Shown here one piece after another: positions 1 through 64,000 of a stretch of 64,000 nucleotides of DNA. The stretch is from Roseovarius autotrophicus (GTDB taxonomy: Bacteria; Pseudomonadota; Alphaproteobacteria; Rhodobacterales; Rhodobacteraceae). Position 1 is the stretch's first letter; every line of letters begins with the position of its first letter. Made by a program: the position numbers and the translations under genes. The stretch is from NCBI RefSeq assembly GCF_018069895.1, contig NZ_JAGQDH010000004.1:1-64000 (forward strand), written 5' to 3'. The notes beneath the pieces are model-generated. The model had not been told where the DNA came from and made no database searches. It was given only the letters and a program-made list of their open reading frames with translations.

Positions 1-38
1 TTTGCCAGATCGACGCCAATGATGGTAACTTCTTTCAC
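1..38 (-). CDS. IS110-family transposase, N-terminus only (runs off left edge)
   Basis: Reading the minus strand from position 38 gives GTG then codons for V-K-E-V-T-I-I-G-V-D-L-A, the hallmark opening of IS110/IS1111 DEDD transposases, whose first catalytic Asp sits in the G-V-D-L-A-K motif. A strong Shine-Dalgarno (AGGAGG) lies seven bases upstream on that strand, so the GTG start is well supported. Only about 12 codons are inside the window. The family catalyses site-specific transposition, and in IS110 types a structured RNA from the non-coding end guides recombination. The rest of the gene lies outside this window, so the subgroup and intactness cannot be judged. Confidence 0.72.
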   Translation of the reverse strand, partial: MKEVTIIGVDLA

Positions 39-115
39 GGATGCCTCCTTCGATTTGCTTGGTTTCAGCGCCCAAAGCTTGGCACATTGCGATGCCGTAG
101 GGGAGGGAGGCATCC
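39..115 (-). promoter_or_regulatory. Leader of the IS110 transposase with a possible SD-sequestering inverted repeat
   Basis: Positions 39-48 (GGATGCCTCC) and 106-115 (GGAGGCATCC) form a perfect 10-bp inverted repeat. In the minus-strand transcript the 39-48 arm is the transposase ribosome-binding site itself, so pairing with the 106-115 arm would hide the SD. Such self-inhibiting leaders are a known way insertion sequences limit transposase translation when they are read from outside. The repeat also suggests the IS end lies to the right of position 115. The pairing is seen in the sequence; the function is inferred. Confidence 0.45.
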
Positions 116-636
116 ACTCCATCACCGAGACAGCTCGGCGTCTGGGCGCGCGGCGGATCGTGGCGCTTGGCAATTCGATGGGGGCCAGCATGGCGTTGCA
201 CCTGTCGGCGATGCTCGGTTTCGAGACGGTGCTGGCACTGACCCCGCAATATTCCGTCAACCCGGCCGTGGTGCCGGACGAGCGGCGCTGGTCCTATTTC
301 CGTAACCGGATCGAGCAGTTTCACTTTGACCGGATCGACGGGCTGACCCCCGAGCGGAGCCGCTATGTGATCGTGCATGGTGACGGGCCAGGCGAGCTTG
401 ACCATGCGTTGCGGTTTCCGCAGTTACCGGGCCTTGCGCATTTCATCCTGCCGGGGATGGATCATCAGCTTGCCGTCACGCTCAAGGCGCGGGGCGTGCT
501 GAGGCCCTTGGTGCGCGCGGTGATCGAGGGGCGCGGGCCGCGCATCCGGCGCCTGATCGAGGCGCAGGGCGGCCTGTTTCGCTCAGCCTATGACACCGCA
601 CGGCAAGAGCGGCCGGGGCTGGAGGCAATCCGTTAA
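116..636 (+). pseudogene. Alpha/beta-hydrolase-like protein, 5'-truncated at an IS end
   Basis: The frame encodes a G-N-S-M-G-A nucleophile-elbow motif (the G-x-S-x-G of alpha/beta hydrolases), followed by A-L-T-P-Q-Y-S-V and a C-terminal G-M-D-H segment that supplies a plausible catalytic His. The reading frame stays open back to position 19, but that stretch overlaps the transposase start and leader on the other strand and does not look like this family. The first ATG with real homology is inside the nucleophile motif. I read this as the C-terminal part of a hydrolase whose N-terminal strands were removed by the IS insertion. The stop codon TAA shares bases 634-635 with the convergent fliI stop (TTAA). 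The substrate is unknown. Confidence 0.6.
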
Positions 637-1982
637 CGCGGTGCGGGCATCCGCTCGCCCCCTGCCCCCGCGCGGCGCAAGATCACCCCGAGGCGGGCGA
701 AGCTGTTGGCCGTATCGGCCGGTTCGCGCTTGGCAAGAAAACCGTCAAGCTCGGGCCAGATGCGGATCGCCTGATCGAGCGCGGGATCGCTGCCCTCGGC
801 GTATAACCCCGCGCGCACCATGGTTTCCGAGCGCGCATAGGTGCCAAGGAGGTGACGCGCCTGCGCGATAAGCCGGTTTTCGTCATCGCTCGCCGCCTGC
901 GGCAAGCTGCGCGAGACCGAGCGCAGCAGGTCGATGGCCGGATAGCGCCCGCGCTCGGCGATCTCTCGGTCGAGCACCACATGCCCGTCGAGCACCCCGC
1001 GCAGGATATCGGCCACCGGCTCTTCCATGTCGGACCCGGCAACCAGCACGGTCAGCAGTGCGGTGATGTCGCCCTGCCCACCCTCGCCCGGCCCGGCGCG
1101 TTCGCAAAGCGACATGATCGCGTGCGCGGTCGAGGGCGGAAAGCCGCGCAGCGCGGGCATTTCACCGGCGGCGATGGCCACTTCGCGGTGGGCTTCGGCG
1201 AAACGGGTGATCGAATCGGCCATCAAGAGAACGTGGCGGCCTTTGTCGCGGAAATGCTCGGCCACGGCCATGGCGGTGAGCGCCGAACGCCGCCGCACCA
1301 AGGCGGAGCGGTCAGAGGTGGCGGCCACGATCACCGCACGCGCCATGCCCTCGGGGCCAAGCACATGGCGCACGAACTCGCCCAGCTCGCGCCCGCGCTC
1401 GCCGATCAGCGCCACCACCACCACATCGGCCTGCATATGCCGCGCAAGATGCCCCAGCAGCATGGATTTGCCCACGCCGGAGCCCGCGAAAAGCCCCATC
1501 CGCTGCCCGCGCACGATGGGCAGAAGCGTGTTGAACACGGCCATGCCCGTTTCCAGCCGCGCGCCCAGAGGGCGACGGCAGGCGGGCGCGGGCGGGTCGC
1601 CGCGCAGGGGCCGCGCCTTGGGGCCGCGCAAAAGGGGACGGTCGTCGAGCGGCAGGCCGAACGGATCGACCACGCGGCCGATCCAGTCATCGGAGGGGGC
1701 GATCTCGGACGGCCCCAGAAGGCGCACAGGGTCGCCCAGCGCCACACCCTCGGCGGCCTCGTCGGGCAGGATCACCAGCGCGGCCGCGTCAAGCTGAAGC
1801 ACCTCGCCCAGCATCGCGCCGCGCACCGTCAGAATACGCACCCGGTCGCCCAGCCGCGCCACATCCGACAACCCGCTGACCCGCAAGAGCCCGCCTGCGA
1901 CAGAGATCACACGCCCGAGCGGATAGGCCGCGCTGAGGCCAGAGATTTCGGCCCGAAGGCCCGCCAGTGCCGTTTGTCTCAT
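633..1982 (-). CDS. fliI: Flagellum-specific ATP synthase FliI
   Basis: 449 residues. FliI is the hexameric ATPase of the flagellar type III export apparatus; with FliH and FliJ it energises delivery of rod, hook and filament subunits at the cytoplasmic face of the basal body. The Walker A loop G-S-G-V-G-K-S is at about residues 167-173, followed by the Walker B region L-L-M-A-D-S-I-T-R-F. The length is normal for FliI. The frame stays open further upstream, but the ATG at 1982 begins the conserved N-terminus (M-R-Q-T-A-L-A) and faces the flgB promoter region. It is transcribed divergently from the flgB operon. The end is convergent with the truncated hydrolase, with overlapping stop codons. 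Confidence 0.95.
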   Translation of the reverse strand: MRQTALAGLRAEISGLSAAYPLGRVISVAGGLLRVSGLSDVARLGDRVRILTVRGAMLGEVLQLDAAALVILPDEAAEGVALGDPVRLLGPSEIAPSDDWIGRVVDPFGLPLDDRPLLRGPKARPLRGDPPAPACRRPLGARLETGMAVFNTLLPIVRGQRMGLFAGSGVGKSMLLGHLARHMQADVVVVALIGERGRELGEFVRHVLGPEGMARAVIVAATSDRSALVRRRSALTAMAVAEHFRDKGRHVLLMADSITRFAEAHREVAIAAGEMPALRGFPPSTAHAIMSLCERAGPGEGGQGDITALLTVLVAGSDMEEPVADILRGVLDGHVVLDREIAERGRYPAIDLLRSVSRSLPQAASDDENRLIAQARHLLGTYARSETMVRAGLYAEGSDPALDQAIRIWPELDGFLAKREPADTANSFARLGVILRRAGAGGERMPAPR

Positions 1983-2031
1983 TCGCCCGCTCCTGAAAAT
2001 CGCCTGGGAACGATTTCTAAACGAATCAGGG

Positions 2032-2046
2032 TTAAGCCTTGGTTGA
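2032..2046. promoter_or_regulatory. CtrA-like box between fliI and flgB
   Basis: The sequence TTAAGCCTTGGTTGA matches the alphaproteobacterial CtrA full site TTAA-N7-TTAA with one mismatch and exact N7 spacing. It lies in the 87-bp divergent gap, 24 bases before the flgB ATG and about 50 bases from the fliI start. CtrA controls motility in several Rhodobacterales. Two more such boxes occur at other leading promoters of this cluster (14902 and 16426), which strengthens the call. Direct binding is inferred. Confidence 0.5.
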
Positions 2047-2069
2047 AGCCAATCGAGGGAGAAGCCCCG

Positions 2070-2450
2070 ATGTTTGAAAATCTGGATGTCTTTCGCCTGT
2101 CGCACGCGCTTGCGCGTCATGCCGGCGCGCGGCAGGCGGTGGTGGCACAGAACATCGCCAATGCCGACACGCCCGGCTACCGCGCACGCGACATCGCGCC
2201 GTTCTCCGCCTTTCTCGAAGCGCCGCCGGGGATGCGCGCGACGCGGCCTGGCCATCTCTTCGGGCAAGGCGGCGCGCAGACGTTCGAGGCGCGCGAGGAG
2301 CGCGGCGCGGCGCGCGACCCCAACGGCAACTCGGTCACGCTCGAGACCGAGATGCTGCGCGCGGTCGATGTGCAGCGCCAGCACGGGCGCGCATTGGCGA
2401 TCTACCGATCCGGGCTGACCGTGCTGCGCACGGCCATGTCACGCAGCTAG
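2070..2450 (+). CDS. flgB: Flagellar basal-body rod protein FlgB
   Basis: 126 residues. FlgB is a proximal rod subunit of the flagellar basal body, exported through the type III apparatus. The N-terminal signature Q-N-I-A-N-A-D-T-P-G-Y (residues about 28-38) is the flagellar rod/hook family motif, and the C-terminus keeps the amphipathic helix ending in V-L-R-T-A-M-S. A much longer frame is open upstream but is antisense to fliI; the ATG at 2070 with a GAGGGAGA ribosome-binding site fits the family start. It is the first gene of the flgB-flgC-fliE-fliQ-flgF-flgG-flgA-flgH operon. Confidence 0.95.
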   Translation: MFENLDVFRLSHALARHAGARQAVVAQNIANADTPGYRARDIAPFSAFLEAPPGMRATRPGHLFGQGGAQTFEAREERGAARDPNGNSVTLETEMLRAVDVQRQHGRALAIYRSGLTVLRTAMSRS

Positions 2451-2462
2451 GAGGGCTGAGGG

Positions 2463-2852
2463 ATGAGCGAATTTTCCAACGCGCTGAGCGTTTCGGCAAG
2501 CGGCCTCAAGGCGCAGTCGCAGCGGCTTCGGCATGTGGCCGAGAACATCGCCAATGCCGACACCCCCGGTTACCGGCGCAAGACCGTGGCCTTCAACCCC
2601 GAGCGTGGGCCCGACGCGAAGGGCCGGGTCGAGACCGGACCGGTGCGGCTCGATCGCAGCGATCTTCGCCGCATCTACGACCCCGCGCATCCGCTTGCCG
2701 ATGAGAGCGGGCATGTCGCCGGCTCCAATGTCGATCTGATGATCGAGATTGCCGACGCGCGCGAGGCGCAGCGCAGCTACGAGGCAAATCTCAGAATGTT
2801 CGATCAGGCGCGGCAGATGTCGTCGAGCCTGATGGACCTCTTGCGCCGCTGA
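2463..2852 (+). CDS. flgC: Flagellar basal-body rod protein FlgC
   Basis: 129 residues, a proximal rod subunit that stacks with FlgB and FlgF. It carries the family motif E-N-I-A-N-A-D-T-P-G-Y near residues 27-37 and the C-terminal heptad-rich helix with E-A-Q-R-S-Y-E-A-N. It starts 12 bases after flgB with a GGAGG-type site, consistent with one transcript. The length is normal. Confidence 0.95.
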   Translation: MSEFSNALSVSASGLKAQSQRLRHVAENIANADTPGYRRKTVAFNPERGPDAKGRVETGPVRLDRSDLRRIYDPAHPLADESGHVAGSNVDLMIEIADAREAQRSYEANLRMFDQARQMSSSLMDLLRR

Positions 2853-2880
2853 ACGAACCAACAAGGAAAGGAGATCCGAA

Positions 2881-3162
2881 ATGGAGTTGAGTGCAGTTTC
2901 CGCCGCGCGGGGCTATGCCGCGCTGCGCCCGGCGACCGAACCAGAGACCGGGGCCACAACCGGGTTTCAGGCACTCGCACGCGATTTCGCGGCCACCCTG
3001 CGCACAGGCGAAGAGACGGCCAAGGCCGCGATGACGGGCGGCGCCGATCCGCACGCGCTCGTGCAGGCGCTGGCGCAGACCGAACTGGCGGTCGAGACGG
3101 TGATCACGGTGCGCAACCGCGTAGTCGAAGCCTATCAGGAAATCCTGCGGATGCCGGTCTAG
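2881..3162 (+). CDS. fliE: Flagellar hook-basal body protein FliE
   Basis: 93 residues. FliE links the MS ring to the first rod subunit and is an early export substrate. The C-terminal half contains the conserved V-Q-A-L-A-Q-T-E-L-A-V-E-T segment and V-V-E-A-Y-Q-E-I-L-R-M-P-V ending typical of FliE. An AAGGAAAGGAG ribosome-binding site precedes the ATG. It sits between flgC and fliQ, a standard arrangement in alphaproteobacteria. Confidence 0.93.
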   Translation: MELSAVSAARGYAALRPATEPETGATTGFQALARDFAATLRTGEETAKAAMTGGADPHALVQALAQTELAVETVITVRNRVVEAYQEILRMPV

Positions 3163-3165
3163 GCC

Positions 3166-3435
3166 ATGCGTGAGGAAATCCTTTTCTACGATACGCTGCG
3201 CGAGGGACTCTGGGTCGCGGTGCTGATCTCTTTGCCGATCCTCACGGTGGCGCTGGTGGGCGGGTTGATCGTGGGGCTTTTTCAGGCGCTGACCTCGATC
3301 CAGGAAATGACGCTCACCTTCGTGCCCAAGCTCGGGGCCATCGTGCTCGTGTTCTGGCTGAGCATGGGGTTCATGACCCAGACCCTCGTTGCGTTCTTTC
3401 AGGACCGGCTTGTGCCGCTCATCATCGGAGGCTGA
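3166..3435 (+). CDS. fliQ: Flagellar export protein FliQ
   Basis: 89 residues with two hydrophobic segments (about 15-40 and 50-75) separated by the conserved F-Q-A-L-T-S-I-Q-E-M-T-L motif. FliQ forms part of the FliP-FliQ-FliR export gate in the inner membrane. It begins three bases after the fliE stop, so translation is probably coupled. Partner genes fliR, flhB and flhA (7-11 kb) and fliP (19 kb) are in the same window but different transcripts. Confidence 0.94.
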   Translation: MREEILFYDTLREGLWVAVLISLPILTVALVGGLIVGLFQALTSIQEMTLTFVPKLGAIVLVFWLSMGFMTQTLVAFFQDRLVPLIIGG

Positions 3436-3438
3436 GAC

Positions 3439-4152
3439 ATGGAAGCCGCAGGATATGTCACGCTCACCCGGCAGACCGGATTGATGCGCGAGATGCAGAT
3501 GATCGCCAACAACATCGCCAACGCCGCGACGACCGGCTATCGCGCCGAGGGGATGATATTCTCGGAATTCGTCGCCCGCGCCGAGGGCGCACCGTCGCTG
3601 TCGATGGGGCGGGGCAACACGCCGATGACCTCACAGGCGCAAGGGCCGCTCGAGGCCACCGGCGGCGCGTTCGATTTCGCCATCGAGGGCGAGGGTTTTT
3701 TCCTGATCGACACGCCCGAGGGCGAGCGGCTCACGCGCGCGGGGGTCTTTGCGCTCTCGGGGGCGGGCGATCTGGTGACGATGGACGGCTTTCGCGTGCT
3801 TGATGCGGGCGGCGCGCCGGTCTTCATCCCGCCCGACGCGGGCCGCCCCGGCCTTGCCGCCGATGGCACGCTGAGCGCGAATGGCCGCCCGCTGGCGCAG
3901 TTTGGCCTCTACCGGCCCGTGGAGGGCGCGGCGCTCACCCGCGTGGGCGGCAACCTCTTCAAGAGCAGGGACGGGATCGAGCCGGTGGAGGAAGGCCGGA
4001 TCCTTCAGGGTTTTCGCGAAGGTTCCAATGTCGAGCCTCTGAGCCAGGTCGCGCGCATGATCGAAGTGCAGCGTGCCTACGAGATGGGCCAGAGCTTTCT
4101 AGAGGCCGAACATGAGCGCGTCCGCCGCGTGCTCGACACATTCACCCGCTGA
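3439..4152 (+). CDS. flgF: Flagellar basal-body rod protein FlgF
   Basis: 237 residues. It belongs to the FlgF/FlgG family: N-terminal N-N-I-A-N-A-A-T-T-G-Y motif, central F-A-I-E-G-E-G-F-F segment and the C-terminal helix with V-A-R-M-I-E-V-Q-R-A-Y-E. It is shorter than the downstream FlgG and lacks FlgG's longer central insertion, which supports FlgF, a proximal rod subunit. It starts three bases after fliQ. Confidence 0.92.
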   Translation: MEAAGYVTLTRQTGLMREMQMIANNIANAATTGYRAEGMIFSEFVARAEGAPSLSMGRGNTPMTSQAQGPLEATGGAFDFAIEGEGFFLIDTPEGERLTRAGVFALSGAGDLVTMDGFRVLDAGGAPVFIPPDAGRPGLAADGTLSANGRPLAQFGLYRPVEGAALTRVGGNLFKSRDGIEPVEEGRILQGFREGSNVEPLSQVARMIEVQRAYEMGQSFLEAEHERVRRVLDTFTR

Positions 4153-4167
4153 GGAAAGGAGAGCGCC

Positions 4168-4953
4168 ATGAGAGTTCTCAAGATCGCCGCTACCGGCATG
4201 GCCGCGCAGCAGATGCGCGTCGAGACAATCTCGAACAACCTCGCCAACATGTCCACCACCGGCTACAACGCACGCCGCGCCGAGTTTGCCGACCTGCATT
4301 ACCAGCAGGTGACGCGGGCAGGCACGATTTCGGCCTCGGACGGCTCGGTTCTGCCCACGGGCGTGCAGCTTGGCCTTGGTGTGCGGCCCGCCTCGGTGAC
4401 GGTGGAGCTTTCGCAAGGCTCGCTGCGGGCGACAGGGGGCGATCTCGATGTGGCGATCGAGGGTCGGGGTTATCTTGAGGTGGCCTTGCCCTCGGGGCTG
4501 TCGGCCTATACCCGCGATGGCGGGCTGAAACGCTCTGCCGAAGGGGTGATCGTCACCTCCGAGGGCTTTCCGGTCGCCCCCGAGATCACCATTCCCGACG
4601 ATGCGCGCAGCATCGCGATCAATGCCGAGGGCGAAGTCTTTGCGTTCTTCGATGACGCGGTCGAGGCACAGGAACTGGGGCAGTTGAACCTTGTGAGTTT
4701 TGCCAATGCCAAGGGGCTCGAGGCCATCGGCAGCAACCTCTTTCTGGAAACCGAAGCCTCTGGCCCGCCCAATGTGAGCACGGCGGGGCAAGACGGCCTT
4801 GGCACGCTGCGACACGGATTTCTGGAGGACAGTTCGGTCGATCCGGTGCGCGAAATCACCGAACTGATCGAGGCGCAACGTGGCTATGAGCTTAACGCCA
4901 AGGTCATCACTGCCGCCGATCAGATGCTCGCGGCGACCACGCAGGTGCGGTGA
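4168..4953 (+). CDS. flgG: Flagellar distal rod protein FlgG
   Basis: 261 residues, the standard length. FlgG builds the distal rod that crosses the peptidoglycan and P/L rings. Visible motifs are S-N-N-L-A-N-M-S-T-T-G-Y-N near the N-terminus, V-A-I-E-G-R-G-Y-L-E-V in the centre and I-T-E-L-I-E-A-Q-R-G-Y-E-L-N at the C-terminus. A GAGGAAAGGAG site precedes the ATG. Its TGA overlaps the flgA ATG (TGATG), implying coupled translation. Confidence 0.95.
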   Translation: MRVLKIAATGMAAQQMRVETISNNLANMSTTGYNARRAEFADLHYQQVTRAGTISASDGSVLPTGVQLGLGVRPASVTVELSQGSLRATGGDLDVAIEGRGYLEVALPSGLSAYTRDGGLKRSAEGVIVTSEGFPVAPEITIPDDARSIAINAEGEVFAFFDDAVEAQELGQLNLVSFANAKGLEAIGSNLFLETEASGPPNVSTAGQDGLGTLRHGFLEDSSVDPVREITELIEAQRGYELNAKVITAADQMLAATTQVR

Positions 4954-5366
4954 TGCGGAGGCTGGTGGCGATCCTCGCGGTGATGGCCGCCCCCGCGCTG
5001 GCCGATCGGGTAGAGGCGGTGCGCGTTATCCGCCCGCAAGAGATCATCGCGCCCGAGGACGTGATCCTGCGCGCCGGTCCCGGAACGGGCGCGCCAGCAC
5101 TGGACGCGATCATCGGGCAGGAGGCGCGTGTCGCGCTCTATCCGGGCCGCGCGATCCGCGCGGGCGACTTCGGCCCGCCCGCCAGCATCGAGCGCAACCA
5201 GGTGGTGCCGCTGATCTACACCCATGGCGGGTTGCGGATCGAGACCGAGGGGCGCGCACTCGTCCGCGCCGGGGTGGGCGAGTATGTGCGGGTGATGAAC
5301 CTTGCCTCGCGTACCACGATCACGGGCCGCGTCACCGCCGACGGGCGCATCGAAGTGTCACGATAG
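4953..5366 (+). CDS. flgA: Flagellar P-ring assembly chaperone FlgA
   Basis: 137 residues with a Sec signal peptide (hydrophobic L-V-A-I-L-A-V-M-A-A-P then A-L-A). FlgA is a periplasmic chaperone for P-ring formation by FlgI. The SAF-domain segment V-R-V-I-R-P-Q-E-I-I-A-P-E-D-V and the C-terminal V-R-V-M-N-L-A-S-R-T-T-I-T-G-R-V motif are typical. I chose the ATG overlapping the flgG stop; an in-frame GTG one codon earlier is also possible. flgI is not in this window. Confidence 0.9.
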   Translation: MRRLVAILAVMAAPALADRVEAVRVIRPQEIIAPEDVILRAGPGTGAPALDAIIGQEARVALYPGRAIRAGDFGPPASIERNQVVPLIYTHGGLRIETEGRALVRAGVGEYVRVMNLASRTTITGRVTADGRIEVSR

Positions 5367-5373
5367 GAACCGG

Positions 5374-6096
5374 ATGATGAGAGTGCTGTTACTGCTGTTG
5401 CTGGTCGTCGCGGGCTGCGCGCGGATGGATCATATCGGCAAGCCGCCGGGTTTCACACCGACCATGAACTCGACCGAGCAACTGGCCATGCTCGATCCCG
5501 GCCTGCCGCTGGAAAAGGCGGCCCGCCTGCCGGTGCAGGAGGCCTCGCTCTGGAATGGCGGACGCAAGTCGCTTCTGGGTGACCGGCGGGCGGCGCGGAG
5601 GGGCGATATCCTGACCGTGGTGGTGGAAATCGACGAGGAAGCAGAGATATCCAACTCCACCTCGCGGGCGCGCAACGGCTCGGAAAGCCTTGCCGTGCCG
5701 GATCTTCTCGGCCTGCCGCAGCGCATCAACCGGCGCCTGCCCGAGGGCGCGAGCCTTGACCGGGCGGTGGGGCTGAATTCCACCAGCCGCTCGGGTGGCG
5801 ATGGCTCGGTCAAGCGCAGCGAGGAGTTGACGCTGCGGGTCGCGGCGACGGTGATGCAGGTGCTCCCCAACGGCGTTCTGGAGATCCAGGGCTCGCAGGA
5901 GGTGCGGGTGAACTTCGAACTGCGCGAGCTTCTGGTGACGGGGTTCGTGCGGCCCGAGGACATCTCGCGCCAGAACGAGATCACCTATGACAAGATCGCG
6001 GCCGCGCGCATTTCCTATGGCGGGCGCGGGCAGATCACCGACATGCAGCAACCGCGGATCGGCCAGCAGGTGCTGGACGCGATCCTGCCGTTCTGA
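5374..6096 (+). CDS. flgH: Flagellar L-ring lipoprotein FlgH
   Basis: 240 residues. FlgH forms the outer-membrane L ring. It has a lipoprotein signal with lipobox V-V-A-G-C, so Cys15 would be lipidated. Family motifs include S-L-W, the D-I-L-T-V-V-V segment, S-R-S-G and the C-terminal D-I-S-R-Q-N-E-I-T-Y and I-S-Y-G-G-R-G motifs. An upstream ATG in frame lies inside flgA; the ATG at 5374 begins the signal peptide. Confidence 0.94.
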   Translation: MMRVLLLLLLVVAGCARMDHIGKPPGFTPTMNSTEQLAMLDPGLPLEKAARLPVQEASLWNGGRKSLLGDRRAARRGDILTVVVEIDEEAEISNSTSRARNGSESLAVPDLLGLPQRINRRLPEGASLDRAVGLNSTSRSGGDGSVKRSEELTLRVAATVMQVLPNGVLEIQGSQEVRVNFELRELLVTGFVRPEDISRQNEITYDKIAAARISYGGRGQITDMQQPRIGQQVLDAILPF

Positions 6097-6110
6097 ACAG
6101 GGGCCGGGAT

Positions 6111-6581
6111 ATGATGCGCATAGTTGTGCCAGGGCTGCTTTTGTTGCTCGGCCTCGGGGCCGGGATCGCCGCGGGGCTGTTTCTTGCCAGACCCGCCACC
6201 GAGGGGGACAAGGCCGAGACAGCCGCGCCCGCAACCGAGGGTGTGCAGAACGGCGGGCAGACCGAATTCGTCAGGCTCAACAATCAGTTCGTCGTGCCGG
6301 TGGTCGCGCGCGACCGGGTGACCGCGATGGTGGTGATGTCGCTCAGTGTCGAGACGCGCCCCAACGCGGCTCAAACGGTCTATGCGCGCGAGCCGAAACT
6401 GCGCGACGGCTTTCTTCAGGTCATGTTCGAGCATTCCAATCGCGGCGGTTTCGACGGGGCGTTCACCAATGCCAACAACCTCGATCTGCTGCGGCGGATG
6501 CTGATGGAGGTGGCGCGCGATCTGTTGGGCGAGGATGCGCGCGGCGTGCTGATCACCGAGATCGCGCGTCAGGACATGTGA
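6111..6581 (+). CDS. FliL-like basal-body-associated membrane protein
   Basis: 156 residues: one N-terminal transmembrane segment (about 3-25), a short acidic Ala/Pro-rich linker, then a periplasmic domain with R-L-N-N-Q-F-V-V-P-V, the L-R-D-G-F-L-Q-V helix and I-T-E-I-A-R-Q-D-M at the end, matching the general FliL fold pattern. FliL proteins ring the stator units and raise stator stability or torque. A second, more canonical fliL is at 15880-16380, so this is probably a paralogue with its own role. It is last in the flgB operon and its 3' end overlaps the convergent fliJ-like gene by 13 bases. Confidence 0.75.
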   Translation: MMRIVVPGLLLLLGLGAGIAAGLFLARPATEGDKAETAAPATEGVQNGGQTEFVRLNNQFVVPVVARDRVTAMVVMSLSVETRPNAAQTVYAREPKLRDGFLQVMFEHSNRGGFDGAFTNANNLDLLRRMLMEVARDLLGEDARGVLITEIARQDM

Positions 6582-7009
6582 TCCCTTGCTCTGGCAAGAC
6601 GCAAGAGGGTGAGATGGTCGAGGCGCAGCGCCTCGCGGGCCTCTATGTCCTGATGTCTGGAGGCGCGATGACGCGCGGCGAGCACACGCGCCGTCTCGGC
6701 CTTGCCAAAGGCGCGGCGCAGGGGCGGCAGTGCCTGCTCCTTGCGCGCGAGGGTAAGCGCAAGCTCGGAATTGAGCGCGGCGCGGCTGCGCGCGACCCAG
6801 CCCTGCCACGACAGATCCGCGCCGATCTCACGCAATCCGCTTACCGCCTGTTCCGGCAGGGCGCGCGCCGCCGCAGCCTGCATGTCGAGGCGGGCAAGCG
6901 CCGCGCGCAGCCGTGCCTCGTCGTCAAGCACCGTGCGAAACCGCGATGCCTCTCGGTCACGCCGCGCCGCCGTCAACGCGACGAGCGCGCGGGAATCAAT
7001 GCCCCTCAT
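6569..7009 (-). CDS. FliJ-like flagellar export protein (putative)
   Basis: 146 residues, charged and predicted almost wholly helical, with Arg/Ala/Leu-rich heptads typical of FliJ-type export chaperones but no single diagnostic motif. Its ATG overlaps the flhB stop (ATGA), so it is translated with the flhA-fliR-flhB operon and is likely a cytoplasmic component of the export ATPase complex. The frame extends upstream in the same direction but that part overlaps flhB. Identity as FliJ is inferred from size, composition and context. Confidence 0.55.
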   Translation of the reverse strand: MRGIDSRALVALTAARRDREASRFRTVLDDEARLRAALARLDMQAAAARALPEQAVSGLREIGADLSWQGWVARSRAALNSELALTLARKEQALPPLRRAFGKAETARVLAARHRASRHQDIEAREALRLDHLTLLRLARARDHMS

Positions 7010-8094
7010 CCGAAAGCCCGTGCCTTGCGGCGCATCGTATCGGCAAAACGGATCGCCGCGGCGACGGCGCGGTAATGGCGAGGATCGATCTCCCGTCCCA
7101 GTTCTGTCTCGGCGTGCAGCGCGCGCGCGACAGGCGGATCGCGATGCACCGGCACGCCATGCACATGCGCCGTCTCGCGGATCGCCAGAGCCATGTGATC
7201 GACGCCCTTGGCGACGCAGACCGGGGCCGCGCCCGGCAAACGGTTCCATTTCAGCGCGACAGCGTAATGGATCGGGTTGACGATCACCACGTCCGCCCCC
7301 GCCACCTCGGCCATCATCTGCCGCGCGGCAATGTCCATACCCTTCTGGCGGCGCTTCTGCTTCATGTGCGGGTCGCCCTCGTTCTCCTTGTGCTCGTCGC
7401 GGATTTCCTTGTGCGACATGCGCTGGCGGCGGGCATGGTCAAAATGCTGCCAGAGGTAATCGACCGCGCCGATGGCAAGCGCAAGCAGAAGCACCACGGC
7501 GAGAAACTCCACCACCATGCGCACCATGAGTGCCCCGATCTGGCCAGGTGCGGCATGAAGCGCGGCCGCAAGACGCGGCAATTGCCCGGTCAGATAGGTG
7601 CCAAGAAGCAGGCAATAGGCCAGCAGCTTGACCGCGCTCTTGGCAAACTCGAACAGCCCGCCGGGGCCATACTTGTTTTTCGCATTCTCGATCGGGTTGA
7701 TGCGCGAAAGCTTCGGCTCCAGCTTCGAGGGCGCAAAGACAAGGCTGCGCTGTGCCACCACCACAAGGAGCGCCCCCGCGCCGGGCAGCAGGAACCAGAC
7801 CAAGAGCGCCAGCGCGATGCCGCCCATCAGCCCGCCCAATACGGACGCGCCCGAGCCGCCCGCGAAGATCAGCGCGGCGAGGCGGTCCGGCTGGTCAAGA
7901 AAGCGCATCATGAGCGAACCGGCCTCTGATATGGAACCTGCGCCCACGGCCAGCGCGACCAGAACGAAGCCAGCGTAGGATCCTGCGGTATTGAGGTCCG
8001 CCGAACGCGCCAGATCACCTTTTTCACGCGCCTTTTCAAGCTTTTGCGCCGTCGCCTCATGGGTTTTGTCGCCCTCGTCCTGCCCCTCGGCCAT
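7006..8094 (-). CDS. flhB: Flagellar export switch protein FlhB
   Basis: 362 residues. FlhB is the substrate-specificity switch of the flagellar export gate: four transmembrane helices followed by a cytoplasmic domain that self-cleaves between Asn and Pro. The N-terminal D-K-T-H-E-A-T-A-Q-K motif and the G-D-P-H-M-K-Q-K-R-R-Q segment before the cleavage site are present. The cleavage motif reads N-P-I-H rather than the usual N-P-T-H. The start ATG overlaps the fliR stop (TGATG). Confidence 0.95.
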   Translation of the reverse strand: MAEGQDEGDKTHEATAQKLEKAREKGDLARSADLNTAGSYAGFVLVALAVGAGSISEAGSLMMRFLDQPDRLAALIFAGGSGASVLGGLMGGIALALLVWFLLPGAGALLVVVAQRSLVFAPSKLEPKLSRINPIENAKNKYGPGGLFEFAKSAVKLLAYCLLLGTYLTGQLPRLAAALHAAPGQIGALMVRMVVEFLAVVLLLALAIGAVDYLWQHFDHARRQRMSHKEIRDEHKENEGDPHMKQKRRQKGMDIAARQMMAEVAGADVVIVNPIHYAVALKWNRLPGAAPVCVAKGVDHMALAIRETAHVHGVPVHRDPPVARALHAETELGREIDPRHYRAVAAAIRFADTMRRKARAFG

Positions 8095-8867
8095 CAGCGT
8101 CCCCCGAGCGGATCGGCAAGGAAACTGCCGAGCGCACCGGCCCAGAGGCCCAGCATCGTCGGCGCGAGCAGCATCAACAGGACCAGCCCCGCACCGGTGA
8201 TCGCGGGCGCGCCGACAAAGACCACCATGAGCTGTGGCATGGCGCGGTTGATGATGCCGAGGGTGAGGTTGTAGAGTGTCGAGGCAATAACGAAGGGCGC
8301 GGCGAGCGTGAATGCGAAGCCGAAGGCATGGGCCACGCGCGCAATGCCCCATTCTGCCACCGCCGCCGCAAGCGGCGGCGCGCCCGGAGGCAGGAGGCGG
8401 TAGCTCGTGACCGCCAGTTCCGCGAGCCGCAGGTGCAGCCCGAGCATCATCGCCAGTGCCAGCGCGCCCGTCACAAGAAAGTGCCCCATGGCGGGCATGG
8501 GCGTGATCCCGGCAGTGCCCAGAATCTGCGAAAGCGAGGTCGCCTGCGCGGCGATGGCTCCGGCAGTCTGAAGCGCCAGCAGGAAAAGGCGGATACCAAG
8601 CCCGAGAAACAATCCGATGCCGGTCTCGGTCAGGATGAGGCGCGCGAGATTCGGTGTCGCCGGGAGGTACCCGATCAGGTCGGGCACGACGGCGGGCGTG
8701 ACGATGGCCGAGAGGCCAAGGGCGAGGCCGAGCTTGATCCGCACGGGCACCTCGGTCTCGCCGAAGCCGGGAAAAAGCGCGATGAGTGGCGCGAGTCGCA
8801 GGAACACAAGGGCGTAGAGCCAGAGCAGGTCCTGCGTCAGCGGCACGAGATCCCCGAGCGCGTTCAC
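8094..8867 (-). CDS. fliR: Flagellar export protein FliR
   Basis: 257 residues, very hydrophobic with about six transmembrane segments. FliR is a core subunit of the FliP5-FliQ4-FliR1 export gate. The P-G-F-G-E-T-E-V-P-V-R-I-K segment after the first helix and P-Q-L-M-V-V-F-V-G-A-P near the C-terminus are family motifs. The gene overlaps flhA (ATGA) and flhB (TGATG), so the three are translated in series. Confidence 0.95.
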   Translation of the reverse strand: MNALGDLVPLTQDLLWLYALVFLRLAPLIALFPGFGETEVPVRIKLGLALGLSAIVTPAVVPDLIGYLPATPNLARLILTETGIGLFLGLGIRLFLLALQTAGAIAAQATSLSQILGTAGITPMPAMGHFLVTGALALAMMLGLHLRLAELAVTSYRLLPPGAPPLAAAVAEWGIARVAHAFGFAFTLAAPFVIASTLYNLTLGIINRAMPQLMVVFVGAPAITGAGLVLLMLLAPTMLGLWAGALGSFLADPLGGR

Positions 8868-10945
8868 GCCGCCACCATCCCGACGAGCGCCGGTCTGCTC
8901 TCGATACCGATTTCCTCGAAGGAAAGGACCGGCGCGCCGATCTGTCTGGCGGCGAGCGCCGTGCGCAGGAAACGGCGGCGCGGCGTCGAGGTGACGATGG
9001 CCGGCGCGATACCCTTGTCCTGCGCCTGTTTGACCGCCTCGGCGGCAGCCCCGGTGAGCGCATTGAAAAGATCTGGCGGCAGCGCCACGTCAAGCCGCCC
9101 GCGCTCGGCCTCGATCTGGTAGGTGGCGAACCGGTCCTCCCATTCCGGCGCGAGCTGAATGAGCGGTAACGTGCCGTCTGGACGGGTCAGCTCGGCGACA
9201 AGCTGAAAGCCAAGCCGCTGTCGGACATGTTCGCAGACCGCCTCGGGCGAGGCAGCGCCCTGCCGCCCTTCGGCCGCCGCCTCGATGATCAACGGCAGGT
9301 TGCGGATCGACACCTGTTCGGCCAGCAGCAGGCGCAGCACCGCATGCAGGAGGTCGGGCGCGATGCGGTCGGGGATCATCTCTTCGAGCAGCTTGCGATT
9401 TGCCTCGGCGCGGTGGCGATCGGTGAGATTGACCGACTCGTCCAGCAGCCGCCGCATTGCCTTCATCGTCAGCAGACGGCTGAGGTTGCGGCGGATCACC
9501 TCGAGCAGGTGCGTGGCGAGCACCTCGGTCGGGGTAACGAGCGTGGCGCCGCCAAGCGCCGCGCTGTCTCGTGCGGCGGGCGGGATCCAGCGCGCGGGCG
9601 CGCCGTAAACCGGCTCGCGCACCGTCTCGCCCGGCGGCAGATCTGGATGGCTCTCGGGATCGAGGGCAAGCAGATATTCCGCACGCAACTCGGCGCGCGC
9701 CTGCTCGACTCCGTGAACGCGGATGACATAGCTCGCGGTTGGCAGGGCGGAATCGTCTGTCAGGCGGATCTCGGGCAGGATCAGTCCAAAACGCGTGGCG
9801 ACATGACGGCGCATGTTCGCGATGCGCGCATCGAGCCCCTCGCCGGGATCAAGCACCATGTTGACCAGATCGGGCGCGAACTCGACATGGATGTCGTCAA
9901 GCTCCAGAATGTCGCCCATCGACGGCTCGGGCGACGGCGTCACCGGAGGCGCCGTATCTTGGATGGACGGATGTGCGCGCGCGCGAAAGCCCGTGAACGC
10001 CACGCCCCCAAGCGCCAGCCCGCCAAGGATGAAAGGCACGAACGGAAGTCCCGGCACCAGCGCAAAAAGCGCCATCAGCACCGCCACCGTGGCCAGTGCC
10101 GCCGGATGGCGCCCGATCTGGGCCATCATCGCGGCATCGGTGGCGCCCAGGGTACCGCCCCGCGCGAGCAGAAGCGCCGAAGCGATCGAGATCACCACCG
10201 CAGGAATCTGGGTCACCAACCCGTCGCCGACGGTCAGGATCGCATAGGTCTCGAACGCACGGCCAAGCGGCATGCCATGAACAACCGTGCCCATGACAAG
10301 CCCCATCAACAGGTTCAGAAGCGTGATCAGAAGCCCCGCGACCGCATCGCCCTTGACGAATTTCGAGGCGCCGTCGAGCGAGCCGAAGAACGTGGTTTCC
10401 TGCTGTTCCCTGGCGCGACGCTCGCGCGCCTCGTCATGTGTGATGGCACCGGCGGACATGTCGCTGTCGATGGCGAGCTGCTTGCCGGGCATGGCGTCGA
10501 GCGCGAAGCGCGCACCCACCTCGGCCATCCGCGCCGCGCCCTTGGTGATGACCAGGAAATTGACGATGAGCAGCACGCCAAAGACGACAAGCCCGAGAAA
10601 GACGCTGCCACCCATGACGAAATTGGCAAAGCCCTCGATCACATTGCCCGCCGCCGCCGTGCCGGTGTGCCCCTGCCCGATGATGAGCTTGGTTGACGAG
10701 ACATTGAGCGAGAGCCGCAGCATCAGCGAGGCCAGAAGGATGGTCGGGAAAGAGGAGAAATCGAGCGGCCGCTCGATGAACAGGGTGATGGTAAAGATGA
10801 GAATGGCCAAGGCGAAGGAGGCGGCAAGCCCCATGTCAAGCACCCAGGCGGGCATCGGCAGGATCATCATCACAATGATCGCCATAAGCGCGAGCGCCAG
10901 AAGCACGGTCGGCTGAAAGAGTTGGGCGGGCGCAAGGCGGGGCAT
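8864..10945 (-). CDS. flhA: Flagellar biosynthesis protein FlhA
   Basis: 693 residues, normal length. FlhA forms the nonameric export gate ring, with an N-terminal set of about eight transmembrane helices and a large cytoplasmic domain that docks export substrates and chaperones. The conserved cytoplasmic FHIPEP region is visible as F-V-I-T-K-G-A-A-R-M-A-E-V-G-A-R-F followed by D-A-M-P-G-K-Q. It is second in the leftward operon, three bases after the transglycosylase gene, and overlaps fliR. Confidence 0.96.
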   Translation of the reverse strand: MPRLAPAQLFQPTVLLALALMAIIVMMILPMPAWVLDMGLAASFALAILIFTITLFIERPLDFSSFPTILLASLMLRLSLNVSSTKLIIGQGHTGTAAAGNVIEGFANFVMGGSVFLGLVVFGVLLIVNFLVITKGAARMAEVGARFALDAMPGKQLAIDSDMSAGAITHDEARERRAREQQETTFFGSLDGASKFVKGDAVAGLLITLLNLLMGLVMGTVVHGMPLGRAFETYAILTVGDGLVTQIPAVVISIASALLLARGGTLGATDAAMMAQIGRHPAALATVAVLMALFALVPGLPFVPFILGGLALGGVAFTGFRARAHPSIQDTAPPVTPSPEPSMGDILELDDIHVEFAPDLVNMVLDPGEGLDARIANMRRHVATRFGLILPEIRLTDDSALPTASYVIRVHGVEQARAELRAEYLLALDPESHPDLPPGETVREPVYGAPARWIPPAARDSAALGGATLVTPTEVLATHLLEVIRRNLSRLLTMKAMRRLLDESVNLTDRHRAEANRKLLEEMIPDRIAPDLLHAVLRLLLAEQVSIRNLPLIIEAAAEGRQGAASPEAVCEHVRQRLGFQLVAELTRPDGTLPLIQLAPEWEDRFATYQIEAERGRLDVALPPDLFNALTGAAAEAVKQAQDKGIAPAIVTSTPRRRFLRTALAARQIGAPVLSFEEIGIESRPALVGMVAA

Positions 10946-10948
10946 GGC

Positions 10949-11692
10949 TCAGGACCCGCGCATCGCGCCGAGCCCGGGAACAAGCGGCGCTGGCGCGCCC
11001 CTGGCCAGCGGGACGAGCGAATTATGCGCACCCGACGCGGTGGCACCGGTCATGAGCGGAAAGGTGTTGGCGGCGGCGCGCGGCACGCCCTCGGTGCGGG
11101 ACGGGAAAACCGGATCGACCCGGTCCGGTTCGGACAGGGTTTTGCGCACCTGCTCGAACCGGGCGCGATATTTCCGGGCGAGCGCGGGCGTGCGCGAATG
11201 GAACCAGCCAGCGGCCACCGACCAGTCGCCGCTCTGATCGTGGAGATTCTTGAGAAAGCGCGCGGCATAGGCCGCGTTGCGCAACGGATCGAACATTTCG
11301 GACGGCGAGCGGAAGGCCGCGCCGTGCCAGCGGTGATTGATCTGGAAGCAACCTATGTCAAGGTTGCGGACACCGCGCGCCAGAGCGTGGGCGACAAACT
11401 GTTCCGCCTCGCCACGGGTGGCGAACCAATGGCCCTGTCCTTGCATGTTGACGGTCCAGGGCCAGGGGTCGAGACCCTGACCATGATCGCGCCCGGTTTC
11501 GACCCGGGTAATTGCCCGCATCACGGGGAGCGGCACGCCGCTGCTGCGTGCGGCCTGCTGCGCAGCCGCGTCACACAAAGCGGCACGCGCTTCGGCAGCC
11601 TGCGGGAGATAGCAGGCCGACAGGACAAAAATGGCGAGAGCAAGATGGCGCGAAACTGGAAACAAGGCAGAGATCCGGGATGTGGGGGCCAT
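10949..11692 (-). CDS. Flagellum-associated lytic transglycosylase (SLT domain)
   Basis: 247 residues with a signal peptide and an SLT/lysozyme-like domain: A-I-T-R-V-E-T-G supplies the catalytic Glu, then G-C-F-Q-I-N-H-R-W-H and A-A-R-F-L-K-N-L match family motifs. Its place immediately upstream of flhA suggests a dedicated enzyme that opens peptidoglycan for the rod, as SltF does in Rhodobacter sphaeroides. The C-terminal tail is Pro/Ala-rich. An 83-bp gap separates it from the gene upstream, so the flhA operon may start here. Confidence 0.82.
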   Translation of the reverse strand: MAPTSRISALFPVSRHLALAIFVLSACYLPQAAEARAALCDAAAQQAARSSGVPLPVMRAITRVETGRDHGQGLDPWPWTVNMQGQGHWFATRGEAEQFVAHALARGVRNLDIGCFQINHRWHGAAFRSPSEMFDPLRNAAYAARFLKNLHDQSGDWSVAAGWFHSRTPALARKYRARFEQVRKTLSEPDRVDPVFPSRTEGVPRAAANTFPLMTGATASGAHNSLVPLARGAPAPLVPGLGAMRGS

Positions 11693-11775
11693 GGGGCTAT
11701 CACCGTGATCGTCACCGACAGAGGTTGAGATTCGGTAAGCAAAGGCACGTTCGGCCGCTTTTCTGGTCGGGTGGC

Positions 11776-13989
11776 CTATTCGGGAAGTGGACTCGCGGCC
11801 AGCAAACGCGACAGGGTCTCGCGGGCGGCGCCGGACTCGGCCAGCAGATCACGCTGCTGGCCAAGCCGCATCCCCGGATCATCACCCGAACGGGACTTCG
11901 GCCCGTCCAGAACACGCGCCAGATCGTGCATCAGCGGGTCGGCGGCTTGTGTCAGCGCCGAGGGGTCGCGCGCAAAGAGGGCGGCGCGATCTGCCTCTGA
12001 CATGGCATCGCTTGCCGCGAACAGCCTCCGGGCCGCGGCGTGATCGCCATGCAGCACGCGCGCGCGCGCGCGCAACTGATCGGCCAGACCCCCCTGCATG
12101 GCAAGCAGCGCAAGTTCCGCCTCTGCCGGTCTCTGGAGGGCGAGCGCGATTTCCGCACGCAGAAGCCGCAGGGCGGGATCGGTCGGGGCCCCTCCAAGGT
12201 ATCGGTCCGCGGCCTCGGCAAAACCCTGGTCCAGAAGCCGGCGCGCAATCCCGGCGGCAAGCGACGCAGTGACCGATCCGGCCGGAACCAGCCGCTCCGC
12301 GAGCGCGTGGCGCAGGAAGGTGATGTCGTCGGCCTTGTCCGTGGCCTGCCACAGAATGCTCTCGGCCATGGTGGTGGCGGGCGGCAGGGCCGGATCCGGT
12401 GCGAGACGTTCACGCGCGGCGACCGCCTCGGCGAAGGCCCCCGAGGACGCGAGTGCCGCGACATGGGCCACGGCAAGCCTGTCGCCCATCGACGTGCCGC
12501 GCAGTTCCTGCGCAAAGGCACCGGCAAGTTGCGCCTGTTCGAGGGCGACCGGTGCGCCACGGGCAAGATCCGCCTCGATGGTCAGCGCCAACGCCTCGGC
12601 GGCGTGCGCGCTGTTGGAACGGCGGACCGTTTCAAGCGTGGCGGGATCCGGCGGGTTCGCGCGGGCCGAAAGATCGGCGCGCACCAGCCCGGCAGCGGGA
12701 TCGCCCGGCATTGCGACCCGCGCGACCATCCGTTGCAGGTGATCGGCGGTTTCCAAATGTCCGACGGCGGCAAGCCGCCTTGCAAGGCCCGGCCCGAGGG
12801 CACGGCGCAAGCCGTCAGGCAGCGCCGCAAAACTGCGTTGCAGGGCACGGTGATCGAAAACCAGCGTCTCATCTATCTGCTCGGCTGCGAGCAAGGCCCA
12901 GAGCACACCAGGTTCGCCGCACCCTGCAAAACCGCGCAGATCCGTGCTGGCGGGCAGAGGCTGCTGATCGACAACAAGCGCAAGATCACGAAGCAGACGG
13001 ATTTCGCGATCCCCCCCGGAGGTCAACCCGAGGCTCTGGCGGGCCTCGGCCCCGAAACCGTGATGAATATAGAAGCGCGCGAGATCGCGCGCGACCGTCG
13101 GATCAACTCGATCGAACTCGCCATAAAGCCCGCGATGAAGCCGCCCGATTCCGGCATGCAGCCCTTGCGGACCGCCCCAGGAAGCGACATCAAGCCGCCC
13201 CGGCAAGGGGCACCCGGCCACGGGATCAGGCGCCCCTCCCGAAGGCCGGGCGCCAACATCGCGATCCATGCTTGTTACGGCGCGCAGGGCAAGGTGACCG
13301 TCAGGGTCGGCGGCAGGCGGGTCTGGCGGAGAATCGTTGGCGGGTTGCGGCGAGGGTGACGCAGGTCCGAGCGGCGGCGGCGGAGATGTATCAGGTGCGG
13401 CGGAGACAAGCCCCTGGCTTGCGGCGCGACCGAGTTGACGCAGCAGGACCGCGCGCATCTGCCCGAGATCGCCCTGCGGCGCCGTATCCACGTCACCGTC
13501 CGGCACGGCGTCAACCGCCAGAGCCGGCGCGAGCCGGGCAGCGATGGCCTCGGTCGCGGGGGATACAGGCGCATCAGGCAGCACGGCGAGAGCGGTGGGA
13601 CGGCGAGAGGCCATGGAGGCGTCGGGCGGGTGCACAGGATCGGAGATGTCAAGCACAAGCATGGCGGCACCATGCCAGAACGGTCGCACCGGGCAGTCAC
13701 AGGCCAGATCGAGCACAAGCCGTCCCTGCCCCTGGGGTGCGGCAATCGCGCGAAGGCGCGCTTGCCCGATGCGTGAGAAAACGGCGCCAAGATCGAAACG
13801 CAGCGCGCGCTCTTCGAAAACAACGGCCACGCCGCCCTCGTGCGGTTCGATCCGCCAGTCGTGTCGGCGCGGCAGGTCGATCACCAGCCGATCGAACCGC
13901 TCATGGGCCCCGGAACGCACCGGCACGCCCTGAGCAAGGGCAGCCGCGCCAGAAAGAACCAACAGGACAAGAAGCCCGGCACGGATCAT
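11776..13989 (-). CDS. Large secreted or periplasmic protein of the motility cluster, function unknown
   Basis: 737 residues. A cleavable signal peptide (hydrophobic core ending A-A-A-L-A-Q) is followed by a beta-rich domain of about 100 residues with R-L-V-I-D-L-P and R-L-V-L-D-L repeats that recall AMIN-like domains. Next comes a Pro/Ser-rich linker (about 190-240), then some 450 residues of Ala/Leu/Arg-rich helices resembling TPR arrays. Its ATG overlaps the motA stop (ATGA), so it is made together with the stator protein. A periplasmic role in stator assembly or rotation is a reasonable inference; I do not recognise the family with certainty. Confidence 0.6.
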   Translation of the reverse strand: MIRAGLLVLLVLSGAAALAQGVPVRSGAHERFDRLVIDLPRRHDWRIEPHEGGVAVVFEERALRFDLGAVFSRIGQARLRAIAAPQGQGRLVLDLACDCPVRPFWHGAAMLVLDISDPVHPPDASMASRRPTALAVLPDAPVSPATEAIAARLAPALAVDAVPDGDVDTAPQGDLGQMRAVLLRQLGRAASQGLVSAAPDTSPPPPLGPASPSPQPANDSPPDPPAADPDGHLALRAVTSMDRDVGARPSGGAPDPVAGCPLPGRLDVASWGGPQGLHAGIGRLHRGLYGEFDRVDPTVARDLARFYIHHGFGAEARQSLGLTSGGDREIRLLRDLALVVDQQPLPASTDLRGFAGCGEPGVLWALLAAEQIDETLVFDHRALQRSFAALPDGLRRALGPGLARRLAAVGHLETADHLQRMVARVAMPGDPAAGLVRADLSARANPPDPATLETVRRSNSAHAAEALALTIEADLARGAPVALEQAQLAGAFAQELRGTSMGDRLAVAHVAALASSGAFAEAVAARERLAPDPALPPATTMAESILWQATDKADDITFLRHALAERLVPAGSVTASLAAGIARRLLDQGFAEAADRYLGGAPTDPALRLLRAEIALALQRPAEAELALLAMQGGLADQLRARARVLHGDHAAARRLFAASDAMSEADRAALFARDPSALTQAADPLMHDLARVLDGPKSRSGDDPGMRLGQQRDLLAESGAARETLSRLLAASPLPE

Positions 13990-14858
13990 GCTGCCTCCTG
14001 CCTGAGCGCCTTGAGCGCCTCCTCGAGATCGCCAAAGCTTGGCCTGTTATGGCCGGGCGTGTTCTGGCGCCCCACCTCGATGCAGATATTGGCCGCGTGA
14101 TTGTGGAGGTTGGCGATCAGCACCTCGCGGATCAGGCGGTAGAAATGCGCGTCCTCCTCCACCACCTCACGCAGCTTGGTGGCAAAGGGGCCGACGAAAC
14201 CGTAGGACAGAAACACGCCCAGAAACGTGCCCACCAGCGCGCCGCCGATCATCTTGCCGAGAATTTCCGGCGGCTGGTCGATCGAGGCCATGGTCTTGAT
14301 CACCCCCAGAACGGCGGCGACGATGCCCAGCGCGGGCAGCCCGTCGGCCATGGTCTGAAGCGCGTGGCTCGGTTGGAGCGCGTGATGGTGGTGCGCCTCC
14401 ATCCGCTTGTCGAGCACCTCCTCGACCTGGTGGGGATCGTCATAATTCATCGAGGCAGAGCGCATCGTGTCGCCGATGAGCGCCACTGCCTCGGTGTCCG
14501 CCAGGATGCGGGGGTAGCGCGAGAAGATAGACGATCCGGAGGGGTTCTCGATATGCTCTTCGACGGCCACCACATTCTGCCGCGCAAGGCGGATCAGCGC
14601 ATAGAGAAGGCAAAGCAGGTCGCGGTAATCCTCGGGCTTCCAGCGCGGACCCTTGAAAACCTTGCCGATATCCTTGAGCGTGTGCTTGATCATGGTGCTG
14701 TCGTTGCTGATGAAAAAAGCGCCGATGGCGGCTCCGCCGATCATCATCAGCTCGAAAGGAAGCGCCTTGAGGATGATCCCGATCTTGCCGCCGGCAGCAA
14801 GATAGCCGCCGAAGACCATCACCAGGATAACTGCAATACCGACAATTCCGATCATCAC
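13986..14858 (-). CDS. motA: Flagellar motor stator protein MotA
   Basis: 290 residues. MotA forms the pentameric ring around MotB in the ion-driven stator. It has four transmembrane helices; the pair near the C-terminal half contains the conserved A-D-G-L-P-A-L-G-I-V-A-A-V-L-G motif with the functional prolines. The cytoplasmic loop is charged and His-rich (H-H-H-H). motB is not in the window. A CtrA-like box lies 44-58 bases upstream of the start. The gene is followed by an overlapping large secreted-protein gene. Confidence 0.95.
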   Translation of the reverse strand: MMIGIVGIAVILVMVFGGYLAAGGKIGIILKALPFELMMIGGAAIGAFFISNDSTMIKHTLKDIGKVFKGPRWKPEDYRDLLCLLYALIRLARQNVVAVEEHIENPSGSSIFSRYPRILADTEAVALIGDTMRSASMNYDDPHQVEEVLDKRMEAHHHHALQPSHALQTMADGLPALGIVAAVLGVIKTMASIDQPPEILGKMIGGALVGTFLGVFLSYGFVGPFATKLREVVEEDAHFYRLIREVLIANLHNHAANICIEVGRQNTPGHNRPSFGDLEEALKALRQEAA

Positions 14859-14901
14859 CCGCTCCGTTTCGACGCCGTAGCCCTATTCTGTCACCCTCGG
14901 G

Positions 14902-14916
14902 TTACCCGCCGGTTAA
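14902..14916. promoter_or_regulatory. CtrA-like box upstream of motA
   Basis: TTACCCGCCGGTTAA fits TTAA-N7-TTAA with one mismatch. It sits in the 68-bp gap between the motE-like gene and motA, where a promoter for the motA transcript is expected. It is one of three such boxes in this flagellar cluster. Binding is inferred, not shown. Confidence 0.5.
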
Positions 14917-14926
14917 GAGCGGCCGC

Positions 14927-15502
14927 TCATTCGCTCCCGGCGTTGCGCCCGGCGAGCACGACGCTGAACATATGCGCGGCCTCGGGGCTCAGACCGGCCA
15001 TGATCGCCGCCGCCGCATCGGGCCGCATCCGCACGAGGAACCCGGCGGCGAAACGCGCATCCATCTTCTCGAACAGTGCCGCGGCCTGTTTCGGCTTCAT
15101 CGTCTCGTAGACGCGGGTGAGCCGGTCGAGATCGTCCTCGGAGGCGGTCTCGGCGATGTCGAGGGTGCGGCGGAGCGAGTCCTCGGCCTCCTGGAGCGCC
15201 GCGAGCCGGATGGTGATCTGCTCATCCGCGATGGCGAGGGCCTGCATCCGGTCCGCGAACGCGCGTTCGCGGGTCACAAGCCGGGACTCGCGCTCCTTGA
15301 GCGTATCCAGGAGAACCTGAATATCCGCGGGTTGCTCGCAGCGCCCATCGGTCCCGGTGAGGACATCCACCGGCGCCTTGGGCGTGGCACGCGCCATGGC
15401 CTGCCCGACCCCGTCGCCCACCCGCACTGCTGCGGACGCCAGAAGCAACGCGGCGATGACCGTGAGCGTGCCGCGCGCACGGCGGCGGGGCATGCCGCTC
15501 AT
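14927..15502 (-). CDS. MotE-like periplasmic or membrane-anchored motility protein
   Basis: 191 residues: an N-terminal hydrophobic anchor or signal (about 12-25), a long coiled coil (about 60-110), then a compact domain with Y-E-T-M-K-P-K-Q-A-A-A-L-F-E-K-M and M-R-P-D-A-A-A-A-I-M, the MgtE_N-like fold found in MotE/FliG-related proteins. In rhizobia MotE is a periplasmic chaperone for a motor protein. It overlaps the next upstream gene by an ATGA and belongs to the fliL transcript. Confidence 0.72.
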   Translation of the reverse strand: MSGMPRRRARGTLTVIAALLLASAAVRVGDGVGQAMARATPKAPVDVLTGTDGRCEQPADIQVLLDTLKERESRLVTRERAFADRMQALAIADEQITIRLAALQEAEDSLRRTLDIAETASEDDLDRLTRVYETMKPKQAAALFEKMDARFAAGFLVRMRPDAAAAIMAGLSPEAAHMFSVVLAGRNAGSE

Positions 15503-15870
15503 GTCCGGCCCTCCGCGCCCTCGGGCGAGTGGCGGCGAAAGATCGGGCCAGTCTCGGGCGGAGGAGGTGGTGGCGGAGACGGCACATCGGGCAGGTCGTG
15601 CATCGAGGCCACCAGCAGTTCCAGCCGCTTGGCCACGCCCTCGGCCCGCTCGGTGAGCGCATCGAGCGAGCCGGTGGAATGGCTGGCCGCCGTCTGGGCC
15701 GCACGCAGGGTGCGCGCGAGATCGTCCACCTGCGCCGACAGCACCGCGACCGCGCCGCCGACCCCGTTTTCAAGATCGTTGAAACGGCTCAGCCGCCGCG
15801 CCAGCACATGACAGTAGAGCGCCGCGCCCAGCGCACCCGCGACCAGCAGAATATCAGCGATCAGTTCCAT
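15499..15870 (-). CDS. Small membrane protein with coiled coil, flagellar cluster
   Basis: 123 residues: one N-terminal transmembrane helix (about 4-24), a coiled-coil segment (about 30-90) and a run of eight prolines near residues 101-108. It lies between fliL and the motE-like gene, overlapping the latter, so a role at the motor is likely from context. I do not recognise the family. Confidence 0.6.
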   Translation of the reverse strand: MELIADILLVAGALGAALYCHVLARRLSRFNDLENGVGGAVAVLSAQVDDLARTLRAAQTAASHSTGSLDALTERAEGVAKRLELLVASMHDLPDVPSPPPPPPPETGPIFRRHSPEGAEGRT

Positions 15871-15879
15871 GTCGTCCCC

Positions 15880-16380
15880 TCAGTCCAGCACAAATTCCAT
15901 GACAAGAAGGTCGTTGACCCGCCCCTCGCCAACCACCGCCTGCACGCGCCGCAGCATCTGGCCGCGCAGCCGCAAGAGCGCGCTGCTCTCCTCCAGATCG
16001 GTGAGGCGGAGTGCGCGCAGATAGGTATTGAGCACATCGACCACGCGCGGCATGATCCGCGCCACCTCGGCCGACTGGCCCGCGTTCACCTCGAGCTCGG
16101 CCCGGAACCGCAGGTGGCGGCTGCGCCCGGTCTCGGCGTAGGAGACGACCAGCGGCTCGACCGGCACGAAGACAAGGTTGCCGAAATCGACCACGACCGG
16201 CGTGGATTCTGCCACCGGTCCAGCAACGCCCGAGGCGCCGACGGGCAAGAGCCCCGCGCGCACGGCGAGGAAGCCACCAACGCCGCCAAGCACCGCCAGA
16301 ACCAGCCCGAGAATCAGTGGAAAGCGTGAACCCCTGATTTTTTCGCCTTTTGTTTCAGGTGCTTCATCAGTTTCAGCCAT
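15880..16380 (-). CDS. fliL: Flagellar basal-body-associated protein FliL
   Basis: 166 residues. There is a short cytoplasmic N-terminus, one transmembrane helix (about 23-45) and a periplasmic FliL domain with F-V-P-V-E-P-L-V-V-S-Y, the helix I-M-P-R-V-V-D-V-L-N-T-Y-L and the C-terminal V-N-D-L-L-V-M-E-F-V-L-D. FliL supports stator function. I start it at 16380, where AGAGGG lies six bases upstream; a longer frame begins at 16410 but has no good ribosome-binding site. It diverges from fliF. Confidence 0.9.
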   Translation of the reverse strand: MAETDEAPETKGEKIRGSRFPLILGLVLAVLGGVGGFLAVRAGLLPVGASGVAGPVAESTPVVVDFGNLVFVPVEPLVVSYAETGRSRHLRFRAELEVNAGQSAEVARIMPRVVDVLNTYLRALRLTDLEESSALLRLRGQMLRRVQAVVGEGRVNDLLVMEFVLD

Positions 16381-16425
16381 TCCATGCCCTCTTTTCTCTC
16401 GCAAGGGCACTATCGCGCAGAGAGG

Positions 16426-16440
16426 CTAACCGAATCTTAA
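16426..16440. promoter_or_regulatory. CtrA-like box between fliL and fliF
   Basis: CTAACCGAATCTTAA has the TTAA-N7-TTAA spacing with one mismatch and lies in the 122-bp divergent region, about 63 bases before the fliF start and 46 bases before fliL. It could serve either or both transcripts. It is the third such box in this cluster. Confidence 0.48.
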
Positions 16441-16502
16441 GCCCGATGAGCGAATGATGACCTCGACGAACGGCAGAAGGCCGGTCATCTGGAGGCTTCG
16501 AC

Positions 16503-18098
16503 GTGCAACAGTTCCTCACCCTATGGCACTCGCTCGACATGCGGCGACGCATGATCGTGGGCGTGACGACGCTTGGCGTGTTCGCCGCCATCCTCGGGCT
16601 TGCGCGCATGGCCGCAAGCCCGAGCCTGAGCCTGCTTTATGCCGGGCTGGAGGGCGCGGCAGCGGGCGAGGTGGTGGCCGCGCTCGACCAGCGCGGGATC
16701 ATCCATGAGGTGCGCGGCAACGCCATTTATGTCGCGAGCGCGCAGCGCGACAGCCTGCGGATGGTGTTCGCGGGAGAGGGGCTGCCGTCGAGCACGGCGC
16801 GGGGCTATGAACTTCTCGACGGGCTGTCGGGCTTCGGCACCACCTCGCAGATGTTCGACGCCGCCTATTGGCGCGCCAAGGAGGGCGAACTTGCGCGCAC
16901 CATCGTGGCCCATCCGGCGATCACGGCTGCGCGGGTTCATCTGGCCTCGGGCGGGTCCGCCCCGTTTCAGCGCAACCTGCGGCAATCGGCCTCTGTCGCG
17001 GTGACGACCACGGGCGCGGGCCTCTTGCCCAGGCACGCGCGCGCGCTGCAATTCCTGGTGGCCTCGGCGGTGGCGGGGCTCACGCCCGAGGATGTGGCGG
17101 TGATCGATTCGGAGGGCGGGCTTGTCGGCGCGGAGGAGGTTCCGGCCAACGCCCCCGACGAGCGCGCCGAGGCGCTGCGGATGCGCGCGCTGCGGCTTCT
17201 GGAGGCGCGCGTGGGGCGCGGCAACGCGGTGGTGGAGGTGACACTCGACACGGTGACGGAAACGGAGTCGATCCGCGAACGGCGCGTGGACCCCGATAGC
17301 CGCGTGGCAATCAGCACCGACACCGAAGAGAGCAGCAGCAACGCCTCCGATCAGGGTAACGGCGTGACGGTCGCCTCGAACCTGCCCGAAGGCGAGGCGG
17401 GCGGCGGCGCACCCTCCACCAGCCGCAGCGACGAGACCCGCGAGCGGGTGAATTACGAGGTCTCCTCGACCGAACGCGAGATCCTGCGCGCGCCCGGTGC
17501 CATCCGGCGGATGAGTGTGGCGGTGCTGGTCAATGCCCTGCCCGATCCCGGCACGGGCGCGCCGGTGCCCCGGCCCGACGACGAACTCGAAGCCCTGCGC
17601 GCGCTTGTCGGCTCTGCGGTCGGGCTCGATTCCGGGCGCGGCGATGTGCTGACGCTGCGCGCCCTGCCCTTCGAGACGCTCATGCCCGAGGGTGCCATGG
17701 CCGTGCCCGGCCTCTGGGAGCGGCTGGCGGTCGACACGATGTCGCTGGTGCAGGCGATCGTTCTGGCTGTCGTGGCGCTTGTGCTGGGGCTGTTTGTGCT
17801 GCGCCCGGTGCTGATGCGTCCGCCGGCGACACCGTCTGTGCAACTCGCCCCGCCGCCCGCCTTTGATGTGGCAGAACCCGCGCCCGCCCTCACCGGTGAG
17901 ATCGACGTGGGCGAATTCGACGAATCAGGCATGGCGCTCGCCTTCAACGACAATCCCGACGCCCGAAGCGGCCTGTCCGGTGCAATGGGCTTTCCCGAAG
18001 ACCCGGTGGAACGGCTGCGCGCCCTTATCGGTGAGCGGCAGGAGGAAACGGTCGAGATCCTGCGCACATGGCTTGAGGGCGAGGAGGAGCGGGTCTGA
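16503..18098 (+). CDS. fliF: Flagellar MS-ring protein FliF
   Basis: 531 residues. FliF forms the inner-membrane MS ring on which the motor and export gate assemble. There are transmembrane helices near residues 17-37 and 415-440, and the periplasmic ring-building segment includes the conserved E-L-L-D-G-L-S-G-F-G and A-R-V-H-L-A motifs. The start is GTG with TGGAGG upstream. The C-terminal FliG-binding tail is present. Its TGA overlaps the next ATG (TGATG). Confidence 0.95.
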   Translation: MQQFLTLWHSLDMRRRMIVGVTTLGVFAAILGLARMAASPSLSLLYAGLEGAAAGEVVAALDQRGIIHEVRGNAIYVASAQRDSLRMVFAGEGLPSSTARGYELLDGLSGFGTTSQMFDAAYWRAKEGELARTIVAHPAITAARVHLASGGSAPFQRNLRQSASVAVTTTGAGLLPRHARALQFLVASAVAGLTPEDVAVIDSEGGLVGAEEVPANAPDERAEALRMRALRLLEARVGRGNAVVEVTLDTVTETESIRERRVDPDSRVAISTDTEESSSNASDQGNGVTVASNLPEGEAGGGAPSTSRSDETRERVNYEVSSTEREILRAPGAIRRMSVAVLVNALPDPGTGAPVPRPDDELEALRALVGSAVGLDSGRGDVLTLRALPFETLMPEGAMAVPGLWERLAVDTMSLVQAIVLAVVALVLGLFVLRPVLMRPPATPSVQLAPPPAFDVAEPAPALTGEIDVGEFDESGMALAFNDNPDARSGLSGAMGFPEDPVERLRALIGERQEETVEILRTWLEGEEERV

Positions 18099-18691
18099 TG
18101 TCGATCGCGCATTTGCTGGAGGAATTTGGCGAGACCGGCGAGGGCGAGGGCGTGACCCTCGACATGACCGATATCTCGCTCGAGGAAGAGCGGCTCGCGG
18201 CCTTCGAGAAGGGCTATCAGGCGGGCTGGGACGACGCGGTCAAGGCACAGTCGGAGGATTCGCGCCGGATCACCACCGATCTGGCGCAAAACCTTCAGGA
18301 TCTGCGTTTTACCTATGAAGAGGCCCATGGCGCGGTGATGGCCGCGCTGCGCCCGCTTCTGATGGAAATGGCCGGCGCGGTGCTGCCGCAGCTGGCACGA
18401 GAGAGCCTCGCGCCGCGGATCGTGGAGATGCTGCATGATTTCGCGCGCGCGCAGGGCCGCCAGCCGGTCGAGATCGCCGCCTCGGCCGAGGACATGCCGC
18501 GCCTCGAGCACCTCATGGAGGGCGGCATCGAGGGGACAATCGTCGCGGATGACACGCTTGGCGCAGGGCAGGTCTATCTGCGCTTCGGCGAGAGCGAGGC
18601 CGAGATCGACCTGCCTGCGGTCATCGACAGCATCACCGCCGCCGTGAGCGGCTTTTTTGACGAGACCCAGCCACGAAAGGCCATTGCATGA
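18098..18691 (+). CDS. FliH-like flagellar assembly protein
   Basis: 197 residues, acidic N-terminus, a conserved A-F-E-K-G-Y-Q-A-G-W segment (the FliH-type E-x-G-x-x-x-G pattern), then a helical region and a C-terminal alpha/beta domain with D-D-T-L-G-A-G-Q-V. FliH regulates the FliI ATPase and links it to the C ring. The position between fliF and fliN fits. Sequence divergence is typical for FliH in this group, so the symbol is left blank. Confidence 0.75.
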   Translation: MSIAHLLEEFGETGEGEGVTLDMTDISLEEERLAAFEKGYQAGWDDAVKAQSEDSRRITTDLAQNLQDLRFTYEEAHGAVMAALRPLLMEMAGAVLPQLARESLAPRIVEMLHDFARAQGRQPVEIAASAEDMPRLEHLMEGGIEGTIVADDTLGAGQVYLRFGESEAEIDLPAVIDSITAAVSGFFDETQPRKAIA

Positions 18692-18987
18692 CCGACGCCG
18701 CCACCGTGCGCACGCCCTCGGGGGCCGATATCGCCAGCCCCTTCTCGGGCGTTCCCATCGAGATCACGGTCTGCGTGGGCCGCGCGCGCCCGCTCATCCG
18801 CGATCTTCTCAAGCTGGGCAAGGATGCGGTGCTGCCGCTCGACCGGCGGGTCGATGACGTGGTCGAGCTTTACATCGGCGAGCGGCTGATCGCACGCGGC
18901 CTGCTTGAAGAGGTCGAGGGCGATGCGCAGGGACAGCTTGCGGTGCGCCTCACGGAGGTGGCCGACCTGCGGGACGGGCTGAATTGA
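18688..18987 (+). CDS. fliN: Flagellar motor switch protein FliN
   Basis: 99 residues, essentially one SpoA/surface-presentation domain: V-P-I-E-I-T-V-C-V-G-R, L-L-K-L-G-K-D-A-V-L-P-L-D-R and V-E-L-Y-I-G-E-R-L-I-A-R-G are standard. FliN is the lower C-ring component and docks FliH. Its ATG overlaps the fliH-like stop. fliM and fliG are not in this window. Confidence 0.92.
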   Translation: MTDAATVRTPSGADIASPFSGVPIEITVCVGRARPLIRDLLKLGKDAVLPLDRRVDDVVELYIGERLIARGLLEEVEGDAQGQLAVRLTEVADLRDGLN

Positions 18988-18992
18988 ACGGG

Positions 18993-19727
18993 ATGCGCGC
19001 ACTCATCGGGGCGCTGGTCCTTTTCGCCTTGCTCTGGCTGGGCACGGGCCCGGCGCTGGCGCAGGACCTGTCGATCTCGCTGGGCGAGGGCGGCTCGGTC
19101 TCGGCGCGCACGATTCAGCTCATCGCGCTGATCACGGTGCTGAGCCTCGCACCCGGGCTGGCCATCATGATCACCGCATTCCCGTTCATCATCACGGTGC
19201 TGGCGATCCTGCGGCAGGGGATCGGGTTGCAACAATCGCCGCCCAACATGCTGCTGGTAAGCCTCGCGTTGTTCCTGACATGGTTCGTGATGGAACCAAC
19301 CTTCAGCGCCGCCTGGACCGAAGGAATTGCGCCGCTTGTAGCGGAGGAGGTGAGCCTGGAAGAGGGGCTTGCGCGGGCGATCACACCGTTTCGTGGCTTC
19401 ATGGCGGCGCGGCTCGACGGCGAGACGTTTGCCGCCATGGCGGCGCTGCGCCCGGACGCGGCGGGCATCGCGTCCGGCCCTGATGCGCCGCTGTCCGTGC
19501 TGGTGCCGAGTTTCATGCTGTCGGAAATCGCGCGGGCGTTTCAGGTGGGATTCCTTGTCTTCCTGCCGTTTCTCATCATCGACCTGGTGATCGCGGCGGT
19601 GCTGATGTCGATGGGCATGATGATGGTGCCGCCGGCGATCGTATCGTTGCCGTTCAAGCTGGCGTTCTTTGTCATCGCCGACGGCTGGTCGCTGATCGCG
19701 GCCAGCCTTGTGCAAGGCTACATGTGA
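18993..19727 (+). CDS. fliP: Flagellar export gate protein FliP
   Basis: 244 residues from the ATG at 18993, with an N-terminal signal peptide (ending A-L-A-Q) and about four transmembrane segments. Family motifs are T-V-L-S-L-A-P and R-Q-G-I-G-L-Q-Q-S-P-P-N near the centre and F-L-P-F-L-I-I-D-L-V-I-A-A-V-L-M-S-M-G-M at the C-terminal half. A TTG at 18984 overlapping the fliN stop is an alternative start adding three residues. The stop is directly abutted by the convergent RpiR gene (TGATCA). Confidence 0.93.
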   Translation: MRALIGALVLFALLWLGTGPALAQDLSISLGEGGSVSARTIQLIALITVLSLAPGLAIMITAFPFIITVLAILRQGIGLQQSPPNMLLVSLALFLTWFVMEPTFSAAWTEGIAPLVAEEVSLEEGLARAITPFRGFMAARLDGETFAAMAALRPDAAGIASGPDAPLSVLVPSFMLSEIARAFQVGFLVFLPFLIIDLVIAAVLMSMGMMMVPPAIVSLPFKLAFFVIADGWSLIAASLVQGYM

Positions 19728-20615
19728 TCACGGGTCGCGAAAGAGCCGGGTCATCTCGAACAGCCGATCAAGCCGCTCGAACCGGTCGCGCGCGTCGGGC
19801 CAGCGTTCCTCCTGCGTGGCGGCGATGAGCGCCTCGACGAGCGAGAGCGTGGCGATATTGCTGTCCCAGGCTGACGGAATCTCGCCCCAGCAGTTGAAGG
19901 TGGTTTCCGCCACGCCGGCGATGGGGCTGGCCCATTGATCGGTGACAAGGATCACCCGGACACCGCGCTCGGCCGCTATGCGGGCGAGGCGCAAGAGGTT
20001 CTCTTCGTAACGGCGCATGTCGAAGATAAGAAGGGCATCACCCTCGGCCATGTCGATCACATAATGCGGCCAGCTTGCCGGGGCCGCAGTGAGGTGGCGC
20101 ACCCCCTCGCGGATCGCCTGGAAATGGGTAAAGGCATATTCGGCAAGCGAGCGGGTGATGCGCCCACCCACCACATAAAGCCCTGGCGCCCGCGCCAACC
20201 GCCGCGCCGCCGCGTCGAACTGGTCAGTGTCGATATTGGCGAAGGTCTGCGCGAGATTCTGCGTCACTGCCTCGGCGAAGCGATTGAGAAGATGCGAGGA
20301 CGGCGCCTCGGCGGCCCAGACCGCGCGCCGCTCGGCGGGGCCGGACACCTTGGCCTGAAGCTCCTGCAAGAGCGCGTGGTGGAACTGGGGATAGCCCTTG
20401 AAGCCCAGTTTCTGCACCAGCCGCGCCACCACCGGCGTCGAGACCCCGGCGCCCTCTGCGGCGGCGGTGATCGAGGCCAACCCGGCGCCGGGGTAATTCT
20501 CCAGCAGCGCGTTGGCGAATCGGCGCTCGGACTGGGTGAGGGCCGGATAGTGCTGACGGATGAGCTGGCGAACTGTTGGTGCGGCAGCCTTGGTCTGAGG
20601 CGCGGGATCGGTCAC
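19728..20615 (-). CDS. MurR/RpiR-family transcriptional regulator
   Basis: 295 residues: an N-terminal helix-turn-helix (about 15-80; Q-S-E-R-R-F-A and V-S-T-P-V-V-A-R-L-V-Q-K-L-G-F-K-G-Y-P) and a C-terminal SIS domain (about 125-265; Y-V-V-G-G-R and L-L-I-F-D-M-R-R-Y). SIS domains bind phosphosugars or related effectors. The GTG start has GGAGGG seven to eight bases upstream; longer in-frame starts lack a ribosome-binding site. It diverges from the amidohydrolase-TRAP operon and probably controls it through the palindrome at 20712. Confidence 0.85.
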   Translation of the reverse strand: MTDPAPQTKAAAPTVRQLIRQHYPALTQSERRFANALLENYPGAGLASITAAAEGAGVSTPVVARLVQKLGFKGYPQFHHALLQELQAKVSGPAERRAVWAAEAPSSHLLNRFAEAVTQNLAQTFANIDTDQFDAAARRLARAPGLYVVGGRITRSLAEYAFTHFQAIREGVRHLTAAPASWPHYVIDMAEGDALLIFDMRRYEENLLRLARIAAERGVRVILVTDQWASPIAGVAETTFNCWGEIPSAWDSNIATLSLVEALIAATQEERWPDARDRFERLDRLFEMTRLFRDP

Positions 20616-20711
20616 TGGCGGCCCTCCGATGGCGGTTTTCCGGGCAAGAGGCGGCGACATGCGGGCCCGGCGCAAAAGTTTCTGGAAAAATATTGACGAA
20701 ATTCCTTTCGC

Positions 20712-20730
20712 GTGGAAAGCTTTTTCCAAC
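20712..20730. promoter_or_regulatory. Palindromic operator candidate for the RpiR-type regulator
   Basis: GTGGAAAGCTTTTTCCAAC is a near-perfect dyad (TGGAAA paired with TTTCCA around GCTT), extended outward by CGCG on one side and GCG on the other. It lies 13 bases before the amidohydrolase ATG. A TTGACG hexamer at 20693-20698 could serve as the -35 element, which places the dyad over the expected -10 region. Repression by the divergent RpiR protein is inferred. Confidence 0.5.
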
Positions 20731-20743
20731 GCGAGGGGAGAAC

Positions 20744-21508
20744 ATGGCCGAATCCGTCGAAAATGCCGTTGAAATCCTGAATGCCGACGGAACCGGACCG
20801 GTGGTTCTTGTCTGCGAACACGCGACGAATCACATTCCCGCGGCCTATGGCGGGCTTGGCCTCGATGCGGCGGCGCAGTTGAGTCATGCCGCCTGGGATC
20901 CCGGCGCGGAGCCGCTGGCGCGGCTTCTCTCGATGGCGCTCGATGCGCCGCTTGTAGCTGGGCGCATCTCGCGGCTGGTCTATGACTGCAACCGCCCCCC
21001 CGAAGCCCCAAGCGCCATGCCCGAGCAGAGCGAAACCGTCATGGTGCCGGGCAACCGGGGGCTTGACGCGGCAACCCGCGCAGAGCGGACCCGCGCCGTT
21101 TATGATCCCTTCACCGCCGCGCTCTCTGGTGTCATCGCGGGGCGCAAGTCGCCCGTGGCCCTTGTCACGGTGCACAGCTTTACGCCCACATGGTTCGGCA
21201 CCCCGCGCGCGGTGGAAATCGGGATTCTGCATGACGCCGATGCGCGGTTGGCCGATCTGATGCTGGCCCATGCCCCTGCCCTTGCGCATCGCCGGATCGA
21301 ACGCAACGCGCCCTACGGCCCCGAGGATGGCGTGACCCATACGCTGCGGGCGCACGGACTGGCGGGCGGCCTGCCGAATGTCATGCTGGAGGTGCGGCAG
21401 GATCTGCTGACCGGCGAAGCGGCGCAAGAGCAGATGGCCAGCGAAATCCTGGCCCTGCTCCGCCCGGCGCTGGCCGCGCTCGGACTAGGGGAGCCGCAGA
21501 ATGCGTGA
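20744..21508 (+). CDS. N-formylglutamate amidohydrolase family protein
   Basis: 254 residues. The family (HutG-like, DUF/FGase) hydrolyses N-formyl-glutamate or related N-acyl or gamma-glutamyl amides with a metal centre. Motifs: V-L-V-C-E-H-A-T-N-H (metal ligands), A-W-D-P-G-A, S-R-L-V-Y-D-C-N-R-P and V-T-V-H-S-F-T-P. It is the first gene of the TRAP operon, with GAGGGGAG before the ATG. There are no histidine-degradation genes here, so in this context it may remove a glutamyl group from a pathway product rather than act in Hut. Confidence 0.82.
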   Translation: MAESVENAVEILNADGTGPVVLVCEHATNHIPAAYGGLGLDAAAQLSHAAWDPGAEPLARLLSMALDAPLVAGRISRLVYDCNRPPEAPSAMPEQSETVMVPGNRGLDAATRAERTRAVYDPFTAALSGVIAGRKSPVALVTVHSFTPTWFGTPRAVEIGILHDADARLADLMLAHAPALAHRRIERNAPYGPEDGVTHTLRAHGLAGGLPNVMLEVRQDLLTGEAAQEQMASEILALLRPALAALGLGEPQNA

Positions 21509-22109
21509 CCTCATGCGCGGCTATATTCGCGGCATCGACCGGATGAACCGCTTTATCGGGCGGATCGCGATGTATCTCATCTTTGCGCTGATGGGGGTGC
21601 TGCTCTGGTCATCGGTGTCCAAGACGTTTTTCAGCCCCGCGCTCTGGACGCTGGAGACGGCACAATTCGTGATGGTGGCCTATTATATTCTGGGCGGGCC
21701 CTATTCGATCCAGATGGGATCGAACGTGCGGATGGACCTGTTCTATGGCGACTGGTCGGCGCGCCGCAAGGCCTGGATGGACAGTGTGACGGTTCTGTTC
21801 CTGCTCTTCTACCTCGGCGTGCTGCTCTATGGCGGTATCAGTTCCACCGCCTATTCGCTGGGCTATTTCGGCACCGAACCGCTGGCCTTCTTCTGGGATC
21901 TTCTGCGCACCTTCGTGACCGAGGGGCGCGACGCCGCCGCCGCGAAAACCGGCGTGCTGGAGCGCAGTTCGACCGTCTGGCGGCCGGTGATCTGGCCGAT
22001 CAAGACGATTCTTTGTTTCGGCGTGTTCCTGATGCTGTTGCAGGCGCTGGCCGAGCTTTGCCGCGACATCATGCGCCTGCGCGGCGAGGAGGTTCCCAGT
22101 GCCCTATGA
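21501..22109 (+). CDS. TRAP transporter small permease (DctQ type)
   Basis: 202 residues with four hydrophobic helices (about 20-45, 55-70, 90-115, 170-190). DctQ subunits pair with the large permease of tripartite ATP-independent periplasmic transporters that import organic acids and similar solutes on a Na+ or H+ gradient. The gene overlaps the amidohydrolase by eight bases and the large permease by eleven. Confidence 0.85.
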   Translation: MRDLMRGYIRGIDRMNRFIGRIAMYLIFALMGVLLWSSVSKTFFSPALWTLETAQFVMVAYYILGGPYSIQMGSNVRMDLFYGDWSARRKAWMDSVTVLFLLFYLGVLLYGGISSTAYSLGYFGTEPLAFFWDLLRTFVTEGRDAAAAKTGVLERSSTVWRPVIWPIKTILCFGVFLMLLQALAELCRDIMRLRGEEVPSAL

Positions 22110-23421
22110 GATGATCGCGCTCTTCATGTTCGCGACCATGATGGTGATGCTCTTTACCGGGCAGCGCGTCTTTGGCGCCATCGGCTTTGTTGCCGTGATC
22201 GCGGCGCTTCTGCTCTGGGGGGACAGGGGCGGGTTCGACATCGCCTTTGCCTCGGCGATCAAGCTGATGAAATGGTATCCGCTGCTGACGCTGCCGATGT
22301 TCATCTTCATGGGCTATGTGATGAGCGAGAGCCGCATCGCCGACGATCTCTATAAAATGTTCCATGTCTGGATGGGGCCGGTGCGTGGCGGGCTGGCGAT
22401 CGGCACGATCGGCCTGATGGTGCTGGTCTCGGCAATGAACGGGCTTTCGGTGGCGGGCATGGCGATCGGGGCCACCATCGCCCTGCCGGAACTCTTGCGG
22501 CGCGGCTATGACAAGATCATGGTGACGGGCGTCATTCAGGCCGGATCGAGCCTTGGCATCCTTGTGCCGCCCTCTGTGGTGCTGGTCCTCTATGCGATGA
22601 TCGCGCGGCAACCCGTGGGGCAATTGTGGCTTGCCGGGATCGTGCCGGGGTTGATGATGGCCACGATGTTTGTGATCTACATCTATGTGCGCTGCCGGGT
22701 GCAGCCGCATCTTGGCCCGGTCCTCCCGGCCAGCGAGCGCGCCATGCCGATGCGCGAGAAACTGCGGCTTCTGCGCGCGGGTCTTTTGCCGCTGTTCATC
22801 TTCGCGGCGATGATGGTGCCCTTCGTCAACGGCTGGACGAGTCTTGTTGAAAGCTCTGCCATCGGCGCGATGACCGCCTTCATGGCCGCCGTGCTCAAGG
22901 GGCGGATGACAAAGGCCGTGTTCGAAACCTCGGTGCGCATGACGCTTGGCATTTCGTGTATGTTCATGTGGATCATCCTTGCCGCGCTGGCCTTTGGCGC
23001 GGTGTTCGACGGGCTGGGCGCGGTCAAGGCGATCGACAGCCTGTTCACCCAGAAGCTGGGGCTTGACCCCTGGATGATCCTCATCCTGATGCAGCTCAGC
23101 TTTATCGTGATGGGAACGTTTCTCGACGATACCGCGATGCTGGTGATTGTCGCGCCGCTTTATGTGCCGCTGGTGGGCGCGCTGGGCTTTGATCTGATAT
23201 GGTATGGTGTGCTTTATACCATCACCACGCAGATCGCCTATATGACGCCGCCCTTTGGCTATAACCTGTTTCTGATGCGGGCCATGGCCCCGCCCGAGAT
23301 CACCTTGCGCGACATCTACCGCTCGATCCTGCCTTTCGTGCTGGTGATGGCGCTGGCGCTGGCGCTGGTGATGATCTTTCCGCAGATCGCGTTGTGGCTG
23401 CCACAACTGGTCTATGGATGA
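22099..23421 (+). CDS. TRAP transporter large permease (DctM type)
   Basis: 440 residues, about 12 transmembrane segments; the DctM signature G-S-S-L-G-I-L-V-P-P-S is clear near residues 145-160 and a second P-P-F-G-Y-N-L-F motif lies near the C-terminus. The start is GTG inside the end of dctQ. It is the translocating channel of the TRAP system. Confidence 0.92.
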   Translation: MPYEMIALFMFATMMVMLFTGQRVFGAIGFVAVIAALLLWGDRGGFDIAFASAIKLMKWYPLLTLPMFIFMGYVMSESRIADDLYKMFHVWMGPVRGGLAIGTIGLMVLVSAMNGLSVAGMAIGATIALPELLRRGYDKIMVTGVIQAGSSLGILVPPSVVLVLYAMIARQPVGQLWLAGIVPGLMMATMFVIYIYVRCRVQPHLGPVLPASERAMPMREKLRLLRAGLLPLFIFAAMMVPFVNGWTSLVESSAIGAMTAFMAAVLKGRMTKAVFETSVRMTLGISCMFMWIILAALAFGAVFDGLGAVKAIDSLFTQKLGLDPWMILILMQLSFIVMGTFLDDTAMLVIVAPLYVPLVGALGFDLIWYGVLYTITTQIAYMTPPFGYNLFLMRAMAPPEITLRDIYRSILPFVLVMALALALVMIFPQIALWLPQLVYG

Positions 23422-23487
23422 TGGAATAACCCGAGAACTCCGCCAATGGAGCGAACCCATTCGAGCAACCAACAGGAGGATCAAGAC

Positions 23488-24525
23488 ATGACCACCAGAA
23501 GAAAGTTTCTCACCACCGCCGGGGTCGGCGTGGCGGCAACGCTGGCCAGCCCCGCCATCGTCAAGGCACAGGCCCCGATCCGCTGGCGGATGCAGACCTA
23601 TGCCGGCGGGGCATTGGGCGAGCATGTGACCAAGCCGATGGTCGATTACGTCAACGCGGCCGCCAATGGCGAGATGGAGATCGAGCTGTTCTATGCCGAT
23701 CAGATCGTGCCCACCGGAGAGCTGTTTCAGGCGCTTCAGCGCGGCACCATCGACGCGGTGCACTCGGACGATGATTCGATGGCCTCGCCCACGCCGCTGC
23801 GGCAGTTCGGCGGCTATTTCCCCTTTGCCACCAAGCATATCCTCGATGTGCCGGTGCTTTTTGACCAATACGGTCTCGCCGATATCTGGCGCGAGGAATA
23901 TGCCAAGGTCGGCGTGCAGTGGATTTCCGCCGCCGGACAGGACCCGTGCAACTTCAACACCAAGAAGGAAATCACCTCGGTCGCCGATCTCGACGGGCTC
24001 AAGCTCTATACCTTTCCGACGGCGGGGCGTTTCCTGGCCAAATTCGGCGTGGTGCCGGTGAACATTCCTTACGAGGACGCCGAGGTCGCGGTGCAGACCG
24101 GCGAGCTTGACGGCATGTCCTGGTCGGGGATCACCGAGGACTACACCGTCGGCTGGGCCAATGTGACCGACTATTTCCTGACCAACAACATCTCGGGGGC
24201 CTGGATCGGGTCCTGGTTCGTGAACCAGCGGCAATGGACCGACCTGCCCGATCACCTCAAGCAACTGGTCATGGCCGCAACCGAGGCAAGCCACACCTAT
24301 CGCAACCAGTGGTATTGGGGCGGCGAGGCGCGGCTGCGGGCAAAGGGCGACAAGCTGGCGTTGCGCACCGTGCCTGCCGAGGAATGGGCCGTGGTCGAGG
24401 ACGCTGCCAAGGATTTCTGGAACGAGGTGGCGCAGGAAGGCGAGATCGAGGCGAAGATCGTGTCGATCTTCCGCGAATACAACGAGGTCATCAACCAGGC
24501 CGGCCCGCCCTATACCAACGGCTGA
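23488..24525 (+). CDS. TRAP transporter substrate-binding protein (DctP type), Tat signal
   Basis: 345 residues. The N-terminus T-T-R-R-K-F-L-T is a twin-arginine signal, followed by a hydrophobic core and A-K-A cleavage region. The mature part shows the DctP pattern with F-P-T-A-G-R-F-L and a Trp/Tyr-rich ligand pocket. AGGAGGA precedes the ATG; a longer frame from 23446 is unlikely. Close relatives bind solutes with carboxylate or amide groups, but the ligand cannot be read from sequence. Confidence 0.9.
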   Translation: MTTRRKFLTTAGVGVAATLASPAIVKAQAPIRWRMQTYAGGALGEHVTKPMVDYVNAAANGEMEIELFYADQIVPTGELFQALQRGTIDAVHSDDDSMASPTPLRQFGGYFPFATKHILDVPVLFDQYGLADIWREEYAKVGVQWISAAGQDPCNFNTKKEITSVADLDGLKLYTFPTAGRFLAKFGVVPVNIPYEDAEVAVQTGELDGMSWSGITEDYTVGWANVTDYFLTNNISGAWIGSWFVNQRQWTDLPDHLKQLVMAATEASHTYRNQWYWGGEARLRAKGDKLALRTVPAEEWAVVEDAAKDFWNEVAQEGEIEAKIVSIFREYNEVINQAGPPYTNG

Positions 24526-24544
24526 GCCGCGCCGGAAAAGATGT

Positions 24545-24572
24545 GTCCGGCCCCGCAAAACCGGGGCCGGAC
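24545..24572. terminator. Strong hairpin between dctP and the ligase gene
   Basis: GTCCGGCCCCG, loop CAAAA plus one C, and CGGGGCCGGAC form a perfect 11-bp GC stem 19 bases after the dctP stop. There is no U-run, so it is more likely a partial attenuator or mRNA 3'-end stabiliser that keeps the binding protein more abundant than downstream enzymes. Confidence 0.6.
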
Positions 24573-24620
24573 CACGCAGCAAGACCGACAGAATAGCGAT
24601 AGAAAAACAAGGACGCCGCC

Positions 24621-25976
24621 ATGGCCCTCAGTCTCGAAGATCTGAAATCGCAGGTTGCCGCGGGCGCGGTCGATACCGTGCTCGTCTGTCTCGTGGACAT
24701 GCAGGGGCGGCTGATGGGCAAGCGGTTTCACGCCGCGCATTTCCTTGCCAGCGCCTGGAAGGAAACCCATTGCTGCAACTACCTGCTGGCAACCGACCTG
24801 GAAATGACCACGCCCGAGGGCTTTGCCGCGACAAGCTGGGAGCGCGGTTATGGCGATTACACCATGAAGCCGGACCTGAGCACGCTACGCCCGATGCCCT
24901 GGCTCGACGGCACGGTGATGGTGCTCTGCGACGTGCTCGACCACCACACCCACGCACCGGTGCCGCACAGCCCGCGCGCCATGCTCCAGAGCCAGATCGC
25001 GCGGCTTGACGACATGGGCTATCAGGCGATGATGGCGACCGAGCTTGAATTCTTCCTGTTCGAGAAGAGCTTTGAGGAGATCCGCAAGTCTGGCTATCGC
25101 GATCTTGCGCCGATCTCGGGCTATAACGAGGATTACAACATCCTCCAGACCACGCGCGAAGAGCACGTCATGCGCCCGCTGCGCAATCACCTGTTCGCGG
25201 CGGGCATCCCGGTAGAGAACACCAAGGGCGAGGCCGAGGCCGGGCAGGAGGAGCTTAACATCCGCTATGCCCCCGCGCTCGACATGGCCGATTACCACAC
25301 CGTCGCCAAGCACGCAGTCAAGGAGATAGCCCATCAGCAGGGCCACGCCGCGAGCTTTCTGCCGAAATGGGATCACCGGCGCGTCGGCTCGTCAAGCCAT
25401 GTGCATCAATCGCTCTGGCAGGACGGCAAACCGGCCTTCTTCGATCCCGAGGACAGCCTCGGGATGTCGCAACTGATGAAGCATTACATGGCCGGGCTGC
25501 TGAAATACGCCCCCGATTACACCTATTTCCTCGCCCCCTATATCAACAGCTACAAGCGGTTCCAAAAGGGCACATTCGCCCCCACCCGCACGATCTGGTC
25601 GGTGGACAATCGCACGGCGGGCTTCCGCCTCTGCGGTGCGGGGTCGAGGGCCGTGCGCGTGGAATGCCGCGTCGGCGGATCGGACCTCAACCCCTATCTC
25701 GCCATGGCGGCGATGCTGGCAGCGGGGATCAAGGGGATCGAGGACAGGCTGGAGCTGGCCCCGCCGACAGTGGGCGATGCCTATGGCGGCGAGACCGGCC
25801 TGATCCCGCAGACCCTGCGCGACGCGTATCTGACGCTGAAAGGATCGGATTTCCTGCGCGCGACATTCGGCGACGAGGTGGTGGACCACTACGCCCGCGC
25901 GGCGGAGGTGGAGATCGAGGATTTCGACCGGGTGGTGACGGATTACGAGGTGGCGCGCGGTTTCGAACGGGCGTGA
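24621..25976 (+). CDS. Glutamine-synthetase-like gamma-glutamyl ligase
   Basis: 451 residues, GS family of the PuuA/GlnA3-4 type rather than housekeeping GlnA. Visible motifs are the E-L-E-F-F-L-F ATP/metal segment, G-E-A-E-A-G-Q-E-E, the S-S-S-H-V-H-Q-S-L histidine motif and R-V-E-C-R-V-G-G-S-D-L-N-P-Y. Such enzymes attach glutamate through its gamma-carboxyl to an amine using ATP. The following aldehyde and alcohol dehydrogenases suggest an amino alcohol or diamine substrate. An ACAAGGACGCCGCC leader precedes the ATG. Confidence 0.82.
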   Translation: MALSLEDLKSQVAAGAVDTVLVCLVDMQGRLMGKRFHAAHFLASAWKETHCCNYLLATDLEMTTPEGFAATSWERGYGDYTMKPDLSTLRPMPWLDGTVMVLCDVLDHHTHAPVPHSPRAMLQSQIARLDDMGYQAMMATELEFFLFEKSFEEIRKSGYRDLAPISGYNEDYNILQTTREEHVMRPLRNHLFAAGIPVENTKGEAEAGQEELNIRYAPALDMADYHTVAKHAVKEIAHQQGHAASFLPKWDHRRVGSSSHVHQSLWQDGKPAFFDPEDSLGMSQLMKHYMAGLLKYAPDYTYFLAPYINSYKRFQKGTFAPTRTIWSVDNRTAGFRLCGAGSRAVRVECRVGGSDLNPYLAMAAMLAAGIKGIEDRLELAPPTVGDAYGGETGLIPQTLRDAYLTLKGSDFLRATFGDEVVDHYARAAEVEIEDFDRVVTDYEVARGFERA

Positions 25977-25993
25977 GGGCGGCAACGCCGGAC

Positions 25994-26020
25994 GTGAGTA
26001 TTTAGGGAACGATGAAGAGG
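25994..26020 (+). repeat. Intergenic motif copy 1
   Basis: GTGAGTATTTAGGGAACGATGAAG matches the sequence at 62426-62454 over most positions (consensus T-GAGTATTT-N-GAACGATGAAG). Both copies lie just after a stop codon and 30-odd bases or fewer before the next start. The function is unknown. Confidence 0.45.
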
Positions 26021-26052
26021 CGGGCGAGGTGCCCGCGATCAAGGATGCGATC

Positions 26053-27432
26053 ATGACGACATTGACATGCATTTCCCCGATCGACGGATCGGTCTTTGCC
26101 ACGCGCGAGGCGATGGCGCTTGAGGGCGCGCGCGCGGCGGTGGCCGAGACCCGCGCCGCGCAGGCGGGCTGGGCGGCGCGCCCCTTGGCGGAACGCGTGG
26201 CGCTGGTCATGGCGGGCGTGGCCGCCGTGGGCGACATGAACGACGAGATCGTGCCCGAACTGGCGCGCATGATGGGGCGGCCCGTGCGTTATGGCGGCGA
26301 GTTTCGTGGATTCAACGAGCGCGCAGGCCATATGGCGGCGATCGCCGAAGGGGCGCTTGCCGATATCGAGGTCGGCGAGGACGCCGCGTTCCGGCGCTAT
26401 ATCCGGCGGGTGCCGCACGGGGTGGTGTTCGTGGTAGCGCCTTGGAATTATCCCTACATGACCGCGATCAACACCGTGGCGCCCGCGCTCATCGCGGGCA
26501 ATAGCGTGGTGCTCAAGCACGCGACGCAGACGCTTCTGGTGGGTGAGCGCATGGCGCGCGCCTTCCATGCGGCGGGCGTGCCGGAGGCGGTATTCCGCAA
26601 CATCTTTCTCGATCACGACACAACCTCGGCGCTCATCGGTGAAGGCGCGTTCGATTTCGTCAACTTCACCGGTTCCGTGGGCGGCGGTCAGGCGATGGAG
26701 CGCGCGGCGGCGGGCACCTTCACCGGGCTGGGGCTGGAGCTTGGCGGCAAGGATCCGGGCTATGTGATGGAGGATGCCGATCTTGACGCGGCGGTGGAGA
26801 CGCTGATCGACGGGGCGATGTTCAACTCGGGGCAATGCTGCTGCGGAATCGAGCGGATCTATGTGCATGAGAGCCTTTATGACGCCTTCGTGGAGAAATC
26901 CGTGGCGCTGGTGCGGGGCTATCGCCTTGGCGACCCGCTCGACCCCGAGACGACGCTCGGGCCGATGGCCAATGCGCGTTTCGCGGCAGAGGTGCGCGCG
27001 CAGATCGACGAGGCGCGGGCGATGGGGGCGGTGGCGCATATCGAGACCTTTCCGCAGGATGACGGGGGCTGCTACCTCACGCCGCAGATCCTGACCAATG
27101 TGACCCACAAGATGCGCGTCATGCGCGACGAGAGCTTTGGTCCCGTGGTGGGGATCATGCCGGTTTCCTCGGACGAAGAGGCGATCGCCCTGATGAATGA
27201 CAGCGACTTCGGCCTCACCGCGTCGCTCTGGACAGCCGACATCGACCGCGCGGCCCGGATCGGCGACGCGATCGAGACCGGCACCGTGTTCATGAACCGC
27301 GCCGATTATCTCGATCCCGGCCTGTGCTGGACCGGCTGCAAGCAGACGGGGCGCGGCGGCGGCCTGTCCGTCATCGGCTATCACAACCTGACGCGCCCCA
27401 AATCCTACCATCTCAAGAAGGTGACGAAATGA
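26053..27432 (+). CDS. Aldehyde dehydrogenase family protein
   Basis: 459 residues. The NAD(P)-dependent ALDH fold is shown by V-A-P-W-N-Y-P-Y, the F-T-G-S-V-G-G-G nucleotide loop, L-E-L-G-G-K-D-P with the general-base Glu, and N-S-G-Q-C-C-C-G with the catalytic Cys. It would oxidise an aldehyde to its acid. The chosen ATG gives the conserved N-terminus; an earlier in-frame ATG at 26029 is less likely. The stop overlaps the alcohol dehydrogenase ATG. Confidence 0.9.
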   Translation: MTTLTCISPIDGSVFATREAMALEGARAAVAETRAAQAGWAARPLAERVALVMAGVAAVGDMNDEIVPELARMMGRPVRYGGEFRGFNERAGHMAAIAEGALADIEVGEDAAFRRYIRRVPHGVVFVVAPWNYPYMTAINTVAPALIAGNSVVLKHATQTLLVGERMARAFHAAGVPEAVFRNIFLDHDTTSALIGEGAFDFVNFTGSVGGGQAMERAAAGTFTGLGLELGGKDPGYVMEDADLDAAVETLIDGAMFNSGQCCCGIERIYVHESLYDAFVEKSVALVRGYRLGDPLDPETTLGPMANARFAAEVRAQIDEARAMGAVAHIETFPQDDGGCYLTPQILTNVTHKMRVMRDESFGPVVGIMPVSSDEEAIALMNDSDFGLTASLWTADIDRAARIGDAIETGTVFMNRADYLDPGLCWTGCKQTGRGGGLSVIGYHNLTRPKSYHLKKVTK

Positions 27433-28574
27433 CCCTCAACGCCAACTGGTCCTATCCGACCGCGATCAAGTTCGGGGCTGGCCGCATCGCCGAACTGCCC
27501 GCCGCCTGCGCGCAAGCAGGAATTTCCCGGCCTCTTCTGGTCACCGACCGGGGGCTTGCCACGCTGCCGATCACTGCGCGCGCGCTCGATATCCTGCGCG
27601 ACGCGGGGCTGGAGCCGGGGCTTTTTTCCGAGGTCGATCCCAACCCGAACGAGGTCAACCTGAGCGCCGGGGTCGCGGCCTACAAGGCGGGTGGGCATGA
27701 CGGGGTGATCGCCTTTGGTGGCGGCTCGGGGCTGGACCTGGGCAAATGCGTGGCCTTCATGGCCGGGCAGACGCGGCCGGTCTGGGATTTCGAGGATGTG
27801 GACGACTGGTGGACGCGGGCCAACGCGGATACCATCGCCCCCATCGTCGCTGTGCCCACCACCGCCGGGACCGGCTCGGAGGTGGGGCGCGCGAGCATCA
27901 TCACGCACTCGGCCACCCATGCCAAGAAGATCATCTTTCACCCCAAGTTTCTGCCCACGGTGGTGATCTGCGACCCGGAACTGACGGTGGGCATGCCGCG
28001 CGCGATCACCGCGGGCACCGGGCTTGACGCCTTTGCCCATTGCGTCGAGGCGTTTTCCTCGCCGCATTACCACCCGATGAGCCAGGGCATCGCGCTTGAA
28101 GGTATGCGGCTGGTGATCGAAAACCTGCCGCGTGCCTATGCGGACGGCACCGATATCGAGGCGCGCGCACAGATGATGAGCGCAGCAGCGATGGGGGCGA
28201 CGGCGTTTCAGAAGGGCCTTGGCGCGATCCATGCCATGAGCCATCCGGTGGGGGCCTATTTCAACACCCATCACGGGACAACGAATGCTGTCTGCATGCC
28301 TGCCGTGCTCGATTTCAACGCGGACGCCATCCGCGAGCGGTTCGACCGGGCGGCGGCCTATCTGGGCATTACGGGCGGGTTCGACGGGTTCCGTGCCTTC
28401 GTGCAGGAATTCAACGACAGCCTCGGCATACCGCGCGGCCTTGCCGCGCTTGGCGTGACCGAGGCGGCCATTCCCGATCTGGTCAGGGGTGCGATTGTCG
28501 ATCCGTCCTGCGGCGGCAATCCGGTGACGCTGACCGAAGACAACCTCACCGCGCTCTTTCACGCGGCGATGTGA
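27429..28574 (+). CDS. Iron-containing alcohol dehydrogenase
   Basis: 381 residues, group III Fe-ADH. The nucleotide motif A-F-G-G-G-S-G-L-D-L-G-K is near residues 95-106, P-T-T-A-G-T-G-S-E is present, and the metal ligands lie in G-L-D-A-F-A-H (Asp, His), A-M-S-H-P-V-G and H-H-G-T-T-N-A. It would oxidise a primary alcohol to the aldehyde used by the preceding enzyme. It is last in the operon, followed by a hairpin terminator. Confidence 0.9.
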   Translation: MTLNANWSYPTAIKFGAGRIAELPAACAQAGISRPLLVTDRGLATLPITARALDILRDAGLEPGLFSEVDPNPNEVNLSAGVAAYKAGGHDGVIAFGGGSGLDLGKCVAFMAGQTRPVWDFEDVDDWWTRANADTIAPIVAVPTTAGTGSEVGRASIITHSATHAKKIIFHPKFLPTVVICDPELTVGMPRAITAGTGLDAFAHCVEAFSSPHYHPMSQGIALEGMRLVIENLPRAYADGTDIEARAQMMSAAAMGATAFQKGLGAIHAMSHPVGAYFNTHHGTTNAVCMPAVLDFNADAIRERFDRAAAYLGITGGFDGFRAFVQEFNDSLGIPRGLAALGVTEAAIPDLVRGAIVDPSCGGNPVTLTEDNLTALFHAAM

Positions 28575-28584
28575 GGGCGCGGAA

Positions 28585-28612
28585 GGGCGCGAGCCGACCA
28601 AGGCTTGCGCCC
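28585..28612 (+). terminator. Hairpin after the dehydrogenase operon
   Basis: GGGCGCGAGCC and GGCTTGCGCCC pair with one G-U, closing on a short GACCAA-type loop, 10 bases after the stop of the iron alcohol dehydrogenase. There is no clear U-run. The remaining bases to 28740 hold no gene that I can support. Confidence 0.55.
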
Positions 28613-28740
28613 GTTGCACCTTCGGGACGCGGAAGGCCACCCCGATATACCTGCCTGCCACCCGCGCGCGGGCAGACCGGTGATTACGTCATTGCCCCCC
28701 AGGGTGTCGATATCGTCGAAGAGATCCGCCGCGCGGTGTC

Positions 28741-29799
28741 TCAGCGGGGGCTGGTCGGGATAAGGGGCAGTTGCTCTGCCACAGCGCGCAGAAGGCCGCG
28801 CCCCTCGCGCTCGGCCCGCGTCATCACCGCGTTGAGCAGCGAAATCGCGGTGGGCGAGGTGAGCGGCACGGAATGGTTGAGCGCGGCACCGCCTTCGGAG
28901 AGGTCGGTCACATCCACAACCTGAACATCCGGGCGCACGACCTCGCCCGCCTCTGCGATGACGCCAAGCCGTGGCTTGCGCCCGGTTATGAAGCCCGAAA
29001 AGGTGAGCGCGCGGTCGCGCTGCGTGATGAAGATAAGGAACGGTTGCGGCAGGGTGCCAATGACCTCGGCCTGCCGGGCGAATATGTCCGGGTCGATATC
29101 GGGGGCGACCAGGACCACGCCGCTCAGCCGGTCCAGCAGGCGGCGGTCACCCTTGAGCGAGATCTGGCGCAGCGTCTCCATGGTCAGGTGAGAGCCCATG
29201 GAATGCGCCAGCAGAAACACGCGGTCGCCCGGTCGCGCGGTCAGGTCGCGGATCGTGCGTTCAAGATCGTCACGGGCGAAAAGAACGCTGTCGCGGTCGT
29301 AAAGATAGCCGCGCGGATCCCCCGCCGAGGGCCAGGCAAAGAGCACGCCGGGCATCTGGACCTCGAAATCGGTGATGATCTGGGCCATGCGGAACGTGGC
29401 CTCGGACAAGGTGCTGTTGTAGCCATGCACGAAAAGCAGCGTCTCCTGGCCTGGCACGGTGCGGCGCATGTCCGCGATCAGCGCGCGCGCATCGGGATAG
29501 ACACCCGCCTCGGTCACGACGAAATCGGTTGCGGCGTCGGGGGCCACCTTGGGCCAGGCGATCCGGCCGGGGCGGTGGGTAGGCGGCACCGAGACGTCGA
29601 TCCGGAAATGCTGCACCTCTTGCGGGCGATCATTGCCGAAGAGCGAACCGCCGGTGTCGAGCCTGCGTCCGCTTACGCCAAACACCGGCACGATGGTGGC
29701 CGCCGGATCTGGGACCGCGCGCATGGCCACAGGGCGCGGCGAACAGGCCGCCACGACCATGACCAGTATGAGTGCCAGACTGCGCCCCGAGATTCCCAT
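28741..29799 (-). CDS. Alpha/beta-hydrolase lipoprotein (DUF900-type esterase-like)
   Basis: 352 residues with a lipoprotein signal (lipobox V-A-A-C). The hydrolase domain shows F-V-H-G-Y-N-S, the nucleophile motif L-L-A-H-S-M-G-S-H and a late N-H-S segment. The substrate is unknown. I start at the ATG at 29799; an in-frame TTG is four codons earlier. Convergent genes are absent; it is followed by no obvious partner. Confidence 0.75.
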   Translation of the reverse strand: MGISGRSLALILVMVVAACSPRPVAMRAVPDPAATIVPVFGVSGRRLDTGGSLFGNDRPQEVQHFRIDVSVPPTHRPGRIAWPKVAPDAATDFVVTEAGVYPDARALIADMRRTVPGQETLLFVHGYNSTLSEATFRMAQIITDFEVQMPGVLFAWPSAGDPRGYLYDRDSVLFARDDLERTIRDLTARPGDRVFLLAHSMGSHLTMETLRQISLKGDRRLLDRLSGVVLVAPDIDPDIFARQAEVIGTLPQPFLIFITQRDRALTFSGFITGRKPRLGVIAEAGEVVRPDVQVVDVTDLSEGGAALNHSVPLTSPTAISLLNAVMTRAEREGRGLLRAVAEQLPLIPTSPR

Positions 29800-29857
29800 G
29801 CTCCGCCTCAACCTTGGACCGCGCCCTCATATACGAGAGCCATCGGCCCACCAAGCG

Positions 29858-30754
29858 TCAGTGCGCCCCCAGCATCCCTTTTTCCTGCGCAAGCGCGCGC
29901 ATCCGCTTTTGCAGCTTTTCGAAGGCGCGCACCTCGATCTGGCGGATCCGCTCGCGGCTCACGTCATATTGCGCGCTCAGATCCTCGAGCGTGATGGTCT
30001 CTTCGCTGAGGCGGCGCTGCGTGAGAATGTCACGCTCGCGCTCGTTAAGCACATCCATCGCCTGCGCCAGCAATTCGCGCCGCGCCTCAAGTTCGTCGCG
30101 CGCCTCGTAGTCGCCAGCCTGATCTGCGTCTTTATCCTCTAGCCAGTCCTGCCATTGCATCGAGCCTTCGCCATCGCCACCGACGGTGGCGTTGAGCGAG
30201 GCATCGCCGCCGGACATGCGGCGGTTCATGCTGACCACTTCTTCTTCGGTCACCCCAAGGTCATGGGCGATCTTCTTGACCGCCTCGGGGCGCAGGTCGC
30301 CTTCTTCCAGCGCGCCGATCTTCGCCTTGGCCTTGCGCAGGTTGAAGAACAGCTTTTTCTGCGCCGAGGTGGTGCCGAGTTTCACAAGACTCCAGGATCG
30401 CAGGATATATTCCTGGATCGAGGCCCTGATCCACCACATCGCATAGGTGGCAAGGCGAAAGCCCTTCTCGGGATCGAACCGCTTGACCGCCTGCATCAGA
30501 CCCACATTCGCCTCGGAGATTACCTCGGCCACGGGCAGGCCATAGCCGCGATAGCCCATCGCGATCTTGGCCGCGAGACGCAGGTGGCTGGTGACCATCT
30601 TGTGCGCGGCTTCGGTGTCCTGTTCCTCGACCCAGCGCTTGGCAAGCATGTATTCCTCTTCCGGCTCCAGAAGCGGAAATTTGCGAATCTCCTGCATGTA
30701 GCGGTTGAGGCCGCCTTCCGGGGTCGGCGCAGGCAGATTTGCGTAATTGCCCAT
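29858..30754 (-). CDS. rpoH: Heat-shock sigma factor RpoH (sigma-32)
   Basis: 298 residues. Sigma-70 regions 1.2, 2, 3 and 4 are recognisable: region 2 A-K-I-A-M-G-Y-R-G-Y and A-T-Y-A-M-W-W-I-R-A, the RpoH box Q-K-K-L-F-F-N-L-R, and the C-terminal helix-turn-helix Y-D-V-S-R-E-R-I-R-Q-I-E. It directs transcription of heat and oxidative-stress genes. The ATG at 30754 has GGAGGG upstream; longer frames lack support. The 139-bp leader upstream is AT-richer than its surroundings and may hold the promoter. Confidence 0.95.
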   Translation of the reverse strand: MGNYANLPAPTPEGGLNRYMQEIRKFPLLEPEEEYMLAKRWVEEQDTEAAHKMVTSHLRLAAKIAMGYRGYGLPVAEVISEANVGLMQAVKRFDPEKGFRLATYAMWWIRASIQEYILRSWSLVKLGTTSAQKKLFFNLRKAKAKIGALEEGDLRPEAVKKIAHDLGVTEEEVVSMNRRMSGGDASLNATVGGDGEGSMQWQDWLEDKDADQAGDYEARDELEARRELLAQAMDVLNERERDILTQRRLSEETITLEDLSAQYDVSRERIRQIEVRAFEKLQKRMRALAQEKGMLGAH

Positions 30755-30893
30755 GCTGTTGTCCCTCCTGATCCTGTTCATTGTCACTGACCTGTGCAGT
30801 CCTCCAGCGAATTCAAGAGAACTTATTTCAGGGATATTAACGCACCATGACGGCACGTCCGTCGAAATCAGCCCGATGTTTCGAAAATTCACA

Positions 30894-31940
30894 TCATTCT
30901 GTCCGAGTGTCATCATAACCACGCAAGGCAGCAAGCAGCGTGCGCATATCCTCGGGCAAGGGTGCGTCAAAGCGCAGCGTCGCGCCGCTCAGCGGATGAA
31001 CAAACCCGAGACTGCCTGCGTGCAGCGCCTGCCGGGGGAATGCCTCTGCCGCCTCTGCCCCCCCCTCGGGCAGGGCGCGGGCGGGCAAGCGGCGGCGGCC
31101 ACCATAAACCGGATCCCCGACAAGGCCATGGCCCACATGGGCCATATGCACGCGGATCTGATGGGTGCGCCCGGTCTCAAGCCGGCATTCCAGCAGCGCC
31201 GCCGCAGCCGGTGTGCCGAAACTCTCGATCACCCGCGCCCGCGTCACCGCCCGCCGTCCGCCATGGACCACGACTGCCTGACGCTGCCGGTCGGTGCGGT
31301 GGCGGGCAAGCTGCGTGGTGATGCGCAGCACGCCCCCCGACTCGAACGTCACGCCCGCCAGCCCGCGCAGGCGTGGATCACCCGCGTCCGGCACGCCATG
31401 GACCACAGCGCCGTAGGCGCGCTCGACCGTGTGTGCCGAAAATTGCGCGGCCAGCCCCTGATGCGCGGCGTCGGACTTGGCCACCACCAGAAGGCCGCTG
31501 GTGTCCTTGTCGATCCGGTGCACGATACCAGGCCGCCGTGCGCCGCCCACGCCCGAAAGGCTGTCGCCACAATGGTGGAGCAGCGCGTTCACAAGCGTGC
31601 CTTCGGGGCTGCCCGGCGCCGGATGAACGACCATGCCTGCGGGCTTGTCGATCACGATGAGGTCATCATCCTCGTAAACCACATCGAGAGCGATGGCCTC
31701 TGGCGCCATATGGCTCTCGCGCGCCTCGGGCAGGGTAATCTCCACAAGGTCGCCCTCGGCCACCCGCGCCCTGGCGTCCAAGACCGCCAGGCCGTTGATG
31801 CGCACTGCCCCCTCCTCGATCAGTCGCGCCAGCCGTGTGCGCGAGAGCGCCAGCGCCTCTGGCACATCGCGCGCCAGCGCCTTATCAAGGCGGGGGGCCG
31901 GGTTGGCCCCAATGGCAAAGCAAAGCGGGTCCTGCCCCAT
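30894..31940 (-). CDS. rluD: RluA/RluD-family 23S rRNA pseudouridine synthase
   Basis: 348 residues: an N-terminal S4-like RNA-binding region ([15 protein letters not shown]) and the catalytic domain with [10 protein letters not shown], whose Asp is the nucleophile, plus [12 protein letters not shown]. It converts uridines to pseudouridine in large-subunit rRNA helix 69, if it is RluD. Its start codon overlaps by two bases, on the opposite strand, the probable start of the gene at 31939. Confidence 0.88.
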
Positions 31941-32235
31941 GTCCGAGAGTCCTCAGCCGGTCAGCCCGGCGATGCTGAAATTCCTCGCGCGGCTGATCAC
32001 GGTGCTGACCGCCACGATGATCCTCGGCCTTCTAGTGATTGTCGGCCTCTTTGTCACCCGGTTCTGGGGGGCGCCCGATGTGCCGCTGCCCGAACGCCTG
32101 ACCCTGCCGGACGGCGCGCGCGCCACGGCCTTTACCCAGGGGCAGGATTGGCTTGCCGTGGTGACACAGGACGGGCGCATCCTGATCTATGACCGAACGA
32201 GCGGGGCGTTGCGACAGGTCGTGCTGATAGATTAG
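31939..32235 (+). CDS. DUF6476-type small membrane protein
   Basis: 98 residues: one transmembrane helix (about 22-42) and a short C-terminal domain ending in [16 protein letters not shown], a pattern I associate with the Rhodobacterales protein family DUF6476. The function is unknown. The ATG at 31939 overlaps the rluD start on the other strand (CATG). A second in-frame ATG at 31972 is an alternative that would remove the overlap. Neither has a strong ribosome-binding site. Confidence 0.7.
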
Positions 32236-32244
32236 GCCGGGATG

Positions 32245-32321
32245 GTACCGCCTCCCCGGCTCGAACGGGGGACCCCCAGATCCACAATCTGGTGCTCTAA
32301 CCAACTGAGCTAAGGCGGCAC
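32245..32321 (-). tRNA. tRNA-His (GTG)
   Basis: On the minus strand the sequence folds as a cloverleaf: G-1 followed by TGCCGCC pairing with GGCGGTA, then discriminator C73. The anticodon stem CCAGA/TCTGG encloses loop TTGTGGA with anticodon GTG. The extra 5' G opposite C73 is the tRNA-His identity feature. The full CCA is not encoded. Confidence 0.95.
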
Positions 32322-32433
32322 TGGTGGGCGATTTAGCCGCGCTTGGGCGCGATTGCAAGCCCGATCTGAGTGCGTGCCCCTTGTCAGCCGGGGGCAAAGC
32401 GGCTAGCAAAACGCGCAGCTTCAGGAGGGCTCC

Positions 32434-32622
32434 ATGGGCATCAATACCGAGCGCGACATCGAGGCCAATCTTCAGATCGGGCCAACGGATCAAGGTATGG
32501 TGCGCCTGTTCATAGAGGCGCAGGGCCTTGAGCTTCCGATGGATTTCGATCCAGAAGAAGCTGAGGAAATCGCTGAGGAAATCCGCGCCGCAGCACAGGC
32601 CGCGCGGCTCAAGGGATCATGA
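32434..32622 (+). CDS. Small conserved acidic protein (DUF6324-like)
   Basis: 62 residues, acidic: M-G-I-N-T-E-R-D-I-E-A-N-L-Q-I-G start and D-F-D-P-E-E-A-E-E-I-A-E-E-I helix. I recall close relatives across Rhodobacterales under DUF6324, with unknown function. AGGAGGGCTCC precedes the ATG. Its 3' end overlaps the convergent mmcB by six bases. Confidence 0.72.
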   Translation: MGINTERDIEANLQIGPTDQGMVRLFIEAQGLELPMDFDPEEAEEIAEEIRAAAQAARLKGS

Positions 32623-33057
32623 ACCGGGATCGGTAAACTGCCGCAAGCGGCGTGCGGCATCGCGGGCAAAGCGACGGACAAGCGCGGTGCGCCGGGCCGG
32701 TGCAAGGCGGTTCTCCGGTGCCATGCGCAGAATCTCGGCATCATAATCGTCAGCAATGATCAGGCCGGTTCCCTCGGGCAACAAATCGGTGGGAAAACCG
32801 GCATCGACAGCCCAGAAATACCGGTCGCACCAGTCAAGATAGCCCGGCCACTTGCCGTCACTCATGAAATCGGCGCGACTCGACTTGCACTCGATCACCC
32901 AGATCTCGGCCCTGGGCCCGAGCGCCATGACATCGACCCGCCGCCCGCGTTCGGGGATAAATTCCTCGATCGTCACGAAATCATGGGTCATGAGATGGCG
33001 GCAGACGCCACGCGCAAGCCGCTGACCGGGAAGACGGGGGCGGGACTCCTGTATCAT
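32617..33057 (-). CDS. mmcB: MmcB-type DNA repair protein
   Basis: 146 residues, a compact PD-(D/E)XK-like fold with R-R-V-D-V-M and W-V-I-E-C-K-S-S-R-A-D-F, then D-G-K-W-P-G-Y-L-D-W-C-D. MmcB was described in alphaproteobacteria as an SOS-induced factor for mitomycin C resistance. A perfect alphaproteobacterial LexA box lies 11 bases upstream of the start, agreeing with damage induction. Confidence 0.88.
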   Translation of the reverse strand: MIQESRPRLPGQRLARGVCRHLMTHDFVTIEEFIPERGRRVDVMALGPRAEIWVIECKSSRADFMSDGKWPGYLDWCDRYFWAVDAGFPTDLLPEGTGLIIADDYDAEILRMAPENRLAPARRTALVRRFARDAARRLRQFTDPGS

Positions 33058-33068
33058 GGCACGATTAT

Positions 33069-33083
33069 GAACAAAAAGGGAAC
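33069..33083. promoter_or_regulatory. LexA (SOS) box upstream of mmcB
   Basis: GAACAAAAAGGGAAC is an exact match to the alphaproteobacterial LexA site GAAC-N7-GAAC (the complement of GTTC-N7-GTTC). It lies 11 bases before the mmcB start codon, where bound LexA would block the promoter. The 6S RNA gene begins about 45 bases to the other side. Confidence 0.8.
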
Positions 33084-33127
33084 ACGCGCAACCCCTTGTC
33101 GCGAAGGCAACAAGCGCCTAATTGAAA

Positions 33128-33295
33128 GGGGTGACGGGTGCTGCCCTTCTCGATAGCGGTTGCATTCCGGTGGCCTTAAGCAATTCCGAGGGAGCTGGCT
33201 CTGTCCGGACCCTGGTCCGGTTACCCGGCGCCCACCTGTATAAACAGGTCCTCGGGAATGAGAACACCGAACGGCTGCGGCGGGCCCGTCACTTC
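33128..33295 (+). ncRNA. ssrS: 6S RNA (SsrS)
   Basis: About 160-170 nt with the 6S architecture: terminal arms GTGACGGG (33131-33138) and CCCGTCAC (33285-33292) pair perfectly, enclosing a long imperfect duplex with a central bubble. The internal strand TTCCGGTGGCCTTAAGC and the opposite segment resemble alphaproteobacterial 6S RNAs as I remember them. 6S RNA binds sigma-70 RNA polymerase as a promoter mimic and adjusts transcription in stationary phase. The ends are approximate. Confidence 0.72.
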
Positions 33296-33351
33296 AATGC
33301 TCCTGACATCGAACAAAAACCATCCGACGGCTGACCCGGATCAGGCGGGGA

Positions 33352-33366
33352 TGGTAGGCCCGGAGG
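33352..33366. repeat. attL core of the integrated satellite
   Basis: TGGTAGGCCCGGAGG is identical to 43077-43091, the 3' end of the tRNA with anticodon CAT including its CCA. Sequence differs immediately outside on both sides. This is the chromosomal tRNA 3' end displaced by integration; bases to its left are original host sequence (6S RNA side). Confidence 0.88.
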
Positions 33367-33451
33367 CTTTCAGCACGCTTCCAAGTATCAATCGCTTGCA
33401 CTGGCGAACCCGGCCAGCGCTTCCATTGAAAACATTGAAGAAAATCGCGCT

Positions 33452-34426
33452 TTGGCGAACCGCCCGCCGGACCCTGAAAATGCGAACCCCGGCGCGCTGG
33501 CGGGCGCAACCGGGGCGAACAGCATAGAGAAAAAGGCGGCGAGCCTCGAACCGAAGGAATACAGCAACACCCCGGCCCGCGCAAGCCTGTCCGTTGTCAC
33601 CGACTGGCACCGGAACCGCTGGGCATGGAAGCGGGCTGTTCTGGCCGATCGACGCCTTGCAGACCGCGCCAAGCTTCTGGCCACCGTTCTGGTGGACACC
33701 TTCGCCAACTGCGAAACCGGGCGCTGCAACCCCTGCAATGACACCCTAGCCGAGACGCTGGGCAAGGACGTTCGCAGCATCCGGCGGGCGGTTGCGGAAC
33801 TGCGCGCGGCGGGCTGGATCGACACCCGCACCGGGCGCGGACGCGGCGCGCGGATCGCCTTCATCTTCCTGACCGGGGACGGAACCGTCCCGATCGCAGA
33901 CCCGAGAAAGGTTGCAGAAATGGCCGCATATCGCAGCGAACCGCCCCGCGAAAGGCGGACAGATGTGTCCGCTTATCAGACCGAAAAGCGAACACCGGAA
34001 CCTGCCGAAAGGCGGACACCCGCGTCCGGAAAGGCGGACAGAACTGTCCGGGTATTACATAGAACCAAAGAAAAACCAAATACGCGCGCACACGCGAGGC
34101 CCGCCGAGGCTGACCATTCCCAAGCCCGAAGGCCAGCGAATGCGCGGCCCGTCCCGTTCAGCCGCTGCGTGCATCGCGGGACCAGCGCCGAGGCGGATTG
34201 GAACCGCTGGCTTGCCGATCGACGATTGCCGGACCTGTCGCAAATCGGCCTGCGCGCATCGGATCCCGAGGGGCCGGGCTGGGATATGCCCTGGAAGTTT
34301 CCACCGCCTGCGAACGATCTTGACCGCACCGAGAAGGCCGAGCGGTTCGCATGGTGGCTTGTCAACATCGCCAACGACCGGGCGCGCAAAGCGGCACCGG
34401 CGCACGCTCTGGCGGCGGGGGGCTGA
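33452..34426 (+). CDS. Winged-helix replication-initiator-like protein, start lost to the att site
   Basis: From the only usual start in the integrated form (TTG at 33452) it is 324 residues, but the frame is open back to 33335 with no ATG or GTG and no SD. In the excised circle the frame continues through the att core to ATG 43069, giving 360 residues beginning M-G-F-G-R-P-G-G-F-Q-H. The HTH lies about 95-150 residues into that form (N-D-T-L-A-E-T-L-G-K-D-V-R-S-I-R-R-A-V), of the type seen in phage replisome organisers. The C-terminal half is Arg/Pro-rich then a Trp-containing helical region. A replication role is inferred from the domain and from comparable satellites. Confidence 0.68.
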   Translation: MANRPPDPENANPGALAGATGANSIEKKAASLEPKEYSNTPARASLSVVTDWHRNRWAWKRAVLADRRLADRAKLLATVLVDTFANCETGRCNPCNDTLAETLGKDVRSIRRAVAELRAAGWIDTRTGRGRGARIAFIFLTGDGTVPIADPRKVAEMAAYRSEPPRERRTDVSAYQTEKRTPEPAERRTPASGKADRTVRVLHRTKEKPNTRAHARPAEADHSQARRPANARPVPFSRCVHRGTSAEADWNRWLADRRLPDLSQIGLRASDPEGPGWDMPWKFPPPANDLDRTEKAERFAWWLVNIANDRARKAAPAHALAAGG

Positions 34427-34603
34427 ATGCTTAGAAAACCAGAACAGGACCGCTTGCACGATCTGGCCAGCCGTGTCGCCCGCCTGATCCCGTCACGCCG
34501 CGACCCCGAAGCGTTCCATGCCGAGAAAAGCGAGATCGCCCACGATCTGCGCCAACTGGCCGACACCCTGACCGCCACCCGAACCGAGAGGACCAAGCCA
34601 TGA
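34427..34603 (+). CDS. Small satellite protein, 58 residues, unknown
   Basis: The ATG follows the stop of the replication-like gene directly (TGA then ATG). The protein is charged and helical (R-L-H-D-L-A-S-R-V-A-R-L and E-I-A-H-D-L-R-Q-L-A-D). Its TGA overlaps the next ATG (ATGA). Its last codons, from T-A-T-R-T-E-R-T-K-P, belong to a segment duplicated 220 bases downstream. There is no recognisable domain. Confidence 0.55.
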   Translation: MLRKPEQDRLHDLASRVARLIPSRRDPEAFHAEKSEIAHDLRQLADTLTATRTERTKP

Positions 34604-34607
34604 CCAC
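34567..34607 (+). repeat. Tandem-duplicated leader, copy 1
   Basis: The segment ending CGAGAGGACCAAGCCATGACC recurs at 34787-34827 with few changes. It contains the ribosome-binding site AGAGGA and the ATGACCACC start of the following gene. Each copy thus provides the start of a small protein beginning M-T-T-T, pointing to a local gene duplication. Confidence 0.7.
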
Positions 34608-34776
34608 CACCGACATTGTTCTGCGCATCAATGACGCCATCCGCACCAATGACCAGCGCGACCTGATCACGCTGGCAACCCAGATCGAAAACCTGCTGAT
34701 CGAGGACACCATGCGCGGCGCTTGGCTGGCGCTGATCGAGACCGCCACCGAGGCAATCGAGGGCGCATTCCGCTGA
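34600..34776 (+). CDS. Small satellite protein, 58 residues, unknown
   Basis: It begins M-T-T-T-D-I-V-L-R-I-N-D-A-I and is mostly helical and acidic (I-E-N-L-L-I-E-D-T). The start overlaps the preceding stop and uses a ribosome-binding site within it. It shares its leader and first residues with the gene at 34819, but the bodies differ. The function is unknown. Confidence 0.55.
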   Translation: MTTTDIVLRINDAIRTNDQRDLITLATQIENLLIEDTMRGAWLALIETATEAIEGAFR

Positions 34777-34786
34777 TCTGCGCCAC

Positions 34787-34827
34787 CTGACCGCCGCCCG
34801 AACCGAAAGGACCAAGCCATGACCACC
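34787..34827 (+). repeat. Tandem-duplicated leader, copy 2
   Basis: This near-copy of 34567-34607 (CGAAAGGACCAAGCCATGACC here) supplies the SD and start of the gene at 34819. The upstream part that encodes the C-terminus of the 58-residue protein in copy 1 is no longer in a gene, so this copy is probably the derived one. Confidence 0.65.
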
Positions 34828-35094
34828 ACGCAAAGCGACGAGCACTGCCGCCAAGAGGCCGCGCACCAAGCCGCAATGGCGCTGCGCGACCTGCTGGACG
34901 AACTGACGGGGCGCGGCCTGCCCCTCGAGGCCATCATGGCCGGGGTTCATGCCGAGATTGTAAGCACCATGGTTTGTGTTTGGGGCGGGCCTGCAACCAT
35001 CGCCCGCATGGTCAATGCGGCTGACCGGATCGACGGCCTGCCATCGGCGCTGCAAGTCCGGCTTATGGCAGCACAACCCGCCGGGCGCGCCTGA
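34819..35094 (+). CDS. Small satellite protein, 91 residues, unknown
   Basis: It begins M-T-T-T-Q-S-D-E and is helical, with A-M-A-L-R-D-L-L-D-E-L and I-A-R-M-V-N-A-A-D-R-I. It lies between the replication-like block and the terminase genes, where cf-PICIs often carry packaging or regulatory proteins. I do not recognise a family. Confidence 0.6.
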   Translation: MTTTQSDEHCRQEAAHQAAMALRDLLDELTGRGLPLEAIMAGVHAEIVSTMVCVWGGPATIARMVNAADRIDGLPSALQVRLMAAQPAGRA

Positions 35095-35130
35095 TCTTCA
35101 CCGCTGCGCGGGTCCTTTCCGGGCCGAGCG

Positions 35131-35145
35131 TATGCGGGGGGCATA
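35131..35145. other. Candidate cos/packaging site ahead of the terminase genes
   Basis: TATGC and GCATA form an inverted repeat around five G bases, within a 94-bp gene-free, G-rich stretch 44 bases before the small terminase ATG. Lambda-type systems carry cos just upstream of the small terminase gene, and cosN shows dyad symmetry. This is only a positional and symmetry argument. Confidence 0.3.
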
Positions 35146-35188
35146 GGCGCGGCATGTGAGGCGCTGCAAGATTTTGTAAGGGGCTGAA

Positions 35189-35698
35189 ATGAGAATTGTG
35201 CAGGAATTACCGGGACTTGATGGCGACCGCGCTGTTGTGCGCATCGGCGGGGCCGACCTTTGCACCCTTCTGCGCATATCCCCCGCCGCCTTGACTGCCC
35301 TTGTTCAGCGCGACCTTGCAGTGAGGCTTGGCCGGGACAATTACGATCTGACCGAGACTGTCGGACGCTACACCGAGCATCTGCGCGGCATTGCCGCCGG
35401 GCGCGGCGGGGAAGCTGAAAGCCTGACCCTGACCGGAGAGCGGGCGCGGCTGGCGCGCGCGCAGGCTGACGCGCAGGAACTGAAAAACGCCAGCCTGCGC
35501 GGGGAACTGGTCAAGGCCGAGGACGTGGCGCGAGAATGGGCCGACATTCTGCGCGGGTTGCGGTCGCAGCTACTGGCCATCCCGTCCCGCCTGCGCGCCG
35601 ATCTGGGCCACCTGACCGCCGCCGATGTGGCGCAGATCGACCGGGCCTTGCGGGACGTTCTGACCGAAATAGGGGGCGGCGATGCACGGACAGATTGA
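35189..35698 (+). CDS. Terminase small subunit (Nu1-like)
   Basis: 169 residues. The N-terminal winged-HTH-like part is followed by the long helix E-R-A-R-L-A-R-A-Q-A-D-A-Q-E-L-K-N and L-R-G-E-L-V-K-A-E-D-V-A, characteristic of lambda Nu1-type small terminases that recognise cos and stimulate the large subunit. The frame overlaps the large terminase by 17 bases. A GGGGCTGAA leader precedes the ATG. Confidence 0.82.
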   Translation: MRIVQELPGLDGDRAVVRIGGADLCTLLRISPAALTALVQRDLAVRLGRDNYDLTETVGRYTEHLRGIAAGRGGEAESLTLTGERARLARAQADAQELKNASLRGELVKAEDVAREWADILRGLRSQLLAIPSRLRADLGHLTAADVAQIDRALRDVLTEIGGGDARTD

Positions 35699-37475
35699 AG
35701 CCATCCGCGCCAAGGCCCTGCGCGCGCTGATTCCGCCGCCGCGCCTGCGTCTGTCGGAATGGATTGAAAAAGAAATCCGGTTGCCGGACGGCCTGACCGC
35801 GCAGCCCGGCCCAGTTCGCCTGTGGCAGTTTCAGCGCGACATTGCCGACGCAATCGGGGATCCGCTGATTGAGCGCGTCACCCTGATCAAGCCTGTCCGA
35901 GTCGGATTTTCAACGATCCTGACCAGCGCTGTCGCGGCATTCGTGGCCAACGAACCAAGCGCCATTTTGTGCCTGTTGCCGACCGAGGCCGATTGCCGCG
36001 ATATGGCCGTGTCAGAACTGGAACCGATCTTCACAGCGTCCCCGATCGTCGCTGACGCGCTGTCCGATGACCGCGACGAAGCTGGCCGGAACACCCTGCT
36101 GTCGCGCCGGTTCCCCGGCGGTTCGTTGAAGATCGTCGCGGCCCGCGCACCGCGCAACCTTCGCCGCCATTCGGCCCGCGTCCTGCTGATTGATGAGGCC
36201 GATGGAATGGACGCCACGGCGGAAGGATCCCCGATCACCTTGGCCGAGCGCCGCACCCTGTCATTCCCTGACCGCAAGATTGTTCTTGGCAGCACGCCGG
36301 TTCACGAAGAAACCAGCCATGTGTTGCGCGCCTATGCGCAAAGTGACCAGCGCGTGTTCGAGGTTCCATGCCCGGAATGCGGAAGCTTCACCGAAATCCT
36401 TTGGCAGCATATCATCTGGGACCCTGACCAGCCTGAAACTGCCCGGTTCCGTTGTCCCCATTGTGAAGGCGAGATAGCCGAGCGAAACAAGCCCGGCATG
36501 GTCGCGCAGGGAACGTGGCGCACCACCCGGCCCGAGGTCAAGGGCCATGCCGGGTTCCGGATGAATGCCCTTGTAAGCCTTCACGCGAACGCATCATGGG
36601 CCAAGCTGGCGGCGGAATTTCTTGCAGGGAAAGATGACCCGCAGGCCCTGCAAGTGTTCACAAACACCATTCTGGGCGAGGCATGGCGAGGCGAGGGCGA
36701 GGAACTGGCCGAAGCCGATCTTGCCGCCCGCGCCGAACCTTTTAGCCTGGACAAAATCCCCGCCGAGGTTCTGGCACTGACCGCCGGGGTTGATGTCCAG
36801 CATGATCGCCTTGAACTGACCTTCACCGGCTGGACCGAAGCCGGGCAAGCGCTGATTTTGGACCATCGCGTGATCTGGGGCGGCTATGAGGATCCCGAGA
36901 CATGGCAGGCCCTTGACGATCTGTTGCGCACGCGCTGGCCGCACGCGCTTGGCGGGCGCATGGCGCTGGACGCCTGCGCCGTGGACGCCGGGGACGGGGC
37001 CAGCATGGCGCAGGTTCTGGCCTTCACCACGCCGCGCCTGCGCGCGCGGATCGTGGCCATCAAGGGCGCAAGCGGCATGGCCCGCCCGATCATTGAGAAA
37101 TCGGCCACGCGCAGCAAGACGGGCGCGCCCCGGCCCTTGTGGATCGTCGGAGTTGACGCCGCAAAAACTGTCCTATTCGCCAAGCTGGCGCAGCCCGGCG
37201 CGGTTCGGTTCAGCGACCGCTTGCCGGAAGTCTATTATGAGCAACTTACCAGCGAACGCGCGGTTGTGCGTTATCGCAGGGGCGCGCCTGTCCGATCGTT
37301 TGAGCGGATCGCGGGGCGGCGGGCGGAAACCTTGGACACCGCTGTCTATGCGCTGGCCGCGCGCCAGTTGGTCACGATCGACCCCGAGCGGCGGCGGGCG
37401 GAACTGTCCAGTGACCGGGCCGACAAGACGCGGGCCGGGCCGGTCCTGAAATCTGAATGGATGACCCGGCGATGA
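35682..37475 (+). CDS. Terminase large subunit (lambda gpA type)
   Basis: 597 residues, near full length for GpA-type terminases. The ATPase has a Walker A variant K-P-V-R-V-G-F-S-T (about 70-78), Walker B L-L-I-D-E-A-D (168-174) and a zinc-knuckle C-P-E-C (230-233)/C-P-H-C (258-261). The nuclease half has T-A-G-V-D-V-Q-H-D-R-L-E and D-A-C-A-V-D-A-G-D-G acidic clusters. It packages DNA into proheads and cuts cos. Confidence 0.93.
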   Translation: MHGQIEAIRAKALRALIPPPRLRLSEWIEKEIRLPDGLTAQPGPVRLWQFQRDIADAIGDPLIERVTLIKPVRVGFSTILTSAVAAFVANEPSAILCLLPTEADCRDMAVSELEPIFTASPIVADALSDDRDEAGRNTLLSRRFPGGSLKIVAARAPRNLRRHSARVLLIDEADGMDATAEGSPITLAERRTLSFPDRKIVLGSTPVHEETSHVLRAYAQSDQRVFEVPCPECGSFTEILWQHIIWDPDQPETARFRCPHCEGEIAERNKPGMVAQGTWRTTRPEVKGHAGFRMNALVSLHANASWAKLAAEFLAGKDDPQALQVFTNTILGEAWRGEGEELAEADLAARAEPFSLDKIPAEVLALTAGVDVQHDRLELTFTGWTEAGQALILDHRVIWGGYEDPETWQALDDLLRTRWPHALGGRMALDACAVDAGDGASMAQVLAFTTPRLRARIVAIKGASGMARPIIEKSATRSKTGAPRPLWIVGVDAAKTVLFAKLAQPGAVRFSDRLPEVYYEQLTSERAVVRYRRGAPVRSFERIAGRRAETLDTAVYALAARQLVTIDPERRRAELSSDRADKTRAGPVLKSEWMTRR

Positions 37476-37611
37476 GTTGCGGCGCAAACCCGAGGCGGCT
37501 AAGGCATGGCCAAGTTTGCCGACAAGACGGCGAGTGTCGGACAACCCCGTCCGCGCGCGGGCCTTCCCTCCTTGGGCCGTGGCGCGCAAACCTGCGAATC
37601 AGTAAGGTGAA

Positions 37612-37665
37612 AAAAGCGCGGCGGTTCGACACCAGCCGCTTCGCGGGTCAGAACCCTGCGCTTTT
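37612..37665 (+). terminator. Large branched hairpin after the terminase genes
   Basis: Arms AAAAGCGC (37612-37619) and GCGCTTTT (37658-37665) pair; inside, GGTTC (37623-37627) pairs with GAACC (37651-37655), and CCGC (37635-37638) with GCGG (37642-37645). The outer A-run/U-run flanks would terminate in either direction. It sits in the 365-bp stretch 37476-37840, which holds no gene I can support apart from a weak 34-codon frame at 37506. Confidence 0.5.
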
Positions 37666-37785
37666 AGGACGTAGCATCGCCCATTCTGTGGCGCAAGCAA
37701 ACTGCGACGAAACTACCGCGAGTGCGCGCGAATGCGCTTCAATGACGTTTCAACTACGACGAAACGCGCTGAAACTACCTGTTTG

Positions 37786-37800
37786 TTGTAGACTCTACAA
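37786..37800. promoter_or_regulatory. Palindromic operator candidate TTGTAG-ACT-CTACAA
   Basis: This perfect 6-bp inverted repeat with a 3-bp spacer lies 41 bases upstream of the ATG at 37841, in an AT-rich patch that is otherwise rare in the element. It is followed at 37801-37816 by another short dyad, ATTCC...GGAAT. GAAACTACC occurs twice just upstream. TGTAG/CTACA dyads are bound by many HTH-type repressors; the binding protein is unknown. Confidence 0.45.
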
Positions 37801-37840
37801 ATTCCTTTACGGGAATGACTTTTCATGAGATTCTTACGAC

Positions 37841-38452
37841 ATGGCTTCCTTGTTTGACCAAATCATAGACACAGCGACCGCTGCGACCGGGTTGCCCCGG
37901 ACAGACACATTCGGGGTTGCCCGCGTGCTCCGCGAAAGGGGACTGTTCCCGCGCATGTCCCGAGCGATTGACACGCAAGTTGTGTCGGACGCTGAACTTG
38001 CGCGCCTAGTGCTAGCTTGCATGTTCCGCCGCCCGGCAACAAAGGCCCCAGATTTCCTGAAGGAAATGGAAGAGGCGGAAATCACCACGGCCAGCCATGA
38101 AGCGATTGCCGCCGCGTTGCCACTGTCAGATTTCCCGGCCTTAACCGATCTGGCGCACCCCGGCTTGAACGTGATCGAAGCCCTTGCGGCACTGATCCGC
38201 ACCGCCCGGCGCGCGCCGATTGTGTTCGAGCAACGCGCATTCAATTCTGTTCTGGAAATGGACCTGCTGCGCCGTTCCGCCGAACTCTATCTGGAAATCG
38301 ACGCGCAAACCCCGCTGACCTATGACGTTCGCACCCATTTGGAGTTTGAACCGTTCCGCCAGTTTCATCGCGGGGCTTTGAGCCATACCGCCCGGCTACC
38401 TATTCGGGCGGTCTGTGCGATTGCCGATGCCGCAGAAAGGACGCCCGAATGA
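37841..38452 (+). CDS. Unknown satellite protein between terminase and portal
   Basis: 203 residues, mixed alpha/beta with no transmembrane segment and no motif I recognise; it starts M-A-S-L-F-D-Q-I-I-D-T-A-T. It separates the terminase from the portal gene, where lambda carries only gpW, and has its own upstream hairpin and palindrome, so it may be separately regulated. The stop overlaps the portal ATG (ATGA). Candidates include a head-assembly accessory, a helper-interference factor or an adaptor to helper tails; none can be chosen from sequence. Confidence 0.65.
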   Translation: MASLFDQIIDTATAATGLPRTDTFGVARVLRERGLFPRMSRAIDTQVVSDAELARLVLACMFRRPATKAPDFLKEMEEAEITTASHEAIAAALPLSDFPALTDLAHPGLNVIEALAALIRTARRAPIVFEQRAFNSVLEMDLLRRSAELYLEIDAQTPLTYDVRTHLEFEPFRQFHRGALSHTARLPIRAVCAIADAAERTPE

Positions 38453-39783
38453 TCGCCCTGCGCGACATGATCGCCCGCCTGCGCGGCAAGCCCGAACCGC
38501 GCCACGCGCGCCATATCGAGGCCGGGGGCGGCGGCTGGCGCTGGTCCGGCACCCCGACGCTGGCCGCGCCGAACAATGCCATTCTGGCCGCGCATACGCC
38601 TGCCCGACACCGCGCCGCAGCACTGGCCGCGAATTCCGCCGTTGCCGCCGCCGCTGTCGAAAGCTGGACCGCAGCCCTTGCGGGCGCTGGCGGCTGGCAG
38701 GTTCGCCCCGGCCATCCTGACCGGGACACCGCCGCCGCGCTGGCCGACGAATTCGAGGCCATCATTCACCCGGCCTTGCCGATCGTCGCGCGCGCCTTGT
38801 GCCGCGACGGCGAAAGCTTCACCCGAATCGTGACCAGCGCCGACCGGTTCCGGGTTCGGCACTTGCCCGCTGGACAGATCGACGCCAGCTTGACCCGAAA
38901 CCTTGAGGGCGACCGGGCCATTGTCGCAGGAGTCGAAATCGACGGCGACGACGAACCGATTGCTTATCACGTTCACCGGACCCCGCCGGACGCACCCTTT
39001 AACCTTCTGGGCGAAACCGTCCGGATCCCGGCGGATGAGGTCCTGCACATCTTTGACCGCCAGCACCCCGGACAAATTCGGGGCTTGACATGGCTTCACC
39101 CGGCCCTTGCCAAGCTGTCCGATTTCGACGCCGCCAGTGATGCAATGCTGATGAGCCTGAAAACCCAAGCCCTGTTCGCCGGGTTCATAATCGACTTGAA
39201 CGGGGGAACCGGCGGGTTCGACGGAAACGAAAGCGGCGGGGCGGTCAATCTGGCGCTGGAACCCGGCGGCATGAGATTTCTGCCCGCCGGAACCGATATT
39301 AAATTTGCGCAACCCGGCGGCGGCCTATCGCAGCAAGCGGAATTCCTGAAAATCCAGCTTCACGAAATCGCTGCGGCGCTTGGCCTGCCGTATGAAATGC
39401 TCACGGGCGACTTGTCCGAAACCAACTATTCAAGCGCACGGTTCAGCGCCCTGCAATTCCGCCGCCGGGCGGAAATGCTGCAAAAAACGCTGATTGAAGG
39501 CCAGTTTCTGCGCCCGCTATGGCGGCGGTTCATTGCTTGGAAAGCGCTTACCGGGGACCTACCCGCCGATGCCGCTGCATCGCCTGACTACAAGGTCACG
39601 TTCACCCCGCCGGGCTGGCCGACGATCGACCCGCTGAAAGAAACCAACGCCGACATTCGGGCGCTGGAATCTGGCCTGAAATCCCGTGCCGAAATCATCG
39701 CCGCGCGGGGCCGGGACCCGGATGAAGTGGACCGCGAGATTGAAGCGGACCGCATCCCGGCGCGGCAGGAAGGTGCAACATGA
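38449..39783 (+). CDS. Phage portal protein (lambda family)
   Basis: 444 residues. The order of elements fits lambda B-type portals: basic N-terminus, A-L-C-R-D-G-E-S-F core strand, I-P-A-D-E-V-L-H-I-F-D-R, G-Q-I-R-G-L-T-W-L-H-P-A-L and G-L-P-Y-E-M-L-T-G-D-L-S-E-T-N-Y-S-S-A-R. The portal forms the dodecameric DNA entry vertex and docks terminase. It overlaps the upstream gene by ATGA and the protease by four bases. Confidence 0.93.
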   Translation: MIALRDMIARLRGKPEPRHARHIEAGGGGWRWSGTPTLAAPNNAILAAHTPARHRAAALAANSAVAAAAVESWTAALAGAGGWQVRPGHPDRDTAAALADEFEAIIHPALPIVARALCRDGESFTRIVTSADRFRVRHLPAGQIDASLTRNLEGDRAIVAGVEIDGDDEPIAYHVHRTPPDAPFNLLGETVRIPADEVLHIFDRQHPGQIRGLTWLHPALAKLSDFDAASDAMLMSLKTQALFAGFIIDLNGGTGGFDGNESGGAVNLALEPGGMRFLPAGTDIKFAQPGGGLSQQAEFLKIQLHEIAAALGLPYEMLTGDLSETNYSSARFSALQFRRRAEMLQKTLIEGQFLRPLWRRFIAWKALTGDLPADAAASPDYKVTFTPPGWPTIDPLKETNADIRALESGLKSRAEIIAARGRDPDEVDREIEADRIPARQEGAT

Positions 39784-40151
39784 CCATTCATCTGCGCGCG
39801 GTCACGCCGCGCCCGTCAACACTGGACCCGCAGGCCCGCACGATCGAGGCCATTGTTTCGACCGGCGCGCCTGTGATCCGCAGCGGGTTTGAGGAGCGGC
39901 TTGACCTGTCCGGCGCCGATCTGTCGCGCCTTATCGGCGGTCCCGTCCTGGACGGCCACCGGAGCGAAACCACGCGCGACCAGCTTGGAGTGATCGAGGC
40001 GGCGGAAATCCGCGCCGAGGGCCTTTGGTGCCTGATCAAGTTTCGGAGCAATGAGGCCGCAAAGGCCGTCATGGCCGACATTGCCGAGGGGACAATTCGC
40101 GGAATTTCCATCGGATATACTGTCCAAGAATGGAAGGAGATTCACGAGTGA
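39780..40151 (+). CDS. Prohead protease (peptidase U35), C-terminus split off
   Basis: 123 residues with the HK97-type protease core: V-L-D-G-H-R (His60) and G-T-I-R-G-I-S-I-G-Y (Ser110), the expected catalytic pair. It stops at E-W-K-E-I-H-E. The usual following segment of this family, L-E-V-S-V-V-P-V-A-A-D-P, is encoded in the next frame at the start of the capsid gene, whose GTG overlaps this stop (GTGA). The protease processes scaffold and capsid N-termini during head maturation. Confidence 0.8.
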   Translation: MTIHLRAVTPRPSTLDPQARTIEAIVSTGAPVIRSGFEERLDLSGADLSRLIGGPVLDGHRSETTRDQLGVIEAAEIRAEGLWCLIKFRSNEAAKAVMADIAEGTIRGISIGYTVQEWKEIHE

Positions 40152-41551
40152 AACGCCGAATTCGCGTTGCGACCCGCTGGACCCCGCTGGAAGTGAGCGT
40201 GGTTCCTGTCGCGGCCGACCCTACTGCACACTTTCGACATGGAGAATCGAGCATGGAAACGGAAATGATCGAGACCGCCACCACCACGGCGGAAACCAAC
40301 CGCGCGGAAACCAACCGCGAGATCCGCAGTATTGCGCGCCTGGCCGGGCTTGGCGATGAATGGGCAAACGGCCAGATTGACGCCGACGCCAACGCCGAGG
40401 ATGCCCGCACCGCGGCATTCGCAGAAATGGCCACGCGGCAAGCGCAGACCCGCACCCGCACGGCCCGCGCCGAGATCCTGACGGATCACAATGACCCGGC
40501 GGTTGTGATCGCCCGCGCCGGGGAAGCCATTTTTGCCCGGTCGCATCCCGAACACCAGATTTCCGAACCGGCCCGCGCTTATGCCGGCATGAACTTTGCT
40601 GATCATGCCCGCGAAAGTCTGCGCCGCGCCGGGATTTCCACAACCGGCATGGCAGCGGAAACCATGATCACGCGGGCGCTGCACACCACGTCAGATTTCC
40701 CGCTGATCCTGGGCGATGCCGTCAACCGGGAATTGCGCCGGTCTTATCAAGCGCCCGTGTCTGGCGCGCGCCTGATGGCACGCCAGACCACCAACCGCGA
40801 TTTCCGGACCAAGCGGCGGCCCATTCTGGGCGAGGCCCCGGCCCCGAAACAGGTCATGGAGGGCGGGGAATTCCAGCATGGCACGATCGACGAAGCGGCG
40901 GAAACCTACGCGGTTTCGACCTTCGGGCGGATTATCTCGGTTTCCCGGCAAATCCTGGTCAATGACGACCTGGGGGCCTTCACCCAAGTCCCCGCCGCAA
41001 TGGGCACCGCTACGATGAATTTCGAGGCCGCGCAGCTTGTGGCCAAGATCGAGGGCAACGCGCAAATGTCTGACGGCATCGCGGTCTTTGACGACGCGGG
41101 CCACGGGAACGACCTGACCGGCAACAGCGAAATCACCCCGGCGCTGGCCATCATGCGGACAGCCATGCGGCGCAAGACGGGCCTGTCCGGCGCACCGATC
41201 GACGTGGCCCCGCGCTATGTCCTGGTCCCGCCGGAACTGGAAACCGCGATGCAGAAGGCGCTGGCCGAAATCCAAGCCACTGCAACCGAGGATTTCAATC
41301 CGTTCAGCAACCTGACGCTGGTTGTCGAACCCCGGCTGACCAGCGCGACCAAATTCTACATGGTCGCGGATCCACAGATCGTGGACGGGCTGGAATATGC
41401 CTATCTGGAAGGCGCACCGGGGCCGCAGATCGAAACCCGCGCCGGGTTCGAGGTTGACGGGACGCAAATCAAGGTCCGGCTGGATTACGGTTGCGGATGG
41501 GTGGACTATCGCGGCTGGCACCGCGCCGAACACGATCCTGAGGCCGAATAA
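40148..41551 (+). CDS. Major capsid protein with the protease C-terminal segment at its N-terminus
   Basis: 467 residues from GTG 40148, which has AAGGAG eight bases upstream. The first 35 residues (T-R-W-T-P-L-E-V-S-V-V-P-V) look like the end of a U35 protease. A second start, ATG 40253 with GGAGA seven bases upstream, would give a free capsid of 432 residues. The capsid region has a helical N-terminal delta-domain rich in Arg/Ala/Glu, then an HK97-type fold with I-L-V-N-D-D-L and F-T-Q-V-P-A-A-M. Internal fusion or separate products cannot be settled by reading. Confidence 0.82.
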   Translation: MKRRIRVATRWTPLEVSVVPVAADPTAHFRHGESSMETEMIETATTTAETNRAETNREIRSIARLAGLGDEWANGQIDADANAEDARTAAFAEMATRQAQTRTRTARAEILTDHNDPAVVIARAGEAIFARSHPEHQISEPARAYAGMNFADHARESLRRAGISTTGMAAETMITRALHTTSDFPLILGDAVNRELRRSYQAPVSGARLMARQTTNRDFRTKRRPILGEAPAPKQVMEGGEFQHGTIDEAAETYAVSTFGRIISVSRQILVNDDLGAFTQVPAAMGTATMNFEAAQLVAKIEGNAQMSDGIAVFDDAGHGNDLTGNSEITPALAIMRTAMRRKTGLSGAPIDVAPRYVLVPPELETAMQKALAEIQATATEDFNPFSNLTLVVEPRLTSATKFYMVADPQIVDGLEYAYLEGAPGPQIETRAGFEVDGTQIKVRLDYGCGWVDYRGWHRAEHDPEAE

Positions 41552-41766
41552 TGCCGATCGAGGCTGACGAACTTGTCCAGTTGCGCGATGCCCTTCTGAG
41601 GGCGCGCGCGGCTGGCACGCGGTCGCTGTCCTATGAGGGGAAATCCTACACCTATGCCAGCGACTCGGAAATGGCCGCTGCGCTGGCCGATCTGGAACGG
41701 CGCATTGCACGCGCGACACGCCCCGCGCCTGGCGCGCTTCGCTTCCTGACTTCCAAGGGGTTGTGA
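41551..41766 (+). CDS. gpW-like head-completion/connector protein
   Basis: 71 residues. The pattern L-R-D-A-L-L-R-A-R-A-A-G-T-R-S-L-S-Y-E-G, Y-T-Y-A-S and A-A-L-A-D-L-E-R-R-I matches the gpW family, which closes the filled head and offers the tail-binding surface. In lambda gpW lies between terminase and portal; here it follows the capsid gene. In a tail-less satellite this is where a helper tail would have to attach. It shares one base with the capsid stop. Confidence 0.8.
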   Translation: MPIEADELVQLRDALLRARAAGTRSLSYEGKSYTYASDSEMAAALADLERRIARATRPAPGALRFLTSKGL

Positions 41767-41769
41767 CCC

Positions 41770-41952
41770 ATGCCAAACCGGCCCGCCACGGTAAAACAGG
41801 CTGACGTGACACGCGCCGTCAAGGGCGCTGTCGCGGCTGGTCTGGCCGTGGGCAGGGTCGAGATAGACCAGCGCAACGGAAAGGTCATCATCTGGCCGGC
41901 TGGCGCGTCTGACGGCACGTCCGGGAACGAGTGGGACGAGGTTCTAAAATGA
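41770..41952 (+). CDS. Small integrase-linked protein (possible directionality factor)
   Basis: 60 residues: V-K-Q-A-D-V-T-R-A-V-K-G-A-V-A-A-G-L then V-G-R-V-E-I-D-Q-R-N-G-K-V-I and W-D-E-V-L-K. Proteins of this shape often precede integrases in alphaproteobacterial elements; their role is not established to my knowledge. It overlaps the integrase ATG (ATGA), so the two are co-translated. A role as accessory or excision factor is inference. Confidence 0.6.
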   Translation: MPNRPATVKQADVTRAVKGAVAAGLAVGRVEIDQRNGKVIIWPAGASDGTSGNEWDEVLK

Positions 41953-43067
41953 AGCCGTCCCGGTTCCCCAAGGCCAAGGCATACCGCGACCGGCACGGGC
42001 GCACGCGCTGGCGGTTCCGCCATCGAGGCTTTGCGCGCGAACTGGGAACCGACTTTGGCAGCGACGATTTCAAGCGTCGCTATGCCGAGGCCGAGGCCGA
42101 ACTTATGGGGCCGGGGCGCGCCGGGGCCGGAGCGGATCGCACGATCCCCGGCACCCTGTCCGATCTGGTCATCAGCTATTACAAGTCCCCTGAGTGGCGC
42201 GGCCTGTCGGAAAGCAGCAAGCGCACCTATCGCGGCCCGATCGAGCGCCTGCGCGTCCAGCACGGCGACAAGCGCATTGCCGCGCTTGAGCGCAGGCACG
42301 TCATGGCCATTCTGGCGCAGAAGGTCGATACCCCGGCGGCGGCGAACAACCTGCGCAAGCGGCTGGCGCAGCTTCTGGACCATGCAATTGCGCTGGACTG
42401 GATCAAGGCCAACCCCGCGCGCCTGGTCAAACCCTATCGGATTGAAAGCAGCGGGTTCCACGCCTGGGACGAAGGCGAAATTGCCCGTTTCTTCGAGGTT
42501 CACGAACCCGGCACGCTGGCGCATCGCGCGGTCACGCTGATGCTTTACACGGGCGCGGCCCGTGTCGATGCCGTCAAGCTTGGCCCGTGGAACATCAAGG
42601 GCGGGCGGATCGAATACCGCCGCCAGAAAACCATTCGCAGCAATGGGGTTCTGGTCAGCATTCCCATTCACCCGGATCTTGCCGAAGTGCTGGCCAGCCT
42701 GCCCGATGATCGCCCCTTTCTGGCCACGGCATATGGCAAGCCACGCTCACCCGAGGGCCTTGGCAACGTCATGCGCGAATGGTGCGACAAGGCCGGGCTG
42801 TCCACCTGTTCAGCCCACGGCCTGCGCAAAGCCTGCGCCCGGCGGCTGGCCGAGGCTGGCGCAACTGCGCATGAAATCATGGCCGTGACGGGCCACAAGA
42901 CGTTGGCCGAGGTCCAGCGCTACACCGAATCTGCAATGCGCGAGGGGCTGGCAGATCAAGCCTTCGCCAAGCTGATTTCCCGGCCAAATCGGGAACAAAC
43001 CGTGGTGAACCTACCCCGTAGGTTCGCCAAAAATGACACCCAAGCATCTGAAATGAAAGGAAAATAA
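41949..43067 (+). CDS. Tyrosine-type site-specific integrase
   Basis: 372 residues: an N-terminal arm-binding domain, a SAM-like core-binding domain (about 70-165) and the catalytic domain with Arg205 in T-G-A-A-R, Lys227, H-G-L-R (His290/Arg293), G-H-K-T (His316) and Tyr325 in V-Q-R-Y. The first Arg is one residue later than in the usual T-G-x-R motif. It would integrate the element at the tRNA 3' end. The gene ends two bases before an ATG that begins the 5' part of the replication-like gene in the excised circle. Confidence 0.94.
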   Translation: MKPSRFPKAKAYRDRHGRTRWRFRHRGFARELGTDFGSDDFKRRYAEAEAELMGPGRAGAGADRTIPGTLSDLVISYYKSPEWRGLSESSKRTYRGPIERLRVQHGDKRIAALERRHVMAILAQKVDTPAAANNLRKRLAQLLDHAIALDWIKANPARLVKPYRIESSGFHAWDEGEIARFFEVHEPGTLAHRAVTLMLYTGAARVDAVKLGPWNIKGGRIEYRRQKTIRSNGVLVSIPIHPDLAEVLASLPDDRPFLATAYGKPRSPEGLGNVMREWCDKAGLSTCSAHGLRKACARRLAEAGATAHEIMAVTGHKTLAEVQRYTESAMREGLADQAFAKLISRPNREQTVVNLPRRFAKNDTQASEMKGK

Positions 43068-43076
43068 CATGGGGTT
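43057..43076 (+). promoter_or_regulatory. Orphaned SD and ATG of the replication-like gene, beside attR
   Basis: AAGGA (43057-43061) lies seven bases before ATG 43069, whose codons GGG-TTT-GGT-AGG-CCC-GGA run into the att core. In the chromosome they continue into tRNA sequence and reach a stop after about 20 codons. In the excised circle they join 33367 in frame and become the start of the gene ending at 34426. Confidence 0.8.
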
Positions 43077-43091
43077 TGGTAGGCCCGGAGG
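43077..43091. repeat. attR core within the tRNA 3' end
   Basis: TGGTAGGCCCGGAGG, identical to 33352-33366, is the complement of the tRNA 3' acceptor strand and CCA. The element-borne copy has restored a complete tRNA gene after integration, the usual strategy of tRNA-targeting integrases. Confidence 0.88.
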
Positions 43092-43153
43092 GACTCGAAC
43101 CCCCAACCAAGGCGTTATGAGCGCCCTGCTCTGACCAATTGAGCTACAGGCCC
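43077..43153 (-). tRNA. tRNA with anticodon CAT, probably tRNA-Ile2
   Basis: Minus-strand cloverleaf: acceptor GGGCCTG with CGGGCCT (G-U at pair 1-72 and at 6-67), D-arm GCTC/GAGC, anticodon stem GGGCG/CGCCT with loop CTCATAA, T-stem GGGGG/CCCTC with TTCGAGT. CCA is encoded. The segment CGCCTTGGT after the anticodon resembles tRNA-Ile2 (lysidine-modified) more than elongator tRNA-Met, but amino-acid identity is not certain. Its 3' end is the integration site. Confidence 0.88.
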
Positions 43154-43243
43154 GGCCTGACCACCTGCTACCATGTCGCGGGCGGGCGTCAAGGCTTTCG
43201 TGCGGGCTGGACAGGGCGTGCGGACGGGCCTAGCATCCGGGGC

Positions 43244-43585
43244 ATGACCGATTGGGACGGCAGGCGCTGGCATGACATGGGCGGACAGGACGCAGGGCCT
43301 GTGCCGATGGAGGGACATGATTTCGCGCTGTGGGAAAAGCGCGTGGATGCGCTGATGGTGCTCTGCGGGCAAAAGGGGCTTTTCACCGTCGATGGGTTGC
43401 GCCGCGCGCTTGAGGACATGGGCGAGGAGGCGTTCGAAAAATACAGCTATTACGAACGCTGGATCGCCGCCGTGAACCAGAACCTGATCGAGGCCGGGGT
43501 CTACAGCATCGAGGAACTGGCCGCGCGGATGGATGAGGTGGCCGCGCGCGGCGAGAGCTATGGCGAGGCGCAGTCGAATGGCTGA
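43244..43585 (+). CDS. Nitrile hydratase beta subunit, N-terminal half (separate chain)
   Basis: 113 residues. H-D-M-G-G-Q-D at the start and S-Y-Y-E-R-W-I-A-A-V-N-Q-N-L-I-E-A-G-V-Y match the helical N-terminal half of nitrile hydratase beta subunits. The C-terminal half is encoded by the next gene, overlapping by eight bases. Thiocyanate hydrolase and toyocamycin-type nitrile hydratase have this three-chain form. The chosen ATG gives the conserved start; the longer frame covers the tRNA region. Confidence 0.78.
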   Translation: MTDWDGRRWHDMGGQDAGPVPMEGHDFALWEKRVDALMVLCGQKGLFTVDGLRRALEDMGEEAFEKYSYYERWIAAVNQNLIEAGVYSIEELAARMDEVAARGESYGEAQSNG

Positions 43586-43856
43586 GCGGGTGCGTGTGAA
43601 GGCGCTGACGCCGCCCGGGCATGTGCGCGCGCCCTTCTACCTGCGCGGCAAGGTGGGCGTGATCGAGCGCACGCTCGGCGAGTTCGGCAATCCCGAGCAA
43701 CTGGCCTATGGGCTGCCTGCCGAGCGAAAGCCGCTCTACCGCGTGCGCTTTACCATGGCCGAGATCTGGGGCGCGCGGGCCGAGCGCCCCGGCGACACGC
43801 TCGATGCCGAGATCTATGGCCACTGGATCGAGAGACTTGACGCCGATGCCCCATGA
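43578..43856 (+). CDS. Nitrile hydratase beta subunit, C-terminal SH3-like half (separate chain)
   Basis: 92 residues: P-G-H-V-R-A-P-F-Y-L-R-G-K-V-G-V-I-E-R, then P-L-Y-R-V-R-F and H-W-I-E, the beta-barrel half of nitrile hydratase beta. It overlaps both neighbours (eight bases with the first, eleven with the alpha gene), so stoichiometric translation is likely. Confidence 0.82.
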   Translation: MAERVRVKALTPPGHVRAPFYLRGKVGVIERTLGEFGNPEQLAYGLPAERKPLYRVRFTMAEIWGARAERPGDTLDAEIYGHWIERLDADAP

Positions 43857-44508
43857 CCACCACGACCACGATCACGACCATTTCCACCATGAGGGGATGA
43901 GCCCCTCGGGCCATCCCTATCGTGGCGACAACGATGGTCCGCTCACCTATTGGCAGCGCATGGAGATCGCCGTGCGCGAGCTCATGCTTGAAAAAGGCCA
44001 CCTGACACCCGCCGAAATCGCCGCGCAGATCGAGACGATGGACGCACGCAGCCCCGCCAACGGTGCGGCGGTGGTGGCGCGGGCCTGGATCGACCCCGCG
44101 TTCAAGGCGCGGCTGCTGGCCAATGCGTCGGAGGCGAGCCGTGAGATGGGATTCGATATCGGGCCGCTTCACCTGATCGCGGTCGAGAATACCGCGGACA
44201 CCCATAACCTCATCGTCTGCACGCTGTGTTCATGCTATCCGCGCAATCTGCTGGGCCTGCCGCCCGACTGGTACAAGACCCGCGCCTATCGAAGCCGCGC
44301 CGTGCGCGAGCCACGAACGGTGTTGCAGGAGTTCGGACTGGATTTGCCCGATCATGTCACCGTGCGCGTCCATGACAGCACCGCCGACATGCGCTATATC
44401 GTGCTACCCGCACGCCCCGAGGGGACCGAAGGCATGAACGAAGCGGCGCTGGCCAAGCTGGTGACGCGCGATTCGATGATCGGCACGGGGCTGCCGCGCA
44501 GTGCCTGA
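43846..44508 (+). CDS. Cobalt-type nitrile hydratase alpha / thiocyanate hydrolase gamma-like subunit
   Basis: 220 residues. The metal-binding claw V-C-T-L-C-S-C-Y has Thr at the second position, as in cobalt enzymes and thiocyanate hydrolase; the Cys residues are normally oxidised to sulfinic and sulfenic acids. The first 16 residues are H-D-repeat-rich, a potential metal-loading tail. The enzyme hydrates nitriles to amides or hydrolyses thiocyanate; the substrate cannot be decided here. No activator gene is adjacent. Confidence 0.85.
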   Translation: MPHDHHDHDHDHFHHEGMSPSGHPYRGDNDGPLTYWQRMEIAVRELMLEKGHLTPAEIAAQIETMDARSPANGAAVVARAWIDPAFKARLLANASEASREMGFDIGPLHLIAVENTADTHNLIVCTLCSCYPRNLLGLPPDWYKTRAYRSRAVREPRTVLQEFGLDLPDHVTVRVHDSTADMRYIVLPARPEGTEGMNEAALAKLVTRDSMIGTGLPRSA

Positions 44509-44593
44509 CCGCGGGTGGGCGTTACGACGGTCGTGGTTGGCATTTTATGGTGCAAGATTCTTGAACAGTTTTGCGGGTGTACGGCGTTGAAAA

Positions 44594-44622
44594 AGCGCCC
44601 GCCCGGGGGGCGGTCGGGCGCT
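44594..44622 (+). terminator. Hairpin downstream of the nitrile hydratase genes
   Basis: AGCGCCCG (44594-44601) and CGGGCGCT (44615-44622) form a perfect 8-bp stem preceded by an A-run. It is 86 bases past the stop of the alpha gene. No gene is supported between 44509 and 44721. Confidence 0.5.
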
Positions 44623-44682
44623 GCGCGGCGGCGCGTAGCGCGCCTTGATTCCGCGCATGGTCACCAAGCCCTGTGAGTCAGC

Positions 44683-44706
44683 AAAAGGCCGACAATCGGC
44701 CCTTTT
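44683..44706 (-). terminator. Rho-independent terminator of gcrA
   Basis: On the minus strand GGGCCGA-TTG-TCGGCC is followed by TTTT, 16 bases after the gcrA stop. The stem-loop plus U-run is a standard intrinsic terminator. Confidence 0.75.
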
Positions 44707-44721
44707 CTCAGGCTGCGAACA

Positions 44722-45300
44722 TCAGCGCTTGCGGTCGCGGCGGCTCGACATCGGTTGAAAGGCGACGCCGACATGCGCCTCGCAATAGGGCTTGCCGCTT
44801 TGCACCGGAAGACCGCAGAACCAGAAATCCGGTGTCGCCGGATCGCCCACGGGCCATTTGCAGGTCCGCTCGGTCAGTTCCATCAGCGTGAGCCTTTTCG
44901 CCTTCTTCTCGATCTCGTTGACCTTGGCGAGGGCCTCGGGGTCGATCTCGTTGGCCGAAGGCTGCGGCGGCAAGGGGCGACCCGCCGGGATGATCGCCTT
45001 GGCGCGCGCTTGCGAGACGCTCGTCACCGGCTGCTCCGGCTCGACGCTTTCCACCGGCCTTGGGGCGGGCTTTGGCGCGGGTTTGGACGCGGGCCTCGCA
45101 GCCTCGGGCGCGGGTGTCGCAGGCGCGGGTGCAGCCGCAGGTGCGCCGCCGCCGTTGCGGTTCGACAGGCCCAGCCTGTGCACCTTGCCGATCACCGCGT
45201 TGCGCGTGACCCCACCCAGTTCCTTGGCGATCTGGCTGGCGGATTGCCCCTCGGTCCACAACTTCTTCAACAGATCGACGCGCTCATCGCTCCACGACAT
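44722..45300 (-). CDS. gcrA: Cell-cycle regulator GcrA
   Basis: 192 residues. The N-terminal W-S-D-E-R-V-D-L-L-K-K-L-W-x-E-G-Q-S-A-S-Q-I-A and T-R-N-A-V-I-G-K-V-H-R-L-G-L helix-turn-helix is diagnostic, followed by an Ala/Pro-rich linker and a C-terminal sigma-70-binding region with C-K-W-P-x-G-D-P and F-C-G. GcrA acts with CcrM methylation at GANTC sites in alphaproteobacteria. The longer upstream frame lacks the start signature. Confidence 0.95.
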   Translation of the reverse strand: MSWSDERVDLLKKLWTEGQSASQIAKELGGVTRNAVIGKVHRLGLSNRNGGGAPAAAPAPATPAPEAARPASKPAPKPAPRPVESVEPEQPVTSVSQARAKAIIPAGRPLPPQPSANEIDPEALAKVNEIEKKAKRLTLMELTERTCKWPVGDPATPDFWFCGLPVQSGKPYCEAHVGVAFQPMSSRRDRKR

Positions 45301-45442
45301 TCGGGGCTTCCCTTGATGGTAAAAGGCGCGCTTGGACACAGTAGCGCCCGCCCGCCTTGTCATTCGGATCAGGGTCCTATTCTAATCACTCGCCGGTGAG
45401 TTACAAGGCACCGAATCGCCTGAGACGGAAAAGGAGCGCCCC

Positions 45443-46261
45443 ATGACCCATGCCACCGAGCCGCACCCGCAGCCCATGGGCGCGCGGCGCTTCGGGCGGG
45501 TCAACTGGTTGGGCCTTGTGACGCTGGCCGGGCGCGAGAACCGCCGCTTTCTTGCAGTCTGGACGCAGACGCTGTTGGCGCCGCTGGTGACGGCGGCGCT
45601 GTTCATGGTGATCTTTACCATCGCGATCGGGCCGCACAGGGGCGCGGTAATGGGGGTGGATTTCACCACCTTCATCGCGCCGGGCATCTTGATGATGACG
45701 GTGATCCAGAACGCCTTTGCCAACACCTCTTCCTCGGTGGTGATTTCCAAGGTGCAGGGCAATATCGTCGATACGTTGATGCCGCCGCTTTCGGGGGGAG
45801 AGTTGCTTGTGGGCTATCTGGCGGGGGGTGTGGGGCGCGGGGTGCTGGTGGCTCTGGCCATCGCGTTCGGGCTGTGGCTGGTGCTGGGGATCGTGCCGGC
45901 GCATCCTTTGTGGGTGGCCGCCTTCGTCGTGGTGGGCGCAACACTTCTCAGTGCGCTTGGCCTTGTTGCGGGCATTTATGCCAACAAGTTCGACCAGATG
46001 GCGGCAATCACGAATTTCATCGTGACGCCGCTGGCATTTCTCTCGGGCACCTTCTACTCGGTCGAGGCGCTGCCGCCCGTGCTTTACGCGATCACCCATG
46101 TGAACCCGGTCTTCTACCTCATCGACGGGGTGCGTTACGGTATGATCGGTGTGTCGGACAGTGCACCTCTGGCGGGTCTGGCCATCAGCTTCGCAACGAC
46201 ACTGGCGATCTGTCTTCTCGCCTGGACGATGCTGGCACGGGGCTGGCGACTCAAGGTCTGA
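45443..46261 (+). CDS. ABC-2-type transporter permease
   Basis: 272 residues with six hydrophobic helices and the ABC-2 motif N-F-I-V-T-P-L-A-F-L-S-G-T-F-Y-S-V. It is similar to permeases that export polysaccharides or drugs. No ATP-binding partner lies next to it in this window, so its ATPase must be encoded elsewhere. AAGGAGCG precedes the ATG. Confidence 0.85.
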   Translation: MTHATEPHPQPMGARRFGRVNWLGLVTLAGRENRRFLAVWTQTLLAPLVTAALFMVIFTIAIGPHRGAVMGVDFTTFIAPGILMMTVIQNAFANTSSSVVISKVQGNIVDTLMPPLSGGELLVGYLAGGVGRGVLVALAIAFGLWLVLGIVPAHPLWVAAFVVVGATLLSALGLVAGIYANKFDQMAAITNFIVTPLAFLSGTFYSVEALPPVLYAITHVNPVFYLIDGVRYGMIGVSDSAPLAGLAISFATTLAICLLAWTMLARGWRLKV

Positions 46262-46264
46262 GGG

Positions 46265-46606
46265 CTATCGGCAGACCTGTTCGGCGCGGTCGGCATAGAC
46301 CTTGTAGGCGCTCCAGAATCGCTGATCGGCGGGGCGAGTCGATGTGCGCACCTCCTGCGCCGAATGGGGATCTCGGTAAAAGCCGACGGCGCGGCGCTGT
46401 TCGGCGCTGCTCAGCGTCTGGTTCGCCACCGCCTGGATGCAGCCGCAAAGCGCGGGCGAGCGCGCCCGACGGTCAGAGGACATGCAGGCATCCGAGATCG
46501 GCCCCGATGCCATCGGTCGCCCGCCGCGCCCATCGCCGTCAAAGCGGCTGCCCCCGCCACAGGAGGCCAGCACAAGCACCAGCCCGAAGAATGTCACCTG
46601 TCTCAT
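46265..46606 (-). CDS. Small Cys-containing lipoprotein
   Basis: 113 residues with lipobox L-A-S-C. The mature part has conserved cysteines (A-C-M, L-C-G-C-I, V-C-R) and the helix I-Q-A-V-A-N-Q-T-L-S-S-A-E-Q-R-R-A, a shape common in Rhodobacterales proteins sometimes labelled arginine transporter without proof. The function is unknown. It is convergent with the ABC permease, three bases apart. Confidence 0.65.
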   Translation of the reverse strand: MRQVTFFGLVLVLASCGGGSRFDGDGRGGRPMASGPISDACMSSDRRARSPALCGCIQAVANQTLSSAEQRRAVGFYRDPHSAQEVRTSTRPADQRFWSAYKVYADRAEQVCR

Positions 46607-46733
46607 GTGTTCTGCCTCTGCTGCCCCTGCCCCCGTGCAGCCGAGGGTCTGTTACAGGCGTAGATGGCGCAAACCCGGCTGATTTTCAATTCACAACCGC
46701 ATAAAGGCGCCGCCGCAGGGACGATTCGAAGGA

Positions 46734-46807
46734 TGGAGCGGGCGACGGGAATCGAACCCGTATCATCAGCTTGGAAGGCTGAGGTCTTACCATTACACAA
46801 CGCCCGC
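46734..46807 (-). tRNA. tRNA-Gly (TCC)
   Basis: Minus strand: acceptor GCGGGCG with CGCCCGC, anticodon stem TCAGC/GCTGA around loop CTTCCAA (anticodon TCC), T-loop TTCGATT, encoded CCA. 74 nt. Confidence 0.95.
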
Positions 46808-46853
46808 ATTGCCTTCCAATTAGGACAGCGCGCCGCGCGGGTCAAGCGGTGGC

Positions 46854-48920
46854 TCAGTAACTCTGCGCCTTGCGGATTTTCGTCATCCGGCCTTCCTCGG
46901 CGATTGCACCGCCGAGGGTCTTCACCCCCTTGTCGCGCAAAAGTGCCAGCATCCGCACGAAGACCTCTGCCGTCGCCACCGTGTCGCCCATGGCGGTATG
47001 GCGCGCCTCGGGCGGGATGGTGACCCCGAAGCGCGCGCAGAGCGCATCGAGCGTATGCTGCCCGGTATGATCGAACAGGCCCGCCGACATCAGCACCGTG
47101 CAGAGCACCGGATTGTCGAAGCGCCGACCGATCACCTGTTCCTTGAGCCGCAGAAAGGCCAGATCGAAGGGCGCGTTATGGGCCACCAGAACAGACCCCT
47201 GACAGAAATCGTGGAACCGCTGGCCCACGTCGCGGATGTCGGGCGCGCCCTCGACCATGGCATCGGTGATGTGGTGCACACGGGTCGAGGCGGGCGGAAT
47301 CGGACGGCCGGGATTGACCAGCGCATCGAAGGTCTCGCCGCGCAGGATGCGCCCGTTGACGATGCGCAGCCCCGCGATCTGCACGATCTCGTCGCCGCCA
47401 CGCGGTGACAGGCCCGTGGTCTCGGTGTCGAAAACGACAAAGCTCAGCTCCGACAATTCGCGCGCGGCCATTTCGGCGCTTGGCGCGGAGGGGAGGTTGA
47501 AATCGTAGAATTCGGGCCGCGCATCGCCGGGGGCAAGCGGCGCGCTGGCCGTTGGTAGGGGCAGCACGATCCGGTGCGATGTGCCCTGCCCCTCGGCCCA
47601 GATCGTGCTCTGATGCGCCTCAAGCGCATCGCGGCCCGAGTAATGGCCATAGGCGGGCGAGAGTGGCGCGGCGAGCCAGGCCATGATCTCGCCGTCGGTG
47701 GCAACTTCGCCCTGCCAGCCAAGGACAATGCGCGTCTCGGCCCCATCCTCCTCGGCGACGAGGGTAAAGCCCTCGCGCGTGCCGCTGGCCCCAAGCCGCT
47801 CGATCAGCCGCGCGAGCAGTGTGGCGATGCCAAAGCCGTCACAGGCGATCATGGCGTTGGTGGGCGTGGCGATGACGCTCAGCGCATCGCGCGCGCGCAC
47901 CGCGTCAAAGATATGGCTTGCCGCCACGGCAGAGACCGGCCAGCGGCGCGAGGTGGCCGCGGCCTGTTCGGTCGCCATGCTGTCGATGACCTCGAAAAGC
48001 CGCGCGACCTCTTCGGAGATCCCCTTGCGAAAATTCGCGCGCGCCTCGGGGGGCAGGTCGGCACCGGTCTCGAGCACGTCCAGAAGCGCCGCGATAGTGC
48101 CCGAGGGGCGGCGCACGCCTTCCAGCAAGGCGTTGAAAAGGTGGGCCTGTTCGGCATGGGAGCGCAGATCGTCGGTGGCGTCGCGAAAGATCAGCACATG
48201 GCCCGACAGTTCCTCATCCGAGAGGATCGGGGTGACGCGTCCCTGAAGAAAGCGCTTGCCATCGCTCGAAGCGGCAAGAAAGGTCTCGGCCGCGATGCGC
48301 CCCGCGATGCGCGCGTCCTCTACACGCCGCAGCGCATCCGTGACAGGCTCGGGGCGCAGCACCGCGTCAAGCGGGCGGTCGAGCCCGATTTTCGGCAGAA
48401 GTTCCTGCGCCATGCGGTTGTAGAGCATCACCCGGTTGTCGGGCGTAGCCACCACCGCGCCTTCGCCCAGATCACGGAACAGCGCCTCGAACAGGGCCTT
48501 TTCGCGGGCGATGCGGGCGGTTTCACGTTCGACCGCGCGTTGCCGCGCGGCGCGCGCCTCGGCCAGCGCAGCGTTGATCGCATTGGCGGCGGGGGCAAGC
48601 GTGCTGAGATGTTTGGCCTGTGCCTCGTCGATCTGCAAATCGACATCGGCGCGCGCGCGGGTGGTAAGGTCAGAGGCGAGCGCGAGAATGGGCTTGGCCA
48701 CGTTCTCATCGAACAGCAGCCCGATCCAGGCGGAGAGGCCCAGCAGGCCCAGAGCGGCAATGATCCCGCCCATCAGGAAGCCATCGACCGGCCCGCCGCC
48801 GCGAAGATGCCCGAACCAGAGCGCCGCGCCGATGATCACCGCCCCCCCGAGACCGAGCGCCGCGAAGAAAAGCGCAAAACGCAGCCGCAGCCCAAGCTGC
48901 TGGGTCAGCCGCTCAATCAT
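46854..48920 (-). CDS. Membrane PAS/kinase-like protein fused to a DnaQ-type 3'-5' exonuclease
   Basis: 688 residues: two transmembrane helices (about 12-35 and 48-70), a coiled HAMP-like region, a PAS-like domain (about 150-255), a DHp-like helical pair, a degenerate ATPase-like region (about 330-450), then a complete DEDDh exonuclease (about 490-670) with V-F-D-T-E-T-T-G, H-N-A-P-F-D and H-x-A-x-G-D. The histidine phosphate acceptor is not obvious, so it may not be a true kinase. It sits in the acetate module and overlaps the response-regulator gene. Confidence 0.8.
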   Translation of the reverse strand: MIERLTQQLGLRLRFALFFAALGLGGAVIIGAALWFGHLRGGGPVDGFLMGGIIAALGLLGLSAWIGLLFDENVAKPILALASDLTTRARADVDLQIDEAQAKHLSTLAPAANAINAALAEARAARQRAVERETARIAREKALFEALFRDLGEGAVVATPDNRVMLYNRMAQELLPKIGLDRPLDAVLRPEPVTDALRRVEDARIAGRIAAETFLAASSDGKRFLQGRVTPILSDEELSGHVLIFRDATDDLRSHAEQAHLFNALLEGVRRPSGTIAALLDVLETGADLPPEARANFRKGISEEVARLFEVIDSMATEQAAATSRRWPVSAVAASHIFDAVRARDALSVIATPTNAMIACDGFGIATLLARLIERLGASGTREGFTLVAEEDGAETRIVLGWQGEVATDGEIMAWLAAPLSPAYGHYSGRDALEAHQSTIWAEGQGTSHRIVLPLPTASAPLAPGDARPEFYDFNLPSAPSAEMAARELSELSFVVFDTETTGLSPRGGDEIVQIAGLRIVNGRILRGETFDALVNPGRPIPPASTRVHHITDAMVEGAPDIRDVGQRFHDFCQGSVLVAHNAPFDLAFLRLKEQVIGRRFDNPVLCTVLMSAGLFDHTGQHTLDALCARFGVTIPPEARHTAMGDTVATAEVFVRMLALLRDKGVKTLGGAIAEEGRMTKIRKAQSY

Positions 48921-49293
48921 GAGTCCCCTCCAGAAGCGCGCAGACCTTTTGCGTCAGATCGGCCGTGGAAAACGGTTTGGTCATGAAGGCGTCGGCGCCC
49001 ACGGCCATGCCCTTGCGGCGCTCCATCTCGCCGCCGCCAGCGGTAATCATCAACACCTTGACGCCTTTCAGCGCCTCATCGCGCCGGATGAGTTGACAGA
49101 TCTCATAGCCCGACTTGCCCGGCAGCATCACGTCAAGCACCACAAGATCGGGGCGCTGTTCGGCCAGTGCGACCATCGCATCCGTGCCGGTGGCCACACG
49201 CCTCAGCGCATAACCCGCCCGCCCGATCAGATGGCTGAGCGCAAGGGCGATATTGTCCTCGTCCTCGACAAGCAGAACCGTTTTTTGCGACAT
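48913..49293 (-). CDS. Single-domain response regulator
   Basis: 126 residues, a stand-alone receiver: V-E-D-E-D acidic pair, phosphoacceptor Asp in V-V-L-D-V-M-L-P-G, Thr in M-I-T-A-G and Lys in M-T-K-P-F. It lacks an output domain and so works like CheY or Spo0F by protein contact. It overlaps the exonuclease-fusion gene by eight bases, suggesting they form a pair. Confidence 0.85.
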   Translation of the reverse strand: MSQKTVLLVEDEDNIALALSHLIGRAGYALRRVATGTDAMVALAEQRPDLVVLDVMLPGKSGYEICQLIRRDEALKGVKVLMITAGGGEMERRKGMAVGADAFMTKPFSTADLTQKVCALLEGTHD

Positions 49294-49312
49294 CGCGGGC
49301 CTCCTCTCCCGG

Positions 49313-49819
49313 TCAGGACGTGCAGAGCGCCTCCAGGAGCGGATCATCTTTCGGCGCGCTCCTCCAGGCGGCCTGAGACAGATCGGCAAGCGCGGCCTCG
49401 GTGACCTCGGCGCGCGCCCGGTTGGGGCAATCCACGAATTGCGGCAGCCGCGCCGGAGGGTTCCAGCGGGCGAAAAGATAGATATCGGCCAGAAGCACGC
49501 CGGGCGCTTCTGGGTTGGTCTGAACCCCCGCACGATCAAGCGCCATGAAGCGCGTGACCTGCGGCACGACATGGGTCCAGGGTCTCCACAGTTTCGATTC
49601 CGGGATCGCGACCAGAACCTCGACCCCCTCGGGCAGGGTGCCCGCCGTGCGGGAGGCCCAGCTGTATTCCGACCAGATGGCGTAGGCGAGCATCGCCAGA
49701 CCCGCCGCCGCTGGCGCGGCATAACGCGGCAGCCTGCCACCGGTCAGGTGTGCAAGGGCAAAGACTGCGGCGGCCGCCCCGATCCCGGCGGCAAAGGTCG
49801 CGATGAGTTCAAGGAACAT
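49313..49819 (-). CDS. Hypothetical membrane protein in the acetate module
   Basis: 168 residues with two N-terminal hydrophobic helices (about 4-22 and 32-50) and a soluble C-terminal part containing V-E-V-L-V-A-I-P-E-S-K-L-W-R-P-W. The family is not recognised. It is packed between the DUF294 protein (one base gap) and the response regulator (19 bases). Confidence 0.6.
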   Translation of the reverse strand: MFLELIATFAAGIGAAAAVFALAHLTGGRLPRYAAPAAAGLAMLAYAIWSEYSWASRTAGTLPEGVEVLVAIPESKLWRPWTHVVPQVTRFMALDRAGVQTNPEAPGVLLADIYLFARWNPPARLPQFVDCPNRARAEVTEAALADLSQAAWRSAPKDDPLLEALCTS

Positions 49820-49820
49820 T

Positions 49821-51662
49821 CTAGGTCAGCACCCCTCGGGATTGTCCCACGGCCGATTGCATCGTCTTGATGACCATGAAGGCGTCGCGCAGGTGGTTGC
49901 GCTCCAGATCCGACATATCGGCGGGATTCATGAAATTGTCTGGCTTCTCGCCGCGCAGGATCTGCGCCGCCTGATGGCGCAGCCGGGTTTCGGCAATCAG
50001 GTCGTAGGCGTCAAGCAGGTCGTGGGATCCACTCTCGGACACCACCCCCGCCTCGCGCCCCGCTTCGATGCGCTCGCGCGTGCCCGTCACTTCGAGTTCG
50101 CCCAGAAGCGCATAGATACGCCCCAGATCCACCACCGGCACAACCCCGGAATGCTTTAGGTCAATGGTGTTCTTGTGCTCGCCCGAGCGGATCAGCGCAA
50201 AGCCCCGGAACAGGCCCAACGGCACCGTATGCTTGAGCGAATTGGCGATCATGTGGGCGACGAAGATCGAGTTCTTGCGCGCGGCCGCAAGCACCTCGGC
50301 CTGGAGATCCTTGAACAGCGCCGTCTCGCCCGCGATCGGGCGCAGGTCGAACATGACCGAGGCCAGCATCTGCGCCTGGTTGTCGGGCTGCGCGATCCAG
50401 CCGGCGAAGTAGTTGCGCCAGGTGCGGCGTGGTTGACGCCAGCGCGGGTTGGTCGCCATCATGTCGCCGGGGCAGTAGAAGAAACCGCAAGTATCGAGCC
50501 CATCGCTGACATATTTCGCAAGCGCGCTGAAATAAGCGTCATGCTTGTCCGACTCGAACGCATCATCGAGGATGATGCAATTGTCCTGATCGCTGATGCC
50601 GGTCTGTTCGCGCCGCCCCTGAGAGCCGCAGGCGGCCCAGAGGTAGGGCACAGGCGCGGGGCCCAGTTCGGTCTCGGCCAGGCGAAGCAGGCGCCGGGTG
50701 ATTGCGTCGGTGATATCGGTGATCCGGCGGGTGATTGAGTGCGGCTTGACCCCCGCCCGCACGAGTTGCGCCAGAAGACCCGGCACGCGCTCCATGACAT
50801 GCGCCATGTCCTCGGCCGATCCTGCGCTGGCAATGTCCGCGACCATGTGGCTGGCGGTGGCGGCTTGCTGGCGGAACAGGTCTGTCTTGCCGATCATACC
50901 CACGACACGCCCACCCTGCGCCACCGGCAGATGGTTGACGCCCAGTTCCGCGAGCTTCATCAGCGCGTCAAGACCCAGTTGCGTCGGCGCGATGGTCACC
51001 GGGTCGCGGGTCATCACCTGCGCGACGGGGATTTCGCCCGACAGCCCCTCGGCCAGAACCTTGTTGGTCAGGTCGTGGCTGGTGATTATGCCCTCAAGGC
51101 GCGCGCCCTCCATCACCACCACTGAGGAAATGACATGTGCCCGCATCAGCCGCGCCACATCGGTGATGGTGGCGTCGGGCGCGCAGGTGATGGGTGTTTT
51201 CGCCATCAGATCCGAGACCTGAAGCGCGGTCAGCCCGGTCGCATAAGGCCCGTCATCGGAATTGCGGACGGGACGAGCGCGCGCAAACCATTGCCCGACG
51301 TCGGCCACCTCGTCCATCAGGCGCAGGAACCAGTCGGCGGGCACAAGGATGAGTTGCGTCGCCTCGACCGCGCGCGCGGTCAGTTGCGCGGTGCCGTCCC
51401 GTAACAGGCCGCGCTCGCCCATCATGTCACCGGGGCCACGCCGCGAGACCGGCTCGCTTCCCCCCGTGACGATATCGAGCGCGCCCGTCTCAACCAGATA
51501 GAGCCCCTTGAGCGGATCACCGGTGGCAAAGAGCACTTCGTTCGCTTCGAGCGTCACTCGGCGCAGGACCGGGGCCAGCTCGGTGCGCAGCGCCCCCGGC
51601 ACCGCGCCAAACGGAGCGTTACGACACAGAATCTCGATCGGGGTTGGCTCGGCTTTGGCCAT
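49821..51662 (-). CDS. cNMP-binding/CBS/DUF294 nucleotidyltransferase-like protein
   Basis: 613 residues in the order cyclic-nucleotide-binding domain (about 30-125), two CBS domains (about 150-275), then DUF294 with a nucleotidyltransferase-like motif G-S-Q-G-R-R-E-Q and D-Q-D-N (about 345-365) and its helical C-terminal partner. Such proteins often neighbour acetate transporters and DnaQ-type exonucleases; a regulatory uridylyl- or adenylyltransferase role is possible but unproven. Confidence 0.85.
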   Translation of the reverse strand: MAKAEPTPIEILCRNAPFGAVPGALRTELAPVLRRVTLEANEVLFATGDPLKGLYLVETGALDIVTGGSEPVSRRGPGDMMGERGLLRDGTAQLTARAVEATQLILVPADWFLRLMDEVADVGQWFARARPVRNSDDGPYATGLTALQVSDLMAKTPITCAPDATITDVARLMRAHVISSVVVMEGARLEGIITSHDLTNKVLAEGLSGEIPVAQVMTRDPVTIAPTQLGLDALMKLAELGVNHLPVAQGGRVVGMIGKTDLFRQQAATASHMVADIASAGSAEDMAHVMERVPGLLAQLVRAGVKPHSITRRITDITDAITRRLLRLAETELGPAPVPYLWAACGSQGRREQTGISDQDNCIILDDAFESDKHDAYFSALAKYVSDGLDTCGFFYCPGDMMATNPRWRQPRRTWRNYFAGWIAQPDNQAQMLASVMFDLRPIAGETALFKDLQAEVLAAARKNSIFVAHMIANSLKHTVPLGLFRGFALIRSGEHKNTIDLKHSGVVPVVDLGRIYALLGELEVTGTRERIEAGREAGVVSESGSHDLLDAYDLIAETRLRHQAAQILRGEKPDNFMNPADMSDLERNHLRDAFMVIKTMQSAVGQSRGVLT

Positions 51663-51737
51663 CGCGTGGCTCCCTCGCGAGTTTGGGAAAAGGACCTAAA
51701 AGCGCCCTGTCATGCCGGAAATACCGGCGGGCGTAGG

Positions 51738-51767
51738 GGACAGGGGCGGCATGTGCCGCCCCTGTCC
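51738..51767 (-). terminator. Perfect hairpin after the acetate symporter gene
   Basis: GGACAGGGGCGGCA (51738-51751) and TGCCGCCCCTGTCC (51754-51767) are exact complements, ten bases beyond the symporter stop on the minus strand. It has no U-run but the stem is unusually long. It may separate the transporter transcript from the downstream regulatory genes. Confidence 0.65.
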
Positions 51768-51776
51768 ATGCCTTGT

Positions 51777-53540
51777 TCAGTGACCCGTGGCCGCACCGGC
51801 ACCGCGCGGGATGCGCACGCTTTCGACGAGGTCCTGGATTTCCTTCGGCGGCTCTGCCGTCATGCTCGCCACGAGATAGGCCGCGCCAAAGTTCAGCAGC
51901 GCACCGATCGGGCCGAAATGCGTCGGCGGAATACCGAACAGGTATTGATCCGCGGTCAGCACGTTCGTGCCGGGGACAAAGAACCAGCCCAGGTAGAGGA
52001 ACAGGTAGAGCGTCGTCGAGATCAGACCGGCGAGCATGCCAGCCGTCGCGCCCGCCGAGTTCATGCGCTTGGAGAAGATCCCCATCATCAGCGTCGGGAA
52101 GAGCGAGGCCGCCGCCAGACCGAAGGCCAGCGCCACCACCTGAGCGGCAAAGCCCGGCGGGTTCAGGCCCAGATAGGTCGCCACCACGATCGCCACGGAC
52201 ATCGAGATACGGGCGGCCAGAAGCTCGCCTTTTTCCGAGATGCCGGGATTGATCGTCGATTTGATCAGGTCGTGGCTGATGGCCGAGGAGATGGCCAGCA
52301 GAAGACCGGCAGCGGTCGAGAGCGCCGCGGCGATACCACCGGCGGCGATGAGCGCGATGACCCAGCCCGGCAGACCGGCGATTTCAGGGTTGGCCAGCAC
52401 GAGGATGTCACGGTTGAAGGTCACAAGCTCGTTGCCCGCCCAGCCACGCTCGGCAGCCATTGCCTGCATCTTGGGGCTTTTCTCGTTATAGTACTGGATC
52501 AGACCATCGCCGTTCTTGTCCTCGACGCCGAGCAGACCGGTCACGCGCCAGGTTTCGAACCAGTCGGGCAGATCTTCGACCGCGACGGCCTCGCCCTGCA
52601 CGCCCTGCGGCCACATGGTGGTCATGATGTTCAGACGCGCCATGGCACCCACAGCCGGAGCGGTGAGGTAAAGCAGCGCGATGAACACCAGCGCCCAACC
52701 CGCCGACCAGCGCGCATCAGCCACGCGCGGCACGGTGAAGAAGCGGATGATCACATGCGGAAGGCCCGCGGTGCCGATCATCAGCGACAGGGTGAAGAGC
52801 GCCATCAGCCAAGGGCTGGAGCCGGTGGTATAGGCGTTGAAACCCAGATCCGTCAGAAGCCCGTCAAGCGTCACCAGAAGGTGCTGCCCGGATGCGGTAT
52901 GCTCGGAGAACATGCCGATCTGCGGCAGGAATACGCCGGTCAGTTGCAGCGAGATAAAGATCGCCGGAATGGTATAGGCGATGATCAGCACGCAATACTG
53001 CGCCACCTGCGTGTAGGTGATGCCCTTCATCCCGCCAAGCACGGCGTAGACGAAAACCACCGCCGACGCGATCAGCAGACCGGTGGTGTTGTCCACCTCA
53101 AGAAACCGCGAGAAGGCCACGCCAGCACCGGCCATCTGACCGATCACATACGTGACCGACATGGTGATGAGCGCGATAACCGCCACAACGCGGGCGGTGT
53201 TGCTGTAAAAGCGGTCGCCGACGAATTCCGGCACGGTATATTTGCCGAACTTGCGCAGATAGGGCGCAAGCAGCATGGCCATGAGAACATAGCCGCCGGT
53301 CCAGCCCATGAGGAAGGTTGAGTTGTTGTAGCCCACGAAGGCGATGAGACCCGCCATCGAGATGAACGAAGCCGCCGACATCCAGTCAGCCGCCGTGGCC
53401 ATGCCGTTGACGACCGGGTTCACGCCGCGGCCTGCGGCATAGAATTCCGCGGTCGATCCCGCGCGGGCCCAGATCGCGATGCCGAAATAGAGCGCAAAGC
53501 TCAGTCCGACGACGATCATGTTGAGTGTCGTTTGATCCAT
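51777..53540 (-). CDS. Sodium:solute symporter (acetate/ActP type)
   Basis: 587 residues, about 13 transmembrane segments, with SSS-family motifs G-R-G-V-N-P-V-V-N-G-M-A-T-A-A-D-W-M-S-A-A and A-A-A-L-S-T-A-A-G-L-L-L-A. Linkage to acs and a DUF4212 protein supports acetate or another short monocarboxylate as substrate. The gene lies 12 bases after the DUF4212 gene. Confidence 0.9.
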   Translation of the reverse strand: MDQTTLNMIVVGLSFALYFGIAIWARAGSTAEFYAAGRGVNPVVNGMATAADWMSAASFISMAGLIAFVGYNNSTFLMGWTGGYVLMAMLLAPYLRKFGKYTVPEFVGDRFYSNTARVVAVIALITMSVTYVIGQMAGAGVAFSRFLEVDNTTGLLIASAVVFVYAVLGGMKGITYTQVAQYCVLIIAYTIPAIFISLQLTGVFLPQIGMFSEHTASGQHLLVTLDGLLTDLGFNAYTTGSSPWLMALFTLSLMIGTAGLPHVIIRFFTVPRVADARWSAGWALVFIALLYLTAPAVGAMARLNIMTTMWPQGVQGEAVAVEDLPDWFETWRVTGLLGVEDKNGDGLIQYYNEKSPKMQAMAAERGWAGNELVTFNRDILVLANPEIAGLPGWVIALIAAGGIAAALSTAAGLLLAISSAISHDLIKSTINPGISEKGELLAARISMSVAIVVATYLGLNPPGFAAQVVALAFGLAAASLFPTLMMGIFSKRMNSAGATAGMLAGLISTTLYLFLYLGWFFVPGTNVLTADQYLFGIPPTHFGPIGALLNFGAAYLVASMTAEPPKEIQDLVESVRIPRGAGAATGH

Positions 53541-53552
53541 GTCTTGCCCCCC

Positions 53553-53831
53553 TTACTCTTCCACGCCGTGTTCGGCATCAAGCTTGTTCATACGCCAAGC
53601 GTAGAAGAAGATCAGCACGAGGAACACGAGAATGGACCCTTGCTGCGCGAACCAGAACCCGAGATCGGTGCCGCCAACGGCAATCCCCGAGATCATCGGC
53701 CGCAGCAGGATGCCGAACCCGAACGATGCCAGAGCCCAGATCACCAGGCTCCATGTGATGAGACGCAGATTGGCCTTCCAATATGCGTTAGCAGAGTCTT
53801 GATCGGACAAAGCCTGTCCTCCCTTTTTCAT
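53553..53831 (-). CDS. DUF4212 membrane partner of the symporter
   Basis: 92 residues with two helices (about 25-45 and 60-80) and Y-W-K-A-N-L-R-L-I at the start, typical of DUF4212 proteins that accompany SSS acetate transporters. The ATG at 53831 has AGGAGG just upstream; nine extra codons in frame are unlikely. Confidence 0.88.
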   Translation of the reverse strand: MKKGGQALSDQDSANAYWKANLRLITWSLVIWALASFGFGILLRPMISGIAVGGTDLGFWFAQQGSILVFLVLIFFYAWRMNKLDAEHGVEE

Positions 53832-53876
53832 GGTTTCCTCCTGCCCGCACCGGCACACGCCGGAACGGACCTCCCC

Positions 53877-54569
53877 TTAAACGACCGTCTTGCGGACGAT
53901 CGCGTTCAGCGCTTGCGAAACGGCCCCGATCTCGGCCATCGCATCGACGCGGGCAAGCACACCCTTCGCGTCGTAATAGTCGATCAGCGGCGCGGTCTGC
54001 GCATGATAGGCGCGCAGGCGTTGCTCCACTGTCTCGGCATTGTCATCGGCGCGCCGCGTCATCTCGGTCGCCCCGCATTTGTCGCAGACGCCCGCCTTGG
54101 CGGGTGTCTTGAAGCTGTCGTGATACCCCTCACCGCACTTGGCGCAGGTGTAGCGGCCCGCGATGCGTGCCACCATCGCCGCGTCGTCCACTTCGAGGCT
54201 GATCGCCGCGCCAATGCTCTGCCCGGTCTCGGCCATGAGCGCATCGAGCGCCTCGGCCTGCACCGTGGTGCGCGGAAAGCCGTCGAGAATAACGCCACGT
54301 GCGCAATCGGGATCGGCCAGCCGGTCGCGCAGGATGGCGATGACGATCTCGTCCGAGACCAGATCGCCCGCCTCCATCACGGCCTTGGCCGCGCGGCCCG
54401 CCTCGGTGCCTGCGGCCACGGCCGCGCGCAGCAGATCGCCGGTCGAAAGCTGCACAAGGCCAAAGCTCTCTTCCAGCATCCGCGCCTGGGTGCCCTTGCC
54501 CGCGCCCGGAGGCCCGAGCAGGACAAGGTTCACGCATCCCTGTGCGGTGTCGGTTCCATCCATGTCCAT
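53877..54569 (-). CDS. adk: Adenylate kinase
   Basis: 230 residues: P-loop G-P-P-G-A-G-K-G-T, D-G-F-P-R-T, and a zinc-type lid with C-A-K-C and C-D-K-C. It interconverts AMP + ATP with 2 ADP. Its location directly after acs is functionally sensible because acetyl-CoA synthetase releases AMP. The start at 54569 is eight bases after the acs stop. A housekeeping copy near ribosomal genes is likely elsewhere. Confidence 0.93.
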   Translation of the reverse strand: MDMDGTDTAQGCVNLVLLGPPGAGKGTQARMLEESFGLVQLSTGDLLRAAVAAGTEAGRAAKAVMEAGDLVSDEIVIAILRDRLADPDCARGVILDGFPRTTVQAEALDALMAETGQSIGAAISLEVDDAAMVARIAGRYTCAKCGEGYHDSFKTPAKAGVCDKCGATEMTRRADDNAETVEQRLRAYHAQTAPLIDYYDAKGVLARVDAMAEIGAVSQALNAIVRKTVV

Positions 54570-54577
54570 GACCCCGC

Positions 54578-56512
<1,935 letters not shown>

Positions 56513-56612
56513 ATCCGAAAATCCTCCATCCCTTGTGTGAGTGCGGCCAGCGCCGCGCCCCTGAACATCTCCCAAAAGAAACTTTATTTCAAACGGAGCA
56601 AAAAATTAACAG

Positions 56613-56664
56613 TTTGCTTTTACGCCGAGCAATTCCTGTGAAAATTTGAAACAGATTCTGCAAA
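56613..56664. promoter_or_regulatory. Possible RamB-type half-sites in the acs-uvrB gap
   Basis: TTTGC (56613-56617) and GCAAA (56660-56664) are an inverted pair in an AT-rich patch of the 274-bp divergent region. RamB-family regulators of acetate metabolism in Rhodobacteraceae recognise TTTGCAAA-like sites; here the halves are far apart, so this is weak. The rest of the gap holds the two promoters and no gene. Confidence 0.25.
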
Positions 56665-56786
56665 AATCTTGTCAAGATATTTACAGTCGCCGCGTGGCGC
56701 GACTCACCCCATGCCCGGCGATCCGCGCCGCCGCCCTTGAACCTGGGCCAAAATCGCACAACTGTGCAGCGACACAGGAGGCAGCC

Positions 56787-58985
56787 ATGCCCTACGCCCA
56801 TTCCGACAAGACCGCGCCCGCCCTCGCCAACCCGGCACCGGACGTGCGCGCGCGTGAAAAGCTCGAAGGCGGCAAGCGATTCGTCCTGCACACCGAATTT
56901 CAGCCCGCGGGCGATCAGCCCGGTGCCATTGCCGAATTATGCGCGGGGATACTGGGCGGCGAGCGTGATCAGGTCCTGCTTGGTGCAACCGGCACCGGCA
57001 AGACCTTTACCATGGCCAAGGTGATCGAGAAGACGCAGCGCCCCGCCATCATCCTTGCGCCCAACAAGACCCTGGCGGCGCAGCTTTACGGGGAATTCAA
57101 GGGCTTCTTTCCCGAAAACGCGGTGGAATATTTCGTCAGCTACTATGACTATTACCAGCCCGAAGCCTATGTGCCGCGTTCGGACACCTTTATCGAGAAG
57201 GAATCCCAGATCAACGAACAGATCGACCGGATGCGCCACTCGGCCACTCGCGCCCTTCTGGAACGCGATGACGTCATCATCGTGGCGTCGGTGTCGTGCA
57301 TCTACGGTATCGGCTCGGTCGAGACCTACGGCGCGATGACGCAGGATCTGGCCGTCGGCACCGACTATGACCAGCGCACGATCATGGCCGATCTGGTGGC
57401 GCAACAATATCGCCGCAATGATCAGGCGTTCCAGCGCGGATCGTTCCGGGTGCGCGGCGACAGCCTGGAAATCTGGCCCGCCCACCTCGAGGATCGCGCA
57501 TGGCGGCTCTCGTTCTTTGGCGAGGAGTTGGAGAGCATCACCGAGTTCGACCCCCTCACCGGCGAAAAAACCGACACGTTCGAGAAAATCCGCATCTACG
57601 CCAATTCGCATTATGTGACGCCCAAGCCGACCATGCAGCAGGCGATTCAGGGCATCAGGCGCGAGTTGCGCCAGCGCCTTGATCAGTTGGTGAACGAGGG
57701 CAAGTTGCTTGAGGCGCAGCGGCTGGAGCAGCGCACCAGTTTCGATCTGGAGATGCTCGAGGCCACCGGCGTCTGCAACGGGATCGAGAATTATTCGCGC
57801 TACCTCACGGGCCGCGCCCCCGGAGAGCCGCCCCCCACGCTCTTTGAATTCATCCCCGACAACGCCATCGTCTTTGCCGATGAGTCCCACGTTTCCGTGC
57901 CCCAGATCGGCGGCATGTATAAAGGCGACTACCGGCGCAAGTTCACGCTGGCCGAACATGGCTTTCGCCTGCCCTCGTGCATGGACAACCGACCCCTCAA
58001 GTTCGAGGAATGGGACGCCATGCGTCCGCAATCGGTCTTTGTCTCCGCCACCCCCGCCGCGTGGGAGATGGAGCAGACCGGCGGCGTCTTTACCGAACAG
58101 GTGATCCGGCCCACCGGGCTGCTTGACCCACAGGTCGAAATCCGGCCTGTGGAAACCCAGGTCGATGATCTGTTGGACGAAGTGCGCCGCGTCGCCGCCG
58201 ATGGCTACCGGGTTCTTGTCACCACGCTCACGAAACGCATGGCCGAGGATCTGACCGAATACCTGCACGAACAGGGCATCCGCGTGCGCTATATGCACAG
58301 CGACATAGACACGATCGAGCGGATCGAGATCCTGCGCGACCTGCGCCTTGGCGCCTTTGACGTGCTGATCGGCATCAACCTCTTGCGCGAGGGGCTGGAT
58401 ATTCCCGAATGTGGCCTTGTCGCCATTCTGGACGCCGACAAGGAGGGTTTTCTACGCTCGGAAACCTCGCTGATCCAGACGATCGGCCGCGCCGCCCGCA
58501 ACGCGGAGGGGCGCGTCATCATGTATGCCGACCGCATCACCGGCTCGATGGAACGCGCGCTCAACGAGACCGACCGCCGCCGCGCCAAGCAGATCGCCTA
58601 TAACGAGGAACACGGCATCACCCCCGCCACCATCCGCAAGAATGTCGAGGACATCCTGCAAGGCCTCTACAAGGGCGATGCAGACATGAACCGCGTGACA
58701 GCCAAGATCGACAAGCCGCTGGCCGGGGCCAATCTCGCCGCCGTGCTCGACGGGCTGCGCACGGATATGCGCAAGGCCGCCGAGAATCTGGAATTCGAAG
58801 AAGCCGCCCGCCTGCGCGACGAGGTGAAACGGCTGGAGGCGGTGGAACTCGCCATCGCCGACGACCCGCTGGCGCGCCAACAGGCGGTGGAACGGGCCTC
58901 CGAGGCGGCGGTCGGGTCGCGCGGGCGGTCAACGGCGGGGCGACCGGGGCAGCGGGGGGGGAACGTCAAACGGCGGGGGCGCTAG
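56787..58985 (+). CDS. uvrB: Excinuclease ABC subunit B
   Basis: 732 residues. UvrB is the damage-verifying helicase-like subunit of nucleotide excision repair. The Walker A G-A-T-G-T-G-K-T, the beta-hairpin [21 protein letters not shown] and a C-terminal UVR domain are all present. AGGAGGCAGCC precedes the ATG; the open frame before it is not conserved. The C-terminal tail is Gly/Arg-rich. Confidence 0.97.
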
Positions 58986-58986
58986 G

Positions 58987-60372
58987 TCAGCGCGGGCCGT
59001 CGCACAGCACGCCCCAGAGGTCATATTCGCCGGCCTCGTCCACCTCGACGGTGACGATATCACCGACCGAGATCGCATCTGTGCCCTCGTCGATGAAGAG
59101 ATTGCCGTCGATCTCGGGGGCATCCGCCATGGTGCGGCAGGAGGCCACGCCATCCGCGTCGATCTCGTCCACGATCACCGCGAGGCGCTGGCCGACCTTC
59201 GCCGCAAGCCTGGCCTCGGAAATGGCCTGTGCCCGCTCCATGAACCGCTCCCACCGCTCCTGTTTCACCTCTTCGGCAAGATGATCGGGCAAGGCGTTGG
59301 AGCGCGCGCCGGCGACATTCTCGTATTTGAAACAGCCCACCCGGTCGAGCTGCGCCTCGTCGAGCCAGTCGAGCAGCGTCTGGAACTCCTCCTCGGTCTC
59401 GCCGGGAAAGCCGACAATGAAGGTCGAGCGAAGGGCGATTTCGGGGCACTCGCGCCGCCAGGCGGCGATTTCTTCCAGCGTCCTGGCCGCCGCCGCAGGC
59501 CGGGCCATGCGCCTGAGCGTGTCGGGATGGGCGTGCTGGAACGGAATGTCGAGATAGGGCAGCACCAGCCCCTCTGCCATCAGCGGGATGAGGTCGCGCA
59601 CATGCGGGTAGGGATAGACGTAATGCAGCCGCACCCACGCCCCCAGAGATCCCAGATCGCGGGCAAGATCGGTGATATGGGCGCGGTGGCCCTTCGCCTC
59701 GGCATGTTTGAGATCAACGCCATAGGCGGAGGTGTCCTGAGAGATGACCAGCAGTTCCTTCACACCGCTCTCGACCAGCTTTTCGGCCTCGCGGATCACT
59801 GCATGGGCGGGACGCGATTGCAGGCGCCCGCGCATGTCCGGGATGATGCAGAAGCGGCACTTGTGATTGCAGCCCTCTGAAATCTTGAGATAACTGTAGT
59901 GGCGCGGGGTGAGGCGCACGCCCGAGGCCGGCAGCAGGTCGATGAACGGATCGGGCGCGGGCGGCACGGCGGCGTGGACCGCGTCAAGCACCTGTTCATA
60001 CTGGTGCGGGCCGGTGACGGCGAGGACGCGGGGGTGCACCCCGGTGATATAGTCGGGCTCGGCCCCGAGGCAGCCGGTGACGATCACGCGGCCGTTTTCC
60101 TTGAGCGCCTCGCCGATGGCTTCGAGACTTTCGGCCTTGGCGGAATCGAGAAAGCCGCAGGTGTTGACGATCACCGCATCGGCCCCGGCGTAATCCGGCG
60201 AGATACCATAGCCCTCGGCGCGCAGGCGCGTCAGGATGCGCTCGCTGTCGACCAGCGCCTTGGGGCAGCCGAGCGAGACCATGCCGATCCTCGGCTGGCC
60301 CTCGCGGGCCGTCTCGGGCAAACGCGCACGCGGCGCGAGGTCGGGGCGAAGATCAACTGGGTTCTGCGACAT
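58987..60372 (-). CDS. rimO: Ribosomal protein S12 methylthiotransferase RimO
   Basis: 461 residues: UPF0004 domain with M-V-S-L-G-C-P-K, radical SAM motif C-N-H-K-C-R-F-C and a C-terminal TRAM domain. It methylthiolates an Asp of S12 using SAM and two iron-sulfur clusters. The ATG at 60372 fits the family; the long frame upstream overlaps the AsmA promoter region. It is convergent with uvrB, one base apart. Confidence 0.95.
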
Positions 60373-60477
60373 GAGGCGCGATATAGCGATCACGACCACG
60401 CGCGGGAAGGGCAAAAACGGTTGCCGCGCGGGAAGCGCGCGCCCTAGAGTCGGAACAGTGATTGCGGGAGGCATGTC

Positions 60478-62415
60478 ATGCGGTGGTTGGTTCGGTTGAT
60501 CGGTCTTGTGGTCGTGCTTGCGGCCTTTTTCCTCGGCGCCCTGTTCTTCCTGCCCGGCGAACGGATCGCGAAGATCGCCGCCGAGCAGATCACCCGCGCC
60601 ACGGGCCGCACCGTTACCATGAGCGGCGAGACGCGGCTGAGCCTCTATCCCGTACTCGGCGTCTCGACCGGGGCGGTGGAAATCGCCAATGCCGACTGGT
60701 CGAAGGCCGGGCCCATGCTGCGCGCCGACAGCTTCAAGGTGGGCGTTGATCCCAAGGTGCTCTGGGGCGGGGATATCCGCATCACCGGACTCGAGGCGAT
60801 CAATCCCGAGATCCGGCTGGAGCGCGCCACCGACGGGCGGGTGAACTGGGAACTGGGCGTCGAAGGTGTTGCGCCCTCGGGGCAGTCGGAGGGGGGCACG
60901 CCCGCGCGATCGGCGCGTCTTGGCCTGACGCTCGACCGGGCTCTCATCACCGGCGCGCGGCTTGTCCTTACCGATCACAGCTCGGGCGAGGTGCACCAGA
61001 TCACCGGTCTCGATCTTGACCTGCGCTGGCCCGACTATGACGGCACGGCGACGCTGGAGGCGTCATTCCGGCGGGGCAGCGGGGCGATCCGGGTCTCGGG
61101 GCATCTTGATGAGGTGGGGGCGTTTCTCGACGGAGCGGCAACCGGTGTCGCGGCGACACTATCGGCGGGCGGCGGCACGGTGGGGTTTGCCGGGCGCGCG
61201 GGGTTGAGGCCAGAGGCGCAGGGGCGGCTCGATCTCGATATCGGTGACACGGGTGCGTTTCTGGCGTCGCTTGGTGTCGGTGGGGTGGACCTGCCCCAGA
61301 GTCTGGGGCGCAGCGTGACAGGCCGCGCCGATGTGACGGTGACGAACGGCACAGCGGTGGCACTGCGCGAGGTGGCCCTGCGGCTTGGGGGCAATTCCCT
61401 GACGGGCGCCGCCGATATCGACCTTGCGGGCGAGGTGCCGCGCTTCAACGCGCAGATCAATGCGGGCGCGCTTGACCTGTCGAAACTGGCCGGGGCGGAT
61501 ACGACCGGGGGCGGCGTAGCCTCGGGCTGGTCCAAGGAGAGGATCGACGCAAGCGGGCTGGCGCTGGCCAATGGCGAACTGGCCTTTGCCGCCGATAGCG
61601 TCAATCTGGGCGATCTGAAACTGGGCAGGACGCGGGCGCTGATGGTGCTGGACCGGTCGCGCGCCGCGTTCGATCTGCGCGAGGTGCGCGCCTATGACGG
61701 GCTGGTGACGGGCGAGTTTGTCGTCAACAACCGCGCGGGCCTGTCGGTGGGGGGCGCGACACGGGCCGAGGGCATCAACCTGGAGCGGTTTCTGACCGAT
61801 GCGATGGGGATCACGCGCTTTGCCGCAAGCGGATCGGGCGAAATGAGTTTTCTCGGCTCGGGCGCCTCGGTCGAGGCAATCATGAAGAGCCTGAGCGGCA
61901 AGGGCCGCGTCTCGACCGGGCGGGGGGTGATCTCGGGGTTTGACCTCGACCGGTTGATGCGCTCGGGCGATGTCACGGGCGGAACCACGGTTTTTGACTC
62001 GATGAGCGCGAGTTTCACCATGGAAGGTGGCAACCTGTTCAATCAGGACCTCGCCATGCGGCTGCCGCTGGCGCGGGCCGAAGGCAAGGGCCGCGTGGGC
62101 CTTGGCGCGCGCGATCTCGACTATCTCTTCACGCCGGTGCTGCTGGAAGGCGAGACCAGCCGGGGCCTTGCCATTCCGGTGCGGATCAGGGGGACATGGG
62201 AGAATCCGAAGATTACGCCCGATCTGGAAAAGGCGCTTGATCTGAACCTCAAGGCCGAGCGCGAGGAACTGGAGAAGAAGGCCGAGGAGCGCATCGAACG
62301 CGAGATGCAGAAACAGCTTGGCGTGACCCCGCAGGAGGGGCAGAGCACGCAGGATGCGATCCAGAAGAAGCTTGAGGACAAGGCAACAAAGAAGCTGCGC
62401 AAGCTCTTCGACTGA
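60478..62415 (+). CDS. AsmA-family outer-membrane biogenesis protein
   Basis: 645 residues: an N-terminal membrane anchor (about 5-25), the AsmA signature [16 protein letters not shown] and [14 protein letters not shown], and a C-terminal AsmA_2-like domain with G-K-G-R-V. The tail (about 590-645) is a charged coiled coil. AsmA proteins are long periplasmic lipid-transfer-like bridges. GGGAGGC precedes the ATG. Confidence 0.85.
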
Positions 62416-62425
62416 GGCGCAGGAT

Positions 62426-62454
62426 TTGAGTATTTTCAGAACGATGAAGCGAGG
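62426..62454 (+). repeat. Intergenic motif copy 2
   Basis: TTGAGTATTTTCAGAACGAT followed by GAAG, closely matching 25994-26020. It lies between the AsmA stop and the methyltransferase start. The function is unknown. Confidence 0.45.
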
Positions 62455-62460
62455 ACCGGT

Positions 62461-63660
62461 ATGAGCGAGGTTCGGGCGCAATACGAGGCCTATCCCTATC
62501 CGTCGCGCGACCCGCAGGAGGAGCGCAAGCGGCTGATTACCGGCTCGCCCTCGCATGTGCTGGAGGTGGATCATTTCGTCTTTCAGGGCGCGCGCGACTG
62601 GTCGCGGCCCTTGCGTGTGCTGGTGGCGGGCGGCGGCACCGGTGACGGGCTCATCCAACTTGCGCAGCAGATGGCGGAGGCGGGGCGGGTGGCGGAAATT
62701 GTCTATCTCGACCTCTCGACCGCCTCGCGTGCCATTGCCGAGAAGCGGGCGCGGGTGCGCGGGCTGACCGGGATACGGTTCGTCACCGGCAGCCTGATGG
62801 ACGCAACCGAGCATGGGGAGTTCGACTATATCGACTGTTGCGGGGTGCTGCATCACCTGCCCGATCCGGCGGCGGGGTTTCGTGCGCTGCTGGCGGCGTT
62901 GGCGCCGGGGGGCGGCATGGGCTTCATGGTCTATGCGCCCTATGGGAGGTCAGGCGTCTATCCGTTGCAGGAGGCATTCGGCGCACTTTACGAGGGCCTG
63001 CCCCCCGAGGCACGTCTTCGGGCAGCGAAGAAACTGGTGGCGGATCTGCCCGAGGGACATCCCTTTGCCTGCAACCCGAATCTGGGCGATCACAAGGATA
63101 GCGAAGCGGGGTTTTACGACCTTCTGCTGCATAGCCAGGACCGCGCCTTTGACGTGGCGGCGCTGGTGGCGATACTGGAGGAGACGGGCTGGCACCTCTC
63201 GGGGTTCACCATGCCCGCACTGTACGATCCGGGGCGGATCACGGAAGTGCCTGACCACCTAAGTCCGGTGGCGCGCATGGCGGTGGCGGAAAAGCTGCGC
63301 GGCACGATCAAGACCCATGTGGGCTATGCGGTGCGCGGCCTTGAGGCGCGCAGTCCGGCGAAGGGCACGAACCGGGCGCTGGTGCCGCATCTCAAGGGCG
63401 TGCGCGCGGGTGATCTGGCGCGGGCGGTGTCGGCGGGGCAAAGCCCGAAACTGGGCTTTGGCGGAATGCGCGCGCGGCTCTCGCTGCCGCGCGAAGCGGG
63501 GCGGCTGATCGCCGCCGTGGACGGGCGGCGCAGCCTGAGCGAGATCGCTCAGGCTACCGGAACCGACCCGCTGGCCATGGGGGCGCTCTGGGCGCGGATC
63601 GAGCGGGAACTGGGCGATTACGGGCTGATGCTCTATTCCTCGATCCTGCGGCGCGGCTGA
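62461..63660 (+). CDS. Class I SAM-dependent methyltransferase with C-terminal extension
   Basis: 399 residues. N-terminal Y-E-A-Y-P-Y-P-S-R-D, then a Rossmann-type methyltransferase with V-A-G-G-G-T-G-D-G (SAM loop, about 58-66), Y-L-D-L-S and C-C-G-V-L-H-H-L-P-D-P. The last 100 residues form a separate region ending in winged-helix-like L-S-E-I-A-Q-A-T-G. The substrate is unknown. It probably shares a transcript with the AsmA gene. Confidence 0.82.
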   Translation: MSEVRAQYEAYPYPSRDPQEERKRLITGSPSHVLEVDHFVFQGARDWSRPLRVLVAGGGTGDGLIQLAQQMAEAGRVAEIVYLDLSTASRAIAEKRARVRGLTGIRFVTGSLMDATEHGEFDYIDCCGVLHHLPDPAAGFRALLAALAPGGGMGFMVYAPYGRSGVYPLQEAFGALYEGLPPEARLRAAKKLVADLPEGHPFACNPNLGDHKDSEAGFYDLLLHSQDRAFDVAALVAILEETGWHLSGFTMPALYDPGRITEVPDHLSPVARMAVAEKLRGTIKTHVGYAVRGLEARSPAKGTNRALVPHLKGVRAGDLARAVSAGQSPKLGFGGMRARLSLPREAGRLIAAVDGRRSLSEIAQATGTDPLAMGALWARIERELGDYGLMLYSSILRRG

Positions 63661-63664
63661 GCAT

Positions 63665-64000
63665 TCAGACCTCGGGCAGCACGTCGCGCCGGATCATGGT
63701 GCGCAGCGCGAAGCTCGATCGCAGAGCGCGGATGCCCGGCGTCTGCATCAGCCCCTCTTCGAGGAAGCGGTCGAAGGCGGCCAGGTCGGCGGCGACCACG
63801 CGCAGGAGCACATCGCGCGTGCCGGTCATGAGGTAGCATTCCATCACTTCGTCGAAGCGGCGCAAGCGGTCCTCGAAAGCGCGGATCGCATCGCGACTGT
63901 GCTGTTCCAGTTCCACGAAGATGAAGATGCTGAGCGGCAGGCCGAGTTTCTCCTGATCGACGCGCGCGCCATAGCCGGTGATCACGCCCGTGGCCTCGAG
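63665..64000 (-). CDS. Lrp/AsnC-family regulator, C-terminal part (runs off right edge)
   Basis: About 111 residues are visible: L-E-A-T-G-V-I-T-G-Y-G-A-R leading into the RAM ligand-binding domain with F-D-E-V-M-E-C-Y-L-M-T-G-T-R-D and T-P-G-I-R-A-L-R-S. The HTH is beyond the window. These proteins sense amino acids and control nearby or distant genes. Confidence 0.9.
   Translation of the reverse strand, partial: LEATGVITGYGARVDQEKLGLPLSIFIFVELEQHSRDAIRAFEDRLRRFDEVMECYLMTGTRDVLLRVVAADLAAFDRFLEEGLMQTPGIRALRSSFALRTMIRRDVLPEV

What the first reader, a model, noticed from the sequence alone, without database searches (positions are those of the whole stretch)
43057..43091. The att site lies inside the replication-like gene: integration removes its start, excision restores it
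Seen directly: in the chromosome the frame ending at 34426 is open back to 33335 but has no ATG or GTG and no SD; the first usable codon is a TTG at 33452. At the other end of the element, two bases after the integrase stop, is AAGGA, a 7-base gap and ATG 43069, followed by GGG TTT then the att core. Joining 43091 to 33367, as in an excised circle, keeps the frame exactly: 23 + 1060 bases = 361 codons with no stop, giving M-G-F-G-R-P-G-G-F-Q-H-A-S-K-Y-Q-S. The added residues (A-S-K-Y-Q-S-L-A-L-A-N-P) look like a natural protein N-terminus. Integration would therefore decapitate the gene and uncouple it from the integrase transcript; excision would place it in an int-rep operon. Phages with attP inside a repressor gene are known (integration-dependent immunity); attP inside a replication-like gene as an off switch is, as far as I know, not described.
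Basis: partly seen in the sequence, partly recalled or inferred. Interest (0 to 1): 0.95.

Follow-up and report, generated by a model that had tools for sequence, protein, structure and literature searches.

The report
Phage satellite integration beheads its gene
A small phage satellite carries its chromosomal attachment site inside the first codons of a gene that resembles phage replication starters, so integrating into the bacterial chromosome cuts that gene off from its start signal and circularising is predicted to reconnect it; relatives keep the reading frame open across the site, so it is likely a built-in on/off switch.

Summary
The window holds a 9.7-kb element (integrase, terminases, portal, protease, capsid; no tail family among 13 proteins scanned) in the 3' end of tRNA-Met. 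Its first gene (HTH_36, phage O-like) has no in-frame SD-preceded start at the left end. At the right end an SD and ATG overlap and follow the integrase stop and run in the matching frame into the 15-bp att core. In related elements at Met, Lys, Arg, Ser, Asp, Cys and Glu tRNA genes, the phase of the right-end start equals the longest open left-end frame in 38 of 39 cases, over all three phases, and the second left arm repeat moves by a base with the phase. Core-to-arm2 holds no in-frame stop in 37 of 37 (shuffles of 28 non-redundant ones: mean 36). Databases hold unsplit versions whose N-termini look like the right-end peptides. Leader residues themselves evolve neutrally (dN/dS about 0.95), and the gene over attP differs between elements: the conserved feature is translation through attP, not a replication gene. 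Regulation (made only from the circle) is inferred, not shown. Closest known: integration-dependent immunity; archaeal suicidal integrases.

The parts
33352..33366 (.). att core, left copy (TGGTAGGCCCGGAGG)
43077..43091 (.). att core, right copy = 3' end of the tRNA gene
43077..43153 (-). tRNA-Met(cat), target of integration
   Evidence: ARAGORN; Rfam tRNA 67.4 bits at 43080-43153
43057..43076 (+). right-end start module: AAGGA 43057-43061, ATG 43069-43071, GGG TT, then core
   Evidence: SD 5 bases, spacing 7, phase 2
33353..34426 (+). replication-like gene, beheaded copy: frame open from the core to the stop; HTH_36 domain about 33701-33820
   Evidence: HTH_36 39.6 bits, cut-off 25; PHROG replication initiation / O-like
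33403..33410 (+). left arm repeat 1 (GGCGAACC), +51 from TGG
   Evidence: arm role inferred
33454..33461 (+). left arm repeat 2 (GGCGAACC), +102 from TGG
   Evidence: arm role inferred
43004..43028 (+). right-side repeats GGTGAACC 43004-43011 and inverted GGTTCGCC 43021-43028, inside the integrase 3' coding end
   Evidence: read; C-terminal VVNLPxRF in relatives; arm role inferred
33487..33515 (+). near-invariant hairpin coding NPGALAGATG, after arm repeat 2
41949..43067 (+). tyrosine integrase from ATG 41949 (frame listed from GTG 41931)
35189..35698 (+). terminase small subunit
35682..37475 (+). terminase large subunit
38449..39783 (+). portal protein
39780..40151 (+). prohead protease
40130..41551 (+). 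major capsid protein
41551..41766 (+). head-tail adaptor

Best explanation
The att site of this 9.7-kb phage satellite lies inside the 5' end of its replication-initiator-like first gene, so integration into tRNA-Met separates the gene from its only Shine-Dalgarno-preceded start codon, and circularisation is predicted to rejoin them in frame directly behind integrase. SHOWN: the geometry here; the same geometry, frame-matched, in relatives at seven kinds of tRNA gene; no in-frame stops between core and the second arm repeat; unsplit versions on record. INFERRED: in the circle (after entry or excision) ribosomes that finish int, or start at the SD in its last codons, translate through attP into gene X; integration stops this at once, so X is a circle-stage protein. 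Where X is the HTH_36 protein, as here, it would likely support replication of the circle and be off in the prophage. The leader peptide is the price of translating through core and arm sites, hence free in sequence but not in frame.
For: Frame match: 36 of 37 elements with both ends and an SD start, plus L181/L187 (phase 0, left open 329 against 20 and 7) and L184 (phase 1, 47 against 15 and 3) = 38 of 39; label shuffles reached the value 0 of 20000 times. Prediction: phases noted for 12 unseen left ends; 10 could be fetched and all 10 fitted. Arm spacing: wherever the GGCGAACC-like search finds them, first repeat at +51, second at +102 in phase-2 and +103 in phase-1 elements; by reading, 52/104 in phase-0 L181 and 51/103 in phase-1 L184. 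Stops core to arm2: 0 of 37 elements in frame, 29 and 37 of 37 in the shifted frames; 28 non-redundant: 0 observed, shuffled mean 36.2, minimum 19 in 2000. SD+start before the tRNA end: 60 of 78 right ends at SD 5 (shuffled mean 6.0, maximum 13 in 60 rounds), 71 of 78 at SD 4 (mean 21.3, maximum 29) (one place, L066/L126, counted twice). Integrated state: in-frame start with SD of 5 in the host flank 1 of 37, inside the first 60 codons 0 of 37. Unsplit forms, picked by eye: L021 DNA; P0006 of 10 proteins; P0011, P0012 of 36 and P0083, P0087, P0092, P0108, P0128, P0144, P0151 of 117. P0128 MTYQNVGFGRPGG resembles the right end of L116, P0108 MKPWQPVG that of L051/L187.
Against: No expression, excision or replication data. 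Leader amino acids are unconstrained. Gene X is not conserved in type, so a shared function is not shown. Frame mismatch: L145 of 39. No SD start: L123, L070, L073, L075 of 41, and 7 of 78 right ends. Where several starts qualified I took ATG before others, then the longer SD; L118, L137 and L150 also have a weaker candidate in another phase. L114 is a 1.3-kb remnant. L021 has only a weak SD, and its 67 upstream bases do not look like this integrase (by eye). The unsplit proteins are not shown to come from circles; P0016 (MESGEPCR, contig of 45,506 bases like that of L097) shows that a host flank can by chance supply a nearby ATG. The empty site was not found: left flank and tRNA are not neighbours in same-genus genomes.
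Confidence: 0.74

Rival explanations
1. Genome economy only: attP overlaps the coding ends of int and of gene X because small elements pack signals into genes; X is translated from the attP start in the circle, but its loss in the prophage has no regulatory meaning.
For: Right-side repeats sit in int and left-side repeats in X; the leader peptide is neutral; X differs between elements.
Against: Left ends lack a second SD start that would keep X on in the prophage (0 of 37 inside at SD 5, 4 of 37 at SD 4); the frame is kept with a compensating base in phase-1 elements.
Confidence: 0.18
2. Two isoforms: the circle makes the long protein, the prophage makes a shorter one from TTG 33452 or another internal start, as BPs makes two repressor forms.
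For: TTG at 33452 is open into the HTH domain; P0002 and P0003 are listed from that residue, P0009 and P0010 from near the first repeat.
Against: No SD at 33452; the relatives L021 and L023 have AAG, not TTG, there (sequences).
Confidence: 0.1
3. Translation through attP serves mainly to keep transcription running from int into the next genes of the circle (relief of Rho-type polarity), and the leader-X product is secondary.
For: Selection on openness and frame but not on residues.
Against: A short leader ORF in any frame would mostly do; instead the frame is tied to X, and in the Lys type X is mildly conserved in frame after arm2 (dN/dS 0.68 against 1.06 and 0.88).
Confidence: 0.05
4. Coincidence: DNA constraints of attP (core, arm repeats, spacing) give an open frame by accident.
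For: Arm repeats and their spacing are nearly fixed.
Against: No stops in variable DNA, three different phases matched, one-base compensation, ten predictions met.
Confidence: 0.02

Closest known systems
Integration-dependent immunity of mycobacteriophage BPs and kin (PMC4557955: abstract and introduction read)
   Same: attP inside a phage ORF next to int; integration changes the product of that ORF
   Different: There the 3' end is cut off and the shorter repressor is the active form; here the start is cut off, the gene is replication-like or unknown, and integration would silence it
Archaeal suicidal integrases, SSV1 / pTN3 / pT26-2 (PMC8371274: passages)
   Same: Integration splits a gene of the element at its att site; the circle carries it whole
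   Different: There the split gene is the integrase; here int stays whole and the gene behind it is split
State-dependent promoter switching of int in ICEKp1 (PMC13023037: abstract)
   Same: Joining the two ends of the excised element sets which promoter acts
   Different: Promoter-level and acts on int; here a start codon and reading frame are exchanged
Tn916, transfer genes expressed after circularisation (recalled; no paper on it read)
   Same: Circle-only expression of functions next to the joined ends
   Different: Recalled as transcriptional; no ORF across the joint
Capsid-forming phage satellites / cfPICI (recalled; search listing only)
   Same: Small element with own terminase, portal, protease, capsid and adaptor
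   Different: The attP-spanning gene; relation of integrase and gene order not tested

Membership tests
Integration-dependent immunity (BPs type) | attP inside an ORF of the element | tested here: met
Integration-dependent immunity (BPs type) | that ORF is the repressor | tested here: not met
   HTH_36 / PHROG replication initiation, no repressor family among the hits
Integration-dependent immunity (BPs type) | integration removes the C-terminus | tested here: not met
   the 5' end is removed
Suicidal integrase | att core inside the integrase ORF | tested here: not met
   int stop 43065-43067 lies before the core at 43077
Capsid-forming satellite (cfPICI-like) | own packaging and capsid genes | tested here: met
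Capsid-forming satellite (cfPICI-like) | no tail or lysis genes | tested here: inconclusive
   13 proteins of the element scanned (10), no tail or lysis family among the hits; five of them have no hit above Pfam's cut-off and no PHROG hit
Capsid-forming satellite (cfPICI-like) | mobilised by a helper phage | not testable with these tools
   -
HTH_36 / phage O-like replication initiators | domain match above the curated cut-off | tested here: met
   39.6 bits, cut-off 25; PHROG 270, 391
HTH_36 / phage O-like replication initiators | starts replication of the element | not testable with these tools
   -

The most novel reading that the evidence does not exclude
A whole clade of tRNA-targeting integrases in Alphaproteobacteria uses translation through attP as a sensor of its own state: the first gene behind int can be made only while the element is a circle, integration turns it off in the same DNA exchange that makes the prophage, and in elements like this one the gene switched is a replication initiator.
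Probability: 0.55. Interest if true: 0.88.

Novelty: new variant of a known kind. Interest (0 to 1): 0.8.

Why it matters
Integration itself would act as a protein-level switch, with no repressor needed for the gene concerned; this can be tested directly by mapping one start codon in two DNA states. It also suggests that the first gene of many alphaproteobacterial prophages and satellites is on record with a leader that is not its own (P0015, on the contig of integrated element L094, is one; P0001, P0004 and P0014 look alike), and that a frame across attP can help to place element ends and to recognise circular forms in metagenomes.

Tried and rejected
A search of viral contigs with the window's left gene piece found no relative, and of phage records none; the integrase searches worked. 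The plasmid search gave 44 records, all under 60% identity. A pattern for unsplit Lys-type junctions in viral contigs found none. The Met-type pattern found L021 and L076; L076 (contig of the same length, 48,857, as L085's) ends after 10 codons and is not an unsplit gene.

The control (26 other tRNA ends, 12 with SD of 4 or more) was contaminated by ends of other elements (L011, L013, L051, L052, L061, L074 among the 12); I replaced it by shuffles and do not use it. Peptide selection on the leader was expected and not found. An empty site was sought in the same genus and not found. In one search one input (L117:1-60) was a wrong stretch and says nothing. In one search a mistyped key left L074/L171 out; one search tested it and found no left core. 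L130 also gave no left end. Of the 14 loci named in the prediction note two had no phase noted (L117, L130), L093 was not fetched further (contig end), and L126 is the place of L066, whose left end had been seen.

Rows dropped before the both-ends count: of the 80 loci (best 80 of 477), 8 had no att-like right end and 38 had no left core in the DNA held (extended); 34 entered. Of the 20 regions, six entered (L057, L062, L066, L070, L073, L075); L059 is the place of L091. With the window this makes 41.

Literature: nine searches, of which I saw titles and abstract openings of the listed papers only (lists are capped), and four papers in part. None listed was evidently about an attP whose excision restores the start of a non-integrase gene; phage 16-3 returned nothing. 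Subscription journals are mostly not held, so this is weak evidence of absence.

Full report
1. The element. Two exact copies of TGGTAGGCCCGGAGG flank 9725 bp: 33352-33366 and 43077-43091. The right copy is the 3' end of tRNA-Met(cat) on the minus strand. The 13 genes I scanned between the copies are all on the plus strand: an HTH_36 / phage O-like replication-initiator-like gene, small ORFs, terminase small and large subunits, an unknown gene, portal, protease, capsid, head-tail adaptor and a tyrosine integrase. No tail family was hit, so it looks like a capsid-forming satellite; that is a resemblance, not a tested membership.

2. The observation. The right-end start module (AAGGA 43057-43061, ATG 43069) overlaps and follows the integrase stop and reaches the core in phase 2. 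On the left the same phase is open for 352 codons past the core, against 20 and 52 in the other phases. In the integrated state the host flank gives 6 open codons without a start, and the first inner start is TTG 33452 without SD.

3. Relatives. Integrase searches gave 9 viral loci, 38 of 394 family genomes at E of 1e-60 or better, the window's own included, and 80 genome loci, the best of 477. In 66 of these 80 a tRNA gene on the opposite strand was found at the end of int. 60 of 78 right ends carry an SD of at least 5 bases and a start codon open into the tRNA end within about 31 bases (shuffles: mean 6.0, maximum 13), and 71 of 78 with an SD of at least 4 (shuffles 21.3, maximum 29) (L066 and L126 are one place). 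Starts are ATG, GTG or TTG at distances of 1 to 28 bases from the tRNA end.

4. Frame test. For 41 elements both cores were found. 37 have an SD start; in 36 its phase is the longest open frame of the left end. Where several starts qualified, ATG was taken before GTG/TTG, then the longer SD. The exception is L145 (37 codons in phase, 88 in another). L123, L070, L073 and L075 have no SD start; their integrases are 38-50% identical to the window's, but others at 44-46% do have it. Two tRNA-Glu elements add phase 0 (L187 right with L181 left, one genome, two contigs: 329 open codons against 20 and 7) and phase 1 (L184: 47 against 15 and 3). The binomial value 1.7e-16 assumes independence, which related elements do not have; shuffling phases among elements reached the observed match 0 of 20000 times.

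5. Prediction and compensation. Phases were noted from right ends alone for 12 loci before their left ends were looked for; 10 could then be fetched and all 10 fitted. The first GGCGAACC-like repeat lies 51 bases from the tRNA-end TGG; the second at 102 in phase-2 and 103 in phase-1 elements. Not every repeat passed the search: L141, L145 and L150 I judged by reading the sequences; in L137 and L124 only the second passed. In phase-0 L181 I read 52 and 104, in phase-1 L184 51 and 103. So the second repeat is read in one frame, whatever the tRNA imposes on the core. L123 has 51/102 but no start.

6. What is selected. Core to second repeat: no in-frame stop in 37 of 37, but stops in 29 of 37 and 37 of 37 in the shifted frames. 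Among 28 sequences under 70% identity, shuffles of the variable bases give 36.2 stops on average and never fewer than 19 in 2000. Yet amino acids there are free: dN/dS 0.97 for 11 Lys-type sequences (shifted frames 0.66 and 1.33) and 0.95 for 15 Met-type sequences (0.82 and 0.96). After the second repeat the Lys-type product shows mild constraint (0.68 against 1.06 and 0.88). Thus translation must pass, and the peptide seems unimportant.

7. Unsplit copies. L021 (viral contig) reads ATGGGGTTTGGTAGGCCCGGAGG straight into a 335-codon gene that is 58% identical to P0006, which bears HTH_36. Database proteins begin with peptides like those of right ends (picked by eye): P0006 MGFSRPD; P0151 MTFGRPGG (355 aa, HTH_36 22.9 bits, below the cut-off of 25, PHROG replication initiation); P0087 MGFGRPGG; P0144 MTFGRPGG; P0092 MRFGRPGG; P0083 MMGCGRPGG; P0011 MISGEPCR; P0012 MRSGEPCR; P0128 MTYQNVGFGRPGG (L116 right end: ATGACTTACCAAAACAAGGCATTTGGTAGG); P0108 MKPWQPVG (L051/L187). 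That is 1 of 10, 2 of 36 and 7 of 117 proteins. Most others start in unrelated leaders or inside; P0015 comes from the contig of integrated element L094. Whether the unsplit ones come from circles is not known.

8. Gene X varies. Pfam and PHROGs know the HTH_36 type. The Lys type (L110, Pfam only) and L085, P0087, P0108, L142, L143 and L120 have no match. So the general trait is a gene across attP, and replication control is the special case of this window.

9. Mechanism and rivals. I commit to circle-only translation of X behind int, silenced by integration. Direct: geometry, frames, absence of other SD starts (host flank 1 of 37 at SD 5, L062; inside 0 of 37 at SD 5, 4 of 37 at SD 4). Inferred: expression, timing, effect on replication. 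Economy without regulation is the main rival.

10. Known systems. BPs-type integration-dependent immunity (PMC4557955, abstract and introduction) and archaeal suicidal integrases (PMC8371274, passages) show that attP can lie in an element's gene; ICEKp1 (PMC13023037, abstract) shows end joining acting on int transcription; helper-embedded satellites (PMC10111431, abstract opening and passages) delay a helper gene by sitting in it. In the listings of the nine searches named in Tried and rejected I saw none with a start codon and frame supplied across attP.

Noticed in passing
window 33487-33515; also L085, L086, L111, L118, L020, L021, L023, L127, L182, L183: A hairpin CCCCGG(C/T)GCGCTGGC(G/A)GGCGC..CCGGGG coding NPGALAGATG (or ASG) follows the second arm repeat; most third codon positions hardly vary in 11 distinct copies; MFE -24 kcal/mol, z -2.3 in the window. 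DNA- or RNA-level function likely, unknown.
   Followed up: partly
window 33135-33289, plus strand: Likely 6S (SsrS) RNA gene just left of the element (43.9 bits, below the gathering score 46.4), pointing at it; 39 of 40 genomes of the genus match the left flank.
   Followed up: partly
window 43002-43064: The integrase C-terminus (VVNLPxRF) is coded by inverted GGTGAACC/GGTTCGCC repeats, so int and the likely attP arms overlap.
   Followed up: partly
window 32600-33351 and 43077-43600: Left flank, tRNA-Met and right flank were not neighbours in the same-genus genomes listed, so the empty site could not be seen.
   Followed up: partly
L014:5941, L085:10249, L076:5814: Right ends with the Met-type core and start but no tRNA gene found beyond it: possible secondary sites or rearranged ends.
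   Followed up: no
L114:352-1760: A 1.3-kb remnant: core, 63-codon gene X, integrase, core.
   Followed up: no
window 37841-38452: Gene between terminase and portal without Pfam or PHROG match.
   Followed up: no
L155, L156 right ends: tRNA-Cys elements: TTG start 28 bases before the tRNA end, inside a CCCTTG/CAAGGG inverted repeat.
   Followed up: no
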